From contig NZ_JAJAPB010000005.1 of the NCBI RefSeq assembly GCF_026226615.1, positions 1 to 64,000 on the forward strand: a DNA stretch of 64,000 nt. The letters run 5' to 3'. The notes under the pieces were generated by a model, which searched no databases, was not told the DNA's origin, and worked only from the letters and a program-made list of their open reading frames with translations. The stretch's first letter is position 1, and every line of letters starts with the position of its first letter. Below, piece by piece: positions 1-64,000 of the stretch. The DNA comes from Geovibrio ferrireducens (GTDB taxonomy: Bacteria; Chrysiogenota; Deferribacteres; Deferribacterales; Geovibrionaceae). The position numbers were made by a program, and so were the translations under genes.

Positions 1-114
1 CTGCTGCGTCCAGCTGTCCGGCGTGTTCGAAGCGCCGTTCTCAAATGCTTGTGCCCCAACTGCAACGAAAAGCAGAAGACACGCAAGCATACAACTAACC
101 GACAGGTAGCGCAT
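1..114 (-). CDS. Signal-peptide protein, 3' part outside window
   Basis: Only the first 38 codons are inside the window; the gene reads leftward off the edge. The ATG at 114 follows a strong ribosome binding site (GGAGGAAG). The product starts with a basic residue, a hydrophobic stretch and an AQA-F type signal peptidase site near residue 23, so it is exported. The visible mature part (FENGASNTPDSW) is not enough to name a family. A GTGAAA direct repeat about 95 bp upstream matches the repeats in front of the torA kinase and regulator genes, so it may belong to that regulon. A periplasmic or outer-membrane partner of the reductase is possible but unproven. Confidence 0.6.
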   Translation of the reverse strand, partial: MRYLSVSCMLACLLLFVAVGAQAFENGASNTPDSWTQQ

Positions 115-430
115 ACTTCCTCCTTTGTTAAAAATGTACAAATGAAATCCGGCAAAGACCTTCCGGATAAACCTACTGTAGTTCCTTGAAAAATTATCAG
201 ACAGAAAGTGAAATGAAAGTGAAACGGAATCAAATATTTGTGTGAAAATACTTTATTATAAAAAGAACATGTGCTCTTGACATATTTTTAGTATCAAGCA
301 TAAGCAGACAACCAAAAACATAAACAGTATTTATGGTTTCAGGAAATAATTAATTATTAATAAAGACAAACGAAAGGATATTGAACAGATATAAGGCGCT
401 TAATCAGCAAAATAACATGAATTCAGATAT
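115..430. other. AT-rich intergenic region
   Basis: This stretch of about 316 bases holds the promoter of the leftward signal-peptide gene and the 3' flank of the regulator gene. Apart from the GTGAAA direct repeat at 208-225 it is AT-rich with no convincing gene or strong terminator. Confidence 0.5.
208..225. promoter_or_regulatory. OmpR-type direct repeat, site 1
   Basis: The 18-base sequence GTGAAATGAAAGTGAAAC holds two GTGAAA half-sites 11 bp apart, the usual spacing for an OmpR/PhoB-family dimer. The same 18 bases occur at 5087-5104, and a shorter version at 1203-1219. It lies about 95 bp upstream of the leftward gene at the window edge. Confidence 0.6.
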
Positions 431-1132
431 TTAACAATGCCTGTCAGACGCAGTCTCCGCATAGTTATCGTCTATTTTGTATCCTCTGCCGCGTATGCAG
501 TGCAGAAGCTGTTTTTCAAAGGGCTTATCAATGAGCTGCCTCAGCATATAAAAATGCGACTTCAGAGAGTTGCTCATGGGCGGCTGATCTTTCCATATAT
601 CAAACTCCAGTTCTTCTCTTGTGACGATTCCCGGATATTTTTCCATGAGACGAAGCAATATCCTGAAACAGGCATAAGGAAGAGTTATGCGCACACCGTC
701 ACGCTCTGCCAAACCGTTTTCAGGATCAAGCGTGAGATCAGCAACTCTGAAAACACTTGCAACACATTGCCTGTATCTCCGTGTCAGAGCCCTAAGCCTT
801 AAAAGGAGCTCCTCAGGATCAAAGGGTTTTGTGAGATAATCGTCTGCTCCTGATTCAAACCCCTGAACCTTGTCACCAAGCATAACCCTTGCTGTAAGCA
901 TCAGAACAGGTATCTTGAGACGCATGTTCTGCCTTATCCTTTTGCAGATCTCAAATCCGTTTATGCCATGCAGATTAATATCAAGAATAACAGCGTCATA
1001 ATTGTTCTCATGCAGAAGTTCCAGTGCAAAATCCCCGTCCATCGCATAGTCCAGACTGTTCCCGTGCCTTTCGAGGAAATCTATGATATTCTCTGAAATA
1101 TCCGGATCATCCTCAACCAGCAGAAGTTTCAT
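431..1132 (-). CDS. OmpR-family response regulator (TorR-like role)
   Basis: A 233-residue regulator. The receiver domain (about 1-118) has acidic D8/D9, phospho-acceptor D51, T80 and K102; a winged-helix output domain follows (about 130-228). The start MKLLLVEDD is chosen because the canonical receiver begins there. The frame is open upstream to 1198, and ATGs at 1150 and 1162 are alternatives because the ribosome binding site at 1132 is very close. It lies downstream of torA and in the same direction, while its probable partner kinase is upstream of torA. A GTGAAA repeat just upstream (1203-1219) suggests autoregulation. Inference: it controls the TorA-like reductase. Confidence 0.85.
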   Translation of the reverse strand: MKLLLVEDDPDISENIIDFLERHGNSLDYAMDGDFALELLHENNYDAVILDINLHGINGFEICKRIRQNMRLKIPVLMLTARVMLGDKVQGFESGADDYLTKPFDPEELLLRLRALTRRYRQCVASVFRVADLTLDPENGLAERDGVRITLPYACFRILLRLMEKYPGIVTREELEFDIWKDQPPMSNSLKSHFYMLRQLIDKPFEKQLLHCIRGRGYKIDDNYAETASDRHC

Positions 1133-1202
1133 TCCTTCAGATCCCTGCATTCTATTTTCCATCAAATCACCCGCATCATTTGACAATATTAGTTCCATGT
1201 TA

Positions 1203-1219
1203 GTGAAACCTTAGTGAAG
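1203..1219. promoter_or_regulatory. OmpR-type direct repeat, site 2
   Basis: GTGAAACCTTAGTGAAG: two GTGAA(A/G) half-sites 11 bp apart in the gap between torA and the regulator gene. It is a degenerate version of the sites at 208 and 5087. Its position directly upstream of the regulator suggests autoregulation and supports the downstream start at 1132 rather than 1198. Confidence 0.5.
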
Positions 1220-1287
1220 CGCTCATGTAAACAAACATTCACATACAGAAACTTTTCCCGGTTCTTCCTTAATCCGAAATTTTTTAT

Positions 1288-3669
1288 CTATTTCACAAAG
1301 TCCAGAATTTCAGGGCACTCATATGCGGTATTCTCCGGCGGAATACCCTTAAGCTTTTTAATCCCCACAAGACAGGTATTTGCAGAAATAGCCTGCGCAA
1401 AACGTGATGTAGGACGATCTGAGGTCAGCACATTTACCTGACCGGAAAGGCATCTGGAATTATTTTTTTCAGGGTTTTCCGCGCAATACCATGCACCTTC
1501 CGCCACTGCCGTAACTCCGGGCACAATGTCATCGGTCAGGAATGCACAGCAAACTATGCTGCCCCTGTCATTATAAACCTCAACAAGATCGCCGTGTTTA
1601 ATCCCCAGCTTGGAGGCATCGCCTTTGTTAATAAGCGCAGGCTCCCGTTTGTCAACTTTGTATTTGACACTCAGAGAAGTATTATCCAGTTGGGAATGCA
1701 GCCTATGCTCAGGGTGCGGAGTCAGAAGCTGAAAAGGATATTTCTTTACCAGCGGTGAGCTGATTCCCTCGGTCGGCTCCAGCCATACGGGATACCCCGG
1801 ACAGTCGCTATAACCGAATGAGGCTATTTTCTCGCTGAACAGCTCTATCTTTCCTGAAGGAGTGCGAAGATGATTTTCAACAGGATCTTTTCTGAAATCC
1901 GCATAACGCACATATTCAACACTGTTCTTAGGCGGAGTGAAATGAACGTACCCCTTCTCCCAGAACTCTTTAAAAGGCACATGCGACTTCATTTTCCCGT
2001 AGCTCCAACGTATCCACTCATCGGCAGTTTTTCCTTCGGTAAACTCCTTTTCAAAGCCAAGCCTTTTTGAAAGCTCCCGAAAAATGTCAAAATCGTGCTT
2101 TGCATCAAACATTGGCTCTATAACCTTTTTCATTGCAAAAACATACTCCACTCCGTAGGATGAGCCGAAAGAGATATCATTGCGTTCAAAGCTGGTCGCC
2201 ACAGGAAGCACTATATCGGAATATTTTGCAGTGGGCGTCCACCACGGTTCATGGGTAATCACTGTATCAACCCTGCGGATTCCTTCTATGAGCTTATTCA
2301 CATCTGGATGGTGACCTATAGGCGTCACCCCTGCGGAATAAATAAGCTTTATATTTGGGTATGTCAGTCTCCGCCCGTTATAAGGGATTGTTTTACCCGG
2401 ATTAAGAAGAAGTTCCGCCATTCTGGAAGCGGGTATGTTAATCCCTACCGGATTCTTTTTCTGAGAAAGCATAAGCGGAACACCTGCGCCTGAGTATGGA
2501 GTTCCGGCGCCGCAGAAGGACATATTGAAATAGAGCCCGCCGCCGGGCAGCCCTATCTGACCTATCATACATCCGAGAGCCACAAGGCTCCAATGGAACT
2601 GCTCTCCGTATTCAATTCTCTGACAGGACCAGCTTCCGGAAAGAAGAGTCCTGTGCTTCACGCTCATTCTGGACAGTTCTTTTGTTTTTTCTGTAGGAAC
2701 ACCACATATTTTTTCCGCCCATTCTGCGTTTTTCACAACTCCGTCAGTTTCACCTTTGAGATATTTAATAAATACATCAAACCCAACTGTATATTTGCTG
2801 ATAAATTTTTTATTGTACAGGTTCTCCTCATACAGGGTGTGGCACATTGCAAGTATCATTGCCACATCGCTTGCCGCTTTTATCGGCACCCATTCGCTCT
2901 CCAGCGCTTTGATTGTTGCACTTCTGGTGGGGTCGATATTCACAAACTTAACCCCCCTGTCACGCATCTTCCTGAACCATTCATTGCCTGAGTGTATGGG
3001 TACCTGATAGTCTATCTTGTCTGTTTTAAAAGGGTCAGTGCCCCACATCAAAAGAAGCTCCGTATGTTTCAGCACCACCTCCCTTGAAGTCTGCTGGCTG
3101 TAAACCTCCATATCTCCCATTATATATGCGAGAAGCTGGGCTGCTGCTCCCGCTGAATAATCGCCCACAGTGTCGCAGAACCCGCCGAAAATACCGAGCA
3201 TTCTTCCCTGAAGCCCTGCTGCCTGATGTATTCTGCCGGGATGAGCCCATCTGGCGTAGGTGGATTTGAATATGGACTCATTGCCGTATTTCTGTTTTGT
3301 TTTTACAAGAGATTCCGCTAAAAGATCAAACGCATCGTCCCAACTCACTCTTACAAACTCTTCTGCTCCCCGTAAATGCCTGTTGTCCGAACCTCTCAGA
3401 TAACTTTTCCTTATGCACGGATACTTAATCCTGTTCGGGGCATAAAGGGCTTCATTCAAAGCATAGAGTATGTCCACAGGGTTCATATCCATTCCCATTG
3501 CCTCAATTTTCACCACTTTCCCCTGCTTGACATGAGCCTGTACAGGACCGAAATGCGTGGCATGCACAATAACCTTCTCACCGCTTTCCGCCAGCACTTC
3601 AGGGCTACAAGTCAGAACAGCAAGAGCCGCCGCCGCTCTTTTGATAAATTCTCTGCGATTCAACTGCAT
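1288..3669 (-). CDS. torA: TorA/DorA-type molybdoenzyme, periplasmic
   Basis: A 793-residue DMSO-reductase-family enzyme of the single-subunit TMAO/DMSO reductase branch. A Tat signal (NRREFIKR, residues 4-11) directs folded export. There is no N-terminal CX2CX3C iron-sulfur motif, as expected for TorA/DorA/BisC. GDYSAGAAA (about 169-177) supplies the serine molybdenum ligand (S172), followed by EVYSQQTS, typical of TorA. Y138 and W141 lie where DMSO reductase has active-site aromatics, so TMAO versus DMSO or another S/N-oxide is not settled. The Tat signal argues against cytoplasmic BisC. The ATG directly follows the kinase stop codon. No TorC-like cytochrome or dedicated chaperone is adjacent, so the electron donor is unknown. 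Confidence 0.85.
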   Translation of the reverse strand: MQLNRREFIKRAAAALAVLTCSPEVLAESGEKVIVHATHFGPVQAHVKQGKVVKIEAMGMDMNPVDILYALNEALYAPNRIKYPCIRKSYLRGSDNRHLRGAEEFVRVSWDDAFDLLAESLVKTKQKYGNESIFKSTYARWAHPGRIHQAAGLQGRMLGIFGGFCDTVGDYSAGAAAQLLAYIMGDMEVYSQQTSREVVLKHTELLLMWGTDPFKTDKIDYQVPIHSGNEWFRKMRDRGVKFVNIDPTRSATIKALESEWVPIKAASDVAMILAMCHTLYEENLYNKKFISKYTVGFDVFIKYLKGETDGVVKNAEWAEKICGVPTEKTKELSRMSVKHRTLLSGSWSCQRIEYGEQFHWSLVALGCMIGQIGLPGGGLYFNMSFCGAGTPYSGAGVPLMLSQKKNPVGINIPASRMAELLLNPGKTIPYNGRRLTYPNIKLIYSAGVTPIGHHPDVNKLIEGIRRVDTVITHEPWWTPTAKYSDIVLPVATSFERNDISFGSSYGVEYVFAMKKVIEPMFDAKHDFDIFRELSKRLGFEKEFTEGKTADEWIRWSYGKMKSHVPFKEFWEKGYVHFTPPKNSVEYVRYADFRKDPVENHLRTPSGKIELFSEKIASFGYSDCPGYPVWLEPTEGISSPLVKKYPFQLLTPHPEHRLHSQLDNTSLSVKYKVDKREPALINKGDASKLGIKHGDLVEVYNDRGSIVCCAFLTDDIVPGVTAVAEGAWYCAENPEKNNSRCLSGQVNVLTSDRPTSRFAQAISANTCLVGIKKLKGIPPENTAYECPEILDFVK

Positions 3670-5013
3670 TCAACCCTCCAAAGGCATCTTCGGCAATCCG
3701 CAGATGGACGCACTGCTGCCGAAATGAATAATAACATCAGAACCTTTTCCCCCGCCTGACTTAAGCTCAAGCTTCCAGCCCAACTGAGTGCACATTCTGT
3801 GCGCGATGGAGAGACCGAAGCCAAATCCATCAGCCATGGCAACTCCCTCTGCGTCATTTAAGCTGTCTCTTACATGCTGTGGTATACCCGGACCAGTATC
3901 CCGTGCTGATATGTAGGTTTCGTATATTGAAACAACTATCTCTCCTTTTTTTGTATAAGTAATGGCATTTCGTATTATATTACTCACAACAATATAGAAA
4001 AATTCAGAAGCCACAGGCAGAACAACATCTGCATATTCGCAGACCTTCACTTCAACCGGCTTGTTCCTGAGCAGGTAGCTGTTGTTTTCCACGCTTTCCC
4101 TTATCACCGATGCAGCCCTGCATGAACTGCCGCTTTCGTGCCGCTCCTGCCGGGAAAGCCACAAAAAGGAGTTGATCAGATGTTCCATATTGAGCGAGGC
4201 TCTTTTTATGCGAGAAATAACATTCTGCGTTTTTTCGCTGCCGCATTCCGGCTCTTCAGCCAGTATCCTGATAGCTCCCTGAACAACAGTTACAGGCGAA
4301 CGCAGCTCATGGCTGGCGTCACGCGCAAAAGCCTTTTCTCTGTCCAATGCGGACTGCATTTCGTTTATGGAATGTTCCAATGCTTTTGCAAGAAACCCCA
4401 CCTCATCATTCCTAAAATATGCGGCGAGGTTTTTCGGAAGTTTTCCGGTAGAATCTCTGCGTTTTATGATTTTCGTGAGCCGCACCACAGGAGACACAGC
4501 CTTGTATGAAGTCATTACTCCCAAAAGAAGTCCAACAATGAATATAGGCACAAGTATGACGGTGAAATAAGTTCTGGAAACATTGATTGCAATATGATCA
4601 GTCAGGAGTGTGGTAACGTTAAACAGAATATAAAGCCTCTGACCGTTTCCGAGATCCCTAACTGCAACATAATAGTTCTGTTTATCGTTATGCTTTTCAT
4701 AGTTTCCTTCAGGGATCTCAGTAAGGTCTTTTGCCGCCCAATCAGGAAGAAGGTTTTCGTCCAGATATGAAGTCATGTAGGGAGATTCGGGCAAAAGAAT
4801 CTCAGGACTGAAAATCACCGGAGAGAAAGGAGAATTAACAACCGACTCAATATACCTGTCCGTTTCAAGGTTAAGCCTCTTTTTCAGAATGTATTTTTCA
4901 GCATACTTAGTGGAAATAAGGATACCGGCAGCAAGTGCACCGCCGAGAAGGATGCTGAACGCCACAAACACCAGTACTATTCTTAAACGAAGAGACTCGC
5001 TAATAAAATTCAT
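3670..5013 (-). CDS. Sensor histidine kinase for the torA locus
   Basis: A 447-residue membrane kinase. It has TM1 at about 10-34, a periplasmic loop at about 35-148, TM2 at about 149-170, a HAMP-like linker, a HisKA helix with DASHELRSP (phospho-histidine H235), and an ATPase domain with an N-box (NIIRNAITYT), DTGPGI and GFGFGLSI. The ATG at 5013 is preferred over the in-frame TTG at 5040 because a GGGG ribosome binding site precedes it. The stop abuts the torA ATG, so the two are co-transcribed. It probably signals to the OmpR-type regulator downstream of torA. No TorT-like periplasmic binding protein is nearby, so the loop may sense the substrate directly. Confidence 0.88.
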   Translation of the reverse strand: MNFISESLRLRIVLVFVAFSILLGGALAAGILISTKYAEKYILKKRLNLETDRYIESVVNSPFSPVIFSPEILLPESPYMTSYLDENLLPDWAAKDLTEIPEGNYEKHNDKQNYYVAVRDLGNGQRLYILFNVTTLLTDHIAINVSRTYFTVILVPIFIVGLLLGVMTSYKAVSPVVRLTKIIKRRDSTGKLPKNLAAYFRNDEVGFLAKALEHSINEMQSALDREKAFARDASHELRSPVTVVQGAIRILAEEPECGSEKTQNVISRIKRASLNMEHLINSFLWLSRQERHESGSSCRAASVIRESVENNSYLLRNKPVEVKVCEYADVVLPVASEFFYIVVSNIIRNAITYTKKGEIVVSIYETYISARDTGPGIPQHVRDSLNDAEGVAMADGFGFGLSIAHRMCTQLGWKLELKSGGGKGSDVIIHFGSSASICGLPKMPLEG

Positions 5014-5086
5014 CAATAAATGCCCCAATGCATTAATCAAATATAAAACCAGTTAAGTATTAATCAATCATTATCGGAACAATGAG

Positions 5087-5104
5087 GTGAAATGAAAGTG
5101 AAAC
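5087..5104. promoter_or_regulatory. OmpR-type direct repeat, site 3
   Basis: An exact copy of the 18 bases at 208-225 (GTGAAATGAAAGTGAAAC), about 75 bp upstream of the kinase ATG. An identical 18-mer in two promoters of the same locus is unlikely by chance and marks the probable operator for the kinase-torA transcript. Confidence 0.65.
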
Positions 5105-5202
5105 TGAGGCTTACGATAATAGGTCTCGGCCTCAATTTTCCTGTTGAGGTTCAGTGATTGTCCTTCAGGCTGTTTTCAACTGAAATTTAATACTTTACAT
5201 TT

Positions 5203-6351
5203 CTATCTCACTTTTATCATAAATGATGCCGTCAGGGCACAGAGGACAAGGGGAACCATTATGTATCCTGCTGTCTGCCATGAATAGCAGCCGGCTAAAA
5301 AACTGAATGCAACCGGACCGCAGAACATTCCCGCATTTTGTCCGAGCGCTATAACTGACATCCCTTTACCTGTAAGGTGCGGTTCTGTCATTATTTCAGG
5401 AACCGATGAGAAGGTAATAGTCGGAACGATCCCCCCTGTAATTCCGAGCATGATAATCAGAAAAGTGAAGAACGCAGTTCCTGCTCCGAAAAGAAAAAGC
5501 ATCACGAAACAGACAATGATAAGCCCTGAGGTCAGGATAAGCTTTCTTGATTTGAGCACATCGGAAAGCCATCCGCACAGAGGCGCCGAGACAAGAGAAA
5601 ACAGCATGATGAGCGCCGTAAGCATTGAGGCTTTTAATAAAGAAAGCCCGTGCTCCTGCTCAAGAAAGATAGGGGCGTAGGTTTTGACGGATACTATAAC
5701 AATATTGTAAATCATGAAAACAAAGGCGAGAAGCCAAATGCTTTTATTTGAATACTGGCTGCCGCAGGTGCGGCGGTTTGTCTTCTGCCCGGCTTTCAGG
5801 CTTTCGGGCATATGAAAAAACAATATAAAAGCTACAAGAACCGCAAATGTGTAAACAGAGGTGAATATCCATGCGTTGTGCCATACACCAAGTGCAGGGG
5901 CGGCAATGAACATTGTAATCGTTCCTATAGGAACCCATGTCGCCCACACACCCATAGCCGCGCCTCTTTTTTCCGGCGGAAACCATGCTGAAATAGCAGC
6001 AGGCCCTGTAACAGAAATGAGACAGAGACCTATGCCCTCAATTATACGGCTTGAAATCAGCATAAGCAGCGAGGTTGACATCCCGCCCAGAACAGAGCCG
6101 CCCAGAAGTGCTGTCAGGGCGATAATTCCGGAAGCTTTCATCCCTATCCGGCCTATAATATGACCGGAAGGGAGTGCAAACAGCATTCCCACAAGGGCAA
6201 ATAAAGACATAAGCCAGCCGGAAACCGCAAGGCTCATATCAAAATGCTCCACAAGCTGCATCATCATGGGCGGAACCTTAAACTGGTTAAGGGGAGCCGC
6301 AACGCCGGCAGAAAATACGATGAATAAAATAAAATAACGATTGCTGAGCAT
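5203..6351 (-). CDS. MFS transporter
   Basis: A 382-residue integral membrane protein with about 12 hydrophobic segments and MFS features, including a GRIG loop between helices 2 and 3 and a second SGWLS-like loop mid-protein. The ATG at 6351 follows GAGGGACAA; the upstream in-frame start at 6378 lacks this. It lies 38 bp downstream of the sigma-54 activator gene, in the same direction, so both are probably on one transcript. The context suggests it moves the substrate or product of the copy 1 reductase across the inner membrane, perhaps so that the cytoplasmic activator can sense it. The substrate cannot be read from sequence, and copy 2 has no counterpart. Confidence 0.85.
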   Translation of the reverse strand: MLSNRYFILFIVFSAGVAAPLNQFKVPPMMMQLVEHFDMSLAVSGWLMSLFALVGMLFALPSGHIIGRIGMKASGIIALTALLGGSVLGGMSTSLLMLISSRIIEGIGLCLISVTGPAAISAWFPPEKRGAAMGVWATWVPIGTITMFIAAPALGVWHNAWIFTSVYTFAVLVAFILFFHMPESLKAGQKTNRRTCGSQYSNKSIWLLAFVFMIYNIVIVSVKTYAPIFLEQEHGLSLLKASMLTALIMLFSLVSAPLCGWLSDVLKSRKLILTSGLIIVCFVMLFLFGAGTAFFTFLIIMLGITGGIVPTITFSSVPEIMTEPHLTGKGMSVIALGQNAGMFCGPVAFSFLAGCYSWQTAGYIMVPLVLCALTASFMIKVR

Positions 6352-6389
6352 TTGTCCCTCAGATAAATGAAATATCAATATAAAGCTTA

Positions 6390-8372
6390 TCAGCTTTTTA
6401 TTTTTCTGTACAATGTCGCTCTGCTTATGCCCAGAATTTTTGCGGCCTCTGTGGCACTTCCGGTCTCCCTGACAGTTTTCAGGATCACATCCTTCTCCAT
6501 ATCTTTAAGGACGTCCAGCTTATTTGAAAGAGAGTAGGTAACTCCGCCTGTTATGTCCTGCGGCAGGTCTTTGGGCATAATGATTCTTCCGGCGGCGACA
6601 GTTACCGCGTATATCATTGCGTTCTGAAGCTGCCTGACGTTGCCCGGCCAGGGAAACTCCATAAGGATTTTTTCGGTTTCCTTGGCCAGTGTACAGACTG
6701 GCATATTGAAGTTATTACAGGTGTTTTTGATAAAATTATCAGCCAGAAGGAGTATGTCCTTCCCCCGCTCCCTGAGAGGCGGAAGCTCAAGCTTTACTAC
6801 CGCAAGCCTGAAATACAGATCCTGACGGAACTTTTCTTCCGTAAAATTGCCGCACAAAGGTTTATTGGTTGCGGAAATAATTCTGAAATCAACCGGGATG
6901 CTCTTATTCCCGCCGATTCTTGTGACTCTTTTCTCCTCCAGAACCCGGAGAAGAACAGGCTGGAGAGCTGTGGGCATATCCCCTATTTCATCAAGAAAAA
7001 GCGTACCCCCGTTCGCGTATTCAATCTTTCCCTTTCTCCCTGCTTTTTCCGCTCCGGTAAATGCCCCGCTTTCATAGCCAAACAGCTCGCTCTCTATAAG
7101 GTTTGCAGGAATTGATGCGCAGTTGATGGCTACAAACGGGCCGGATTTGTAGTAATAGTTGTGTATCGCCTGAGCAAAGACCTCCTTTCCGGTTCCGCTT
7201 TCGCCCAGAAGGAGTATGTTAATCGGCTTGCGAGAAACCATTTTAGCAGTATCTTTAAGGGTTTCCATAACCTGACTGTTTCCTATTATTCTGTCAAAAG
7301 TGATGCTTGAAACCCTTACCGATTCGTCCGTTTTCTGTGCTTCTGTTTTTCTCCTTATCCGTATAACCGCTCCCTGAGCATATCTCAGGCTGTCCCCGTG
7401 AAAAGGTTCAATGTCAGCAACGAAGTGCGCACCCGAATCCGTTTTCAGCATGAGATGCTGGTCAAGAACAGCCCTGCCGGTATTGAGGGTGTTGATCAAG
7501 GGGGCGGAATCAGACAATATGGAAAAGAAATTGATTTTGGTGTCACCGGGAAGATTCAGCAGCCTTGCCGCTTCCTTGTTTATATTTATGATCCTTCCTG
7601 AATCATCTATTGAGATATATCCGTCCTCAATGTGGGCAAAGGTTGCCTTAAGGGTTGAGTTCATCAGTTTAAGGCGTTTGTCCCTTCTGAACAGCTTAAG
7701 CTGGCTGCTGATTGCCGAAGCAACAGAGGTAACCCAGCCCAGAGTGTGTGTCATCATCCTTGTAATATCAGCGTTTCTCTGAACAAGCCTTATACTTCCT
7801 ATTGTGTCTCCGTATTCATTAAAGATGGGAGCCGCTGAGCTGAGGTTGCTTTCGAGAAACTTATAAAAGTTTGCGGGACCCATTATCTGAATAGGGCGGC
7901 TGTAAGCCAGAGCAAGGGTATGGGCAGTGCAGCCAACATACTCCTCACTCCAGACATCGCCTATCTCAAGCAGGAAGTCGTTCCATATCTTATCCGAGTT
8001 ATTTGTTTTGCTGAGAAGGATTCCGTTTTCGTCGGTGATTGACATAGTAAAGTCTGTGCCTTCCAGTATCTCCTGAAACTCTTCTATTAACCCTGTCGCA
8101 ACCTCAATGAAAAGGCTCTTCTTCTCCTTAATACGCTCGAAATCGCTTTTGCTCAGCTTAGGAACCCTGATCGGCTTATCCCACCTGATTCCGTAGCGGA
8201 TGGAGCGTCTCCACATCTCTACTATTTCCTCTGGGATAAAAGCTGCGTCATCGGGTAGCTGTCCGGTTTCAACAAGTACCTGCTTTGCTTCGGCTACTTT
8301 TCTCCAGACCTCAGGATCGCAACTGGTAAGGACAATGGGCTTAGGCTGCCACATCTGGCTCTTCTTTTTCAT
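6390..8372 (-). CDS. Sigma-54 activator of copy 1 operon (AcoR-like)
   Basis: A 660-residue enhancer-binding protein. The N-terminal GAF-like sensor (about 85-235) has the AcoR-type [10 protein letters not shown] and TSAAPI-like stretches (about 147-186). A PAS-like segment follows (about 240-345). The AAA+ domain has Walker A GESGTGKE, the sigma-54 contact loop GAFTGA and [11 protein letters not shown] Fis-type helix-turn-helix ends the protein ([17 protein letters not shown]). It has no receiver domain, so it should bind a small cytoplasmic ligand rather than receive phosphate. ATG 8372 follows AGAGG; the upstream TTG at 8402 is rejected. It is divergent from the copy 1 operon and paralogous to the activator at 50267. 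Confidence 0.9.
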
Positions 8373-8433
8373 AAAACGCCTCTGTGCTGGGATTGAACAC
8401 AATCCAGCTAAATAAAAAATACTGACTTAAATA

Positions 8434-8465
8434 TGAGACAGATCTCACTTATGAGACACTCATAA
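8434..8465. promoter_or_regulatory. Paired dyads, likely activator binding site (copy 1)
   Basis: Two inverted repeats lie side by side: TGAGA-CAGA-TCTCA at 8434-8447, and TTATGAG-ACA-CTCATAA at 8449-8465 (perfect 7-base arms). They are about 60-100 bp upstream of the sigma-54 promoter at 8522, the usual place for an enhancer, and about 60 bp from the activator start, so autoregulation is also possible. Confidence 0.6.
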
Positions 8466-8521
8466 AAAATATGCCAAAAGATATGTTCTTGTTAATAAAC
8501 AGTTTTTGTCAGGACACCCTG

Positions 8522-8538
8522 TTGGCATTTCCATTGCA
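8522..8538 (+). promoter_or_regulatory. Sigma-54 promoter of copy 1 operon
   Basis: TTGGCATTTCCATTGCA carries TGGCAT, a 5-base spacer and TTGCA, with GG and GC ten bases apart, a near-perfect -24/-12 element. Transcription should start near 8549, giving a leader of about 85 bases before the first gene. The adjacent GAFTGA-containing activator supports the call. Confidence 0.8.
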
Positions 8539-8633
8539 TTACATAATTTAGCAAACGCACTGCCCAACAGAAATATAGCCCCTGCTGACGCATAGAGCAA
8601 CAGGGTTAAATAATTTTATTTCAGGAGAACTTT

Positions 8634-9212
8634 ATGAATCAGAGCACTCAGACAGCAAACCCTGTATCAGGGGCGGATGAACTGTTTACTAAAATAGCCG
8701 CAGAACCTGCCTCACGGGAAATAATGTACAAAACTCTCACATACTGTCTCACACCCCGCCTTCTTGAGGATGTCAAAACCCAGATAAGAAAATGGACAGG
8801 AGCCAAGGCGATGTTCCATTCCCCTCAGGCAGTTATTAATTGCCTTCTTGAGACAGGCGGGCTGGAAACATCTGAAACGGAAAACAGCATAGAACTCAAA
8901 ACGACACCGGCAGGAAAAACTGTGGCTGATGCAGCAGCTCCCCACAGCAGACTGACCGGACTTTTCAGGAGTTCGCCTGAATATGCGGAAATTTTTATAT
9001 CAATAATCCGCACATGCGCTCAGCCGAAAACAATTCAGGAAATTGAGAACATGCTGGCAGATAACGAGTTAATGAGACACGAGAATATCTTTGCCAGCTA
9101 TTTTCTGGGCGAGCTGGAGGACGCAGGCGGTATTGAGTGGGATGTTAAGTGGGTTTCAACAGAGCCGGGCATAGAGGCCGCGGCAGGTTGGAATCTCTTA
9201 AATCATAAATAA
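8634..9212 (+). CDS. Tandem winged-helix-like protein X1
   Basis: A 192-residue soluble protein without signal or membrane segment; start after AGGAGAAC. I do not recognise a named family. Its two halves resemble each other: residues about 30-105 and 115-185 each run EI-x-x-x-L-x-x-C-x-x-P, then a helical stretch, then L-x-x-AGG(L/I)-x and a final STxxG, which looks like two winged-helix-type modules. A paralogue sits at the matching place in copy 2 (48187-48756). It is the first gene of the copy 1 operon, just upstream of the catalytic subunit. It could be a regulator or a maturation factor. It lacks the features of the TorD-type chaperone encoded three genes later. Confidence 0.8.
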   Translation: MNQSTQTANPVSGADELFTKIAAEPASREIMYKTLTYCLTPRLLEDVKTQIRKWTGAKAMFHSPQAVINCLLETGGLETSETENSIELKTTPAGKTVADAAAPHSRLTGLFRSSPEYAEIFISIIRTCAQPKTIQEIENMLADNELMRHENIFASYFLGELEDAGGIEWDVKWVSTEPGIEAAAGWNLLNHK

Positions 9213-9249
9213 CAACAGTATCTTATGTACAAATTTTCAGGAGGATTTA

Positions 9250-11931
9250 ATGCAGCATTTAAAACTGAATCGTAGGGACTTTTTAAAGGCCACAGCGGTT
9301 GCCGGCACTATGGCAACTGCCGGTTCGCTGCTCGGCGGCAGCCTTGTACCAGGGGCGGAAGCGGCAACAACTGACGACACCAAGATAGTCAGAACAAACT
9401 GCCGAAGCTGTACAGCAGACTGCGGTGTGCTTGCCCATGTCAAAAACGGGCGTGTTGTCAAACTTGACGGCGACCCTGATTTTTCCAGAAGCGAAGGCGC
9501 TCTGTGCGTCAAAGGGCTTTCCGGAATTCAGGCACTCTATCACCCCAACAGACTTAAATATCCGCTCAAAAGAGTCGGTCTGAGGGGAGAGAACAAGTGG
9601 AAACGTATTTCATGGGAGCAGGCTATAGACGAAATAGCCCACAAACTCATGGAAATACGCGCAAAATACGGCGCTGAATCAGTATTCGCATCAACCGGAG
9701 GCGGCGGGAACCCCAACTTCAACGGCGCATGCAGATTCTGTGACACATTTGATACGCCGAACTGGTTTGAACCCGGAGCTGCCCAGTGTTATATGCCCAG
9801 AACACTTATCTACGGCATGGCATACGGCGACAATAAAACCTATCAGGGCTCAGATACCAGCCTTGGCGACTCAAACGGTGTGGAACTCTACTTCTATAAT
9901 GAGAAAAACGCCAACAGCCTTGTTATGTGGGGCACTGCGCCCGCATACAGCGGACCCTCACAGGCGGGACGCGTTCTTGCTGAAAACAGAGCAAGAGGTC
10001 TGAAAACAGTTGTAATTGATCCCCGTTTTACTGCGGATGCCTCAAAAGCGGATATATGGCTGCCTATCAGACCCGGAACGGATGTTGCTCTCGGACTGGC
10101 ATGGGTGCGCTACATAATCGCAAACAAGCTCTATGACAAAGACTTTGTACTGAGGTGGTCTAACCTGCCCTTCCTCGTGAATACAAAAACAAAAATGATG
10201 CTCAGAGGCAAGGAACTTTTCAAAGATGCCGATGACAAGACATTTGTGGTGTGGGACACCAAAACAAACTCAGCTAAGCCCCTCCCCTTCCCTTATGACG
10301 AAAGCCTCAGCCCTGCGCTTGAAGGAACATTTACGATAAACGGAGCGGAGTACAAAACCGGATTTCAGCTTCTTAAAGAAAGGGCAGAACCCTGGACGCT
10401 TCAGGCTGCCGGAAAAGAATGCTGGCTTGACCCCAAAACAATAGAGAAAGCCATACTGATGTTTGCCAAAGACGCTCCTTCCAGCATAGCTCTGGGCGTG
10501 GCAACAGACCAGACCCCCAACTCAACTCAGGCAGCCCACGTAACCGCTGTTCTGCATATTCTCATGGGTTATTTTGAAAAACCGGGCGTTCTGCTTCAGC
10601 GTTATGAAGACAAGGGCGTCGGAGGACTCCTCAGAACCACAAAACTTAAAAGCTTCCTCTCAGAAGCACAGCTTAAAAAACGTCTGGGCTCCAATGAGCA
10701 CAAAGGCATGCTCCACTGGTGGATAGCTCAGCCCACTGCGATACTTGATGCCATGACCACAGGCAAGCCTTATAAACTTAAAGCATGGCTTGAGCGCTCA
10801 GGCAATAAGCTCGGCACTGTGGCTAATGCGGCAGCTTGGGTTGAGGGAATGAAGAACCTTGAACTGATAGTTCATATGTTCCTTTATCCCACATCTTTTT
10901 CCGCTTATTCCGACTATCTGCTGCCGGCTACTGAGTGGCTCGAATCAGACTTCATAACAGCTTCACTCAACAAATGCTTCTCACGCAAGGCTGTTACGCA
11001 TCTTTATGAAACAGCTAATGAAACATGGATCTGGGCTCAGATAGCAAAACGCTGCGGCGAACTGGGGCATGAAAACTGCAAGCGCTCCTTTGACAAGGCG
11101 CAGACAGCTCCCGAATCCCCCTATTACAACACATATGAGGAACAGCTTGACCACTGGACAAGCTTCTTCGGCATGACATGGGAGGAGTACAAAAGCAAGA
11201 CTCCGTTTGAGTTCACCCCCATGGAAAAATTCAGACGCTACTATGTTTATAAGGAAATCGATCCTAAAACAGGCAAAGTGAAAGGGTTCAACACCGGAAC
11301 GGGCAAGGTTGAGGGCTATATGGAAAGCCTTATCATTCTGGGACGTACAGGCCAGCCCTTCACAACCTATCCTCTGCCTCCCGTGGCAAAGGATTATGAT
11401 CCGCTGCCTTACTACCTCAAACCTTCAGAAAGCCCCGACAACGAGGTCGGCAAAAAATATCCTCTGGTTATGACAAACGGACGTCTGCCGTTCTGGCATC
11501 ACACAACCCTGAGAAATATTCCCTACCTCAGAGAGATTAAGCCCTATGCGGAACTGTGGGTACACCCATCTGACGCTAAGAAATACGGCGTATCTCAGGA
11601 TGACTGGGTTCATGTTGAATCAATGAGAGGGAAAATATACGCGAAAGCTCTTGTGACGGAAGGAGTGGCAAAGGGAGTGGTGTATATGGAGCGTTTCTGG
11701 AACCCTGAAAACCTTGATACCCCCACCCACGGCTGGAAAGAGATGAACGTGAATGTTCTTACCAAGCATACGGCTCCGTTCAATGATTTGTGCGGCACGT
11801 ACACTCTCAGGGGATTTCAGGTCAAAATCTCAAAAGCTAAAGAAGCTCCTAAGGGAGTCTGGACAGAGCCGAAGCAGTTTGAACCCTGGATGCCTCAGGT
11901 GTCTGACAAAACTAAAACAGTGGAGATTTAA
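9250..11931 (+). CDS. Molybdopterin oxidoreductase catalytic subunit A1
   Basis: An 893-residue DMSO-reductase-superfamily enzyme. The Tat signal is NRRDFLK (7-13). A [4Fe-4S] site CX2CX3CX27C uses C51, C54, C58 and C86, followed by VKG. The likely molybdenum ligand is C180 in GAAQCYMPR, placing it with the cysteine-ligand Psr/Phs/Arr branch rather than serine-ligand DmsA or TorA. C-terminal GRLPFWHHTTLRNIPYL is the usual cofactor-binding region. It acts in the periplasm with the FeS subunit encoded 2 bases downstream. The substrate is unassigned: it lacks the ArrA motif RGRY, and NapA is unlikely given the DmsB-like partner. It is co-linear with A2 over the whole length, including all ligand positions. 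Confidence 0.9.
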   Translation: MQHLKLNRRDFLKATAVAGTMATAGSLLGGSLVPGAEAATTDDTKIVRTNCRSCTADCGVLAHVKNGRVVKLDGDPDFSRSEGALCVKGLSGIQALYHPNRLKYPLKRVGLRGENKWKRISWEQAIDEIAHKLMEIRAKYGAESVFASTGGGGNPNFNGACRFCDTFDTPNWFEPGAAQCYMPRTLIYGMAYGDNKTYQGSDTSLGDSNGVELYFYNEKNANSLVMWGTAPAYSGPSQAGRVLAENRARGLKTVVIDPRFTADASKADIWLPIRPGTDVALGLAWVRYIIANKLYDKDFVLRWSNLPFLVNTKTKMMLRGKELFKDADDKTFVVWDTKTNSAKPLPFPYDESLSPALEGTFTINGAEYKTGFQLLKERAEPWTLQAAGKECWLDPKTIEKAILMFAKDAPSSIALGVATDQTPNSTQAAHVTAVLHILMGYFEKPGVLLQRYEDKGVGGLLRTTKLKSFLSEAQLKKRLGSNEHKGMLHWWIAQPTAILDAMTTGKPYKLKAWLERSGNKLGTVANAAAWVEGMKNLELIVHMFLYPTSFSAYSDYLLPATEWLESDFITASLNKCFSRKAVTHLYETANETWIWAQIAKRCGELGHENCKRSFDKAQTAPESPYYNTYEEQLDHWTSFFGMTWEEYKSKTPFEFTPMEKFRRYYVYKEIDPKTGKVKGFNTGTGKVEGYMESLIILGRTGQPFTTYPLPPVAKDYDPLPYYLKPSESPDNEVGKKYPLVMTNGRLPFWHHTTLRNIPYLREIKPYAELWVHPSDAKKYGVSQDDWVHVESMRGKIYAKALVTEGVAKGVVYMERFWNPENLDTPTHGWKEMNVNVLTKHTAPFNDLCGTYTLRGFQVKISKAKEAPKGVWTEPKQFEPWMPQVSDKTKTVEI

Positions 11932-11933
11932 CA

Positions 11934-12536
11934 ATGAAAAAGACAGCATTGGTAATAGACCTTGACCGCTGCATCGGATGCTATTCATGCGAGGTAGCCT
12001 GCAAAAACGAAAACAAAATAGACCTTGGGGTTCAGTATAATAAAGTTTTCACCATAGGCCCCACAGGTAATTTCCCTAATCTGGAGATGTATTATCTCCC
12101 TGCCGTATGTCAGTCATGCGAAAAGGCTCCCTGCGTTGACGTATGCCCCACAGGTGCATCTTATGTTGACAAGGACGGGGTAATACTCGTTGACAGCAAA
12201 AAATGTATCGCCTGCATGTCCTGCATATCCGCATGCCCTTACGGCGCGCGTAAATTCAACGAAAAACAGCAGTACGTGGAAAAATGCACAATGTGCTCTC
12301 ACCTTCTGAATGCCGGGGATCAGCCCGCATGCGTGAAGGTATGCTGCGCAAAAGCAAGGTTCTTCGGGGATGTCAATGATCCGGAAAGCAAAGTCTCCAA
12401 GATTATCAAGGAAGCAGGTTCCGCTGCCCGCAGTCTTCCGGACGAAGGCAACCGCCCTGCCACACGCTATATCCTGCACGACAAAACAGCAAAATGGCAG
12501 AACAAAAAATCATGGACATTCTTTGAGAATATCTGA
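11934..12536 (+). CDS. Four-cluster ferredoxin subunit B1 (DmsB/PsrB-like)
   Basis: A 200-residue polyferredoxin. It begins LVIDLDRCIGCYSCEVAC and has four cysteine groups, among them CQSCEKAPCVDVCP and CIACMSCISACPYGA, consistent with four [4Fe-4S] clusters. It has no signal of its own and should be exported as a complex with Tat-bearing A1. It carries electrons from the quinol-oxidising membrane part to the molybdenum centre. The start lies 2 bases after the A1 stop. A strong hairpin follows the gene at 12549-12569. Confidence 0.92.
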   Translation: MKKTALVIDLDRCIGCYSCEVACKNENKIDLGVQYNKVFTIGPTGNFPNLEMYYLPAVCQSCEKAPCVDVCPTGASYVDKDGVILVDSKKCIACMSCISACPYGARKFNEKQQYVEKCTMCSHLLNAGDQPACVKVCCAKARFFGDVNDPESKVSKIIKEAGSAARSLPDEGNRPATRYILHDKTAKWQNKKSWTFFENI

Positions 12537-12548
12537 CAGCACACTCAC

Positions 12549-12569
12549 GGGGCGGCGCTTTGCCGCCCC
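12549..12569 (+). terminator. Hairpin between B1 and D1 (attenuator-like)
   Basis: GGGGCGGC-GCTTT-GCCGCCCC is a perfect 8-bp GC stem, followed only by TTAAAA. Without a long T-run it is probably a partial terminator or an mRNA-protecting hairpin that lowers expression of downstream genes or stabilises the A-B message. Copy 2 and arr have hairpins at the equivalent place. Confidence 0.6.
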
Positions 12570-12588
12570 TTAAAACAGGAGAGCCGAA

Positions 12589-13263
12589 ATGGAAGCAATC
12601 GCAGAATATACAGAAATTAATGCCTGCCGCGAGAGAATGTACCTCTTCCTCATGAATTTTTTCAAATCGGAGGTCGATGAAAACCTGTTTTTACAGATGA
12701 AAAACGCATCATATCCGGAGGAAGGGAACTCAGGGATTACCGAGGGGTACAGAATGATAAAAAATTATCTGAATCTCCCGCAGACAGACCCTCTGACAGA
12801 ACTGGCGGTGGATTATGCGAAAGTGTTTCTGGGTGCGGGGATTGTGGACTCAAAGAAGGTCGCTTACCCCTATGAGTCTGTTTATACCAGTCAGGAAAGG
12901 CTGATAATGCAGGATGCAAGAGACGAAATGTTCAGAATCCTGCGGGAAAACAAGCTGGTGCTTGAGCACGGCTACAATATACCGGAAGACCACATTTTCA
13001 TTCAGCTTGAATTCATGGCATACATCTGCGGTGAAATAATAAAAGCCTTTGAAAAAGGGGATGCGGAAACTGCCTGTCGGCTTATGAACGGACAGAAACG
13101 GTTTATTGAGGAGCACCTTTTAAACTGGGTTCCGGAATTTTGTTCAGACATAAAAAAGTTTGCTCTCACTGACTTTTACAAAGGTCTGGCGGTAATAACA
13201 GAAGAATATATAAAAATGGACCTTGCCGTTGTTGAAGACATGCTGTCCGGATGTACCGCTTAA
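12589..13263 (+). CDS. TorD-family molybdoenzyme chaperone D1
   Basis: A 224-residue all-helical cytoplasmic protein of the TorD/DmsD/NarJ type. Family marks include a central LAVDYAKVFLGAG-type helix (about 66-78), PYESVYTSQERL and EDHIFIQLEFMAY (about 128-140). Such chaperones hold the Tat-signal reductase until its cofactor is inserted. The start follows GGAGAGCC. The frame ends just before the anchor gene. D2 (44085-44771) is the paralogue. Confidence 0.9.
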   Translation: MEAIAEYTEINACRERMYLFLMNFFKSEVDENLFLQMKNASYPEEGNSGITEGYRMIKNYLNLPQTDPLTELAVDYAKVFLGAGIVDSKKVAYPYESVYTSQERLIMQDARDEMFRILRENKLVLEHGYNIPEDHIFIQLEFMAYICGEIIKAFEKGDAETACRLMNGQKRFIEEHLLNWVPEFCSDIKKFALTDFYKGLAVITEEYIKMDLAVVEDMLSGCTA

Positions 13264-13277
13264 CCAGCGAGGTATAT

Positions 13278-14096
13278 ATGCACACCAAATGGCAAATGAC
13301 CTTTTTTTTGTTTTTAGGCATAGTAAATGCGGGGATTCTGCTCTGTATCAGCGCAAAAATGATTACCGGATTCGGTGAAAAGGCGGAAAGATATTCTCTG
13401 GCAGTTTTCCTGACCGGTTTTTCCGCTGTTCTTGCTGTTGCATTGGGATTAAACAACCCCGCAGGAATAATCAGCTTACTCGCCAGACCGGGAGCGGGAC
13501 TCAGCATTGCCGTTATATCCCTGACAGCATCGGCTGTTTTCGGGTTGGTTATTTTCTTCAGAAAACCGATGGGGATGCACATTGCCGTTATATCAGCGTC
13601 AGCATCAGCCTTGGTGATGTACAGCCTCTTCAAGCTGTACATGATCAGCACCAGACCCGCTCTGCACACTTATCTGCTGTTAATTCTGTTTATAGCTGTT
13701 TCCGTACAGTTCGCCTCCGTGCTGACAGTCACAGGCAGCGCCCGCAGTGACGGAGTTTTCAGAAAAAACTCCCCGGCAGCGCTGAGTATTCTCTGTATAA
13801 ACGCAGTGCTTTTTGCCGCTTTTATTCTGAGAATCAAGATGCTTATGCCTCCGGACAGAATACTGTCCTTCGAGCAGCTTACATCAGGGAGCCTCTCATC
13901 CGTGTTTTGGGGAGCTGTGCTTTCAATGTTTGTCATTCCCTCTGTGCTTTCTTTTCTTCCCGCGCTCAGACATCAGTCCGCAATGAACGGGGTGTACAGA
14001 CTGTCGGCGGTTTTAGGAATACTCCTGCTGAGTATTCTTATAAACCAGATGCCCGCTATGGCTGGAGCTGCCGGCGGGGGAAGAATGCTGTTTTGA
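13278..14096 (+). CDS. DmsC-like membrane anchor C1
   Basis: A 272-residue very hydrophobic protein with about eight membrane segments, resembling DmsC-type quinol-oxidising anchors of DMSO-reductase-family complexes. The start at 13278 (MHTKWQMTFF, after GAGGTATAT) is preferred over the in-frame ATG at 13251 inside the D1 gene, because C2 begins at the same place with MNTKWNMTFF and is also exactly 272 residues. It probably passes electrons from menaquinol to B1. It is followed by a NapG/NapH-like pair, which would normally be an alternative to such an anchor. Confidence 0.82.
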   Translation: MHTKWQMTFFLFLGIVNAGILLCISAKMITGFGEKAERYSLAVFLTGFSAVLAVALGLNNPAGIISLLARPGAGLSIAVISLTASAVFGLVIFFRKPMGMHIAVISASASALVMYSLFKLYMISTRPALHTYLLLILFIAVSVQFASVLTVTGSARSDGVFRKNSPAALSILCINAVLFAAFILRIKMLMPPDRILSFEQLTSGSLSSVFWGAVLSMFVIPSVLSFLPALRHQSAMNGVYRLSAVLGILLLSILINQMPAMAGAAGGGRMLF

Positions 14097-14123
14097 TGCA
14101 GACTGAATATTTTGAGCTTTGAT

Positions 14124-14735
14124 ATGAATATTTCCAGAAGAACACTTGTGAAGCTTGCCGCTGCCGTTTTAGCAGTGCCGGAACAGGCCTTCTGCGCCGC
14201 TGATGATAAAAAGAGCTTTCTGAGGCCGCCGGGTGCAGTCTTGGAAGCTGCATTTCAGGCGAAATGCAACAGATGTCAGAGGTGCGTTCAGGTTTGCCCG
14301 ACCCATGTTGTTGTGCCCGCTTCCCTCTCCTACGGGATAGTAAATATGAACACTCCGGTGGTTACTTTTAAGGTGTCATACTGCAACTCCTGCATGAAAT
14401 GCACCGAAGTTTGCCCGACCGGGGCGTTGAAGCCTGTCAGCAAGGAAATGATGGATATAGGAGTTGCTGTCATATCCGAAACCGACTGTGTGGCATGGGA
14501 CTGGACAGGCTGCACGGTGTGCGTGGATGAATGTCCCCTCAAAGCCATATATCTTGATGAAAGCAAGCGTCCGGTGGTTATACCTGAGAAGTGCAACGGG
14601 TGCGGGATATGCGAACTGAAATGCCCTTCAACCGCACTGCGTAAAACCATCAGAAACAAGGGAATCATAGTAAAACCCCGACCGGAGGGTATGCCTGCGA
14701 GGGTTCATGATGAAAAAGCGGGGAGCGGAAGTTGA
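14124..14735 (+). CDS. NapG-like Tat-exported ferredoxin G1
   Basis: A 203-residue polyferredoxin with an N-terminal Tat-like signal (ISRRTLVK) and four [4Fe-4S] groups: CNRCQRCVQVCP, CNSCMKCTEVCP, CTVCVDECP and CNGCGICELKCP. The order and spacing match NapG, the periplasmic electron carrier that works with NapH. ATG 14124 is chosen over the TTG at 14112. Its TGA overlaps the TTG start of the next gene. G2 (42629-43246) is the paralogue. Confidence 0.88.
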   Translation: MNISRRTLVKLAAAVLAVPEQAFCAADDKKSFLRPPGAVLEAAFQAKCNRCQRCVQVCPTHVVVPASLSYGIVNMNTPVVTFKVSYCNSCMKCTEVCPTGALKPVSKEMMDIGVAVISETDCVAWDWTGCTVCVDECPLKAIYLDESKRPVVIPEKCNGCGICELKCPSTALRKTIRNKGIIVKPRPEGMPARVHDEKAGSGS

Positions 14736-15592
14736 AAAGGCTTCATATGTCAAAATACAGAATGCTGTTCCTTGCTGGCGGAGTAATTGTTATTACTGCG
14801 GCTTTTTTCATCGGTGCAGGAACGGGAACATACTGTACCCTCTGCCCTTTGGGGTTTATGCAGGTGACGGCGGCATCAGGCTCTGTTCCGTTTGGAATGC
14901 TGTCCGGTGTACTTGCTGCGATTGCGGCAGTGCTGGTTCTGGGACGTTTCTTCTGCGGCTGGTTCTGCCCGACAACTCTTGTCAGAAAGCTATTCGGCAG
15001 TAATGCAAATAAGCATTCAAGCCCCGAAAAATCAGTCAGGCATGCTGAAAAACTCCCTCTGCTTATTGCCGCTGCCGCTGTAGGCTTATCATTTGTTGCG
15101 GGGTTTCCGATCTTTTGTCTGGTTTGCCCAATAGGCATCTTTTTCGGATTAATATTTGCGGTTCTGAAAATGCTGTTTGTGTTTGAGCCTGGCTGGAACC
15201 TGATCATTTTCCCTGCGATTCTGGCGGCGGAAGTACTGATATTCAGAAGATGGTGCTCTTCGGTGTGCCCTGTATCCGCTGTATTCTCCCTTGTTTCCAA
15301 AATTCCCTTTGTCAGATTCAGACCTGTGCTGCACGGTTCACAATGTATTTCAGCCAACGGCGGTGTTTGCTCTGGCTGCGTGAAAGCCTGCCATGAAGGG
15401 ATAAATGTCAAAGGGCATGATGAAACAATGGAAACGGTGTGTACAAGCTGCATGGAGTGCATTGACAGCTGCCCTACCAAATCTCTCGTCTACGCACGGG
15501 ATAAAAGCTGCAAAAACAGTTTTCATATATATTCTGCTCCTGTTTTAAGGGGCAGAACAGTTCAGACAGACAGAAATCAGGAGGATTTATGA
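14732..15592 (+). CDS. NapH-like membrane iron-sulfur quinol dehydrogenase H1
   Basis: A 286-residue membrane protein with about four helices, cytoplasmic-face CP motifs (CTLCPLG, CGWFCPT, CLVCPIG, CSSVCPVS) and a C-terminal pair of [4Fe-4S] groups (CSGCVKACHEG, CTSCMECIDSCP), the NapH architecture. It should oxidise menaquinol and reduce NapG-like G1. The start is TTG at 14732, overlapping the G1 stop as TTGA and preceded by GGGAG. Copy 2 uses the same TTGA overlap and aligns from this residue, so TTG is preferred over ATG 14747. Confidence 0.88.
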   Translation: MKRLHMSKYRMLFLAGGVIVITAAFFIGAGTGTYCTLCPLGFMQVTAASGSVPFGMLSGVLAAIAAVLVLGRFFCGWFCPTTLVRKLFGSNANKHSSPEKSVRHAEKLPLLIAAAAVGLSFVAGFPIFCLVCPIGIFFGLIFAVLKMLFVFEPGWNLIIFPAILAAEVLIFRRWCSSVCPVSAVFSLVSKIPFVRFRPVLHGSQCISANGGVCSGCVKACHEGINVKGHDETMETVCTSCMECIDSCPTKSLVYARDKSCKNSFHIYSAPVLRGRTVQTDRNQEDL

Positions 15593-16827
15593 AAAAGCTT
15601 TTTTTAATTTTTTTATTGGCACTCTGTACCGTTGTCACATCATTTGCGGCCGACAATATCAGGGATATGTTCGCAAACGGTTCTCTGGAAGGAGAGATAA
15701 GGGTTTTCAGCTTTCAGAGGAACTTTGACAAAACCACACCCGACAGGCTGGACAACGCCGCCGGAGGACTTTTCTACTACCGTACCGCACCGCTCAAAGG
15801 AATATCGTTCGGAGCAGCCTTCGCAACGGCAAACAGCATTTTCAACGATGACGATGATGCTGTTTACAGCCTCCTCGCCAAGGATGAGGACGGAAACCAC
15901 AAGAGCGTCACCCGTCTTCAGGAGTATTTCATTCAGGGAGAATGGTTTGACACGGTTATCAAATACGGAGCGCAGGAAGTCAAAACCCCTATGTTCAATA
16001 TTCATGACATCCGCATGCTCCCCAGAACCTTCAAAGGGCTTTCCGTTGTGAACAACTCCCTTGAGAATCTGACCCTTTCCGCTTATTACCTTACAGACTC
16101 AATGGGCTGGAGCGATGACGAGTTCATCACACTCTCCAAAGCTGTTGCGGATGAGCCCGGCGGTGCGGCATCAATATCAGAGGATAACCATATGGCAATC
16201 TTCGGGGCATCATACAATATCCCGACAGATGTTCTGAAAGCCAATGTTCAGGGCTGGTTCTACACCATGGAGGACGTTTACAGGGAGACTTTCCTCAAGG
16301 CTTCTCTGAGTAAAAAATTAGGTGAAGCAAACATTTACTTCAATCCTTCATACTTCACACAGAAATCTCAGGGTGATGAGCTCAACGGCGAATCTGATAC
16401 CTATCAGTACGGCTTCGGAACCGGTGTGGTGTTCAAAGGCTTCAATATAACAGGCTTTTACGCTAAAACAGGCGATGACGGTCTGGTTCTTCCGTGGGGT
16501 GATGACAAAGTGGTTATCCAGCAGGTGCTGGCATCCGGCAGAGCCGAAGAGGATGTCTATGCGGCAAGAGTGGCCTATGACTTCTCACAAATCGGGCTTA
16601 AGGGATTGAGCGCTTATATTTTCCATGCTGAGTATGATGTGCCGGAATCAACAGGCAAAGACCAGTCCGAAACGGATTACAATATACAGTATGCCTTTTC
16701 CGGTGCTATGGAAGGTCTCAGCCTCAGGGCGAGATACGCTGACATAAATGTGAAGCAAGGCGGCGAAGACTACAACGACATACGGTTCTACGCCATATAT
16801 AAGTTTGCAATGGGCAAAAAGAAATAA
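15589..16827 (+). CDS. OprD-like outer-membrane porin P1
   Basis: A 412-residue protein with a cleavable signal (residues 1-20, ending FAA), alternating polar/aromatic strands typical of a beta-barrel, and a start (LEGEIRVFSFQRNFD) resembling OprD-type porins of epsilon-proteobacteria. The start follows AGGAGGATTT and overlaps the end of the H1 gene by four bases. It is the last gene of copy 1; its paralogue P2 is the first gene of copy 2. OprD-type channels usually admit small charged organic solutes, which hints that the reductase substrate is one, but the channel specificity is not readable here. Confidence 0.82.
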   Translation: MKKLFLIFLLALCTVVTSFAADNIRDMFANGSLEGEIRVFSFQRNFDKTTPDRLDNAAGGLFYYRTAPLKGISFGAAFATANSIFNDDDDAVYSLLAKDEDGNHKSVTRLQEYFIQGEWFDTVIKYGAQEVKTPMFNIHDIRMLPRTFKGLSVVNNSLENLTLSAYYLTDSMGWSDDEFITLSKAVADEPGGAASISEDNHMAIFGASYNIPTDVLKANVQGWFYTMEDVYRETFLKASLSKKLGEANIYFNPSYFTQKSQGDELNGESDTYQYGFGTGVVFKGFNITGFYAKTGDDGLVLPWGDDKVVIQQVLASGRAEEDVYAARVAYDFSQIGLKGLSAYIFHAEYDVPESTGKDQSETDYNIQYAFSGAMEGLSLRARYADINVKQGGEDYNDIRFYAIYKFAMGKKK

Positions 16828-16850
16828 AAGGCACAAATCAGTAAAGTCGG

Positions 16851-16880
16851 AAGCGGGCATCTCTGCCCGCTTTATCTTTT
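16851..16880 (+). terminator. Rho-independent terminator of copy 1 operon
   Basis: AAGCGGGCA-TCTC-TGCCCGCTT is a perfect 9-bp stem with a 4-base loop, followed by TATCTTTTT. It lies 23 bases after the porin stop. Confidence 0.85.
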
Positions 16881-17028
16881 TGCACTAGTATCCTGCAATG
16901 TTTCTCCTGCCAGATCCGAACAGTCAAAGAACACATGGATTACTTAAAAAGATTACGTCGCCTGAACAGGCTTAATAAATAATTGTGCATTAGTTACGCC
17001 TTATAGTTCTGTTCTATATTAGTCCACG

Positions 17029-17304
17029 TTTGAAGTAGACAACTGTGCAAAACTAAGCACTAGGGGTATTACTATGTCTAGTACTCGTCCTAAAGGTGGC
17101 AGCAGAGTTGAAGAGATAACGTCAGTGAGGCGCTGCCGTTTCAGCACATATGTGTATATTAACGACATACATGATGCCGAAAATATCATGCTAAGCTGCC
17201 TGAATTGTTTGAGGATTATAATAAAAATCACCCGTAGAAGGGTTTGAAAGTAATGTCCCCAAGAGAGTACAGAAGATCTAAGCACCAGTAAGTGTCAACT
17301 TAAA
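17029..17304 (+). mobile_element. Internally deleted IS3-family remnant
   Basis: Degenerate inverted ends face each other: TTTGAAGTAGACAACT at 17029-17044, and the complement of 17290-17304 (TTTAAGTTGACACTT). Inside, an ATG at 17074 opens an OrfA-like start (RPKGGSRVEEI), which soon joins the tail of a DDE transposase: YINDIHDAEN, then in another frame LPELFEDYNKNHP, a TAG at 17235 where H is expected, and KGLKVMSPREYRR to a stop at 17289. YNxxHPHKxL..SPREYR is the typical C-terminus of IS3-family OrfB. The element cannot encode a working transposase. It borders an AT-rich gene of foreign character. Confidence 0.7.
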
Positions 17305-17448
17305 TACGGCAACTATAATTTCATTATATTTGAATAAATATTCAAGCAATCAAATAATAACATAATTAAAGTTCATTATTATGATTTATAATTTTGCATA
17401 GCAAACACTACATGTTATAATATATATCATATAGTTAAGGAGAGGGAC
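17305..17448 (+). other. AT-rich leader of the HEPN/STAND gene
   Basis: A strongly AT-rich stretch ending with AAGGAGAGGGAC directly before the ATG at 17449. Several TATAAT-like hexamers occur (for example near 17417), too many to choose one. No other gene is seen. Confidence 0.4.
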
Positions 17449-20226
17449 ATGGAAAAAGTGATTAGACCATCGGATATCGGCTATACAATTATATCAAGAT
17501 TCGAATCTACCTTACGTGATTTTTTGTCAAACAAGCTACTTATTCTTTATGGTGATACTTATTTATTAGGTATTCCTTCTGGTATACAAGAAAAAACAAA
17601 CAAAAGGATTAATACAGAAGTAATAGAATCAGTGAATGAGTTTTTAGAATTTACAGACTTTATAGACTTAAGAGAGATCATACTTTTTAAATCATTATTT
17701 AGATATTACTTTGATACAGATAAAATAACTTTAAATGATTTCTGTATAATGATGGACGAACTATATGAACTCAGGTGCAAAATAATGCACAGCCGAGGAC
17801 TTCTTACATCAATTAATATTGATAATTTATATACTCATACAAAAGAAATTGCACATGCTTTAAATGACTTCGGAAAAGAATATTTATCTTTCTTAGAAAA
17901 ATTTGAAAAAATCCCCGCTGAATACATATTGCCGATTCCTGATGCTATTAATTTAAATAAAGAAACAAAAAAATATTCAATACCAAATAATTTACCAACA
18001 CCAGATTATGAATATGATGGAGGATTTGTTGGAAGAGAAGATGATATTAAAAAAATATCGAAACTCCTTCTTGGAGATTTACATAATGTCATTACGATAA
18101 CAGGGGCAGGAGGAGTTGGAAAAACTGCTCTAGCTCTGCGTATAGTTCAGATAATACTCAATGGCAATCCCACAAAGTTTGAGGGAATGGTTTGGCTAAG
18201 TGCCAAAGAAGACAAACTATCTGTTGTAGGAATAGAAGACATTGAACCAACGATAAAAAGCTATGAAGAGCTACTTGACACTATTCTAGATGTTATGGGG
18301 TTTGAACACCAAGATTCAACCATAGAACACAAAGAACTAGATGTTAAAACAATATTTGAAATATCTTCTAACTTTCTTATTGTAATTGATAACCTAGAAA
18401 CTATTAATGATGCAGAGATTATTAATTTCATATTAGATGCCCCTCAAAATATTAAAATCCTCATTACAAGTAGAAGAGGATTAGGACAAGTTGAGCGTAG
18501 ATATGAATTAAATCAATTACGAGAACGAGAAGCGGTGGCTCTTTTTCGACAACTTGCTATTGAAAAAAATTTACTTGATTTAGCAAAAATACAAGACGAT
18601 ACAATTAAAATGTATGTCAAAAAAGTTGCATGTTACCCATTAGCAATAAAGTGGGTTATTGGACATGTTGCATTAGGAAAAGATATTAACTATATGTTTG
18701 AACAAGTTAATTCAGAAAAAAGTGATATATCACTATTCTGTTTTGACAATATATACAAGAGCTTAGAAGAATGCTCAAAAAGATTACTTTGTACACTTAG
18801 CTGTTATGACACTCCTTTAGCAGCCGGAGTTATACAATATGTGGCAAATGTTACGACTGAAGAATTTGAAGATAGCATAAGAGACTTGATACTTGTCTCT
18901 TTAATAATACAAGAACAAACTAAAAGTGATGAGGGAGAAATCAAAACAAGGTATAACTTACTCTCTCTTACAAGAGGATTTGTTAGAAACCAACTAGACA
19001 GAAACACCTCTTTGAAAAAAGAATTTGAAGACAGAATGAAAACAGTTCAAAATACTATCGAAGAGGCTGAAAGAGCAAAAAAACAGTATAAATTCAGTCT
19101 ACATAATTTTGGGGCAATTACCGATGAAGAGAAAATTGCAACATTAATAGCTCAGACAGCATATCAAAAATACCAAAGCGGCCGTTATGATGAATCTATT
19201 GATGACTACAAGAGAGCAATTGAAATCGCTCCTCGGTTTGCTTCAATATACAGAAATTGGGCTGTAATGGAATCCACGGAAGGTCATAGTTTGGAAGCTG
19301 ACAAACTTATAAAAAAAGCAACTGATCTTAACCCTTCAGATCCTCAAATATGGCTCATAAAAGGAAATATAAAACGAAAAGAAGGAAAAATTAAAGAAGC
19401 TCTTGAAGCTTATACAAAAGCAATGGAATTAATACCGAATGATTATGTTATCATCAATGCCATAGGTAATTGTAAAAGCAGACTTGGGGAATATGAAGAA
19501 GCGGATACATTATTTAAGAAAGCACTCATGATTGAAAAGAAAGAATTATCAACCTCAAACAAACAAGAGGTAATAAACAGAACGAGTATTGCTGAAAACT
19601 TGAAAAGATGGGCTGAAGCTTTTTCTAGAGAAAGAGATTACAAAAATGCTCAAAACAAACTCTCGAGTGCTTTTGAGGAATGCCAAAAAGCCTTAGTTAT
19701 TGATGAGAATGACCAAAGAACAAAAATACTGTTTAAGCAAGTCCAACTAGATCTAGCTTATGTTTATAAAAAGATAGATCTAAATAGTGCAATAAAAATA
19801 TTTGAAAATATCGTCGTTGAGACCCCGAAGAAGGTTGCAGAAATCAAAATTGTTTTATCTGCTTATAAAGAGTTGATAACAATTTATGTCAATAATAGTA
19901 ATTCTGATAAAGCATTAAAGTTTGCACAAGGTTTTTATAAAATTTCTCACTTTGCTGAAAATGATTTAAGGAAAAAAATAAAATCTCTACTTGACGGATT
20001 ACAAGACAATACTTCCAGAAAAGGAAAAATAATTCATGTATCCTGTGAAAAAGGTTATTGTATTATAGAGTCATCAGTAGCAAAAGGTGATACTTATCTC
20101 GCCCATATTTACGACTTCTTAGAACAACCTAACTATCTTGATGGTTCATATTTAAATAAAGATGTTAGTTTTATACCTTCTAATATTAAAGATAAAAAGA
20201 AAGCTAAACGCATAGCAATTACTTAA
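17449..20226 (+). CDS. HEPN-STAND ATPase-TPR-cold-shock-like protein, defence candidate
   Basis: A 925-residue multidomain protein. The N-terminal helical domain (about 1-155) contains RCKIMH, an RX4H motif (R109, H114) typical of HEPN RNases. An NB-ARC/STAND ATPase follows, with Walker A TGAGGVGKTA (218-227), Walker B FLIVIDNLE (309-317) and ILITSRR (337-343). TPR-like helical repeats occupy about 555-830. The last 67 residues (859-925) look like a small cold-shock/S1-type fold (GKIIHVSCEKGYCII). This order of possible nuclease, nucleotide switch and repeat sensor is that of many bacterial antiphage STAND proteins. The gene is far more AT-rich than its neighbours and sits between transposase debris. 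Function is inferred, not shown. Confidence 0.8.
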   Translation: MEKVIRPSDIGYTIISRFESTLRDFLSNKLLILYGDTYLLGIPSGIQEKTNKRINTEVIESVNEFLEFTDFIDLREIILFKSLFRYYFDTDKITLNDFCIMMDELYELRCKIMHSRGLLTSINIDNLYTHTKEIAHALNDFGKEYLSFLEKFEKIPAEYILPIPDAINLNKETKKYSIPNNLPTPDYEYDGGFVGREDDIKKISKLLLGDLHNVITITGAGGVGKTALALRIVQIILNGNPTKFEGMVWLSAKEDKLSVVGIEDIEPTIKSYEELLDTILDVMGFEHQDSTIEHKELDVKTIFEISSNFLIVIDNLETINDAEIINFILDAPQNIKILITSRRGLGQVERRYELNQLREREAVALFRQLAIEKNLLDLAKIQDDTIKMYVKKVACYPLAIKWVIGHVALGKDINYMFEQVNSEKSDISLFCFDNIYKSLEECSKRLLCTLSCYDTPLAAGVIQYVANVTTEEFEDSIRDLILVSLIIQEQTKSDEGEIKTRYNLLSLTRGFVRNQLDRNTSLKKEFEDRMKTVQNTIEEAERAKKQYKFSLHNFGAITDEEKIATLIAQTAYQKYQSGRYDESIDDYKRAIEIAPRFASIYRNWAVMESTEGHSLEADKLIKKATDLNPSDPQIWLIKGNIKRKEGKIKEALEAYTKAMELIPNDYVIINAIGNCKSRLGEYEEADTLFKKALMIEKKELSTSNKQEVINRTSIAENLKRWAEAFSRERDYKNAQNKLSSAFEECQKALVIDENDQRTKILFKQVQLDLAYVYKKIDLNSAIKIFENIVVETPKKVAEIKIVLSAYKELITIYVNNSNSDKALKFAQGFYKISHFAENDLRKKIKSLLDGLQDNTSRKGKIIHVSCEKGYCIIESSVAKGDTYLAHIYDFLEQPNYLDGSYLNKDVSFIPSNIKDKKKAKRIAIT

Positions 20227-20413
20227 AGTAATAGTTTAGTATTTTTAGATAAAAACAATCTTAAAATGTACGCTACGCAAAAAAAGTGAATCAAGCTATT
20301 AAAATTATACTTTCAGTAAGAGGTAGATTATAGTGGATCGACGATCGAAGACAGTCACAGTAGACTTCTAAGTGTTTTTTGACTTAAAATACTGTAAGAA
20401 ATCGGAGGTTCAC
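20227..20413. other. Intergenic flank of the AT-rich island
   Basis: The AT-rich 3' flank of the HEPN/STAND gene with no clear terminator. Past about 20330 the base composition starts to return to that of the neighbouring genes. It ends in a ribosome binding site (ATCGGAGG) for the truncated transposase start at 20414. Confidence 0.4.
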
Positions 20414-20452
20414 ATGAGCAAGAAGAGACGGCATTTTCCTGCCAAACAGAAG
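20414..20452 (+). pseudogene. Transposase N-terminal fragment
   Basis: After a good ribosome binding site, ATG opens MSKKRRHFPAKQK, which resembles the start of transposase OrfA proteins (MSKKRRHF..EQK type). The frame then enters a long perfect palindrome and shows no further similarity, so only about 13 codons remain. It forms the right border of the AT-rich island. Confidence 0.5.
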
Positions 20453-20509
20453 CGTAAGTACTACAATGCCTCCCCTTTATCAAGGGATGGCATTGTAGTA
20501 CTTACGCTT
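20450..20509. repeat. 60-base near-perfect palindrome
   Basis: Arms of 21 bases at 20450-20470 and 20489-20509 are exact reverse complements (starting AAGCGTAAGTACTACAATG). The 18-base centre itself folds (CCTT/AAGG). The arms are too long for an ordinary terminator, and no T-run follows on either strand. It could be the scar or target of a mobile element, or a cruciform. Confidence 0.75.
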
Positions 20510-20510
20510 G

Positions 20511-20545
20511 CACAAAAAAAATCCACCCCGAACCGAGGTGGATTT
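20511..20545 (-). terminator. Rho-independent terminator of the phosphoesterase gene
   Basis: AAATCCACC (20519-20527) pairs with GGTGGATTT (20537-20545). Read leftward, the stem is followed by a run of eight T. It lies about 50 bases past the phosphoesterase stop. Confidence 0.8.
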
Positions 20546-20592
20546 CATTATGAATCACAGTGATATTCAGCCTTGCTATGCGGCGTAAACTG

Positions 20593-21912
20593 CTAGTCGT
20601 CAGTCGCTGCCAAAGAGGCTGTTACATCTTCGGCTGTGCCGTCAGCCAGATAGCTGTAGACAGCCGAAGTGCTTGATGCTCCGGTGGTTATAACGGCAAA
20701 TGTGCGTTCAATATTCTGAAAGTCAACATTGTGGTCTATCCATGTTCCGGAGTTAACATAATGCTTTCCTCCGCCTGCATCTCTGTATGAGGGTACATGA
20801 GTATGCCCGAATACAACCACATCCACATTTTCAGAAGGGTTTTCCAGATACTGAACCTTTGCCTGCGCAAAATATGCGGCAGAGTTAACCGAAGCTGGCA
20901 CAGCCTCTATAAAACTGCTGTGAACATTAACATTATTGAGTGTCTGACGCTCAGCCCATGTACGCTGAATATTTTTAAACAGTACAGGCGCAGAAATCGT
21001 TCCATCTTCCAGCTCTGCAGGGTAGAAATCCAGATACGAATAAGAATCATTAAAGCCTGAAATACGCATATCAAATATCTTTGCTTCCGGAGCCTCATAA
21101 GGAGTCATACGCTCGGAGACGCTTTTAAGAGTCAGATGATACAAATAAGCACCATACTGATCAGGATCGCTCATATCAGGTATGTTAGTTACCCCAGGCA
21201 GGATCTTGGGAACCGTTGGCTTCCCTTCCAATACCCATGTTGCGGCATAGCGCGCATAAAAATAACCTGCCGGGAGGATAGTGTCATCATTGCCGCACAG
21301 TTCCGCATTAGTTACTGTATCCGGTGCGGAAAAAATGTCATAACGGTGACCGTGCTCAATAACAATCTCGTTCCTGTCGCCAGTGTAATAAGCACCAAGC
21401 CCTCTGACATCTCTGGCCTGAACCAGACCGGGAATTGCTTCCTGTAAAATGTATGATTCCAGTGTCAGGTCATGGTTTCCGGGAACATAGACCAGTTTTA
21501 TCCCGCTCGCGATTACTTTGTTCAGTTCATTGAACACACTCTGATTGTTTGCAATCACACTCCTGTAAAACAGATCCTGATCGGTGTGGCTTGGATAATA
21601 GACAGGCAAAAACCATTCATCAAGGAAATCCCCGGCGATGACCAGCTCACGCACATCTGTGGTTTTTCTGACTGATTTAAGAAAATTAACTAAATGCGAA
21701 CGGTTTTGCTTGGTTTCGGTGTATCTGTCATCTATACCGAGGTGAATATCACTTATAACGACAATTTTGTCTCTTGTGCTGCCGGGTTCCCATAAAGGTC
21801 CAGCGTCCGAGCCGGAGGAACCCGATGAACATCCGAGAGTGTTGAGTGCTATAAAACAGGCTCCGGCGCCTAAACCAAGATTTTTAATAAAATGTCTTCG
21901 GGTAAATTTCAT
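20593..21912 (-). CDS. Tat-lipoprotein calcineurin-like phosphoesterase
   Basis: A 439-residue protein. The N-terminus combines a Tat signal (FTRRHFIKN) with a lipobox (LNTLGC), so it should be exported folded and lipid-anchored. Metallophosphoesterase motifs are in order: SDIHLGID, GDFLDEW, GNHD, a GH pair (HGHRYD) and FGHTHVPSY, giving a two-metal active site. It is related to the UDP-diacylglucosamine pyrophosphatase/phosphodiesterase group, but a lipoprotein would meet a different, extracytoplasmic substrate. ATG 21912 follows GGAGG. It is monocistronic with a clear terminator. A role in releasing phosphate next to the phosphonate operon is only a guess. Confidence 0.88.
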   Translation of the reverse strand: MKFTRRHFIKNLGLGAGACFIALNTLGCSSGSSGSDAGPLWEPGSTRDKIVVISDIHLGIDDRYTETKQNRSHLVNFLKSVRKTTDVRELVIAGDFLDEWFLPVYYPSHTDQDLFYRSVIANNQSVFNELNKVIASGIKLVYVPGNHDLTLESYILQEAIPGLVQARDVRGLGAYYTGDRNEIVIEHGHRYDIFSAPDTVTNAELCGNDDTILPAGYFYARYAATWVLEGKPTVPKILPGVTNIPDMSDPDQYGAYLYHLTLKSVSERMTPYEAPEAKIFDMRISGFNDSYSYLDFYPAELEDGTISAPVLFKNIQRTWAERQTLNNVNVHSSFIEAVPASVNSAAYFAQAKVQYLENPSENVDVVVFGHTHVPSYRDAGGGKHYVNSGTWIDHNVDFQNIERTFAVITTGASSTSAVYSYLADGTAEDVTASLAATDD

Positions 21913-22071
21913 ATCGAACCTCCGGCAACTCAATGCCATTTCGTAAATTTTGGTTCTGAGAATATCCCGAAAAAAGGTTAAGTTAAGCCCATGCGCTTAA
22001 AAGACTCATTTTTACACTTAAAAACTTTACTGCCCTAAGCTAACTCTTTATAACTAAAAATCCGTATATTT

Positions 22072-23358
22072 TTACACTTCAAGACGTACCCGGAAAACAC
22101 CGTTTTCTATTTTGTAAATCAGTTCACCGTCATACTTGTTTACAAAAGCAATGACACTTTTGCTGCCGATTCCGTGGTCTTCACCGGTGGCAGCCGGATA
22201 ACCGCTTTCATCAAGAGCGGCATCTTCCGAACAGGAGTTTTCCATTTCCAGCAGCAGCCGTCCAACACTCCGGCAGATAAAGCGGATAAAAGGAGCTTTA
22301 CTCTCAGGCAGCCCTTTGCAGGACTGTATAGCATTTTCCAGCAGATTTGAAACCGCCATGGAAAGCTCCAGCGTGTCCACAGACAGACTGCCGGGAATAT
22401 CCAGACTGATTTCCGTCTGTATACCCGCCTGTTCCGCAATATTGGCATAGTGACTGACAGCAGCATTAACAGCCGGGTTTTCGCAGTAAACCCTGTTGAT
22501 TTTCAGCACTGACTGGTTCTGACTTCGCAGCAGCGCCGCGGCCTCATCGGTCTGCCCCCGCTCCAGAAGCTCCAGAAGTACATTATTGAAGTGGCGGCGG
22601 TCATGGGCGGTGCGGATGTTTTGTACTGATACAGCCTCAATGAGTTTAAGCCTCTCAGACATACCGTCTGCCGCCAGCTGAAGATATGCCCGTTCCGCCT
22701 GCATGGCCTGATTCTCCTCCCGCATCTCATATTGCATTGTTATTGTTTTCAGAGAGTGGATGATGGCGATATACACAGACAAACCAAGGATAATCAGGAA
22801 AATAAGCGGCAGGTAATTACCGGTCAGCGTATCCTGAATATCGCCGCCGAAAAAATATCCCAGAAAACAAATGAACAGAGCAGCAGTGGGCAATATATAA
22901 ATGTGCCAATAATCCAGCACCTTGCGGTAAGGCTTGGACACCCATTTACGGAAAACTATAATAACAACTGAAAATAAAATCAGGCGTAGATACACATTGC
23001 CGTAAACCGGATCAGGGAAAACGTTGCGGAAAGAGTAGCTTATAAACACCACAGCGGCATAAATATTGAGCATGGTGATATAGCTGAAACACCACTGCAT
23101 AATTTTGTCAGTAAAAAGAGGCTTGAGGGCGATTCCGATTACAAAAAGCATCGCAAGGTCAACATAAAATACTGCGGTGTAGTTCTCTGAAAGGTAAAAA
23201 TAGTAATTTGCGCTGAGGTTTCCGATCAGTATAACCGCCGTTGCGGCAACATACACAGCCCTGCTTTTATACTTCGGCATTGCCATGGTGCAGAGCAAAA
23301 GTATAAGCATAATATCAGTTGTAACCGCCCGCAGAAGATCTGGAAAATGCCCGCTCAC
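22072..23358 (-). CDS. AgrC-like GHKL histidine kinase
   Basis: A 428-residue membrane sensor with about six N-terminal hydrophobic segments (residues 10-195), a coiled linker and a GHKL-type ATPase domain (VSNLLENAIQSC N-box about 316-327; GIGSKS near 398). The dimerisation region carries TAHDRRHFNN, with the likely phosphorylated histidine. It starts with GTG overlapping the regulator's TGA (GTGA), so translation is coupled. This architecture is usual for peptide- or stress-sensing kinases of Firmicutes. No candidate signal-peptide gene lies beside it. Confidence 0.85.
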   Translation of the reverse strand: MSGHFPDLLRAVTTDIMLILLLCTMAMPKYKSRAVYVAATAVILIGNLSANYYFYLSENYTAVFYVDLAMLFVIGIALKPLFTDKIMQWCFSYITMLNIYAAVVFISYSFRNVFPDPVYGNVYLRLILFSVVIIVFRKWVSKPYRKVLDYWHIYILPTAALFICFLGYFFGGDIQDTLTGNYLPLIFLIILGLSVYIAIIHSLKTITMQYEMREENQAMQAERAYLQLAADGMSERLKLIEAVSVQNIRTAHDRRHFNNVLLELLERGQTDEAAALLRSQNQSVLKINRVYCENPAVNAAVSHYANIAEQAGIQTEISLDIPGSLSVDTLELSMAVSNLLENAIQSCKGLPESKAPFIRFICRSVGRLLLEMENSCSEDAALDESGYPAATGEDHGIGSKSVIAFVNKYDGELIYKIENGVFRVRLEV

Positions 23359-24092
23359 CCGTTTCCTCCCCTTGCAGTGAGGTAATCCATATACGCATCC
23401 CGCACTGCGGGGTATCTCTTGGCGGCAATGGGAACCGCTTTGCCGCCGAAAAGAATGAAGCTCTCCTTAGTAAAATGCTCCACTTTGCGCATGTTGATCA
23501 CAAACGAGGTGTGGCATTGCAGAAAATACCTGCTATTCAGAATGGGCGCGCAGTATTCAGCAAAATTCTCCCTGAAAGTGCGGCTGGAAAACTCCTCTCC
23601 GTTTGCGAGGCTGAATATTGCGGCGTGGCTGCGGTATTCGCAGCAGGTTATGCCGGAAAGTTTTATTACCCTCAGGCTGTCGGCAGTTTTTACGGTAAAA
23701 GTCTGCCCATCGGCAAGGTCTGCCTTGGAGACGGCGAGGGCGAGAGTGTCAAAAAGCTGCTGCCTGCCGATTGGCTTTATGAGATAGTTTAGCGGGCTTG
23801 CGGCGTATGCCTGCAAGGCAAACTGAGGTTCTGTGGTAGAGTAGATAATCTGCGACTCCCGGTCAATGCGGCGAATCTCCCTGCCTAATTCCAGCCCAGT
23901 GACCATCGGCATAACTATGTCCAATATATAAAGATGAAAGCTCATTGTCTCTATGGCTGTCAGCAGATGATCCGGATGGGAAAACCCTGTCACTTCGGCA
24001 TCAAGACCGTTTACGGACAGGAACTGCTCAGTCAGGGAAACAAGGCTTTGCAGATCGTCAGGCATGTCATCGCAGATCGCAATACGAATCAT
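23355..24092 (-). CDS. LytTR-family response regulator
   Basis: A 245-residue regulator. The receiver domain (1-120) has CDD acidic residues at 8-10, phospho-acceptor Asp in LYILDIVMP and Lys in YLIKPI. The LytTR DNA-binding domain (about 135-240) shows ITCCEYRSHAAIF, FLQCHTSFVINMRKV and a terminal RYPAVRDAY. It overlaps the kinase gene by four bases. Targets are unknown. The gene follows phnW by 97 bases with no obvious terminator between, so read-through from the phosphonate operon is possible. Confidence 0.88.
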   Translation of the reverse strand: MIRIAICDDMPDDLQSLVSLTEQFLSVNGLDAEVTGFSHPDHLLTAIETMSFHLYILDIVMPMVTGLELGREIRRIDRESQIIYSTTEPQFALQAYAASPLNYLIKPIGRQQLFDTLALAVSKADLADGQTFTVKTADSLRVIKLSGITCCEYRSHAAIFSLANGEEFSSRTFRENFAEYCAPILNSRYFLQCHTSFVINMRKVEHFTKESFILFGGKAVPIAAKRYPAVRDAYMDYLTARGGNG

Positions 24093-24189
24093 CGGCTCTT
24101 TCCACCCTGTATAAGGAAAATCAGGCTATCGTATTTGTAATATTGCAGTAACTTATTCAAAATAGCAATCATTAAACCATACTAAGAAT

Positions 24190-25308
24190 TTATACTGTAA
24201 AACGAACCGCCCCCCTGTTGATGTATTTCTCCACAAGATCAAGAAATAGCTGCATATCCGATGGGAACACATTTCCTATTGTGCCGATACGGAATGTTTC
24301 CCGTTTAGTCAGCTTGCCGGGATAGATGTAAAATCCGTTTTTTTTCAGATATTCATACATTTCCTCAAAATCAAAACCGCCGGGAGGCTGGATAAAGGTG
24401 GTAATCACCGGGGACTGAACCTTTTTATCCAAAAACAATTCGAATCCCAATTCTGCCATTCCTTCGGAAAGAAGGAGCTGATTCTCGCAGTATCTGGCAT
24501 TTCTGGCACTGATTCCTCCTTCCTCTCTTAATTCCTCCAGAGCCTGAACCAAAGCAAGTATGACGTGTGTGGGCGATGTAAAACGAAAGCCGCCTTTTGA
24601 ATCTTCCATATATCTGTATTGTGCGTACAGATCCAGAGAAACTGACCTGCTTATACCTCTGCAAGCCTCCATTGCATCTCTGCGGCAGACTACGAGCCCT
24701 ATTCCCGGCACACCCTGAAGACATTTATTGGATGAAGCAGCCATAAAGTGCATTTTACATTTTTTCATATCAAATACCACCGAACCGAAACTGCTCATGC
24801 AGTCTGCCATAAAGACAACACCCGCTCCGGCGCAAACCTCACCCAGTTCCATGACCGGATTGAGGATTCCTGTTGTGGTTTCCAGATGGATCACTGCAAA
24901 ATGGGTAAAGTCTCCGGGTTTCAGCTTCTCAGCTACCTCATCGGGAGCAACCGCACAGTCTTCTTCAAATATCAGTGTGTCATAGTTCAGCCCTGCTTTG
25001 GAGGCAATCTCCGCCATACGTTCTCCGTATGCTCCGTTTACCGCTATGAGAAGACGATGCGAAGCACCTACACAGCTTGTCAGCATAGATTCAACCGCAA
25101 ATGTACCGGAACCCTGAACAAGAACGGCAGTGTATTCCCCTGAATCCTGCGTGGCCAGGTCTGTCAGTTCATTCCGAATTTTCTGAACCAGTTCACTGTA
25201 GCCTTTATCTCTGGTGGGTACATCGTATGCCATAGCCTCTCTTACACTTTTTGTTGTTGTGAGCGGGCCGGGAGTCAGAAGAAGGTAGTTGTTGTCAAAT
25301 CCATGCAT
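24190..25308 (-). CDS. phnW: 2-aminoethylphosphonate-pyruvate transaminase
   Basis: A 372-residue PLP enzyme. LLTPGPLTTT at the start, a HLETTTGILNP segment (about 141-150) and SSNKCLQGVPG with the PLP lysine K195 are characteristic of PhnW. It moves the amino group of 2-aminoethylphosphonate to pyruvate, giving phosphonoacetaldehyde and alanine. AAGGAGC precedes the ATG, 11 bases after the PhnX-fusion stop. It is the last gene of the uptake and degradation operon. Confidence 0.93.
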   Translation of the reverse strand: MHGFDNNYLLLTPGPLTTTKSVREAMAYDVPTRDKGYSELVQKIRNELTDLATQDSGEYTAVLVQGSGTFAVESMLTSCVGASHRLLIAVNGAYGERMAEIASKAGLNYDTLIFEEDCAVAPDEVAEKLKPGDFTHFAVIHLETTTGILNPVMELGEVCAGAGVVFMADCMSSFGSVVFDMKKCKMHFMAASSNKCLQGVPGIGLVVCRRDAMEACRGISRSVSLDLYAQYRYMEDSKGGFRFTSPTHVILALVQALEELREEGGISARNARYCENQLLLSEGMAELGFELFLDKKVQSPVITTFIQPPGGFDFEEMYEYLKKNGFYIYPGKLTKRETFRIGTIGNVFPSDMQLFLDLVEKYINRGAVRFTV

Positions 25309-25319
25309 AATCAGCTCCT

Positions 25320-27431
25320 TTAAGACCTTATTCCGGTGAATACAGCAGACAGTATATCCGCAGCCTGCTTAAGCTGTTCATTTGTAATAGTAAGAGCGGG
25401 GGTAAGAGTAATAATATTTCCTGACGAAACCTTGAAGCTCAAACCCTTATCCAAAGCCTGATACATGGCGTATTCAGCGTAAAAGGCCTTTTCAGTCTCC
25501 AGAGCCGCCATAAGCCCCAAATGCCTGACATGCTTCACACTCAAAGGGAACCTGCTCCGGATCTCACCCAGCAATGAAGCGAAGTACGCTCCTTTATCCG
25601 CAGTTTCCGCAATAAGGTTATTCTTTTCAATAAACTCAATAACCGCAAGCCCTGCGGCGCATCCGGCAGGGCTTTTTTCGTGGGTATAATGCCCTATGGA
25701 AATATCTCTGGCGCAGTCAAGCCCGTCTCTTACCATGAGGCAGGCAATAGGTATTATTCCTCCGCCCAGTCCCTTTCCGGTCACCAGCATATCAGGCTTT
25801 ATCGGAAAATGCTGATAGGCAAACCACTTTCCGCTTCTTCCGAGTCCGGTCGCAGTTTCATCAAATATTTTAAGTATTCCGTATTCTGTGCATATTTCGT
25901 CCAGTCTGCGGAAATATGCCGCATCAGGCACATGAACGGATGTGCACCTCACAGGTTCAATAAGCAATGCGGCGGCATCATGCTTCTCAGCAATACGCCT
26001 TTCCAGAAGCTCAAGAGAGGCAAGATTCTCCTGAGCGCTTCCGGCGGAATTATACGGCAAGAAATTTTCACCTATGTCAAACCCGGAAATCCCTTCCAGA
26101 AATCCGTGATCACCTGCTGCTGAAAGGGCACAGAGACTGGCACCGTGGAAGGAGCCGTAAGCTGAGTATATTTTCCTCCTGCCTGTAATTTTCATAGCAA
26201 GCTTAATAGCACTGCTGACGGCAAGTGTGGCCGCAGGGGCGTAAAGCACCTTCGCCATATCGCTGTCTGTTATTTCAATAAGCTTTTCAGCCAGACGCAC
26301 CGCTGTTTCGTTAGCATATCTTCTGGGGCTGAAAGGCAGAGTTTCAAGCTGATTAACAACGGCATTCTTAACTTCCGGATTATTAAAACCCACCTGATGT
26401 ACCCCGTTGCCGTGGAAATCCAAAACTTTTTTCCCGCCAGCGAGAATAAATTCCGCCCCCTCGCAGGAGACTACGGTATCAAGACATGGCGTGGAGAGAG
26501 CCTGAGATATGAAAACCTGCGCATCCCTGCTCACAATCGCAGCAGATTCGGCAGCGAGTTTTGCCCTGTGGAAGGCGCGGAGAACTCCGTGGTTGGACTC
26601 CCCCTCCCCTGCACGGCTGTAAGAAGGCGCTGAAGGTTTTTCACCGAGTTTTACTCTGCGGTCTATGTCTCTGAGAATATCGGGAATCTCGCTGTTAAAC
26701 ACAGCTATGTAGTGCGCCCCGTGCGAGCAAAGCCTGCCATATACATCTTTGGTGTTTTTCATAAGAGTGAAGCTGTCCATGGATGCGTATTCTTCCGGCG
26801 TCAGTCCCATTTCGCTTCCGCCCGTTATGATGCCCACAGACCACATTCCGGCATTCACACCCTCTTCAATGTCGCTGGGTGTATCGCCTATTTTGACGCA
26901 TTCGTAAGAAGGAAAGACCCCCATACGTCTGACAGCTTCATAGCACATCCAAGGGGCAGGCCTCCCTGCGGGAACCTCATCCGAAGCCACTATGCAGTCA
27001 GGAACATACCCCTGTTCCGCAGCGCATCTGCCTACAACACCCATCATATCTTTGGTGTAGCCTGTGGTTGAGCCTATTTTGAGTCCCATGCGCCTTATCT
27101 CTGAAACAACCTCAGACACACCGCTGATCAGCGTGCTGTATTGCGGCAGACTGAAAGTCAGCATGCGGTCCGTTTCATCATAAATCCTGTCTATATCAGC
27201 CTCAGCAGGCATTCTGCCGTGCAGCTTTTCAAACTGCTCCGTAACGGAGGGAAACTCAAAGATTTTGCCCAGATGATCCCTCTTTTTCATTCCCATATGA
27301 AGGCGAACCTCTTTCGGCGTAACTTTAATTGAGTTTGCCTCAAGGGTGGAGATGATAGCAGCAACGGGCGCTAAGCAACCGTAGTCAACAGTTGTTCCTG
27401 CCCAGTCAAAAATCACAGCTTTGATTCTCAT
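25320..27431 (-). CDS. PhnX phosphonatase fused to class III aminotransferase-fold domain
   Basis: A 703-residue two-domain protein. Residues 1-265 are phosphonoacetaldehyde hydrolase: VIFDWAGTTVDYG with nucleophile D9, and MGMKKRDHL placing Schiff-base lysine K50 exactly 41 residues later as in PhnX; STTGYT and DEVPAGRPAPWMC also fit. Residues about 310-703 are a class III aminotransferase fold with SFHGASL, IFDETATGLGRSG and GKGLGGG (PLP lysine about K553). Since PhnW supplies the transaminase step, the C-terminal domain may be a PbfA-type (R)-1-hydroxy-2-aminoethylphosphonate ammonia-lyase, which makes the same phosphonoacetaldehyde. ATG 27431 overlaps the permease stop as TAATG; the upstream start at 27455 is rejected. 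Confidence 0.9.
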   Translation of the reverse strand: MRIKAVIFDWAGTTVDYGCLAPVAAIISTLEANSIKVTPKEVRLHMGMKKRDHLGKIFEFPSVTEQFEKLHGRMPAEADIDRIYDETDRMLTFSLPQYSTLISGVSEVVSEIRRMGLKIGSTTGYTKDMMGVVGRCAAEQGYVPDCIVASDEVPAGRPAPWMCYEAVRRMGVFPSYECVKIGDTPSDIEEGVNAGMWSVGIITGGSEMGLTPEEYASMDSFTLMKNTKDVYGRLCSHGAHYIAVFNSEIPDILRDIDRRVKLGEKPSAPSYSRAGEGESNHGVLRAFHRAKLAAESAAIVSRDAQVFISQALSTPCLDTVVSCEGAEFILAGGKKVLDFHGNGVHQVGFNNPEVKNAVVNQLETLPFSPRRYANETAVRLAEKLIEITDSDMAKVLYAPAATLAVSSAIKLAMKITGRRKIYSAYGSFHGASLCALSAAGDHGFLEGISGFDIGENFLPYNSAGSAQENLASLELLERRIAEKHDAAALLIEPVRCTSVHVPDAAYFRRLDEICTEYGILKIFDETATGLGRSGKWFAYQHFPIKPDMLVTGKGLGGGIIPIACLMVRDGLDCARDISIGHYTHEKSPAGCAAGLAVIEFIEKNNLIAETADKGAYFASLLGEIRSRFPLSVKHVRHLGLMAALETEKAFYAEYAMYQALDKGLSFKVSSGNIITLTPALTITNEQLKQAADILSAVFTGIRS

Positions 27432-29155
27432 TAGTTCCTCTGTACGCTCTGCCAAGCGGCAGTTTTTTTTCTGATGTATTTTGAAGCAGCATCGTAAGCT
27501 ATTTTAAATGCCATATTTGTAAACAGTATAAGGCTTGCCATAGCCGCGGCGGCGGAAGTGTCCCCCGCATCGTCCATATTTACAATAGCCACTGTGGCAG
27601 GCCTTGTGTCCTGAGCGTAGAGAAATATCACGGCGGAAATTGTCACCATCGAGTTTACAAAGAAATAGAAAAAAGTTTCCGTAACCGCCGTAACAGAGAG
27701 GGGAAGAGTAACACGAAAAAGTGTCCTTGCCGGATGCACCCCCATGGATTCGGCAACATTGTCGTACTCTCTGTCCTGTTTTTTAAGAGAAGAGGTTATG
27801 GTCATCACCGGCACAGCGATGAAGTGCATTACATTTGCAAGAACAAGTATCCAGATTGTGCCGTAGACGGGCAGAAAAGGGTTTTTTACAGTAAAGAAAA
27901 AGAAGCTTACTTCCGGATTATTGAAGAAAAAAATGTATGCCAGCCCTATAACCAGCCCCGGAACAGCAAGAGTGGCAACTGACAAAGCATACGGCATTCT
28001 GCTTATTATAACGTTCATTCTTGTTTTTTCCGCTGTGTAAGCAACGGCAAAGGCGGAGACAGTACCGAAAAGCGCAGTGAGAAAAGACATCTTCAGACTG
28101 TTTACGTAAGAAGAGAAATCTCCCGCAACATATTTGAACATATAATGTTTCAGAGTAAATGTCAGATCATACGGGAAAAAACTGATGAACGAAACAAAAA
28201 CGGATGTGCCTATGACAGCAGCAATGCAAATAGCGATAACTAAGCAATAGATAAACGCCGCCGTTTCAGCCGTTTTGTTAGGCTTAACCATATAAGGCAC
28301 TGATTTTGATGAGAAAGAGGCGTCCTGCTTCTTCTGTATGAGCCTGTCTATACAGAAAGCGATTAATGCCGGAACCATGAGAAGAACTGCAACAGTTGCT
28401 CCCATAGCAAAATTCTGCTGACCGATTACCTGTTTATAAATATCCACAGCCATTACGTTATACTGACCGCCGACAATCTTCGGCGCTCCCATATCCGTGA
28501 AGCTGAGGATGAATATTGTTGCAAGTGAACTCACAGCACCGTATTTCACGGAAGGCAGCGTCACAGTGAAGAACTTCCTCAGCCTTCCGGCGCCAAGAGT
28601 TTCCGCCGCCTCGTAAAGCCTGTAGTCGCTCATGGCAAAAGATACGGAAAGTATAAGGTAAGCATGGGGAAATGTGTATATCACCTCAGAGATGATTATC
28701 CCTGTTGCTCCGTATATTTCAAACGGAAACGCAAAGTCAGTCCCCAAAGCAGTATTCAGCCAAGTTAAGAAGAGTTTGGATACAAACCCCTGTCTTCCGA
28801 AAAGATATATCAGAGCAAGGGCATGAAGCATGGTTGGAGTAAAGAGGGAAAGCATAGCCATATAGCGGAAAGCATAGCTCCCCTTAACCCTTATGCGGGA
28901 TATGCTGTAAGCGTAAAAAAATGCAAGAGTAAAAGTAACAACAGTCACAATACCTGATACGGTAAAGGAATGCACGAAGGAGGAAACCATGTTGGGGGAA
29001 CTGAAGTATTCGGTTAAGTTTTTCAGACCGCTGAATTTTCCGTCTGAATCATAAAAAGTCAGACCTGCGATATACACCAGCGGCATGAGAAAAAATGCAA
29101 TAAAATAAAATACCAGCAGCCCCGTGCACAGGGCAGATAAAGCCTTTGACCTCAT
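27431..29155 (-). CDS. Phosphonate ABC permease, two fused domains
   Basis: A 574-residue membrane protein with about twelve helices in two homologous halves, each with a permease loop of the EAAETLGAG.RKFFTVTLP and NVAESMGVHPARTLFRVTLP type, so one chain supplies both halves of the channel (FbpB/PhnU2-like). The start is the ATG overlapping the ATPase stop as TGATG; a GTG lies one codon earlier. Operon position makes 2-aminoethylphosphonate the probable substrate, but the fold is shared with ferric iron and polyamine permeases. Confidence 0.88.
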   Translation of the reverse strand: MRSKALSALCTGLLVFYFIAFFLMPLVYIAGLTFYDSDGKFSGLKNLTEYFSSPNMVSSFVHSFTVSGIVTVVTFTLAFFYAYSISRIRVKGSYAFRYMAMLSLFTPTMLHALALIYLFGRQGFVSKLFLTWLNTALGTDFAFPFEIYGATGIIISEVIYTFPHAYLILSVSFAMSDYRLYEAAETLGAGRLRKFFTVTLPSVKYGAVSSLATIFILSFTDMGAPKIVGGQYNVMAVDIYKQVIGQQNFAMGATVAVLLMVPALIAFCIDRLIQKKQDASFSSKSVPYMVKPNKTAETAAFIYCLVIAICIAAVIGTSVFVSFISFFPYDLTFTLKHYMFKYVAGDFSSYVNSLKMSFLTALFGTVSAFAVAYTAEKTRMNVIISRMPYALSVATLAVPGLVIGLAYIFFFNNPEVSFFFFTVKNPFLPVYGTIWILVLANVMHFIAVPVMTITSSLKKQDREYDNVAESMGVHPARTLFRVTLPLSVTAVTETFFYFFVNSMVTISAVIFLYAQDTRPATVAIVNMDDAGDTSAAAAMASLILFTNMAFKIAYDAASKYIRKKTAAWQSVQRN

Positions 29156-30135
29156 CACTGGAAGCTGATCACTGATTCCGGTATCCGAACTTTCAGTCTG
29201 CTGTTGACATAAAGTGCTTTTGCGGAAGGATCGCTGGAGTGGACATCCACTATCAGCGGCGAATCGCTGAGGCTGTGTTCCAGTGTAAGGAACAAGCGCA
29301 GAAATGAACCTCTGAACTCTATGTCATTTACCACTGCACTGTGCCCTTCCGAGCTGTCAGAGGCTATTTTAATTTGTTCCGGCCTTATGCCTATTCTGCT
29401 TCCGCCCAAATCCATAAAGTTAATCATTCCGATAAACTCGGCGATGAATCTCGTTTTCGGATTGAAGTAAAGCTCATCGGGTTCTGCGAACTGTTCGATG
29501 ATTCCCTGATTCATTACTGCAATTTTATCAGAAATGGTGATTGCTTCTTCCTGATCATGCGTAACCATAACGGTTGTTATTTTCATTCTGTCGTGGATAC
29601 TCCTGATCTCGCGGCGGAGCTTTTCGCGCACTTTTGCATCAAGGGCTGAAAGAGGTTCATCCAAAAGCAAAACCGACGGACGGAGCGCAAGGGCACGGGC
29701 AAGCGCCACCCTCTGCTGCTGGCCTCCGGAAAGCTGAAAGGGGTATTTATCTTTTTCATGGTGCAGAGCGGTTATATCCAGCATCTCATCTATAATTTCA
29801 TTGCGCTCAGCCCTGCTCATCCGGCGGGACTGCAGCCCGTATCCGATATTCTGGGTAACTGTGAGGTTCGGAAACAGTGCATATGACTGAAAAACAATTC
29901 CGAAATTACGGCATGAAGCGGGAACATATGAATAGTCTCTTCCTTCAAGAATAACCCGCCCCTCGTTCTGCTTCTCAAGTCCGGCGATGATACGCAGGAG
30001 AGTTGTTTTCCCACAGCCGGACGGGCCCAGAAGGCTGATAAATTCGCCTTTTTCGGCAGTGAGCGTCACACTGTCAAGAACTTTCCTAGTGCCGAACGAT
30101 TTTGAAATATTCTCAAGTTTCAGATAGCTGTCCAT
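29155..30135 (-). CDS. Phosphonate ABC transporter ATPase (PhnT-like)
   Basis: A 326-residue ABC ATPase. Walker A is GPSGCGKTT, the signature LSGGQQQRVALARAL and Walker B LLLDEPLSALDA; a TOBE-like regulatory tail follows residue 240. It energises the fused permease encoded next. ATG 30135 follows AAAGGAAAA. A GC hairpin at 30167-30189 separates it from the binding-protein gene. Confidence 0.9.
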   Translation of the reverse strand: MDSYLKLENISKSFGTRKVLDSVTLTAEKGEFISLLGPSGCGKTTLLRIIAGLEKQNEGRVILEGRDYSYVPASCRNFGIVFQSYALFPNLTVTQNIGYGLQSRRMSRAERNEIIDEMLDITALHHEKDKYPFQLSGGQQQRVALARALALRPSVLLLDEPLSALDAKVREKLRREIRSIHDRMKITTVMVTHDQEEAITISDKIAVMNQGIIEQFAEPDELYFNPKTRFIAEFIGMINFMDLGGSRIGIRPEQIKIASDSSEGHSAVVNDIEFRGSFLRLFLTLEHSLSDSPLIVDVHSSDPSAKALYVNSRLKVRIPESVISFQ

Positions 30136-30166
30136 ATGTTTTTCCTTTCAAACAGGTTAAATGAAA

Positions 30167-30189
30167 GCCGCTCCTGTTTGCGGAGCGGC
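30167..30189 (-). terminator. Attenuator hairpin after the binding-protein gene
   Basis: GCCGCTCC-TGTTTGC-GGAGCGGC, a perfect 8-bp stem, lies between the binding-protein stop and the ATPase start and is followed leftward by TTTCATTT. It probably makes the binding protein more abundant than the transporter subunits, as is common in ABC operons. Confidence 0.65.
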
Positions 30190-30197
30190 CGGATGTA

Positions 30198-31205
30198 TTA
30201 TTTCGGCTCGCTTTTAGTGTCGTATCTTTTCGACCATTCTTTAAGAACCGCTTCCCTGTTTTCCGCCGCCCATACAAAATCATTTTTTATGATCTGTTTA
30301 AGAGGCTCTTTAACGTAAAATTCGGGTACGGGGTTATTGTTTTTTATGGTGATAATTGCGTAGCTTTTGTTGTATTCCTTCATAACATCATCGGATATTG
30401 CCCAGTCGAGGAACTTTTTAGCATCGGGATTGATCGTCTGTTTTTTTACAAGAGCATTGGCTTCAAGATCCCAGCCTGAACCTTCTTTGGGGAAAACCAC
30501 AGAGACAGGAGCGCCTTTTTTCTTCTCAGTTACGCCTCTGTAGCCGAAAGAGATGCCTATGGGGTACTCGCCCTGAGCTGCCATTTTTGAGGGTTTGGAA
30601 CCGGAATGAGTATAAAGCGCCATATTCTGGTGTATTTTATCCATATATTCCCAGCCGGCTTTTTCACCCATAAGCTGGAGCCAAGCGCTCACTGTGAGAT
30701 AGCCAGTGCCGGACGAAGCGGGATTGGGCATGGTTATGAGGCCTTTGTATTCAGGTTTGAGAAGGTCTGCATAGCTTGCGGGAACAGGGAGATTTCTTTT
30801 TTTCATCTCAACTTCGTTTACGGTAAATGCAGTCATCCATGCGTCTATCCCAACCCATGAAGGAACCTTTCTGCTGTCCTTGAACTGAGGAAGAACTCTT
30901 TCGACTCCTTTGGGAGCGTAAGGCTCAAGCATTTTTTTGCTGTCCATAACCAGAAGGCTGGTGGCGGCAAGCCCCCATATAACATCCGCTCTGGGGTTGG
31001 CCTGCTCAGCAAGAAGTTTGGCAGTGACGATACCTGTGGAATCACGCACTATGTTAACTTTAATATCAGGGTAGTTCTTTTTGAATGATTCCAGATAAAC
31101 CGGATACTGATCATCTTCCAGCGCAGTGTACACAGTGATTTCACCTGCCTGAGCTGTAGATATAAACGCGATTAACATTGCGAGCATAAGAAGAAGTTTC
31201 TTCAT
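30198..31205 (-). CDS. 2-aminoethylphosphonate-binding periplasmic protein (PhnS-like)
   Basis: A 335-residue exported solute-binding protein with a signal peptide (1-20, ending AQA). The body ([49 protein letters not shown]) is of the FbpA/PhnS2 class. The RBS AGGAGG and first-gene position make it the most expressed member. The phnW and phnX neighbours support 2-aminoethylphosphonate over iron. Pho-box-like repeats lie upstream at 31251-31311. Confidence 0.88.
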
Positions 31206-31250
31206 GCCGACCTCCTAAATAAGTTGGAACAAATCAGCCTATGTTCGGAA

Positions 31251-31311
31251 TGTCATAAAAATGTCGCAACGATGACATAAAACAGCAAATAAGCTGTCAT
31301 GGAAGTGTCAG
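31251..31311. promoter_or_regulatory. Pho-box-like direct repeats upstream of the phosphonate operon
   Basis: Two paired repeats with 11-bp spacing: TGTCATAAAAATGTCGC at 31251-31267, and CTGTCATGGAAGTGTCAG at 31294-31311. Both resemble the PhoB box (CTGTCAT, 4 bases, CTGTCAC). The boxes read rightward while the operon reads leftward, which is not the classic orientation, so the call is tentative. Control by phosphate starvation would suit a phosphonate operon. Confidence 0.45.
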
Positions 31312-31335
31312 GTTATGATTTCATCAAAGAATAGC

Positions 31336-31378
31336 CAAAAAAACCTGCCCGCCCTTTTGCGGTTAAGGAACGGGCAGG
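31336..31378 (-). terminator. Rho-independent terminator of the arr operon
   Basis: Read leftward, CCTGCCCG pairs with CGGGCAGG (outer arms 31344-31351 and 31371-31378) and is followed by a T-rich run including seven T. It lies 27 bases past the chaperone stop. Confidence 0.8.
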
Positions 31379-31405
31379 AATATGGAGGGAAGACCCTGCC
31401 GGCTG

Positions 31406-32020
31406 TTATATCTTGGAAGCGGTAAATTTTTTAAGTGCTTTTCCGACCGTCTTATAAAATGCGGTTTCGGCGTTTTCAGCTACCGCATCCGCAAACTTTG
31501 ATGCGAACGGGAGGAAATATGACCCCTCAAACATTCTCCTGAGCTCGGACAATGCATCGGCATCATCTGTGTTCTCCTCTTTCACTGCGTTTTTAATTCG
31601 TATGTCAGTCAGGTGCATAAATTCCAGTTCAATGGCTACGTGATCCGCAGGTTCGTGCATCTCCTCTTCCACGTGAAGCCCTGCGGCTTCGTAAATAGCC
31701 GCAACATCCATGGTTGTTTTCCCCATGATCTGCCTGTCCTTTTCAAGGTAAACAGAACCGTAAGGCGGACACGGCAGCTCAAACGGCCCAATAAACAGCC
31801 TTGCGAAATCCAGTTCAAGAACCTCTTCCGCGGTTTCTGCAAAAGCCGTTTTCAGTTCCTCTGCTTCTTTATTTATTCCAAGCGAATCCAGAGCATAAGC
31901 TAAGGATTCAACGATTGCTTTTTCTTCCAGTATTGTTTCTTTCGGCGGATAAAAACACAGGGCAAAGAGCCTGTAAATTTCGGTTTTAATATCTGCCGTT
32001 TCGGGGAATTTCGTTTCCAT
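31406..32020 (-). CDS. arrD: TorD-family chaperone for arsenate reductase
   Basis: A 204-residue helical protein of the TorD family. It has YRLFALCFYPP near the start, LELDFARLFIGPFELPCPPYGSVYLE (about 74-99) and a DHVAIELEFMH stretch. Third gene of the arr operon, it should bind the Tat signal of ArrA during cofactor loading. ATG 32020 follows GGAGTGAAT; the in-frame start at 32050 is rejected. A GC hairpin at 32056-32077 separates it from arrB. Confidence 0.88.
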   Translation of the reverse strand: METKFPETADIKTEIYRLFALCFYPPKETILEEKAIVESLAYALDSLGINKEAEELKTAFAETAEEVLELDFARLFIGPFELPCPPYGSVYLEKDRQIMGKTTMDVAAIYEAAGLHVEEEMHEPADHVAIELEFMHLTDIRIKNAVKEENTDDADALSELRRMFEGSYFLPFASKFADAVAENAETAFYKTVGKALKKFTASKI

Positions 32021-32055
32021 ATTCACTCCGTTGTAAAAAAATAAATTCAAATAAT

Positions 32056-32077
32056 GGCGGAGGGATGCCCCTCCGCC
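32056..32077 (-). terminator. Hairpin between arrB and arrD (attenuator-like)
   Basis: GGCGGAGG-GATGCC-CCTCCGCC, a perfect 8-bp stem. Read leftward it is followed by an AT-rich stretch with seven T a little later. It probably lowers chaperone expression relative to arrAB. Confidence 0.6.
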
Positions 32078-32106
32078 GCCGGTTTATTCAAAGCGCAGCA
32101 GGCGCG

Positions 32107-32862
32107 CTACACCTTAAACTTTCTTATGTAGTAAACATTAGGCTTGGTTCCTTCCTCAGGCTTGAGCACCATGGAAGGATATTTCGCAAGAAGCTTGCTG
32201 ACTTCGCTGTTAGGGTCGTTTTTATCACCCACAACCCTTGCTCCTGACGGGCAGGATTTCACACACCATGGTTTTTCATTGACCATTAGCCTGTGGTGGC
32301 AGAGGTAGCACTTCTCAGTAACACCCGCTCTGCGCACAGCTTCATACTCAGGATGCGAGTAGTTGGTTTTATAAGGGGGAAGCCCGCCTGTTTTCTTTGC
32401 AGTTTCAGCACCGCTTGCAGTTACTCCGGGAATTACCGCAGCTTTAGAAGTGTATGCCGAATGCACGTCCTCACCGTCAAAGTTAAAGCTGATTACGCTG
32501 TACTCCGCCTTTTCAGCCTCCACATCCTCCGCGCTGTAAGGACACGCTATCTGGCAGGAGCGGCAGCCGATGCAGCGCTCATCATTGTGCATAGTTATGC
32601 CTTCGGGCGTTTTGAACATAGCCTTGGGTTCAACGGGGCACGCCTCAACGCATGCTGCGTTTGAGCAGTGGTTGCAGAGTACCGGAACAGCAGCAAAACT
32701 AACGTTAGGGAACCTGCCTTCCATTTTGATCATATAGTCAGCCCAGTTGAAGGTCTGTCCGTTTTTTCTGTCGGGAGTATTGTTTTCCGTCTTGCAGGCG
32801 ATTCCGCAAGCCCCGCACCCCGCACATTTCTGAAGATCTATTACCATACAGTATTGAGCCAT
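32107..32862 (-). CDS. arrB: Respiratory arsenate reductase FeS subunit
   Basis: A 251-residue four-cluster ferredoxin. It opens MVIDLQKCAGCGACGIACKTENNTP; further groups are CNHCSNAACVEACP, CIGCRSCQIACPYSA and CYLCHHRLMVNEKPWCVKSCP. This order and length fit ArrB. It takes electrons from the quinol pool and passes them to ArrA. It has no signal and should be carried out with ArrA by Tat. GGAGG precedes the ATG; the gap to arrA is 11 bases. No membrane anchor (ArrC) is present in the operon, so the quinol route must come from elsewhere. Confidence 0.93.
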   Translation of the reverse strand: MAQYCMVIDLQKCAGCGACGIACKTENNTPDRKNGQTFNWADYMIKMEGRFPNVSFAAVPVLCNHCSNAACVEACPVEPKAMFKTPEGITMHNDERCIGCRSCQIACPYSAEDVEAEKAEYSVISFNFDGEDVHSAYTSKAAVIPGVTASGAETAKKTGGLPPYKTNYSHPEYEAVRRAGVTEKCYLCHHRLMVNEKPWCVKSCPSGARVVGDKNDPNSEVSKLLAKYPSMVLKPEEGTKPNVYYIRKFKV

Positions 32863-32873
32863 TTTCTACCTCC

Positions 32874-35405
32874 TTACGCCTTCTCGATTTTCACGCCGCA
32901 AAGACCGCCGTTTCTTGCTGTCGCTCCGGTGAGCCTGTCGTAGTCGGCGGGGATGAGCTCATTGTTGTTAAACGTGTAAGCCTCTTTACCGAACTTTTTG
33001 GAAGCTACCTTGCCGTATGCCCAATGACCCTGACCGTAAGCCTTTGCCACTGTTCCGGGGCGTATCCCCTCCCAGTAGCGCACCTTGGTGAGGAATGTGC
33101 CGGACACGGAAGATATTTTTGCCGTTCCGCCGTCAGTGATGCCGAGTTTCTGAGCATCCGCAGGGTTCATCTTGAGAACGTCCTCCCAGCTTGCATCGCC
33201 CGCATCAACCTTTTTGAACTCCATGTACCATGTACAGTTGGCGCTTCTCCCTTCCCTGTTCAGCCTTGACTTGTGGTCAATGAAAGTGAAGGGATATTCC
33301 TCTCTGCTGCCGTAGCGGAAGGGTGATTCATAGTGCGGTACAAATGCTTTTTCGCCTCTGGCCTCGTAGTTGCAGGCTTCAAGAACCTTGTCCACATCAA
33401 CTTTGTTGTTTGCTGCATGCTCATTGAGAGCTTTTTTAAGCGTTTCACTGTAGAACTCAAATTTCTGAGTCGCGGTTTTGTATTTGCCCCAGCGCCCTTT
33501 GAATTTGTAAGGAGCAGAGTTCCACACGCCGACCTCTTTAAATTTTTCCCATGAGCCGATTACATCGCCCTGTGCGGGGTCTGTATTTGCCCATGCGGGC
33601 TGGGTGTAGTATTTCACTGCATTTACGGCAAATTCTTTCTCGTTTTCGGGAAGTTTGCCAGTTTCAACATCCCTGAACTCATTGGTGTAGAACTCAAGAA
33701 GCTTTGTAAAACCTCTTTCGGCAAATTTTTTCGCCAGAAGATAAGGGATTTCAGTTTCATCATCCTTACAGTCCCACACAGGCTTGATAACAGGCTGAAG
33801 AATAGTGCTGTAGCTGAACTGGCCGCCTTTGTTTTTCAGGTATGCCCATTTTTCGGCAGCGGACTGGGTTGCGGGCAGAACAATGTCAGCAAACATTGTA
33901 AGCTCGGAGGCATGGGTTGTGAGATGGACATAGAAGATTTCGTTCTCAGTGAACATCTTTTCCCATCTCTGAGCGCCTGTGCCGGAGAAGGGGAAGTTAT
34001 TCATATAACCGAGACCCATTTTTATATCATACGGATCTTTAGCCATTATGGCATCAGGCAGGTTGTTGGTGATAACTCCTGAGCCGGGCTTACCGCTGGC
34101 CATTGCGGGAAATTTCAGTGTTCCCCTCTGGTCTATCTTCTTATTCTTTTTCTTGGCGGTTTCATCAAGGTAGTCATCAAGCTTCTGAAGACCGTTGCCG
34201 AGAATTTTGGCTCCTGCCATATGCCCGCCTATGTTGTCGCTGCTGCCCATGAGTCCGCTGAGAGCGTGAACAGCCATTGCAGAGTATGTTCCTCTCACGT
34301 GCATAGCCGCACCCGGCCCAAGCCAAACCACAACGTTGGGAGCTGCTTTTGCCATATCCCTTGCCGTCTGGTAAATCTTGGAGGCGGGAATACCGCAGAG
34401 CTTCTCAGCCCATTCGGGAGTTTTGTCTTTAAGCTCAATGTTCCACCATTTAACAAGACCGTTGGTCTGGATCTCCTTAAATGCATCCTCAGCCACGGTT
34501 TCACCCTTTTTGAAGCGGTTTGCCCCGTCCGTGAAGTCACCGACATAGTCTTTATACCAAAGACCCTCAGTGAGTATAACGTGAGCCATGGCAACAGCAA
34601 GTGCTCCGTCCTCACCGGGAAGAACAGGAAGCCAGTCATGCGCTTTTGCAGACGAGCCGTTCATTTTGGGATCAACCACCACAACCTTGGCACGGTCAAG
34701 CACTTCACCGAACATTTTAATTGTGTAGGGAACCTGACGGTTTGAGCTGAGAGGATCAAGACCCCAGATCAGCATGAACTTGGTATTGATCATATCGTAA
34801 TCGCGGTAGTCCCAGAGGCCTTCTGTGAAGAATGCGCCGGATTTCTCAGCCTCGGCACAGATAGATGAGTGGCTTATATTGTTGGGAGAACCGTATATCT
34901 TTGTCATCGCATCATAAAGAAGAACATTCATGTGCGTGTATCGTCCGCGGTTCAGCATGTATTTGTGGGCCTCGCCTTTGTTGCGCAGCTCCATCATTTT
35001 ATCAGCAATAGTGTTGAGAGCCTCGTCCCATGAAATGGGAACAAATTTGGGATCAACGCCCCTGCCTTTTTTGGGGTTAGTCCTCTTCATCGGAACCTTA
35101 ACCCTGTCAGGGTCATAAACCTGCTGAAGAATAAGGTGCGCTCTGGGGCAGCATGTGCCTTCGTTGGACTTGCTGTTGGAGTTGCCGCGCACCTTCACGG
35201 CTCTTCCGTCCTGAACAAAAATCTGTATGGGGTCCCATGTTGTGCAGCCCTGACAGGATGTGGAAATCCATTTGCCGGGAGCCTCGCCTATTTTCTTTTC
35301 GCCTTTTGCCGGGGCAAGGGCGTTGCCGGAAACACCGCAGCCCACCGCGGCTATGGCACCTGCGGCGGCGGAAGCTTTAATAAAATTCCTTCTGCTTATA
35401 CGCAT
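32874..35405 (-). CDS. arrA: Respiratory arsenate reductase catalytic subunit
   Basis: An 843-residue periplasmic molybdoenzyme that reduces arsenate to arsenite. The Tat signal is SRRNFIKA. RGRY (153-156), the arsenate-site motif of ArrA, is present, as is ISHSSICAEAEKSG with molybdenum ligand C183. RGRY argues for ArrA over ArxA. Long blocks match ArrA as I know it (NPKKGRGVDPKFVPISWD, KIDQRGTLKFPA, FGQGHWAYG near the end). Oddity: the N-terminal FeS motif reads C51, C54, D58, C86, with the third cysteine replaced by aspartate; the codon is GAC, two changes from TGC. GGAGGAACGG precedes the ATG. Confidence 0.93.
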   Translation of the reverse strand: MRISRRNFIKASAAAGAIAAVGCGVSGNALAPAKGEKKIGEAPGKWISTSCQGCTTWDPIQIFVQDGRAVKVRGNSNSKSNEGTCCPRAHLILQQVYDPDRVKVPMKRTNPKKGRGVDPKFVPISWDEALNTIADKMMELRNKGEAHKYMLNRGRYTHMNVLLYDAMTKIYGSPNNISHSSICAEAEKSGAFFTEGLWDYRDYDMINTKFMLIWGLDPLSSNRQVPYTIKMFGEVLDRAKVVVVDPKMNGSSAKAHDWLPVLPGEDGALAVAMAHVILTEGLWYKDYVGDFTDGANRFKKGETVAEDAFKEIQTNGLVKWWNIELKDKTPEWAEKLCGIPASKIYQTARDMAKAAPNVVVWLGPGAAMHVRGTYSAMAVHALSGLMGSSDNIGGHMAGAKILGNGLQKLDDYLDETAKKKNKKIDQRGTLKFPAMASGKPGSGVITNNLPDAIMAKDPYDIKMGLGYMNNFPFSGTGAQRWEKMFTENEIFYVHLTTHASELTMFADIVLPATQSAAEKWAYLKNKGGQFSYSTILQPVIKPVWDCKDDETEIPYLLAKKFAERGFTKLLEFYTNEFRDVETGKLPENEKEFAVNAVKYYTQPAWANTDPAQGDVIGSWEKFKEVGVWNSAPYKFKGRWGKYKTATQKFEFYSETLKKALNEHAANNKVDVDKVLEACNYEARGEKAFVPHYESPFRYGSREEYPFTFIDHKSRLNREGRSANCTWYMEFKKVDAGDASWEDVLKMNPADAQKLGITDGGTAKISSVSGTFLTKVRYWEGIRPGTVAKAYGQGHWAYGKVASKKFGKEAYTFNNNELIPADYDRLTGATARNGGLCGVKIEKA

Positions 35406-35442
35406 CCGTTCCTCCTTAGTTAAACTGAACTAAATCGTTTAA

Positions 35443-35458
35443 TGCAAAACGGATGCCA
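35443..35458 (-). promoter_or_regulatory. Sigma-54 promoter of the arr operon
   Basis: Read leftward: TGGCATCCGTTTTGCA, with TGGCAT, 5 bases and TTGCA, a near-perfect -24/-12 element. Transcription should start near 35432, about 27 bases before the arrA ATG. An NtrC-type regulator gene lies just upstream. Confidence 0.8.
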
Positions 35459-35509
35459 TGGTTATCATCTATAAAACACTGATAAAACAGAGCAATTAGA
35501 CAAGACTAA

Positions 35510-35545
35510 GTATAGTCAGTATACGATTTCGTATAGAAACTATAC
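35510..35545. promoter_or_regulatory. Three overlapping dyads, likely enhancer of arrA
   Basis: GTATA-GTCAG-TATAC (35510-35524), TATACGA-TT-TCGTATA (35520-35535) and GTATAG-AAA-CTATAC (35531-35545). Their centres are about 10.5 bp apart, so they lie on one face of the helix, 50-100 bp upstream of the sigma-54 promoter. They are the probable binding site of the regulator encoded at 35555-36934. Confidence 0.7.
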
Positions 35546-35554
35546 AAATAAATG

Positions 35555-36934
35555 TTAAATACTTATACCGTACTTTTTCATTTTTGCGTTCAGGGTCACT
35601 CTGGTTATACCGAGCTCCTCCGCTGTGTGCGTAAGATGGTTTGAATTTTTAAGAAGGCTTCTCTCAATGAGTATTTTCTCAAGCTCCTCCACGCTGCTGT
35701 TAAGCGTATCTGACGTGAATTTGGTGAAAAAATATTCGGACACAGCCGAAAATCTGCTTTCAGGTTTTTCAGTTTCCGGCCCCGAAAGCTGAATATCGGA
35801 TTCGGTTATTCTGTTTGAAGAGGAAAGTATCACCGCTTTTTTTATAACGTTCTGCATCTCTCTGATATTTCCCGGCCAAGGATAAGCCCTGAATATATCA
35901 ACCACCTCCCTGTCTATGCAGCAGATGCTTTTTTCTGCCTCGCGGGCATATTTCGCTGTGAAAAAAGCGGCAAGCTGCGGTATGTCATCCGTTCTTTCCC
36001 TTAATGGCGGCAGCTTTATATCCACAACATTCAGCCTGTAAAACAGATCGGAACGAAATTCTCCGGCGGCAATGAGTTCCGCGATGTTCCTGTTTGTGGC
36101 GGAAACAATGCGGACATCCACATGAACAGGCTTATTTGAGCCCAGCTTCTCGATTGTGCCGTTCTGGAGCACTCTCAGCATTTTAGACTGAAGCTCAACA
36201 GGCAGTTCGCCTATCTCGTCCAGAAAAAGGGTTCCGGTGTGAGCAGCCTCAAACTTGCCTGTTCTGTCCTGATGGGCTCCGGTGAAGGCTCCTTTCACAT
36301 AGCCGAAAAGTTCGCTCTCAAGCAGTTCACGGGGGATAGCCGCGCAGTTAATCACCACAAAAGGCTTATCCCTCCGGTGGCTCCGTTCGTGAACAAGACC
36401 GGCTATCAGCTCTTTGCCCGTACCGCTTTCTCCGGTTATGAAAACAGGGGTGTTCGAGTTTGCAACAGTGGCAATCAGTTTAAAAACATCACGGATTTTG
36501 CGTGATGAACCCACAAAAGCGGAGTCTCTCTCTTCTGTCTCCTCCACAGCAAGAGCATCCTCCCCGCAGGAAACCTTATCAGGACGGGCATACTTTTCTA
36601 TACAGTCGGTAAGCTCCTCATAATCAACCGGCTTCACAAGGAAATCCGCTGCTCCGAGCTTAAACGAATCAAGCACTGTATCGCTTGTGCCGAAAGCTGT
36701 CAGCATAACCACAGGAACCGCACGGGAGAGCTCCTTTATTTTTTCCAGAACCTCAAGACCGTTCTCCGAGCCAAGCCTGTAATCCAGCAGAATAAGACTG
36801 CAGCTTTCTGTATTCAGGTACTCGAAAGCCTCCTCAGAGGAAAAAGCGGTGGAAACGGAATATCTGCCTGAAAGAACCCGCTTCATGCCGTAGCACAGGG
36901 ATGTATCATCGTCAATTATCAGTATCTTTTTCAT
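35555..36934 (-). CDS. NtrC-family response regulator for arr
   Basis: A 459-residue three-domain regulator. The receiver (1-120) has DDD at 8-10, Asp in LILLDYRLG and Lys in LVKPV. The AAA+ domain (about 145-380) has [14 protein letters not shown] and LFLDEIGELP. A Fis-type HTH ends the protein (AEELGITRVTLNAKMKK). It activates sigma-54 promoters when phosphorylated. It overlaps the kinase gene by 23 bases and lies directly upstream of the arrA promoter, so it is probably the ArrR equivalent. Confidence 0.92.
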   Translation of the reverse strand: MKKILIIDDDTSLCYGMKRVLSGRYSVSTAFSSEEAFEYLNTESCSLILLDYRLGSENGLEVLEKIKELSRAVPVVMLTAFGTSDTVLDSFKLGAADFLVKPVDYEELTDCIEKYARPDKVSCGEDALAVEETEERDSAFVGSSRKIRDVFKLIATVANSNTPVFITGESGTGKELIAGLVHERSHRRDKPFVVINCAAIPRELLESELFGYVKGAFTGAHQDRTGKFEAAHTGTLFLDEIGELPVELQSKMLRVLQNGTIEKLGSNKPVHVDVRIVSATNRNIAELIAAGEFRSDLFYRLNVVDIKLPPLRERTDDIPQLAAFFTAKYAREAEKSICCIDREVVDIFRAYPWPGNIREMQNVIKKAVILSSSNRITESDIQLSGPETEKPESRFSAVSEYFFTKFTSDTLNSSVEELEKILIERSLLKNSNHLTHTAEELGITRVTLNAKMKKYGISI

Positions 36935-38291
36935 AATCCTTCACTTTTATAATGAATTTTGCACCGCCGGAGTATGCCTTGTCCAGCTCAAGTCCGCCGC
37001 CGAGAATCTCCAGAATCATTTCAGTGTATGTCAGTCCCAGCCCTGTTCCGGTCGCCTTTGAGGTGTAAAACGGCATAAAAATTTTAGACTGTTTCTCCTG
37101 CGGGATTCCGCACCCGTTGTCAGAAATTTCAAACACCACAAATCCGTTTTCCCGTCCGAAGCCGAAATTTACTTTCGTAGCCCCTGCCTCGGAAGAGTTG
37201 TGAACCATGCTGATCAACACCTGATAAAGCTTTTCCGGATCGCTGACAAAACTTATGTTGCCGCCTGCCTGAACCGATGCGGTAAGACTGTCTTTAAATC
37301 TGCTTTTTATATACTGCACAAGATAAGCTGTCACAGCATGGGCGGACGTTTCCTCAAGCCTTACCTCCATGGGGCGGGAAAGGCTGAGAAAGTCGTTAAG
37401 TGTCGCCACTATTCTGTCCGACTCCTTGCGCATAACCGCCAGATCCTCTGCTGAATGAGGATCTGAATGGTTCTCTTTAAGGCTCATGGAGAGCAGATTG
37501 ATTGTCATAATCGGATTTTTCAGCTCGTGGGCAAGCCCCGCAGCCATTGTGCCCACAGTCGCAAGCCTTTCACTCCTCTTAAGCTGCTCGCTTTGAAGGT
37601 AGATCTCATTCAAGGCATCTTTGAGCGTGCGTGACATATTCCCCAGAGTTTCCGCCAGCGCCTTTATCTCTGTTGTTGCATACTTATCCGTCTCAATCTT
37701 TTCCGGCAGGTTGTCGAGAGTAAACTTGTTTATCTCATGAGAGAGGGAAAGGAGCGGCTTTGTAATAAAAACGGATATTTTTGTGGCAAAAACAAGACCT
37801 ATTCCCAGAAGAATCAGGAAAAAAAAGCAGGTTTCCACAAACTGAAGCGCAACGGCACTGTTCACATAAGCGCTGTTCAGAACGTACACCACTTCGCCGA
37901 TCACTTCGTTTTTTGCAAGTATTTTATATTCGAAATACCATCCGCTGCGCATGGATTCATCCCATCCGCCCTGCGTGAGAGCATCCACAACAAGGTGTCC
38001 GCCACTGTCAAAAAGGTAGACGTTTTTTATAAACTCGTGGGCATCCGTGGAGGCCTTCAGCAGAGAATACATATCATATATATTGTCATAAAGCATAGCT
38101 TCGGAGATGTAAGACTCAATGACCTTATGCTGGCTTGCGAGAGTGTTTTCCGCTCCTTTTCGTATAAACTGGTACTGAAAGGAGGTGACTATGGCAAGCT
38201 CAAGCACCATGGCGGAAATGCCCAGAAAAATTATAAGCAGAAGAACCCTGTTTCTGAATGAATCGGGGATGAATCTAGCGGGAACGCGCAT
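36912..38291 (-). CDS. Sensor histidine kinase for arr
   Basis: A 459-residue membrane kinase. TM1 is at about 15-40, a periplasmic region at about 41-150, TM2 at about 151-172, then HAMP, HisKA with LAHELKNPIMTI (NtrB/ArrS type) and a HATPase with DNGCGIP and GTGLGLTY. It overlaps the upstream binding-protein gene by 17 bases and the regulator by 23, so the three are one translationally coupled unit. It probably receives the arsenic signal from the PhnD-like binding protein. Confidence 0.9.
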   Translation of the reverse strand: MRVPARFIPDSFRNRVLLLIIFLGISAMVLELAIVTSFQYQFIRKGAENTLASQHKVIESYISEAMLYDNIYDMYSLLKASTDAHEFIKNVYLFDSGGHLVVDALTQGGWDESMRSGWYFEYKILAKNEVIGEVVYVLNSAYVNSAVALQFVETCFFFLILLGIGLVFATKISVFITKPLLSLSHEINKFTLDNLPEKIETDKYATTEIKALAETLGNMSRTLKDALNEIYLQSEQLKRSERLATVGTMAAGLAHELKNPIMTINLLSMSLKENHSDPHSAEDLAVMRKESDRIVATLNDFLSLSRPMEVRLEETSAHAVTAYLVQYIKSRFKDSLTASVQAGGNISFVSDPEKLYQVLISMVHNSSEAGATKVNFGFGRENGFVVFEISDNGCGIPQEKQSKIFMPFYTSKATGTGLGLTYTEMILEILGGGLELDKAYSGGAKFIIKVKDYEKDTDN

Positions 38292-39141
38292 CTAAAAACT
38301 TCTTCATCTCTATCATGCTGTCCAGACTGTGGCTGTCCGGCGGAATCAGTCTGTCTACAAGAATACCGCCGAGTATTTTCCGCCCGTCATCATCCTTGTG
38401 CATGTTTGTCAGAACATTCTGCATCCTTTTAAACAGCTTATCGGGAACCTTGCCTGAGGCGACTATGGGAGGAGCCAGAAACTCAGGGGAAATATCAATG
38501 ATGCGGATATTCGCCACCTTTTCGGGGTATTTTTCCCTGAAATACTCAAAGATAAGACTGTCCACCGCCGCACCCGCCACCACCCCGCTGTTCACAAGAA
38601 AAATGGATTTGTCGTGGTTGCCGGTATAGTAAACCTTTGAGAAGTAACGGTCAGGGTTATGATTGGTGTTCTTTGCAATAAGATATGTCGGATAAAGCGC
38701 TCCGCTGTTGGAGAGGCTGCCTGTAAAGGCGAATGTCTGCCCTTTGAGCTCATCTACAGACTTAATACCTGATTTTTCAGAAACTATTATGTACGAATGA
38801 TAAGACGATTTGCCCCTCACAACCGGAATGGCAAGAACCTTATAATCTTTTTCATTCAGGTCAAGAAGGGCGCCGGTACAGACAGTAGCCACATCCACCT
38901 CTCCTTCCCTTATCATTGAGTTCATTTTGGCATAGCTGTCCTTCTGAAAGAACGCAACCTTCATACTAAGCTTTTTACCGAGATAATCGCTGAGCGCACT
39001 GTACTGACTGTAGCTTTCGCCCGGTGAAATAACCGAGGCAACACCGAAATGAATAGTGTCCTTTTCCTGTGCGTTTGCATAAACTGCGGATAATAGAAAT
39101 ATAAACAATGCTGTAAATGAAATATACACGGCTGTTTTCAT
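38275..39141 (-). CDS. PhnD-like periplasmic oxyanion sensor (ArrT/AioX-like)
   Basis: A 288-residue exported binding protein of the phosphate/phosphonate-binding PhnD family, with a signal peptide (1-24, ending ANA). Typical features include FGVASVISPGESYSQYSALSDYL and FTGSLSNSGALYPTYLIA. The mature protein has one cysteine, C88 in VATVCTGAL, near where AioX carries its arsenite-binding cysteine. First gene of the kinase-regulator operon, it is more likely a sensor than a transporter subunit; no permease is present. Confidence 0.85.
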   Translation of the reverse strand: MKTAVYISFTALFIFLLSAVYANAQEKDTIHFGVASVISPGESYSQYSALSDYLGKKLSMKVAFFQKDSYAKMNSMIREGEVDVATVCTGALLDLNEKDYKVLAIPVVRGKSSYHSYIIVSEKSGIKSVDELKGQTFAFTGSLSNSGALYPTYLIAKNTNHNPDRYFSKVYYTGNHDKSIFLVNSGVVAGAAVDSLIFEYFREKYPEKVANIRIIDISPEFLAPPIVASGKVPDKLFKRMQNVLTNMHKDDDGRKILGGILVDRLIPPDSHSLDSMIEMKKFLDARSR

Positions 39142-39268
39142 AGGTTTTTCTCCTAAAGCAGGTTTGGAGTCAAAACATTCAAAAATGGGGTTCGGGTGGT
39201 TTCCGATTCATTATGATAACCATAAAAATGAGAGAATTGAAAGGATAATTTAGCTGATTAAGCATGCA

Positions 39269-39288
39269 GCCGGAACAGATATTCCGGC
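39269..39288 (-). terminator. Hairpin after arsC
   Basis: GCCGGAA-CAGATA-TTCCGGC, a perfect 7-bp stem 14 bases past the arsC stop. No T-run follows, so termination efficiency is uncertain. Confidence 0.4.
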
Positions 39289-39301
39289 CGCACAGAAAGT
39301 T

Positions 39302-39730
39302 TTATACGGTTTTAAGCCACTCCTCAAGCTTTGCCCTTATCATATCCCTTACTTCTCTCGCAGCCTGAAGCTTCTCATCTTGTCCGCCTTCCGCTGCGGA
39401 GGGATCGGGAAATGCCCAGTGGACTCTCTTGACCTCCACACCGGGGAAAAGCGGGCATCTTTCCGCGGCTTCCGCGTCGCAGACAGTTATTATGTAACTG
39501 AATACCTTGCCCGCCTTGAAAAAATCGAAAACACTGTCCACACTGTTTCCGGAAATATCTATCCCTGTCTCCTTCATAGCCTCCACCGCGAACGGATTAA
39601 GCTTACCGGGGGTCAGTCCCGCACTTTCAGCTATGAATCTGTCAGGGGCAATACTGTTGAGCAGGGCTTCCGCCATCTGGCTCCTTGCGCTGTTATGCAC
39701 GCACACAAAAAGAACTTTTTTTCTGGACAT
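39302..39730 (-). CDS. arsC: Arsenate reductase, thioredoxin-coupled
   Basis: A 142-residue low-molecular-weight-phosphatase-fold ArsC. The catalytic loop is C10-VHNSA-R16-S; the shuttle cysteines are C84 and C92 in [23 protein letters not shown] follows, as in thioredoxin-linked ArsC. It reduces cytoplasmic arsenate for export by Acr3, separate from respiratory ArrA. ATG 39730 follows CGGAGGAG; the 27 upstream codons in frame are rejected because the phosphatase loop would then lie too far in. It is divergent from arsM. Confidence 0.92.
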
Positions 39731-39778
39731 GGCTCCTCCGAAATATGACTTATTTTTAACTTGCTTTTCCGCTGCTTC

Positions 39779-39798
39779 ATTTCTATAAATATAGAAAT
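39779..39798. promoter_or_regulatory. Palindromic operator between arsC and arsM
   Basis: ATTTCTATA-AA-TATAGAAAT: perfect 9-base arms in the 119-bp gap between divergent arsC and arsM. Position and symmetry fit an ArsR-type operator controlling both directions. No arsR gene is in the window. Confidence 0.6.
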
Positions 39799-39849
39799 AA
39801 GAAATTCTCATGAAGAATACAAATAAATGTCAAAAGTTTCGGAGGCAGT

Positions 39850-40650
39850 ATGAGCCAAAGCGGTAAAGACGGAATAAGAGCAGCAGTGAGAAATAATTAC
39901 AGAAAATTTGCCGTAGCGGAGCCGGCCGGGTGCGGATGCGAGACTGAATCATGCTGCGGCAGCGGAAAAACTGCGGACGCAGAATCAATTTCCGTTGTCC
40001 TCGGCTACTCCGCTGAAGAGCTGGCATCCATTCCGAAAAGCGCCAATCTTGGATTGGGCTGCGGCAATCCCATAGCCGAAGCGGAGCTGAAAACAGGTGA
40101 AACCGTTCTGGACTTAGGCAGCGGAGGGGGTATTGACTGCTTTCTCGCCGCCAGAGCCGTAGGCACGGACGGGCAGGTGATAGGTGTGGACATGACGCCT
40201 GAGATGATAAGCAAGGCACGCAAAACAGCGGGGGAAAACGGCTTCGGCAATGTTGATTTCCGTCTGGGCGAGATTGAAAACCTACCCGCAGGGGACTCCA
40301 CAGTTGATGTAATAATCTCCAACTGCGTAATAAACCTTTCGCCTGATAAGGAAAAAGTTTTCAGGGAATGCTTCCGTGTTCTGAAAAAAGGCGGGAGAAT
40401 CGCCGTTTCGGACATAGTGGCAACAGCCGAACTGCCGGAAGAGGTTAAAAATAATCTTGCGATGTACACCGGCTGCATGGCAGGGGCAGCCCACATCGGC
40501 AAGCTTGAGGAAATGATGCGCAGAAGCGGGTTCAGCAGCATAAATATAACGCCAAAGGATGAAAGCCGTGAGTTTATCTCAGAGTGGTCTCCGGGCAGCA
40601 GCATAGAAGACTATGTGGTATCCGCAGTGATTAAAGCCGTTAAACAATAA
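39850..40650 (+). CDS. arsM: Arsenite S-adenosylmethionine methyltransferase
   Basis: A 266-residue methyltransferase. The SAM motif is [12 protein letters not shown] (86-97). The three arsenite-binding cysteines of ArsM are found at C71 (GLGCGNP), C159 (SNCVINL) and C209 (YTGCMAG). It adds methyl groups to arsenite, giving methylarsenicals. An extra cysteine cluster ([10 protein letters not shown], 27-36) precedes the core. GGAGGCAGT precedes the ATG; acr3 follows after a 10-base gap. Confidence 0.93.
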
Positions 40651-40660
40651 GGAGAAATTG

Positions 40661-41842
40661 ATGAGCAATGTAAACTGCGCCGATGAACGCAGAATGACAA
40701 GCATATTTGAAAAATACCTTACCCTCTGGGTCGCCCTCTGCATAATCGGCGGCATAGCCCTCGGCAAGATCGCCCCTGAACTGGCGAAAACTCTGGACGG
40801 GATGTCAATCAATGTGAGCGGCACTCCGGTTGTGTCACTGCCGATTGCAGTATGCCTTTTCTTTATGATGTACCCGATTATGGTTAAAATTGATTTTGAA
40901 AAGGTAATCAGAGCGGGCAGAAGCGGCAGACCTGTATTTCTCACCCTCTTTATAAACTGGTGCGTAAAACCATTCACAATGTACATTATCGCCCTTGTAT
41001 TTTTAGGCTTTCTGTTCAGGGGCTTCATAGGTGCTGAGGCGGTGGATCTGGTTAAAATGCCCTTCGGGCTTGACCTTCCCGTGGGCAGTACGCACGGAGC
41101 GGGCACAGTGGTTCTTGCTGACGGAGTCAAAATGCTTGAGATACCCCTCTGGCGGAGCTATTTCGCAGGATGCATTCTTCTGGGTATTGCCCCCTGCACG
41201 GCGATGGTTCTGGTGTGGGGCTACCTTTCAAGGGGAAATGATGGGCTCACCCTTGTCATGGTCGCAATAAATTCTCTCACAATGCTTGTGCTTTACGGAA
41301 TCCTCGGCGGATTCCTCCTCGGCGTGGGCAAGCTTCCCGTTCCGTGGCAGGCACTTCTGCTTTCAGTCGGCGTTTATGTGGCACTGCCTCTTGTCGCGGG
41401 TTATTTTTCCAGAAAGCTGATAATCAGCGCAAAAGGTGAGGAGTGGTTCAGGGAAAAGTTTCTCCACCTGCTCACTCCGGTAACAATCGGCGCTCTCCTG
41501 CTCACCCTTGTGCTGCTTTTCAGCTTCAAGGGGGAGGTTATACTCGCCAACCCGCTGACGATCCTGTGGATCTCAGTTCCGCTGTTCATTCAGACAGTTT
41601 TTATCTTCGCCCTTGGCTACATCGGAGCGAAGATGCTTAAGCTTAAATATGAGGATGCGGCTCCGGCAGCGATGATCGGCGCATCAAACCATTTTGAGGT
41701 TGCAATAGCCACAGCGGTAATGCTGTTCGGGCTCTCTTCCGGAGCGGCTCTTGCCACTGTTGTCGGAGTGCTTATCGAGGTTCCGGTGATGCTTATGCTG
41801 GTCGGGATATGCAAACGGACAGCATCATGGTTTGAGGCATAA
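40661..41842 (+). CDS. acr3: Arsenite efflux permease, Acr3 family
   Basis: A 393-residue inner-membrane carrier with about ten helices. The conserved [12 protein letters not shown] holds the Acr3 cysteine; [13 protein letters not shown] near the end is the usual arsenite-binding helix. It exports arsenite formed by ArsC or imported from ArrA activity. ATG 40661 is preferred over the TTG one codon upstream; AAGGAG lies before it. It converges with the copy 2 operon, with only four bases between stops. Confidence 0.93.
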
Positions 41843-41846
41843 AATA

Positions 41847-42632
41847 TCAGCGGCGGCGGTTCTCTGCCGCCTTTTTCCTGTTCACCGCAAATGATATTGA
41901 TTTTGTCGGGCAGTTGTCCGCGCACTCCATGCAGCTTGTGCATTTTTCGAAAAAATGTTTGCCGCCTTCGGTTACTTTGATTTTTTCACTGCAATTCTCA
42001 GAGCACAGTCCGCATGGCGTTTCCTGACTGAGCAGACAGGTTTCCCTGTTCACTCTCAGCCTCAGTTTCACGCCGGGTATTCTTGACACAAGGGTAATCA
42101 ATGCTGACACAGGGCAGACGGCGGAGCACCATTTCCGGAAAAGAATCAGCTCTGCAATTATAATCAGAGGAAAAACCAGAAGCGTTATACCCGGTTCAAA
42201 AACATGCGTAACTTTAAGCACTGCGAAAATAAACCCGAAAAAAAGCCCGATGGGGCAAATGAGACAGAATACCGGAAACCCTGCGAAAAATGAGGCTGCA
42301 ACAGACACTCCGAGAACAGCATAGGAAAAACTCCCCGCCCGGCCAGATACTGTTTTGGGAGCAGTATTAAAGGTTTTGACGGTAAAAGCAGTGGGGCAGA
42401 ACCATGAGCAAAAGACTCTCCCCAATATGTAAGCTGCGACAAGAAAAATCAGCACGGCTGACAGCATGCCCCATGGAACGTTTTTTGAGGCTGCCCATAC
42501 TTCAAGAAAGCCGACCGGGCACATACCGCAGAACGTGCCCAGCCCGAAATCGCCGGCATCAGCCAATACAACAGCAATAATGGCTGCCATCAGCACATAG
42601 TATCTTATTTTGGAAAATTTTATTCTTTTCAA
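41847..42632 (-). CDS. NapH-like membrane iron-sulfur protein H2
   Basis: A 261-residue paralogue of H1. Membrane helices alternate with CP motifs (CGMCPVG, CSWFCPTAF, CLICPIG, CSAVCPVS), and two C-terminal [4Fe-4S] groups follow (CGLCSENCSEK, CTSCMECADNCP). It should oxidise menaquinol and pass electrons to G2. It starts with TTG overlapping the G2 stop as TTGA, exactly as in copy 1. It is the last gene of copy 2, whereas in copy 1 the porin follows. Confidence 0.88.
   Translation of the reverse strand: MKRIKFSKIRYYVLMAAIIAVVLADAGDFGLGTFCGMCPVGFLEVWAASKNVPWGMLSAVLIFLVAAYILGRVFCSWFCPTAFTVKTFNTAPKTVSGRAGSFSYAVLGVSVAASFFAGFPVFCLICPIGLFFGFIFAVLKVTHVFEPGITLLVFPLIIIAELILFRKWCSAVCPVSALITLVSRIPGVKLRLRVNRETCLLSQETPCGLCSENCSEKIKVTEGGKHFFEKCTSCMECADNCPTKSISFAVNRKKAAENRRR
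41852..41876 (+). terminator. Terminator of arsM-acr3
   Basis: GGCGGC pairs with GCCGCC (41852-41857 and 41866-41871), followed by five T. It overlaps the 3' end of the convergent H2 gene. Confidence 0.65.
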
Positions 42633-43246
42633 GACTCTTGACCCTTTCCCGCTTCGTCGGAACCCGCATTTCTCGGCGGAACGCCTGACGGTCTTTTAAT
42701 TACAATAATCCCTTTCCCCTGAATGGATGCTCTCAGTGACGGAGAAGGGCATTTCAGCTCGCATATACCGCATCCGTTGCATTTTTCAGGAATAACAACA
42801 GGGCGTTTGTGTCCATCGAGATATATCGCCTTGAGCGGGCAGTTATCCACGCACACTGTACAGCCTGTCCAGTCCCAGGCTACGCAGTCCTTCTCAATTA
42901 TTGCCGCAGTTCCTATATCCAGAGTCTCCTTTGTCACAGGCACAAGAGCCCCTGTAGGGCAGACTTCGGCGCATTTCAGGCACGAGTTGCAGTACCCTCG
43001 CCTGAAAGACACAGCAGGAGTATTAACGGCAATAATTCCGTGGCTGAGAGATGTGGGAACAAGAACCTTAGTCGGGCATACCTGAAGGCATTTCTGACAC
43101 CTGATACATTTTGAAAGAAATTCATTTTCGGGCAGAGCTCCGGGAGGTCTCAGCGGAGAAACTGACTCATTCCCCGCAAATACCTCAGCCGGAGATAAAA
43201 GCGATATTACGGCTGTTTTTATGAAATTTCTTCTCGTAAAAATCAT
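42629..43246 (-). CDS. NapG-like Tat-exported ferredoxin G2
   Basis: A 205-residue paralogue of G1. The Tat signal is FTRRNFIK, and four cysteine groups follow (CIRCQKCLQVCP, CNSCLKCAEVCP, CTVCVDNCP, CNGCGICELKCP). Large blocks such as DCVAWDWTGCTVCVD are identical to G1. It probably relays electrons from H2 to the A2-B2 enzyme in the periplasm. The stop overlaps the H2 start. Confidence 0.88.
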   Translation of the reverse strand: MIFTRRNFIKTAVISLLSPAEVFAGNESVSPLRPPGALPENEFLSKCIRCQKCLQVCPTKVLVPTSLSHGIIAVNTPAVSFRRGYCNSCLKCAEVCPTGALVPVTKETLDIGTAAIIEKDCVAWDWTGCTVCVDNCPLKAIYLDGHKRPVVIPEKCNGCGICELKCPSPSLRASIQGKGIIVIKRPSGVPPRNAGSDEAGKGQES

Positions 43247-43261
43247 TTCAAAGCCTTGGGT

Positions 43262-44080
43262 CTAAAATATAATCCTGTTGTTTATGCTGTCTTTGACAAC
43301 AGGCATCTGGTTGATAAGCACACTGAGCAGAAACACACCTGCGGCAAAGGATGCCCCGCAGAGCACAGGCATGCAGATTCTCTTCTTTGCCAATGAAATA
43401 ATAAGCAATGCAAAAGGAACAAAAAAAAGCAGAACAGCCAAAGCCCAGAACAGAATTGAATAGTCACCTGCTATGAGCTTATGGGCTGACAGGATTCTGT
43501 CTTCAGCAGTCAAAAATGCCATTCTTGCAACAAAAACCGCAAGCAGTATGCCGCACACAGCAACAATCCCCAGCCCTGTTTTAATCTCAGCTTCCGCTCC
43601 TGAGTTAAAATCAGAATTTAAGCTCATCAACAGCCAGGTTCCGAATATGACCGCTGCCATGAAAAGCATTGTAAGTATGTGAGTATCAAGGGCCGGTCTG
43701 GCAACCATCATGTAATATCTGGCAATACAGAACACTGAAACCAGACTCAAAAGAACTGACACTGCTTTAAGGGTCTGCTTCCCTGAATCTCTGAAAAACA
43801 GAATAAATCCTGCGAAAGCGGCTGCCACCTGAGCCAGAACAGCACTGCTAAGGCCGGAGTATGGCCGCATAAGAATATTCAGCATCCGGGAAAAATCGTT
43901 TATCCCCAGCAGAACAATCAGCGCTGCCGCCGTACAGCTTACACCTGCCGGCAAAGCGTAAATCCTGTGTTTTGTGCTGCTGTATCTGTTAAAGTACCCG
44001 GCCGCTGATGAATAAAGAAGCATACATGCGCCCGCAAGCCCTATAAACATAAAAAAAGTCATATTCCATTTAGTATTCAT
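43262..44080 (-). CDS. DmsC-like membrane anchor C2
   Basis: A 272-residue protein of about eight membrane segments, the same length as C1 and beginning alike (MNTKWNMTFFMF). ATG 44080 follows AAGGATAAAGCC and lies four bases after the D2 stop; the in-frame start at 44101 is rejected. It probably anchors A2-B2 and oxidises quinol. Confidence 0.82.
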   Translation of the reverse strand: MNTKWNMTFFMFIGLAGACMLLYSSAAGYFNRYSSTKHRIYALPAGVSCTAAALIVLLGINDFSRMLNILMRPYSGLSSAVLAQVAAAFAGFILFFRDSGKQTLKAVSVLLSLVSVFCIARYYMMVARPALDTHILTMLFMAAVIFGTWLLMSLNSDFNSGAEAEIKTGLGIVAVCGILLAVFVARMAFLTAEDRILSAHKLIAGDYSILFWALAVLLFFVPFALLIISLAKKRICMPVLCGASFAAGVFLLSVLINQMPVVKDSINNRIIF

Positions 44081-44084
44081 GGCT

Positions 44085-44771
44085 TTATCCTTCCTGTTCA
44101 TGCTGGAAGTTCACCAGCAGATCACTGACGATTTCAGCATCCATATTCAGGAAAGAAACAGTGAGTTCAGCCGCTCCGCGATAGAACTCTGTGGACGCAA
44201 TTCTGCCAATATCATTACAGAAAGCGGGAACCCACCTCATAAGATGCTTCTCGATAAATTCTCTCTGCTCCCTGAGAAGGCTCACGGTCTTTTTGAAATC
44301 ACCGTTTTCGGCCGACTGCCTGACAAGACCGCACAGATGAGCCATAAACTCAAGCTCCAGAGCCAGATGATCTTCCGGAATATTATACTTGCTGCTCACT
44401 CCGAGCCCGTATTTGCGGTATAAAGCCAGAACTTCGTCTCTGGCTTCCTGCATTATCAGACGTTTTTCGCTTGTATAAACAGATTCGTAAGGAAAGGCGC
44501 TCTGCGCGGTCTCCACTACCCCTGCTCCCAGAAAAATCCTCGCATAGTCCACCGCGAGATCTGTAACTGGGTCATGCCAGTCGGTACGGCAGAAGCCCAG
44601 AATCCTTTCATATCCGCCGGAAAGCTCATTCTGAGGCTCTGATGAGAAATCCAGATTCTTTATGATATTATAAAAGCTGTCGGTTACTTCCGTTTTATAA
44701 ATGTTGGTAAGAAACAGGTACATATTCTCCCTGTTTGAAATTATTTCTGAATAAGCTGCCAAATTGCTCAT
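44085..44771 (-). CDS. TorD-family molybdoenzyme chaperone D2
   Basis: A 228-residue helical chaperone, paralogue of D1. Shared marks are LAVDYARIFLGAGVV (about 71-85), FPYESVYTSEKRLIMQEARDE and PEDHLALELEFMAHLCG. It should assist A2 before Tat export. A GGGGG ribosome binding site precedes the ATG. A hairpin at 44812-44837 separates it from B2, as in copy 1. Confidence 0.9.
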   Translation of the reverse strand: MSNLAAYSEIISNRENMYLFLTNIYKTEVTDSFYNIIKNLDFSSEPQNELSGGYERILGFCRTDWHDPVTDLAVDYARIFLGAGVVETAQSAFPYESVYTSEKRLIMQEARDEVLALYRKYGLGVSSKYNIPEDHLALELEFMAHLCGLVRQSAENGDFKKTVSLLREQREFIEKHLMRWVPAFCNDIGRIASTEFYRGAAELTVSFLNMDAEIVSDLLVNFQHEQEG

Positions 44772-44811
44772 GGATAAACCCCCGGTTTTGTCGGCTGCTG
44801 TTTTGTATTCA

Positions 44812-44837
44812 GGAGAGCGGATAAAGTTCCGCTCTCC
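44812..44837 (-). terminator. Hairpin between B2 and D2 (attenuator-like)
   Basis: GGAGAGCGG-ATAAAGTT-CCGCTCTCC, a perfect 9-bp stem with no T-run in the leftward direction. It occupies the same gap as the copy 1 and arr hairpins, although its sequence differs. Confidence 0.6.
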
Positions 44838-44876
44838 TTATTTGTTCACCAGTGCTTCTTCCGTTCAGAAAAGTTT

Positions 44877-45482
44877 TCAGTTTTTCTCAGGGAAGAATAC
44901 CCATGTCTTTCTGTCATGCCATTTTGCGGTTTTTTCACTGAGAATATACCGCATGGTCGGGCTGTTTCCTGCATCCGGCAGAGCATGAACATTTTTCTCT
45001 CCGGCTTTTTTGATCCTCTGCTGTATCTCTCCTCCGGGATCGTCAAAATCACCGACAAATCTGGCTTTAGCGCAGCATGCCTTAACACACGCCGGCTTAT
45101 CCGGAGCCTTCAGGTGATCGCAGAGAGTACATTTTTCCACAACTGCGCTTTTCGTATTGAAAGAACGGGCTTTATACGGGCAGGCGGTGATGCAGGCCAT
45201 GCATCCTATACATTTCTGGTGATCCACAAGAATCACACCCTCCGCATTAACATGCGAGGCTCCGGTGGGGCATACCGCCACGCAGGGAGCGGAATCGCAC
45301 GCCTGACACAAGGACGGCAGAAAATACATTTCCAGATCGGGAAATACTCCTGTGGGGCCGATCGTGAAAACCTTGTTCCACTGGATTCCCAGATCGATAT
45401 TGTTTTCGTTTTTGCATGCAACTTCGCAGGAAAAGCAGCCGATGCAGCGGTCAAGGTCTATCAGCATAGATTTCTTTTTCAT
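44877..45482 (-). CDS. Four-cluster ferredoxin subunit B2
   Basis: A 201-residue paralogue of B1, with the near-identical opening LIDLDRCIGCFSCEVACKNENNIDLGIQWNKVFTIGPTG split over the first 45 residues, and cysteine groups for four [4Fe-4S] clusters. It carries electrons to A2. Its ATG overlaps the A2 stop as ATGA. Confidence 0.92.
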   Translation of the reverse strand: MKKKSMLIDLDRCIGCFSCEVACKNENNIDLGIQWNKVFTIGPTGVFPDLEMYFLPSLCQACDSAPCVAVCPTGASHVNAEGVILVDHQKCIGCMACITACPYKARSFNTKSAVVEKCTLCDHLKAPDKPACVKACCAKARFVGDFDDPGGEIQQRIKKAGEKNVHALPDAGNSPTMRYILSEKTAKWHDRKTWVFFPEKN

Positions 45483-48157
45483 TTCACAACTCCGGCAACT
45501 CTTTTAGTAGGCTTGGAGGCCTGAGGCATCCACGGTTCAAACTCTTCCGGCTTAATCCATACCCCTTTGGGGGCGCCTTCGGCTTTGTAGATTTTCACCT
45601 GATAACCTCTGAGCGTGTATGTACCCACCACTTCGTTGTAAGGGCCATCGCTGCGGCTGAGAACGTTAACGTTCATCTCCTGCCATCCGTGAGTTTTTTC
45701 ATTAATATTTTCAGGGTTCCAGAACCTTTCCATGTACACGGTTCCTTTTGCTATGCCTTCGGTAACCAATGCTCTTGCGTTGATTCTGCCTCTTTTTGAT
45801 TCAACCCATACCCAGTCGCTCTGCGATATGCCGTATTTTTTCGCATCAACAGGGTTGAGCCAAATATCCGCCACGGGCTGTATCTCTCTGAGATAAGGGA
45901 TATTTCTCAGAGTGATATGATGCCAGAAGGGAAGCCTTCCGTTTGTCATCACAAGGGGAAATTCCTTGCCTATAGGTTTGTTCGGGCTCTCCTCCGGTTC
46001 TATGTAAAAGGGGAGAGGGTTATAGTCGTGAGGTGCAGGGGGGAGAGGCTTCTGAACGAACGGTGCTCCGGTTCGGCCCAGTGTTATCAGCGTTTCCAGA
46101 TAGATCTCGCATTTTTTTGAAATAGTATTGAAGCCTTTCGGTTTTCCGGTGGCGGGATCAATCTGTTTGTAAACGTAGTACTCCTTCATATCAGACAGCG
46201 GGAATTTTTCGATTGGCCCTTTTTTGAGTTCTTCCCACTTCATACCGTATGATTTGCACCACCAGTCAAGCTGATCATTATAATTAGTGAAAGTCGGGTG
46301 CTGCGGAGCAGTTTCCTTCGGATCAAATGTGCGTTTGCACTGCTCATGACCGAGGTCTGCGCAGCGCTTAACTATCCACGCCCATATCTCATACTCATTG
46401 ACTGTTTCATAGAGGTGCGTCGTCGCCTGACGTGCGAAGAACTTATTGAAGCAGTCCACAGGAAGATCTGTTTCCAGCCACTCGTTAGTGGGCAGAAGGA
46501 AATCCGCGTAGGGTGAAAAACCGGTCGGATACATATACATATGGACTATAAGTTCAAGATTATGAACAACTTTAGACCATTCATAGGTATTTGCAACCGT
46601 ACCCATCTTATTGCCGGAACGCTCAAGCCACGCTTTAAGCTTATAGGGCTTTCCGGTTCTGAGAGCATCAAGATGTTTAGCAACGTTGCCCGTCCACCAC
46701 TGCATCATGCCTTTGAACTCGTTTCCGCCGAGACGCTTTTTAAGCTGATCATGCGAAAGGAAGTTCATCAGCGGGTCTGTACCCACAGGGGATCTGCAAA
46801 CGTTTTTAAACCTCTGGAGAGCCGAACCGGGTTTTTCTATGTTGCCCATTATAATATTGAGAATAGCTGCACAGTGAGCCATCTGCGTGGAGTTGGGGTT
46901 CTGGTCTGTTGCAACTCCGAGAGAAAGCCATGACGGTGTCTGAGCGTAAATCTCTATTGCTTTCACAATATCCGCTTCTCTCAGCCAGCAGATCTCAGCG
47001 GCTTTTTTTATTGTCCACGGCTCGCATCTTTCCTTAAGCATCTGAAAGCCTGTTTTGCATTCACTGCCGTTAACCGTGTAAGTGCCTTCCATTGCCGCAT
47101 CAAGCGTGTCGTTCCACGGATATTCGAGGGCTTTCGCGGTTTTGGACTTTCTGTCCCATACAACATAAACATCTTTTCTGCCGCCCTGCTTTATATCACT
47201 CTCACGAAGGTGCATTTTTGTCTTGGTGTTAACGAGATAAGGCATGTTTGTCCATTTCAGGCAAAACTCATGGTCGTAAAGCCTGTGTTCGAGAATGTAG
47301 CGCATCCATGCCAGAGCGAGGGCAACATCCGTGCCCGGTCTGATCGGAAGCCAGACATCAGCCTTTGAGGCATCAGGGGTGAATCTGGGGTCGATAACAA
47401 CGGTTTTGACTCCCTTAGCCCTGTTCTCCACAAGAACCCTGCCGGACTGCGAAGGCCCGCTGTATGAAGGTGCTGTGCCCCAGAGAACCGCAGCTTTGGT
47501 TTTGAGGTTATTGTAGTCATAGGCTTCGTGTATGTTGTTGTCGCCGAGGCTTGTGTCGCTGTTATAGAAAGTGCCGCCGCCGTAGCAGAACATGAACATA
47601 AGGGTTCTGGGCAGATAGCACTGGGCTGCGCCGGGCTCAAACCAGTTGGGGGTGTCAAAAGAGTTGCAGAACCTGCCCGGACTCATGAAGTTGGGGTTAC
47701 CGCCGCCGCCAGTCGAAGCGAAAACAGACTCAGCACCGTATTTTTCACGGAATTCCATGAGCTTGCGGGCTATTTTATCTATTGCCTCTTCCCACGAAAC
47801 ACGTTTCCACTTGTTTTCACCTCTCGCTCCCACACGCTGAAGAGGGTATTTGTTTCTGTTTGGGTTGTAGAGCGCCTGAATTCCTGAGAGCCCTTTAACA
47901 CACAGTGCGCCCTCGCTTCTTGTAAACTCAGGATTGCCTTCAATTTTGATTACACGGCCGTCCTTAACATGAGCCAATACGCCGCATTCCGCTGTACAGT
48001 TGCGGCAGCAGGTTTCGATGATCTGAACACCGCTCTCTTCTGCCGCGTCCGCTTTGGGAACAAGCATTCCGCTCCCCAGCCCGCTCATGGAAAGCGCGGT
48101 ACCGGTTACAGCCGTGGCTTTAATGAAATCCCTGCGGTTCATCCTTAGTTGCTTCAT
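45479..48157 (-). CDS. Molybdopterin oxidoreductase catalytic subunit A2
   Basis: An 892-residue paralogue of A1 with no gap before the active site. The Tat signal is NRRDFIK (8-14 region), the [4Fe-4S] cysteines are C51, C54, C58 and C86 (with an extra C50), and the putative molybdenum ligand is C180 in GAAQCYLPR. Blocks such as NFDTPNWFEPGAAQC-type and GRLPFWHH are shared; the largest differences are in the middle third (for example FNKFFARQ against LNKCFSRK), where substrate contacts could differ. ATG 48157 follows AAGGAGAAG; the 27 upstream in-frame codons lack a ribosome binding site. Confidence 0.9.
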   Translation of the reverse strand: MKQLRMNRRDFIKATAVTGTALSMSGLGSGMLVPKADAAEESGVQIIETCCRNCTAECGVLAHVKDGRVIKIEGNPEFTRSEGALCVKGLSGIQALYNPNRNKYPLQRVGARGENKWKRVSWEEAIDKIARKLMEFREKYGAESVFASTGGGGNPNFMSPGRFCNSFDTPNWFEPGAAQCYLPRTLMFMFCYGGGTFYNSDTSLGDNNIHEAYDYNNLKTKAAVLWGTAPSYSGPSQSGRVLVENRAKGVKTVVIDPRFTPDASKADVWLPIRPGTDVALALAWMRYILEHRLYDHEFCLKWTNMPYLVNTKTKMHLRESDIKQGGRKDVYVVWDRKSKTAKALEYPWNDTLDAAMEGTYTVNGSECKTGFQMLKERCEPWTIKKAAEICWLREADIVKAIEIYAQTPSWLSLGVATDQNPNSTQMAHCAAILNIIMGNIEKPGSALQRFKNVCRSPVGTDPLMNFLSHDQLKKRLGGNEFKGMMQWWTGNVAKHLDALRTGKPYKLKAWLERSGNKMGTVANTYEWSKVVHNLELIVHMYMYPTGFSPYADFLLPTNEWLETDLPVDCFNKFFARQATTHLYETVNEYEIWAWIVKRCADLGHEQCKRTFDPKETAPQHPTFTNYNDQLDWWCKSYGMKWEELKKGPIEKFPLSDMKEYYVYKQIDPATGKPKGFNTISKKCEIYLETLITLGRTGAPFVQKPLPPAPHDYNPLPFYIEPEESPNKPIGKEFPLVMTNGRLPFWHHITLRNIPYLREIQPVADIWLNPVDAKKYGISQSDWVWVESKRGRINARALVTEGIAKGTVYMERFWNPENINEKTHGWQEMNVNVLSRSDGPYNEVVGTYTLRGYQVKIYKAEGAPKGVWIKPEEFEPWMPQASKPTKRVAGVVK

Positions 48158-48186
48158 TTTCTTCTCCTTAATATGAAGTGAACATT

Positions 48187-48756
48187 TTAAGAGGCAGCCG
48201 CTTCCAGCAGCTTCACTCCCTTTTCCGTTGTGCGCCATTTATTCTCCCACCTGAGTCCGCCTGCCTCTTCCAGCATTCCGATGAAATAGGCCGGGTATAT
48301 TTCAGTGCTTCCGGCGCGGAGAATCGGTTCAACGACCGCCTCAATCTCTTCCTTGGTCTTCGGTGTCACACAACTTCTGAGAATACTGACATAGAGGTTA
48401 TTAAAGGCCGCCTCATGCTCAAGAAGACATTGCAGACGGTCAGAGCTGTTCCGCCTGTCAGCGGCGGCTGCCCCTTCAGGAGTGCTGATCCACACTGTTT
48501 CAGCTTCGTCACCGGCTGCTCTCAGCCCGTGGGCATTATAGAGCCATGTGATGAGTGTCTCCGGAGAATAAAGAATAAGATCCGAACCCAGTTCCTTAAC
48601 GTATTTCAGAATCTCAGGCGTGGTTCTCTCCGATGTACAGAAGCTGAGTATCCCGTACATGATCTCCTGAACACCTCGCTCTTCCTCTATTCTCTCCATC
48701 AGGCGTTCCAGAGCCGTTTCGGACAGAGTGCCTCTGTTTTCAGTATTTGCAGTCAT
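48187..48756 (-). CDS. Tandem winged-helix-like protein X2
   Basis: A 189-residue soluble paralogue of X1. The two halves again repeat: EIMYGILSFC...LITWLYNAHGL...ISTPEG and LYVSILRSCVTPKTKEEIE...FIGMLEEAGGL...RTTEKG. ATG 48756 follows GGAGG; the upstream frame to 48873 overlaps the porin gene and is rejected. It lies between the porin and catalytic genes. Its conservation in both copies, always just before A, argues for a function tied to the reductase. Confidence 0.8.
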   Translation of the reverse strand: MTANTENRGTLSETALERLMERIEEERGVQEIMYGILSFCTSERTTPEILKYVKELGSDLILYSPETLITWLYNAHGLRAAGDEAETVWISTPEGAAAADRRNSSDRLQCLLEHEAAFNNLYVSILRSCVTPKTKEEIEAVVEPILRAGSTEIYPAYFIGMLEEAGGLRWENKWRTTEKGVKLLEAAAS

Positions 48757-48772
48757 CGCAAACCTCCGTCCT

Positions 48773-50029
48773 TTAAAGCTTTGTGAATGAGAACGGGAAC
48801 TTAATGCGGAGATCCGTTCTTTTGAAATCTTCACTGCGTTCAAAATCAACATCAGCATATGTAAGTTCAACACTCACTCCTTCCAGAGCCTTATTGAACT
48901 CTTTGCCGAAGTTGTACCTGAGAACGTAGTTTGTTTCCTTTGAGTCGCTGTAAGCATAGGGTGAATCATAATCGGCATAGTAAACGGCCGCTGTCAGGCC
49001 GGGGAGACTGAGAGAAGAGAAGTTGTATTCCATACGCACGGCGTAGGCATCCATTTCGGCAAAGCCTGAGATCCTCTCCTCCTGTTTTATTACCCTGCCT
49101 CCGGGACCCCACGGAGTCGCCAGATCATCATCCCCTGATTTCGAGAGGAATCCTTTAAGCTCAAGTCCGGCATACTTGAATCCGGTTTCAAAACCTATTT
49201 CGTATGTGTCTATCTTGCCGGAAGTTTCATCGCCGATCGATTTCTGGACGGTGTAGGAAGGCATAAAGAACAGGGACAGATCCCCTATCTGTTTCTCAGC
49301 CTTCATCCTCAGAAAGCCCAGATTAAAAGTGTCTCTGAGGTTGTAACCCCATGCCTCAAACTCAACATTCACAGGGTCTGTCTCAAGACGGTATTTGAAC
49401 CCGCCTATGTACAGGGGGTCATCATAGTTGTTGGCGTTCATGCCTGTTCCCACAGGGCGGTACCAGTCTTCGCACCAGTCAGAAAAGTCAGTTATGTAGT
49501 ATGCATGCAGTTCAAGATTTCTTATGCTTTTGTTGATTAAAGACAGCCCTTTGTAAGTTTTGGGAAGGAAACGTCCGGGATCTATGTCCGCATACGGGGT
49601 GTAGATGATTTGAGCACCGTATTTGATTGTTGTGTCAAACCAGTGCCCCTGAACATAGGCTTCAAGAAACTTTCTGTAGCCGTCATGGTTTTCCTGAAGC
49701 AGCTTGAAGGAATCTTTGTCGTCATCACTGAAAAAATCTTCCGCGATACCCAGCGTGGCTCCGAAACTTATCCCCTTCACCTCGGCTGTTCGGAGGTAAA
49801 CAATACCGCCGACAGCATTGTCATTTGCATCGGGGGTGTTTTCGGAATAGTCCGTTGTAAATGAATACAGCCTTAATTCGCCATAGGCCTGCCCTTCGCT
49901 GAATATTTCCGCCAGCGTGCCTGCAGCCGAGGCATTCAAAGGCACCAGAGCAGTAAACAGCAGTGTGACTGCCGCTGCGAGAGCTCTGAAATAAAAAATA
50001 AAATTAGTCCATAAACAGTTTTTGTTCAT
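48773..50029 (-). CDS. OprD-like outer-membrane porin P2
   Basis: A 418-residue exported beta-barrel protein with a signal peptide ending near ASA. Shared with P1 are GQAYGELRLYSF, LRTAEVKGISFGATLG, a KYGAQ strand and PRTFKGLSLINKS-like blocks. It is the first gene of copy 2 and so directly follows the sigma-54 promoter. AAGGAGAAG precedes the ATG. It is probably the outer-membrane entry for the substrate of A2. Confidence 0.83.
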   Translation of the reverse strand: MNKNCLWTNFIFYFRALAAAVTLLFTALVPLNASAAGTLAEIFSEGQAYGELRLYSFTTDYSENTPDANDNAVGGIVYLRTAEVKGISFGATLGIAEDFFSDDDKDSFKLLQENHDGYRKFLEAYVQGHWFDTTIKYGAQIIYTPYADIDPGRFLPKTYKGLSLINKSIRNLELHAYYITDFSDWCEDWYRPVGTGMNANNYDDPLYIGGFKYRLETDPVNVEFEAWGYNLRDTFNLGFLRMKAEKQIGDLSLFFMPSYTVQKSIGDETSGKIDTYEIGFETGFKYAGLELKGFLSKSGDDDLATPWGPGGRVIKQEERISGFAEMDAYAVRMEYNFSSLSLPGLTAAVYYADYDSPYAYSDSKETNYVLRYNFGKEFNKALEGVSVELTYADVDFERSEDFKRTDLRIKFPFSFTKL

Positions 50030-50064
50030 GTTGCTTCTCCTTAAAAGCGTTGTGCCTGAGAAGG

Positions 50065-50081
50065 AGCAGTCAGCATGCCAA
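50065..50081 (-). promoter_or_regulatory. Sigma-54 promoter of copy 2 operon
   Basis: Read leftward: TTGGCATGCTGACTGCT, with GG and GC ten bases apart and TGGCAT intact; the -12 element is CTGCT instead of TTGCA. It lies 36 bases before the porin ATG and beside a sigma-54 activator gene. Confidence 0.7.
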
Positions 50082-50126
50082 AGAGTGCTTTTGCAATTAT
50101 CTTTTCATACAAATAAGTTACAAACC

Positions 50127-50197
50127 ATACGGTATCGGTGTTTTTTATCAGAAATGAGAAAACAGTCAGAAATAAAAAAATCATATCGGTTGATATG
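50127..50197. promoter_or_regulatory. Dyads, likely activator binding sites (copy 2)
   Basis: ATAC-G-GTAT at 50127-50135 and CATATC-GGTT-GATATG at 50182-50197. They lie about 45-130 bp upstream of the copy 2 sigma-54 promoter and differ from the TGAGA-type dyads of copy 1, suggesting the two activators do not cross-bind. Confidence 0.5.
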
Positions 50198-50266
50198 CCC
50201 GCTGACTGCGGCTATTTTAAAATTACATTATCAGAAGTAACTATTTTTTATTTTTAGGCGGTTTAT

Positions 50267-52270
50267 ATGATAGGTAGTCTGAAAACTCCCATAATTGCTT
50301 TCAGTACCTCGTCCTCAGTCTGGGAGCAGATAGCCGTAGCAAAGAGACGGTTCATTGAAACAGGTATTGTGCCGGAGCCAGTTCCGCACCTCCCCGAAGA
50401 GGTTATAGAAATGTGGCGGCTTTCACGAAGTCACGGCATTCCATGGGATCATGAGTTTTTACTGCCGCGGATGCCGCAGGACGAGTTCAGCCTCCTTCTG
50501 GATAAAAAGCAGTACCTGATTGATTTATTTTTCGACTATGTCAAAACTTACTCCCAAATACTTTCAAGCACAAAATTTGATATGAACCTCTGTGATGAAA
50601 ACGGTGTGATGCTCACCCTCCCCATGCATTTTAATAAACTGAAAGGCTGGAAGTACCTTATCAGTGCCTCCGGGGATATATGGGATGAAAAAAATGTCGG
50701 ATGCACTGCGCACACTCTCGCACTGAAATACAACAGACCGGTGCATATAGCCGGTCCGGTCAATTATCTGAAAGTTCTGGAAGAAAATGTGACATCCGCT
50801 GCGCCTGTCACCAATGAATACGGGGAAATTATAGGCTGTATCATACTCAGTCAGGAGAAGGCGAATATCTCAAACATGCTGGAACACACTCTGGGCTGGA
50901 CCATAGCCACTGCTCAGGCTCTTTCCAGTCAGGTTAAGCTCCTGAGAAGAAGCAAACGCCTGAAACTCATGGATTCCACACTGAAAGCAACTTTTGATTA
51001 CGCCAAGGACGGCTTCATATCTATCGATGAGGACTGTCATATTATAAACATCAATAACGAGGCTAAAAGACTGCTGAGGGCAGACGAAACCAAAATAAGA
51101 ACAAAGCTCAGCTCACTGCTGGAAGATTCGTCCTATATATTTCAGTCGCTTAAAACCGGCAGATCCGTGAAGAAGCAGGAAATAGGCATTGTCAATAACC
51201 AGTCAGTCAGAGTGGAGTTTGATATTTCACCGTTTTTCAACAGAAATATGAGATATTCAAAGGGCGCCATAATAAAAATGGTGCGCAAAAATGACATATT
51301 CGGTCTGAACAAGCACGGAGGCAGCGGCAATATAGCTTTTGAGAATATTATTTCACGCAGTATGGTAATGGAAAAACTAAAAAATAAAGCGAAAACAGTA
51401 GCTGCAAAACCGGTGAATATACTGCTTCTTGGGGAGAGCGGCACAGGAAAAGAGCTTTTCGCCAGAGCAATACACAACTTCTATAATCCGAAATCACCTT
51501 TTGTAGCAATAAACTGCGCTTCCATTCCAAGAACATTGATCGAGAGTGAGCTTTTCGGATATGAGAAAGGGAGCTTCACCGGAGCGGAAAGAAACGGCAA
51601 GAAAGGTAAGATCGAATATGCGGACGGAGGCACTCTTTTCCTTGATGAAATCGGGGATATGCCCCTTGAGCTTCAGGCAGTGCTGCTGCGTGTTCTGGAA
51701 GAAAGAGAGGTGGTGCGTGTGGGCGGCCACAAACCTGTTCCGGTTAATTTCAGGGTTGTGGCCGCAACCAACAGACCATTGGCGGAGGATATTTTGAATA
51801 ACAGATTCAGACAGGATCTTTATTTCAGACTTTCAGTGGTCAACCTGGAAATTCCGTCACTGCGTCAGCGCACTGATGACATACTCCTGCTGGCGGACCA
51901 TTTCATAAGAACCACCTGCGAACACTTCTGTCTTCCGCCTTACTCTCTGTGCCCCGATACCGAAGAAATTCTGAGAGAATACTGTTGGCCGGGCAATGTG
52001 CGCCAGCTTGAGAATGCTATGATCTATGCTGTAACCGTAGCTGAAAAAAACATTATAAAGCCTTCTGATCTTCCTGATGATATTTTCGAGATCCAAAGCA
52101 GGCGAAGATGCTCCGACCTTGATGATATAAGAGCCGCTGAGAACGAAATAATACTGAATACTGTGAAAAAAACAGGGAATGTGCAGAACGCCGCCAGATA
52201 CCTCGGAGTAAGCGCATCAACAGTGTACAGGAAACTGAAACAGATTAACGGCGGAAAAATACTCCGCTGA
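50267..52270 (+). CDS. Sigma-54 activator of copy 2 operon (AcoR-like)
   Basis: A 667-residue paralogue of the 6390-8372 activator, with the same order: a GAF-like sensor with [10 protein letters not shown] and [11 protein letters not shown], a PAS-like segment, AAA+ with [14 protein letters not shown] (serine in place of alanine in GAFTGA) and [10 protein letters not shown], and a Fis-type HTH ([17 protein letters not shown]). GSFTGA is an accepted variant of the sigma-54 loop. Sensor residues differ in many places from the copy 1 protein, fitting a different ligand. It is divergent from the copy 2 operon; no MFS gene follows. Confidence 0.9.
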
Positions 52271-52294
52271 AAAAGCTTACTGAAGCTGCTTTTT
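52270..52294. terminator. Shared terminator between convergent genes
   Basis: AAAAAGC (52270-52276) pairs with GCTTTTT (52288-52294). The symmetric A-run and T-run could end transcription both ways. It overlaps both stop regions, and the stem is mostly AT. Confidence 0.5.
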
Positions 52295-53278
52295 GAGAAG
52301 CTCCCGCTCCTGTATCCGTTTTTCGGTTCTGACAAGGGCAGCGCCCAGAACCTTATCCGGCTTATCTGTGAGCCTGTCCGCCCTTTTGTACAGTTCAAGC
52401 GCCTTGTCATAATCCGCCTTTATCTCACTGCACAGACCGAGGTTATGCAGAAATGCAGGAGACTGAGGGTATTTCTCCGCCCCTTCATGCCACATTTCAC
52501 ATGCCCTGTCCATGCGCCCTGCCTCTGCAAACTCAAGAGAGGACTTAAGGAGCTTTTTCCCTTCGCTCTCCTTCACACCGTCATCCGATTTCATCAGTGT
52601 GAAGGTCACCCTTGCCGCATAGGGAGCTATCTGGGTTCTGAACTTATCCAGAACCCCGCTTTCCGCCGCTGACAGCAGTGTTTCATCCGAAGCCGGTGCA
52701 GAGGAGCTGTCCGGGCAGGTTCTGTCTGATGAAGTGAATGAGATTCTGTCAGAATAGGCAACCAGCGCTGTTGAAACATCTATGAGCTTGGGCAGAAAGA
52801 TAATTTCGGCTTTCTTTTCAACGCAGGTAACAGTGTAGTTCGCATAGGCTGTGCATTTGCCTTTTTTATCCCAGGAGGAGCATCTGGAGCGGTTTGCTGT
52901 ATAAGTTCCCCTGCTTACCGACTTTTCCGCTGAACCGGTGAAAATACCCTGCACTCCGGTCAGCCTTCCGAGCCTGACAGCCGTTCTTTCATCCACCGCA
53001 CCTGAGATCTGAAGCTTCTGTTCCTGCATTATTCTGTTCAGGTTCTGCCTGTCGGCAACAGTAAAATATCTGTTCCCCTGCACTTCGGCAGATGCCAGCA
53101 CATTCTCAACAGAAGGTGTTATTTTAGCTCCGTAGTTTCCGTCAAAGGGCAGAACTGCGATGCTCCTTATACCGGATATACCCTCCGCCCCTGCGGGCAT
53201 AAGCACGGTTTCGGTTATCTTCGGTGCGCATGCGGACATAAACAGAGCCGCTATTATAACTGCTGCTTTCTTTTTCAT
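52277..53278 (-). CDS. CsgG-like lipoprotein with TPR tail
   Basis: A 333-residue lipoprotein (signal with lipobox MSAC, C17). The CsgG/LpoB-like region (about 38-215) has IAVLPFDG, then VADRQNLNRIMQEQKLQ and a LTGVQGIFTGSAEKS stretch. About 225-320 forms TPR-type helices. Such proteins sit in the outer membrane as secretion or assembly factors, but no curli-type partner is nearby, so the role is open. A cysteine-rich insertion (SRCSSWDKKGKC) splits the core. It is convergent with the activator gene. Confidence 0.75.
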   Translation of the reverse strand: MKKKAAVIIAALFMSACAPKITETVLMPAGAEGISGIRSIAVLPFDGNYGAKITPSVENVLASAEVQGNRYFTVADRQNLNRIMQEQKLQISGAVDERTAVRLGRLTGVQGIFTGSAEKSVSRGTYTANRSRCSSWDKKGKCTAYANYTVTCVEKKAEIIFLPKLIDVSTALVAYSDRISFTSSDRTCPDSSSAPASDETLLSAAESGVLDKFRTQIAPYAARVTFTLMKSDDGVKESEGKKLLKSSLEFAEAGRMDRACEMWHEGAEKYPQSPAFLHNLGLCSEIKADYDKALELYKRADRLTDKPDKVLGAALVRTEKRIQERELLKKQLQ

Positions 53279-53376
53279 ACATACCCTGTGTTAAAATTAA
53301 ATATCAGTATAATAGCACAAAAAATCAGACAGTTCAGGCAATTCCGCTCACTCCCGGCACTGCTTCTGCGGCTTTC

Positions 53377-54495
53377 TTAATTTCCGGCTCTCTCCAGCCG
53401 CAGTATACGTCCGTTTTTGTCATCCGTCAGAATATATATCCATCCGTCCGGGCCCTGACGTACATCCCGCAGACGCTCGCCAAGCCCTTGCAGAAGCCGC
53501 TCCTCAGAGACAACCTTTCCGCCGGATAAAACCAGCCTCACCAAGCTCTTACCAGCTAGAGTACCCATAAACACATTGCCCTGCCACGCTGGGAAGCCGC
53601 TGCCGCTGTAAAACATCAGTCCGCTGGGCGCAAGAGAGGGTGTCCAGTAGTATACAGGCTCACGAAAGCCCCGCTCCGCATGCTCATCCGGTATGGATAC
53701 GCCGCTGTAGTGGGAACCGTAGCTGGCCTGAGGCCATCCGTAGTTAATACCGGCTTCGGTTAAGTTTAACTCATCGCCGCCTCTGGGGCCGTGCTCAACT
53801 GTCCATAATTTCCCGCCGGAAGGCTCTATTGCCGCTCCCTGAACATTGCGGTGGCCGTATGACCATATTTCAGGCAGGGCTCCGGCTTTGCGGACAAAAG
53901 GGCTGCCTGACGCGGGTGAACCGTCCGTGTTAATGCGCACAACCTTGCCCATATGGTTTTCCGGATTCTGAGCCTGATCCCGGTAGTCAAATCTGTCGCC
54001 GAGGGTGATAAACAGTGTTCCGTCCTGTGCGAATACAAGTCTTGAGCCCCAATGGTTTCTGCCGGGCACTTTAGGATTCTGACGGAAAATCACCTGAACA
54101 TTTTTCAGAGAGCTGCCGCTGAGTTCCGCACGGGCAACGGCAGTGGAGGCCAGACCGTTCTGCTGCTCGGAGAATGAGAAATATATAAGGGAATTAGCAT
54201 TAAACTGCGGATCTACAGCAACATCCAGCAAACCGCCCTGCCCTTCCGCAAAAACAGCCGGAAGACCGGTCAGAGGCTTGGAAACTGCTCCGTCAGGGGT
54301 TACCAGACGCATCCGCCCCGGCCGTTCAGTGACAAGCATCCGTCCGTCCGGCAGAAAAGCCATACCCCAGGGGTGCTCCAGACCGGAAGCAACAGTGGAA
54401 ACCCGCAGGGCGTAAGCTTCTGATTGAAATGTCTGCGCATCTGCGGCGGGGGAAATCCACACTAAAAACAATATCAGCAAAAGAAGGTTCCTCAT
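53377..54495 (-). CDS. PQQ-dependent aldose sugar dehydrogenase (YliI-like)
   Basis: A 372-residue exported protein with a signal peptide (1-20, ending ADA) and a six-bladed propeller of the soluble glucose dehydrogenase/YliI family. Family marks include LEHPWGMAFLPDGRMLVTERPGR, a GRNHWGSRL histidine site, WSYGHRNVQG, WTVEHGPRGGDELN and DVRQGPDGWIY. It would oxidise aldoses in the periplasm if PQQ is available; no PQQ synthesis genes are in the window. Confidence 0.9.
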   Translation of the reverse strand: MRNLLLLILFLVWISPAADAQTFQSEAYALRVSTVASGLEHPWGMAFLPDGRMLVTERPGRMRLVTPDGAVSKPLTGLPAVFAEGQGGLLDVAVDPQFNANSLIYFSFSEQQNGLASTAVARAELSGSSLKNVQVIFRQNPKVPGRNHWGSRLVFAQDGTLFITLGDRFDYRDQAQNPENHMGKVVRINTDGSPASGSPFVRKAGALPEIWSYGHRNVQGAAIEPSGGKLWTVEHGPRGGDELNLTEAGINYGWPQASYGSHYSGVSIPDEHAERGFREPVYYWTPSLAPSGLMFYSGSGFPAWQGNVFMGTLAGKSLVRLVLSGGKVVSEERLLQGLGERLRDVRQGPDGWIYILTDDKNGRILRLERAGN

Positions 54496-54661
54496 TCAGC
54501 ACCTCGCTTTCTAATTCAGTCTTAATAAGTATAATTTAATATCAATGCACGGAATGTACATGGAAAAAAGCAACCGCACCTTTCCGCCGGAAGTTTCAGC
54601 TTGCAGGTACTGTTTATTTATCAGGATATTTCGCTGCTTCAGACTGTAATGATAATATTTG

Positions 54662-55240
54662 CTAGGCTGCTATTCCCCGCACTGCCAGCCAGACGGCAAT
54701 ATATCTGCCAAGCTTCGCAGCAAACACTATGGGAACAAAGAACAGGAGCCTCTCCCGCATTACCCCCGCCGCGAGGGTCAGGGGATCCCCTATCACCGGA
54801 ACCCAGCTTAAAAGCAGCGACCATCTGCCGTATCTGCCGTACCAGTTCTGTGCTTTCAGCAGGATTTCAGGCTTTACCGGGAACCATTTCCTGCCGGAAA
54901 ACCTCACAGCCTCCCTGCCCAGAAACCAGTTAAAAACAGACCCCAGAACATTGCCCGCTGTGGCGAAAGCAAGCAGAAGAAAAACCGGATAGCCGCCCGC
55001 GATGAGCCCCGCCAGAACAGCTTCGGACTGTGCGGGGAAAATGCTGGCCGCAAGAAATGCTATGAAAAATAATCCGCCGTATACGGCCAAACCGCTCAAG
55101 AACCGCCCCCGATAACCAAACAGAAAATGAAGAGTACAATATAGCGGCAAACTGTCCCGACCGTGAGCAAAATGTGCAGAATATTCTTTAAATCCTAAAT
55201 ATCCTTTTATTCCGAATACTTTAACAATCGAGAAAAACAT
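54662..55240 (-). CDS. YqaA/DedA-like membrane protein
   Basis: Up to 192 residues with about four membrane segments. The core (GGLFFIAFLAASIFPAQSEAVL, NVLGSVFNWFLGREAV, WSLLLSWVPVIGDPLTLAAGVMR over several segments) fits the small YqaA branch of the VTT/DedA family, which is linked to membrane lipid handling. The first 45 residues are not typical; a TTG at 55099 after GGGGGCGG could be the real start, giving a length closer to the family's. It is divergent from dcuB. Confidence 0.75.
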   Translation of the reverse strand: MFFSIVKVFGIKGYLGFKEYSAHFAHGRDSLPLYCTLHFLFGYRGRFLSGLAVYGGLFFIAFLAASIFPAQSEAVLAGLIAGGYPVFLLLAFATAGNVLGSVFNWFLGREAVRFSGRKWFPVKPEILLKAQNWYGRYGRWSLLLSWVPVIGDPLTLAAGVMRERLLFFVPIVFAAKLGRYIAVWLAVRGIAA

Positions 55241-55260
55241 ATATCATACCCGGTATAGAG

Positions 55261-55284
55261 CCGCAGAAAAAAAATCCCCTGCGG
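55261..55284 (+). other. Leader hairpin before dcuB
   Basis: CCGCAG pairs with CTGCGG around an A-rich loop, 20 bases upstream of the dcuB ATG. It may affect transcript stability; evidence is weak. Confidence 0.3.
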
Positions 55285-55303
55285 AAAAATACGGAGGTAC
55301 ACC

Positions 55304-56629
55304 ATGCTGTACTTAGAATTTTTATTTCTCCTTTTAATGCTTTATATAGGCAGCCGTTTCGGCGGAATAGGGCTCGGAGTTGTTTCGGGCATAGGTCTTC
55401 TGATCGAGGTTCTCATCTTCAAGATGCCCCCCACCTCGCCCCCCATAACCGTTATGCTGATAATCCTTGCCGTGGTTACCTGCGCGTCCATACTGGAGGC
55501 GGCAGGCGGTCTGAAATACATGCTTCAGATTGCGGAGCGGATTCTGCGCTCAAACCCCAAGAAAGTCACAATAATCGGCCCCCTCGTAACCTACACCATG
55601 ACAGTGATGCTCGGCACAGGGCACGCAGTGTATACCATAATGCCTATCATAGGCGATGTTGCCCTGAAAAACGGCATACGCCCCGAACGCCCCATGGCTT
55701 CGGCCTCTGTCGCCTCCCAGATGGGTATAACCGCAAGCCCTATTTCAGCGGCGGTGGTTTACTATCTCTCTGAGCTTTCAGGCCTGACAGAAGGGCTCAG
55801 CCTTCTTTCCATACTTGCGGTAACACTGCCCGCAACACTGCTCGGTACTATCGCAATGTCCGTCTACAGCATATACAGAGGCAAAGAACTTAAGGACGAT
55901 CCCGAATTTCAGAAACGCATGCAGGATCCCATCTGGCGTGAAAGAATCGAAAACACCACAGCAACAACGCTTAATGAGAAGCTGCCCGATTCAGCCCGCC
56001 GTGCCGTGTTCCTGTTCCTCGCTTCTCTCGGCGTAATCGTGATTTTCGGCATGTTCCCCTCTCTGCGCACAATAGAAGGCATGCCCAAGCCTGTTGATAT
56101 GGCAACCCTCATCCAGATGATGATGCTCGCCTTCGGCGGTCTCATACTCATAGTGACAAAAACCAAACCATCGCTCATTCCCGAAGGTGTTGTCTTCAAA
56201 TCAGGCATGGTAGCGTGCATCGCCATCTTCGGCATAGCATGGATGAGCGATACATACTTCCAGTACGCCATGCCCGCGTTCAAGGTTTCCATAACCGAGA
56301 TGGTTCAGGCATACCCGTGGTCATTCGCTCTGGCGATGTTCATTGTATCCGTTGTGGTCAACTCTCAGGCGGCAACATGCAAAATGATGCTCCCCGTGGG
56401 TCTGGGTCTCGGTCTGCCCCCTGCGCTCCTCATAGGCATAATGCCCTCCAGCTACGGATATTTCTTCATCCCCAACTATCCGTCTGATATTGCAACATGC
56501 ACATTCGACACCACAGGAACCACAAAGATAGGTAAATTCTACTTCAACCACAGTTTCATGGTTCCGGGTCTCATAGCGGTTACAACAGCCTGCTGTGTGG
56601 GCTACGCTCTGGCTCTGGTTATAATCTGA
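55304..56629 (+). CDS. dcuB: Anaerobic C4-dicarboxylate antiporter
   Basis: A 441-residue inner-membrane carrier with about twelve helices. GTGHAVYTIMPIIGDVALKNGIRPERPM (about 105-132) matches DcuB more than DcuA; NSQAATCKMMLPV, YPSDIATCTFD and TGTTKIGKFYFNHSF also fit. It exchanges fumarate for succinate during fumarate respiration. CGGAGG precedes the ATG. A terminator follows, then the sensor-regulator pair that probably controls it. Confidence 0.92.
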   Translation: MLYLEFLFLLLMLYIGSRFGGIGLGVVSGIGLLIEVLIFKMPPTSPPITVMLIILAVVTCASILEAAGGLKYMLQIAERILRSNPKKVTIIGPLVTYTMTVMLGTGHAVYTIMPIIGDVALKNGIRPERPMASASVASQMGITASPISAAVVYYLSELSGLTEGLSLLSILAVTLPATLLGTIAMSVYSIYRGKELKDDPEFQKRMQDPIWRERIENTTATTLNEKLPDSARRAVFLFLASLGVIVIFGMFPSLRTIEGMPKPVDMATLIQMMMLAFGGLILIVTKTKPSLIPEGVVFKSGMVACIAIFGIAWMSDTYFQYAMPAFKVSITEMVQAYPWSFALAMFIVSVVVNSQAATCKMMLPVGLGLGLPPALLIGIMPSSYGYFFIPNYPSDIATCTFDTTGTTKIGKFYFNHSFMVPGLIAVTTACCVGYALALVII

Positions 56630-56655
56630 CAGACATAAACCCTCCTGCATACACG

Positions 56656-56690
56656 GGCACGGCATAATTCATGCCGTGTCCTTTTTTTAT
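56656..56690 (+). terminator. Rho-independent terminator of dcuB
   Basis: GGCACGGCAT-AATTC-ATGCCGTGTC, a 10-bp stem with one G-T pair, followed by seven T. It lies 27 bases past the dcuB stop. Confidence 0.88.
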
Positions 56691-56739
56691 TTAATTTGCG
56701 GCATTAACGTAATATTATTTAGAAAAAGCGAAGGTAACC

Positions 56740-58356
56740 ATGAAGCGCTACTTCTCTGAACGCCCCGTAAAAACACAGATGCTGATGATGATTTTTGCCG
56801 TGCTTATGCTCCAGCTGATGATCAGCGGGCTGATATTCTCCGGCATGGTGGCGGATTTCCTGCGGTTTCAGATAGGGGAAAAGGCGCTTAACATAGCACA
56901 GACCATGACCACAATCCCCCTGATACAGAAATCCTTAGCCGCAAGAAGAGATGATGACGGACAGGTTCAGTCCATGGCAGAGGATATAAGGCTGAAAACC
57001 GGAGCCGCATATGTTGTGGTTGCGGACAACTTCGGCATACGCCTCTCACACCCGAACCCGGCTAACATCGGCAAAAAGTTTCAGGGGGACGACACGGACA
57101 GGGCAACTACCTACGGAGAGGCATATGTCTCCGAAGCTGTGGGAACGCTTGGGCCTTCCGTGCGGGGGATTGCGCCCGTTTACCACGAAGGGGAGATAGT
57201 GGGCTTCGTGGCGGTGGGCTATCTCAGAGAGCGGATTCGGGCAACTATTCTTGAACACCAGAAAAAGCCGCTCCTCTTTGTTTTTATGATGTTCGCAACA
57301 GGCCTCGGCGCGGCGGTGCTCATAGCTAACCATCAGAAGAGGATAACCCTCGGTCTGGAACCTGCGGAGATAGCCGACCTCTTTCTGGAGCGCAACGCCA
57401 TAATCGACACGATCCGCGCAGGGATTATCGCTGTCAACACTGAAAACCGCATAAGACTGATCAATAAAAACGCCATAAGGGTTCTTTCACTCAGCAGGGA
57501 CTATATAGGCCGCCATATAAAGGAAATTTTCCCGCCGGAATATTCCGCTGATGTCATAAGCTCCAAAACCAATATGGAGGACACCTCCATGACTGTAAAC
57601 GGTGTTGAGCTCCTTACCAACGTTATGGTGGTCATGCACATGGGCAAGGTGCACGGCGCTGTTATCACCTTCCGGAGGAAAAATGAGATAACCCTTCTGG
57701 CGCAGGAGCTGAACCGAATCAAAAAATACTCGGACATGCTCCGTGTCCAGTCCCACGAATATTCCAACAAGCTCCACACAGTGGCGGGGCTTATTCAGAT
57801 AGAGGCTTATCAGGAAGCGCTGGAGCTTATCCTCTCGGAAACCAGAATACATGAGGAGATGATAAGCTTCGTAAACGCCAATGTGCCTGACCCCATTGTT
57901 TCTGCGCTGATCATCGGCAAGCACAGCAGGGCCAGGGAGCTTAAAATTGACCTCGCAATAGCGGAAAACAGCCGCATGACTGACATACCTTCACATATTG
58001 ACCGTGAGAAGATAGTGACGATCTTAGGCAACATACTGGACAATGCCTTTGACGCGGTAATCGATTCCCCAGTGAAACAGGTTCTGCTTACCATGAGGGA
58101 TTCCGGCAGAAGCATTGTCTTTCAGGTTGAGGATTCAGGCAGCGGTCTGGCGCCGGATATAATAGAAGACATCTTCCAGAAAGGCGTAAGCACCAAAGGC
58201 GAAAACAGAGGCGTGGGGCTTTATCTTGTACAGAGTGCGCTCATTGAGCTTCGGGGCTCTGTGGGAATAGCCCGCAGCAGGCTGGGCGGAGTGTCGTTCC
58301 GGGTGACAATACCAAAGGAAATGTATCATGAAGAAAATAAGAACGGTAATAGTTGA
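56740..58356 (+). CDS. dcuS: DcuS/CitA-type sensor histidine kinase
   Basis: A 538-residue kinase. TM1 is at about 14-40; the periplasmic PAS-type sensor (about 45-170) has SHPNPANIGKKFQGDD and GPSVRGIAPVY as in DcuS/CitA; TM2 is at about 176-197; a cytoplasmic PAS follows (about 215-310). The kinase core has VQSHEYSNKLH with the phospho-histidine, and GHKL boxes NILDNAFDAV, DSGSGL and GVGLYLV. It would sense C4-dicarboxylates outside and signal to the regulator overlapping its 3' end. Confidence 0.9.
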   Translation: MKRYFSERPVKTQMLMMIFAVLMLQLMISGLIFSGMVADFLRFQIGEKALNIAQTMTTIPLIQKSLAARRDDDGQVQSMAEDIRLKTGAAYVVVADNFGIRLSHPNPANIGKKFQGDDTDRATTYGEAYVSEAVGTLGPSVRGIAPVYHEGEIVGFVAVGYLRERIRATILEHQKKPLLFVFMMFATGLGAAVLIANHQKRITLGLEPAEIADLFLERNAIIDTIRAGIIAVNTENRIRLINKNAIRVLSLSRDYIGRHIKEIFPPEYSADVISSKTNMEDTSMTVNGVELLTNVMVVMHMGKVHGAVITFRRKNEITLLAQELNRIKKYSDMLRVQSHEYSNKLHTVAGLIQIEAYQEALELILSETRIHEEMISFVNANVPDPIVSALIIGKHSRARELKIDLAIAENSRMTDIPSHIDREKIVTILGNILDNAFDAVIDSPVKQVLLTMRDSGRSIVFQVEDSGSGLAPDIIEDIFQKGVSTKGENRGVGLYLVQSALIELRGSVGIARSRLGGVSFRVTIPKEMYHEENKNGNS

Positions 58357-59014
58357 AGACGACATCAAAATATCAGAGCTTCATAAACGCTTCACCGAAA
58401 AGGTCGAAGGCTTTGAGGTGATAGGCATAGCAAACAGCCTCCCGGACGGTGAGGAGATGGTGGATGTGCTTGAGCCGGAGCTTGTGCTTCTGGATCTCTT
58501 TTTTCCGGAAGGCAACGGCATGCAGCTCCTCAAAAAGATGCGTGAAAAGGGAAAATCAGTGGACGTGATACTGATCACCGCAGCAAAAGAGGTGGGCTCA
58601 TTGCAGGAAGCTCTCCGCGGAGGAGCGTTTGATTACCTTGTGAAGCCTGTGATATTTGACAGATTCAAGGCATCGCTTGAAAAATTCCGCACATACCGCA
58701 CGGAACTGATGAAAAACTCCGTGCTTGAACAGCAGATGATAGACAGACTTATACACCCCGCAGCGGAGGCTCAGGATGAAAGCGGGCTCCCCAAGGGGAT
58801 AGACCCCATAACCCTGAGAAAGATATGCGCCGTGTTCGAGGAGGAAGGAGCAGACGGCTATTCCGCCGAGGATGTGGGGAAAAAGATAAATGCAAGCCGC
58901 AACACAGCCAGACGCTATCTGGAATACCTTCTCGCATCCGGCTTTCTGTACGCCGATATAGATTACGGAACAGTGGGCAGACCGGAACGGATTTTCAGGA
59001 GAATGAGCATATAG
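58328..59014 (+). CDS. dcuR: DcuR/CitB-type response regulator
   Basis: A 228-residue regulator. The receiver (1-120) has EDD at 9-11, phospho-acceptor Asp in LVLLDLFFPEG, and Lys in YLVKPV. The C-terminal HTH (about 170-215) has YSAEDVGKKINASRNTARRYLEYL, the CitB/DcuR type. Its start lies inside the kinase gene (29-base overlap). Probable target: the dcuB promoter. Confidence 0.9.
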   Translation: MKKIRTVIVEDDIKISELHKRFTEKVEGFEVIGIANSLPDGEEMVDVLEPELVLLDLFFPEGNGMQLLKKMREKGKSVDVILITAAKEVGSLQEALRGGAFDYLVKPVIFDRFKASLEKFRTYRTELMKNSVLEQQMIDRLIHPAAEAQDESGLPKGIDPITLRKICAVFEEEGADGYSAEDVGKKINASRNTARRYLEYLLASGFLYADIDYGTVGRPERIFRRMSI

Positions 59015-59015
59015 A

Positions 59016-59052
59016 AAAAAGCCCCCGCACGGCGCACTGGGTCCGCGCGGGG
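59016..59052 (-). terminator. Terminator of the RND efflux operon
   Basis: CCCCGCAC (59023-59030) pairs with GCGCGGGG (59045-59052), with one mismatch. Read leftward the stem ends in GGGGGC followed by six T. Confidence 0.7.
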
Positions 59053-59067
59053 TTCTGGTGAGAGAAG

Positions 59068-60483
59068 TTATATCTGTCCGCCGCCCAGAACTTTGTAAAG
59101 GGTGACGAGGTTATTCAAATACTGCTGTCTGACGGAGATTAGCCCCTGCTCCGCCGCGAAAAGCGAACGGTGTGCATCCAGCACCTCAAGGTAGCTTGAT
59201 ACTCCGTGTTTATAGCGCTCACTGGAGAGATCATAAACACTCCGCGCCGACTCCGCAAGGGACTTCTGCGCCTCAAGCTGGTCTGTGAAGGTTCCCTTCG
59301 CGGCAAGCTGATCCGCCACCTCACGGAAGGCGGTCTGGATCGCTTTTTCATACTCAGCCGCAGCTATTTTCTGATTCACTTTAGCCACTTCAAGATTAGC
59401 CTTGTTACGTCCCGCGTTGAAGATCGGTATATTTATCTTCGGCGCGAACGACCAAGCAAGTCCTGAGCCTGAGCTGAAAAGATCATCAAGCCCTGTGCTT
59501 GCAAGCCCTGCTGAGGCGGTAAGCGTTATAGAGGGGAAGAAGGCCGCCCTTGCCGCGCCTATATCGGCGTTGGCCGCTTTCAGCGAATGCTCGGCACGTT
59601 TTATATCAGGCCTGTTCAGAAGTGTCTCCGAAGGCACGCCCGCGGGCAGAGCCCTCAGCGCAGTCACCTCATCAGGCAGGTCAGCCTGAAGCGAAGCCGC
59701 GTCTATCTGAGTACCTGCAAGAAGCGTAAGAGCATTTAAATCCTGCGCTGTGAGCCTTGTGTACTGAACCTTGCTTATCCTTGCGTTTTCCACCGCTGTC
59801 GCCGCCTGTTCGAGATCAAGCTTAGTGGCGCTGCCCAATTCATACTTCCTTTTCACAAGGTTATATGATTCCTGACGGTTTTTCAGTGTTTCCTCGGAAA
59901 GCCTCAGCATCCCCTTATCACCCAGATAGGTCACATATGCGTTTGCCACTTCGGAGATAAGTGTTATCTGTGCGGCGTTTCTCGCTTCCTCGGTTGCGAA
60001 ATAGCTTTCAAGGGCTTTTTCGCTGAGGCTTCTCACTCTGCCGAAGAAGTCAAGCTCGTAAGCGGCAACACCTATTCCCACGCTGTAGGTTGATGCGGTG
60101 TAAGCGCTGCCCGTTGTGCTTGCGTTCTCTGGCACACGCTGACGTGTGAATGCGCCTGTGGCATCAACATTCGGGAGAAGGTCTGAGCGCTGAATACGGT
60201 AAGCCGCTCTGGCGGACTCTATATTCAGAGCCGCAACACGCAGATCCCTGTTGTTTTCAAGGGCTTTTTCTATCAGTGCCCTGAGCTCCGGAGCGAGGAA
60301 GAAGTCCTTCCACGCTAAACCCGAAACATTCACAGAGCCGCTGTCCGCCTTACTGTAGGCCTCTCCTGCGGGGAATGAGGCCGCCACTGGCGAGGCGGGT
60401 TTTTCATAAGCGGGGATCATGGAGCACCCCGCCATTATTACAGACACGGCCGCCGCCGCTATTATATTTTTTCTACTTACCAT
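59068..60483 (-). CDS. RND efflux outer-membrane lipoprotein (OprM/NodT family)
   Basis: A 471-residue lipoprotein with lipobox MAGC (C19), two tandem TolC-type repeats and typical [22 protein letters not shown] and [12 protein letters not shown] segments. It forms the outer-membrane channel of the tripartite pump. Its start overlaps the RND gene by 11 bases, so translation is coupled. Confidence 0.92.
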
Positions 60484-63400
60484 TTCTAGCCTCCTTAGAG
60501 TCAGCCTCTGTGCGTTTTCCGAACTGCTTCATTATAACAATGAAGAACATGGGAACAAACAGTATGGCAAGGAACGTAGCTGAGGTCATACCGCCGATAA
60601 CGCCTATACCTATGGCATTCTGGCTGGCTGAACCCGCACCGTTTGAAATGGCGAGGGGTGTAACGCCCAGTATGAACGCCATTGATGTCATGAGGATCGG
60701 TCTGAGCCTCTGCTCGGACGCTATCATGGCCGACCGCAGCAGACCGTAGCCGCTGTCGTGCAGGTCTTTTGCGAACTCGACAATCAGAATGGCGTTTTTC
60801 GATGCCAGACCGATGGTGGTAAGCATGCCCACCTGAAAGTAAACGTCATTGGAAAGCCCCGCTGCCAGCGTTGCGGCAACGGTTCCCACTATACCAAGCG
60901 GAACAATGAGCATTACCGCAAATGGAACAGACCAGCTTTCATACAGAGCCGCAAGTGAAAGGAACACTATGAGCAGCGAAAGCCCGTAGAGCAGCCCTGT
61001 CTGGGCTCCTGCCGCGCGTTCTTCGTATGATATGCCCGTCCATTCAAGGCTTATACCTTTCGGAAGCTGTTTGGCGTACTCCTCCATAATCTGCATCGCC
61101 TCACCGGAGCTTACCCCAGGAGCGGGAGCGCCCATGATTTCCTGAGATGATGTGCCGTTATAGCGTTCAAGCTTCGGTGAGCCGTATTCCCATTCAGCCG
61201 TTGTAAAAGCGGAGAAGGGAACCATTTCGCCTTTGTCGTTCTTCACATACCATTTGTAAATATCCTCAGGAAGCATTCTGTATTCCGAATCACCCTGAAT
61301 ATATACTTTTTTGATACGCTGCTCATGGAGGAAGTCATTTATGTACGATGAACCCCAAGCGGTTTTCAGTGTGCTGTTTATGCTGCTTATGGAAACACCG
61401 AGAGCGCTGGCTTTTTCATGGTCAACATGGATCTTGAACTGAGGCACATCGTCAAAGCCGTTGGGACGAACACCCACAAGCCTTGCATCCTGAGAAGCCA
61501 TGCCGAGAAGCTGGTTCCTCGCGCCCATGAGAGCCTCATGCCCCAGACCGCCTCTGTCAAGCAGCTTAAGGTCAAAACCTGTGGCGTTGCCGAGGGCGAT
61601 TATTGGGGGCGGATAGAAGGCGAATACAAATGCGTCTTTTATCGTTGAAAGGTTCATCATGGCTCTCTGCGCCACTGCAAAAACCTTCTGGCTGTCCTCT
61701 GTCCTTTCGTCCCAGTGTTTAAGACGCACAAACCCCATGGCCGTGTTGGAACCGCGCCCTGCGAAGCTGAAACCCGTTACGGTGAAAATACTGGCAACAG
61801 AATCTTTCTCCTGCTCCATGAAATACTTTTCAACCTTTTTAACGCTCTCAAGGGTTCTTTCCTGAGTTGCTCCGGGAGGCGTGGAAACCTGAACAAACAT
61901 CATACCCTGATCCTCATCGGGGAGGAATGATGTGGGGATTTTTGTGAACATGTAGCCGAGGCCGACGATGATCACCGCATATACTATGAAGAACCTGAAA
62001 GCTCTGGATGCCACATAGCCCACGCTCGACTTATATGCGCTTCTGCTGCGGTTGAACATGCGGTTGAACCAGCCGAAGAAGCCTGTCATATGCTCCTTGT
62101 GCCCTTTTTCCACAGGTTTGAGCATTGATGCGCAAAGTGAAGGAGTAAGCACAAGGGCAACCACAACTGAAAGCACCATCGCGGAAACTATCGTAATGGA
62201 GAACTGGCGGTAGATTGCGCCTGTGGAGCCTTTGAAGAACGCCATGGGAACAAAAACCGCTGAAAGAACAAGGGCTATACCCACAAGGGCGCCGGTGATC
62301 TGGTTCATGGATTTTCTTGTGGCTTCCTTAGGGGGCAGACCTTCTTCGCTCATCACCCTTTCAACGTTTTCCACAACCACAATCGCATCATCCACAAGAA
62401 GACCGATGGCGAGAATCATTGCAAACATGGTAAGAACGTTGATGGTGAAGCCGAATGCCGAAAGTATGCCGAATGTGCCCAGAAGAACGACAGGAACAGC
62501 GATTGTGGGGATCAGCGTCGCCCTGAAATTCTGGAGAAACAGGTACATAATAAGGAATACGAGAACCACAGCCTCAAAAAGGGTTTTCACAACCTCTTTG
62601 ATTGATATTTTAACGAACGGTGTGGTGTCATAAGGGTAAATCACTTCAAGCCCTTCGGGCATGAACTCCTCAAGCTCCGCAACTTTTGCCTTAAGCAGAT
62701 TAGCGGTTTTAAGGGCGTTTGCCCCCGTTGCAAGGCTCACAGCCATACCTGCGGCCGGTTTACCCATATAACGGGATACAAAGTCATAGTTCTGAACACC
62801 GAGTTCAACTCTTGCCACATCCTTAAGACGCACCTGAGAACCGTCTGTATTTACTTTGAGGAAGATATTCTCAAAGTCGTCAACAGTTTTCAGCCTTGAC
62901 TGCGCGGTAACAGTTGCATTTATCTGCTGTCCGTGCACAGCGGGGTTACCGCCGAGCTGACCTGCGGAAACGTCTGCGTTCTGTGCGCTTACTGCATTTA
63001 TAACATCCTGAGTGGTGAGCTTGTAGCTGTGAAGCTGGTCAGGGTTAAGCCATATACGCATTGAGAACGGCTGGCCGAAAACCTGAAGCGAACCCACGCC
63101 CAGAACACGGCTGAGCGGGTCTGCCATTTTTGAGCTTATAAAGTCGCCGATCTGGTTCTGGGTCATGGAACCGTCTTCGGAGTAAAGACCGATAACCATG
63201 AGGAAGCTGCTGTTCGACTTGTTTACCGTAACACCGAGCTGCTGAACCTCCTGCGGCAGTGAGGACAGGGCGGACTGAATCTTGTTCTGTGTCTGCACCT
63301 GTGCCGTATCCGGGTCTGCCTCAGGCTCAAAGGTCAGTGTTATCTGAACATTACCTGTGGCATCACTTGTGGATGAAAAGTAACGCAGATAATCTATACC

Positions 63401-63610
63401 CACGAGCTTCTGCTCTATAACCTGAGTAACGCTGTTTTCCAGCGTTTCGGCGGAAGCACCTGGATAGCTTGCGTTGATCGTCACCGTAGGCGGGGCGATC
63501 TCCGGGTACTGCTCCACAGGCAGGGTATTGATGGCGAGCACACCTGCGAGCATTATTATGATAGCAATCACCCATGCGAAGATGGGACGATCTATAAAGA
63601 AATTTGACAT
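60473..63610 (-). CDS. RND multidrug efflux pump, HAE1 family (AcrB/MexB-like)
   Basis: A 1045-residue inner-membrane pump of the usual AcrB length. It has twelve helices, two large periplasmic regions and the proton-relay aspartates in [14 protein letters not shown] (about 403-416). Near-invariant stretches include [11 protein letters not shown] at the start and [15 protein letters not shown] near the end. It exports hydrophobic or amphiphilic toxic compounds. AGGATAAT precedes the ATG. It sits between the adaptor and the outer-membrane channel genes. Confidence 0.94.
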
Positions 63611-63634
63611 ATTATTATCCTGATCGTTTTATGC

Positions 63635-64000
63635 CTATTCGGCTTTGTGTTCTACAGGGTTAACCTTTGCGCCGGGGCGTATTTTCTGGAGGCCTTCGAC
63701 AACAATTCTGTCACCGGGCTGGAGGCCGGAGTTTACGAGCCATCTGTTGCCCACAGCATCCGAAACCTGAACAGGACGGGGGTTAACAGTGTTTTCAGCA
63801 TCAACCGCCCACACTATCACGCTGCCGTCTGCATTTCTCACCGCCGTCTGCTGAGGGATAAGCACTGCAGCATCATCCTTGGCCTGACCTATTCTGGCTT
63901 TAACAAAAAGACCGGGCAGAAGCTCCCTTTCAGGGTTGGGGAAAAGAACACGAAGCTGAACCATTCCTGTTGTTTCATCAACAGTCACATCAGAAAACTG
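63635..64000 (-). CDS. RND periplasmic adaptor, C-terminal part
   Basis: The last 121 codons of a membrane-fusion protein; its 5' end lies beyond the right edge. TTGMVQLRVLFPNPERELLPGLFVKARI, IPQQTAVR and VNSGLQPGDRIVVEGLQKIRPG are typical of the beta-barrel and membrane-proximal domains of AcrA/MexA. It would link the RND pump to the outer-membrane channel. Any repressor gene of this operon would be outside the window. Confidence 0.9.
   Translation of the reverse strand, partial: QFSDVTVDETTGMVQLRVLFPNPERELLPGLFVKARIGQAKDDAAVLIPQQTAVRNADGSVIVWAVDAENTVNPRPVQVSDAVGNRWLVNSGLQPGDRIVVEGLQKIRPGAKVNPVEHKAE

Follow-up and report, generated by a model that had tools for sequence, protein, structure and literature searches.

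A Swt1-like HEPN–NB-ARC–TPR protein with a cold-shock tail in Geovibrio ferrireducens, a probable stand-alone conflict protein

Results and discussion

Geovibrio ferrireducens encodes a protein in which an N-terminal Swt1-like HEPN domain, a central NB-ARC-type STAND NTPase, TPR repeats and a C-terminal cold-shock domain (CSD) follow one another in a single chain. This protein is probably a stand-alone NLR-like (STAND) conflict protein of a Swt1-HEPN–NB-ARC–TPR–CSD family, in which a trigger-sensing switch would turn on a HEPN RNase in abortive anti-phage defence. STAND proteins are bacterial cousins of the immune receptors of animals and plants. Here, one chain couples a STAND switch with putative RNA-cutting and RNA-binding-type domains, and because a single gene contains four clear mutable sites, both trigger and effector are directly testable.

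The gene is a single uninterrupted ORF with an ATG start on contig NZ_JAJAPB010000005.1, of which the first 64,000 nucleotides were analysed (the window). The original prediction, made from the sequence of the window, had placed one 925-residue chain at 17449–20226 and divided it into HEPN, NB-ARC, TPR and cold-shock parts. The ORF lies exactly there, on the plus strand, and Pfam, profiles of the relatives and the model of the tail support the four-domain architecture. The features of the locus are as follows.

17190–17288, plus strand: degraded C-terminal remnant of an IS3-family transposase with one in-frame stop (by similarity)
17393–17421, plus strand: promoter-like TTTGCA-17-TATAAT with TG before the -10 (consensus match only)
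17437–17442, plus strand: ribosome-binding site AAGGAG, 6 nt 5' of the ATG (sequence)
17449–20226, plus strand: HEPN-STAND-TPR-CSD gene (925 aa ORF)
17452–17913, plus strand: N-terminal Swt1-like HEPN domain, about residues 2–155 (PADLOC, PF18731 in homologues, alignment, model)
17773–17790, plus strand: HEPN RX4H motif, R109-CKIM-H114 (invariant in 19 homologues)
18022–18714, plus strand: NB-ARC/STAND NTPase domain, residues 192–422 (Pfam NB-ARC, 4.8e-14, residues 197–422)
18103–18126, plus strand: Walker A GAGGVGKT, residues 219–226 (GG-x-GKTA invariant)
18715–19008, plus strand: post-NB-ARC region, presumed winged-helix part of the STAND module, residues 423–520 (domain name inferred)
19159–19548, plus strand: canonical TPR repeats, residues 571–700 (Pfam)
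20005–20223, plus strand: cold-shock (CSD/OB-fold) domain, residues 853–925 (Pfam matches of relatives, profile, model)
20050–20067, plus strand: RNP1-like motif KGYCII, residues 868–873 (alignment)
20450–20509, no strand: 28-nt near-perfect inverted repeat 3' of the gene, AAGCGTAAGTACTACAATGCC... (sequence)

The HEPN domain

The Pfam scan of the window protein gave no match at its N-terminal end and left the HEPN domain undetected. The PADLOC model PDC-M34B, which represents a candidate defence family, matches residues 12–127 (7e-7) and also recognizes seven of the 19 homologous N-termini. PF18731 (HEPN_Swt1) matches 10 of the 19 aligned homologues (best 1.3e-4), the window protein itself being unmatched, and with a profile of the remaining family members the window domain reaches 3e-14. 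Alignment of the 19 N-terminal domains leaves just three invariant positions, E19, R109 and H114, which is the pattern expected of a catalytic RNase site. The invariance of R109 and H114, together with PF18731 in the relatives, bears out the RX4H HEPN domain that had been read from the sequence, and the domain is predicted to be an RNase.

The AlphaFold2 model of the domain (pLDDT 89) is all-helical, and one long helix carries the RX4H motif at its end. In a Foldseek search of the PDB its most plausible match was AbiF (PDB id: 8vz6), with a TMq of 0.51 and a non-significant E-value of 2.7, and the HEPN profile found only chance matches among PDB sequences. Since Foldseek returned no significant PDB match, the domain is identified mainly by its motif and by the family profile.

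The STAND ATPase and the TPR repeats

The P-loop, DNLET and TSR motifs and the P397-L398 pair are invariant in an alignment of four sequences. The usual Walker B motif has two adjacent aspartates (DD). In the window protein it reads FLIVIDNLET (residues 309–318, positions 18373–18402), and the asparagine that replaces the second acidic residue is invariant in the same four-sequence sample. Because of this IDN in place of DD, ATP hydrolysis may be slow or weak. Conserved positions in the presumed winged-helix part are L447, L480, S484 and Y502. Several Pfam TPR models exceed the cut-off in the window protein, covering residues 574–700 with E-values down to 2e-17. None of the PADLOC models of validated STAND systems matched the window protein, the Avs models included; other than PDC-M34B, its PADLOC matches were to generic TPR models and, weakly, to mad8 (0.007).

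The cold-shock tail

Pfam found no CSD match in the tail of the window protein; in three relatives (L033, L034 and the Planococcus protein) a CSD scores above the curated cut-off. A profile of 17 family tails matches solved cold-shock structures with values down to 7e-15. The AlphaFold2 model of the window tail is a five-strand barrel (pLDDT of about 95). Each of its 17 matches in the PDB at E ≤ 0.001 is a cold-shock protein or domain; E. coli CspA (PDB id: 1mjc) is one of them, with a TMt of 0.84 and an rmsd of 1.9. The profile and the CspA-like model confirm the proposed C-terminal cold-shock/S1-like fold. Structure prediction, which had been put forward as a check on the protein, supports the tail and left the all-helical HEPN model with no significant counterpart in the PDB.

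In cold-shock proteins, the RNP1 counterpart of KGYCII is KGFGFI. The aromatic residue of RNP1 is kept as Tyr870, and this position is aromatic in all 17 aligned tails. The RNP motifs of the tail are divergent, RNP2 being conserved only in part, and for this reason binding of nucleic acid by the tail is likely but not certain. The original prediction had considered a nucleic-acid-binding-like tail unusual. It is not: a CSD tail is the rule in the HEPN clade described below, and was noted already in 2013.

One clade across phyla

Relatives were found by scanning GTDB genomes with an alignment of the window protein and plasmid homologues. Peptide patterns taken from the window protein alone returned no close relatives in genome or viral collections, and no relative of the protein was found in phage records. 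The best full-length relative is a Flavobacteriaceae protein (L026), with 48% identity across the HEPN and NB-ARC portion. In a maximum-likelihood tree of the NB-ARC domain (56 rows), all 23 HEPN-bearing rows fall into one clade with a support of 97/96. Its members are scattered among Bacteroidota, Pseudomonadota, Bacillota and Actinomycetota, with one in a Thorarchaeota MAG. L026 branches with the window protein first and the Thorarchaeota protein L027 next (99/95 each), an order quite unlike the species tree.

Leave-one-out profiles found the tail in all of the tested HEPN-bearing members that are intact, with scores from 0.003 in the weakest member (L027) to 1e-14, the window protein scoring 1.9e-5; the HEPN domain was recovered in members at 1.4e-11 or better. 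None of the 36 HEPN-lacking relatives has a tail score below 0.69. One of these, L065, a long-branched and distant row, scores 3e-4 with the HEPN profile. The tail counts omit L038 and L051, whose contigs stop within the gene or close to it, as well as the broken L084. Within this single clade, which extends over several phyla, the HEPN domain and the CSD are passed on together, and this co-inheritance is what the present analysis adds. The family is rare yet widespread, with a range of at least five bacterial phyla and possibly the Asgard archaea; its residence in archaea has to be taken with caution because L027 comes from a low-coverage MAG.

Horizontal acquisition of the gene

The gene stands by itself; on its left a porin-like gene (plus strand) ends at 16827, and on its right lies a metallophosphoesterase-like gene at 20593–21939 (minus strand), both neighbours being named from their translations. 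Its GC content is 31% (21% at third positions) against 48% around it, which is 8 SD lower than in segments of equal size from the window. Among the 241 genomes searched around G. ferrireducens, its own genome is the only one with a family member, and none was found in the other 240, both congeners included. A search for housekeeping copies in the lineage yielded none, the other matches in relatives being mostly generic TPR proteins. In one congener (G001) the left flank (to 16828) lies on one contig and the right flank (from 20683) on another, which places the gene at a rearrangement point (16828–20683); in the other congener (G002), the neighbours of the left flank are reordered. Base composition, the synteny break and absence from 240 genomes support horizontal acquisition of the gene, in agreement with the earlier reading of the locus as a transferred AT-rich island.

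That reading also had transposase fragments on both flanks. The left one stands, as the remnant at 17190–17288 is 68–69% identical to plasmid IS3 family transposases (E-values of 5e-6 to 2e-5), but the right one (20414–20450) is very short and at most a candidate. By eye, the start of a short ORF there, at 20414, looks like the start of IS3 OrfA. The inverted repeat at 20450–20509 has no second copy in the genome, and no terminator-like site was scored on it. No Rfam match to a non-coding RNA was found in the AT-rich island.

The genes around it in its own genome serve respiration and metabolism, and no defence gene is evident among its neighbours. Binding of cellular RNA is common among CSDs. 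Both points would suit a stress-responsive or housekeeping RNA regulator that needs no trigger specific to phage: its CSD would bind cellular RNA and, under stress, its HEPN RNase would trim transcripts or break them down. Such a role is unlikely for a gene that is AT-rich, adjoins an IS remnant and has no counterpart in both congeners and the other genomes searched. The presence of family members on plasmids and their rapid divergence, with three invariant HEPN residues only, also speak against it.

Plasmid copies are found in Planococcus, Rhizobium and Acinetobacter. Six small Acinetobacter plasmid records share one match (L023), two of them 8 kb in size. On the one 8-kb plasmid that was read, no gene is larger than the family member, which adjoins a RelE/HTH toxin-antitoxin pair. 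These plasmid relatives, the last one included, are what a selfish stabiliser of mobile DNA would predict. As an addiction-like or plasmid-competition RNase, such a stabiliser would respond to loss of the element or attack plasmids that enter the cell, and would not be directed at phage. We find this quite improbable: the gene is single, with no partner antitoxin in the window, its STAND switch is self-contained, and several relatives are chromosomal or adjoin restriction-modification (R-M) genes. That the gene is a non-functional or decaying leftover of an insertion event, as the degraded state of the adjoining IS3 remnant and the divergent RNP motifs might suggest, is very improbable in view of 925 uninterrupted codons, intact catalytic and P-loop motifs, a promoter-like site and a ribosome-binding site.

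Defence context and a possible mechanism

Type I R-M genes adjoin 3 of about 22 relatives (Rhizobium BG4, L025; Thorarchaeota, L027; Flavobacteriaceae, L028). As a rough control, made in other taxa and set against few loci, about 74 HSDR_N matches were counted in roughly 140 Mb from 60 genomes, a rate that predicts about 0.1 for the roughly 0.2 Mb covered here. The genes adjoining the copies of the relatives differ and include no conserved partner gene; when scanned singly with PADLOC, most of them gave no match. In the Clostridia locus (L043), a TIR-like protein (12437–12952), as read from its sequence, is encoded directly 3' of the family member, and a RhuM-type-looking gene is located upstream. 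As to the neighbourhood survey for defence islands proposed together with the original prediction, the R-M genes beside three relatives favour a defence context; at the gene's own locus none is evident.

Antiphage systems are known to use both HEPN and STAND modules (PMC3710099; PMC9122126). The domain logic, the patchy distribution, the plasmid carriage and the R-M neighbours together suggest an anti-phage role for the family. By analogy with characterised STAND proteins, the ATPase would keep the monomer closed at rest. The TPR superhelix and/or the CSD would sense the infection, the likeliest cue being phage RNA or an RNA-protein complex, upon which ATP binding would lead to oligomerisation. 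The oligomer would bring HEPN domains together into active RNase pairs, which would cut host and/or phage RNA, so that infected cells would be arrested or killed before they release phage. Oligomerisation, the identity of the trigger and the RNA target are all drawn from this analogy.

Less probable is that the CSD itself is the trigger sensor. The protein would then be a prokaryotic NLR-type receptor that reads phage RNA directly and answers with a HEPN RNase, across bacteria and possibly in Asgard archaea. If true, this would amount to an RNA-in, RNA-out immune switch.

Relation to known systems

Anantharaman et al. (2013) list "Swt1-like HEPN + STAND, TPR, S1" in their Table 1 and also name HEPN + STAND proteins with C-terminal cold-shock-like OB-folds (PMC3710099). 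The domain set and the HEPN family (PF18731) are alike, the comparison being one of architecture descriptions; the table entry has S1, whereas the tail of the window protein is specifically of the cold-shock type. Judged by its domain architecture, the window protein is a new, divergent member of the family catalogued in 2013. Our literature search, in which subscription journals and bioRxiv preprints were largely outside coverage, found no experimental test of any HEPN–NB-ARC–TPR–CSD protein.

P4-like satellites encode antiphage STAND/NLR proteins that have repeats at the C-terminus and TIR, SIR2 or nuclease domains as effectors (PMC9122126). These and the AVAST/Avs proteins share with the window protein an N-terminal effector, a central STAND NTPase and C-terminal repeats. 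The original comparison of its first three domains to antiphage STAND effectors holds. The window protein differs from these proteins in that its effector is a HEPN domain and an extra RNA-binding-type domain follows the repeats. AbiF, an ncRNA-bound HEPN protein, belongs to the same Abi2/Swt1 group in the 2013 classification, but has no STAND, TPR or CSD part. CoCoNuT type IV restriction systems combine HEPN nucleases, cold-shock domains and NTPases with predicted RNA targeting (PMC11090510); unlike the window protein, they use an McrBC GTPase, coiled coils and multi-gene operons and have no single NB-ARC–TPR chain. Kaur et al. (2020) name S1-like and cold-shock domains when they list the domains with which NTP-dependent conflict systems target nucleic acids (PMC7159879).

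Cyanobacterial NB-ARC–TPR proteins (e.g. Anabaena P0004; L036–L049) have a related NB-ARC domain and repeats, but no HEPN motif at the right place and no CSD tail, and they occupy a separate side of the tree. NB-ARC matches in two genomes (G145 and G185) were rejected as members, their N-terminus reading LRNKTRGHG and a CSD-like tail being absent. Two distant genomes encode NB-ARC–TPR proteins (L121, 748–3369; L122, 727–3330) that have an N-terminal LRNKTRGHG (RX5H, HEPN-like) and no cold-shock tail. This type possibly represents a separate HEPN–STAND family.
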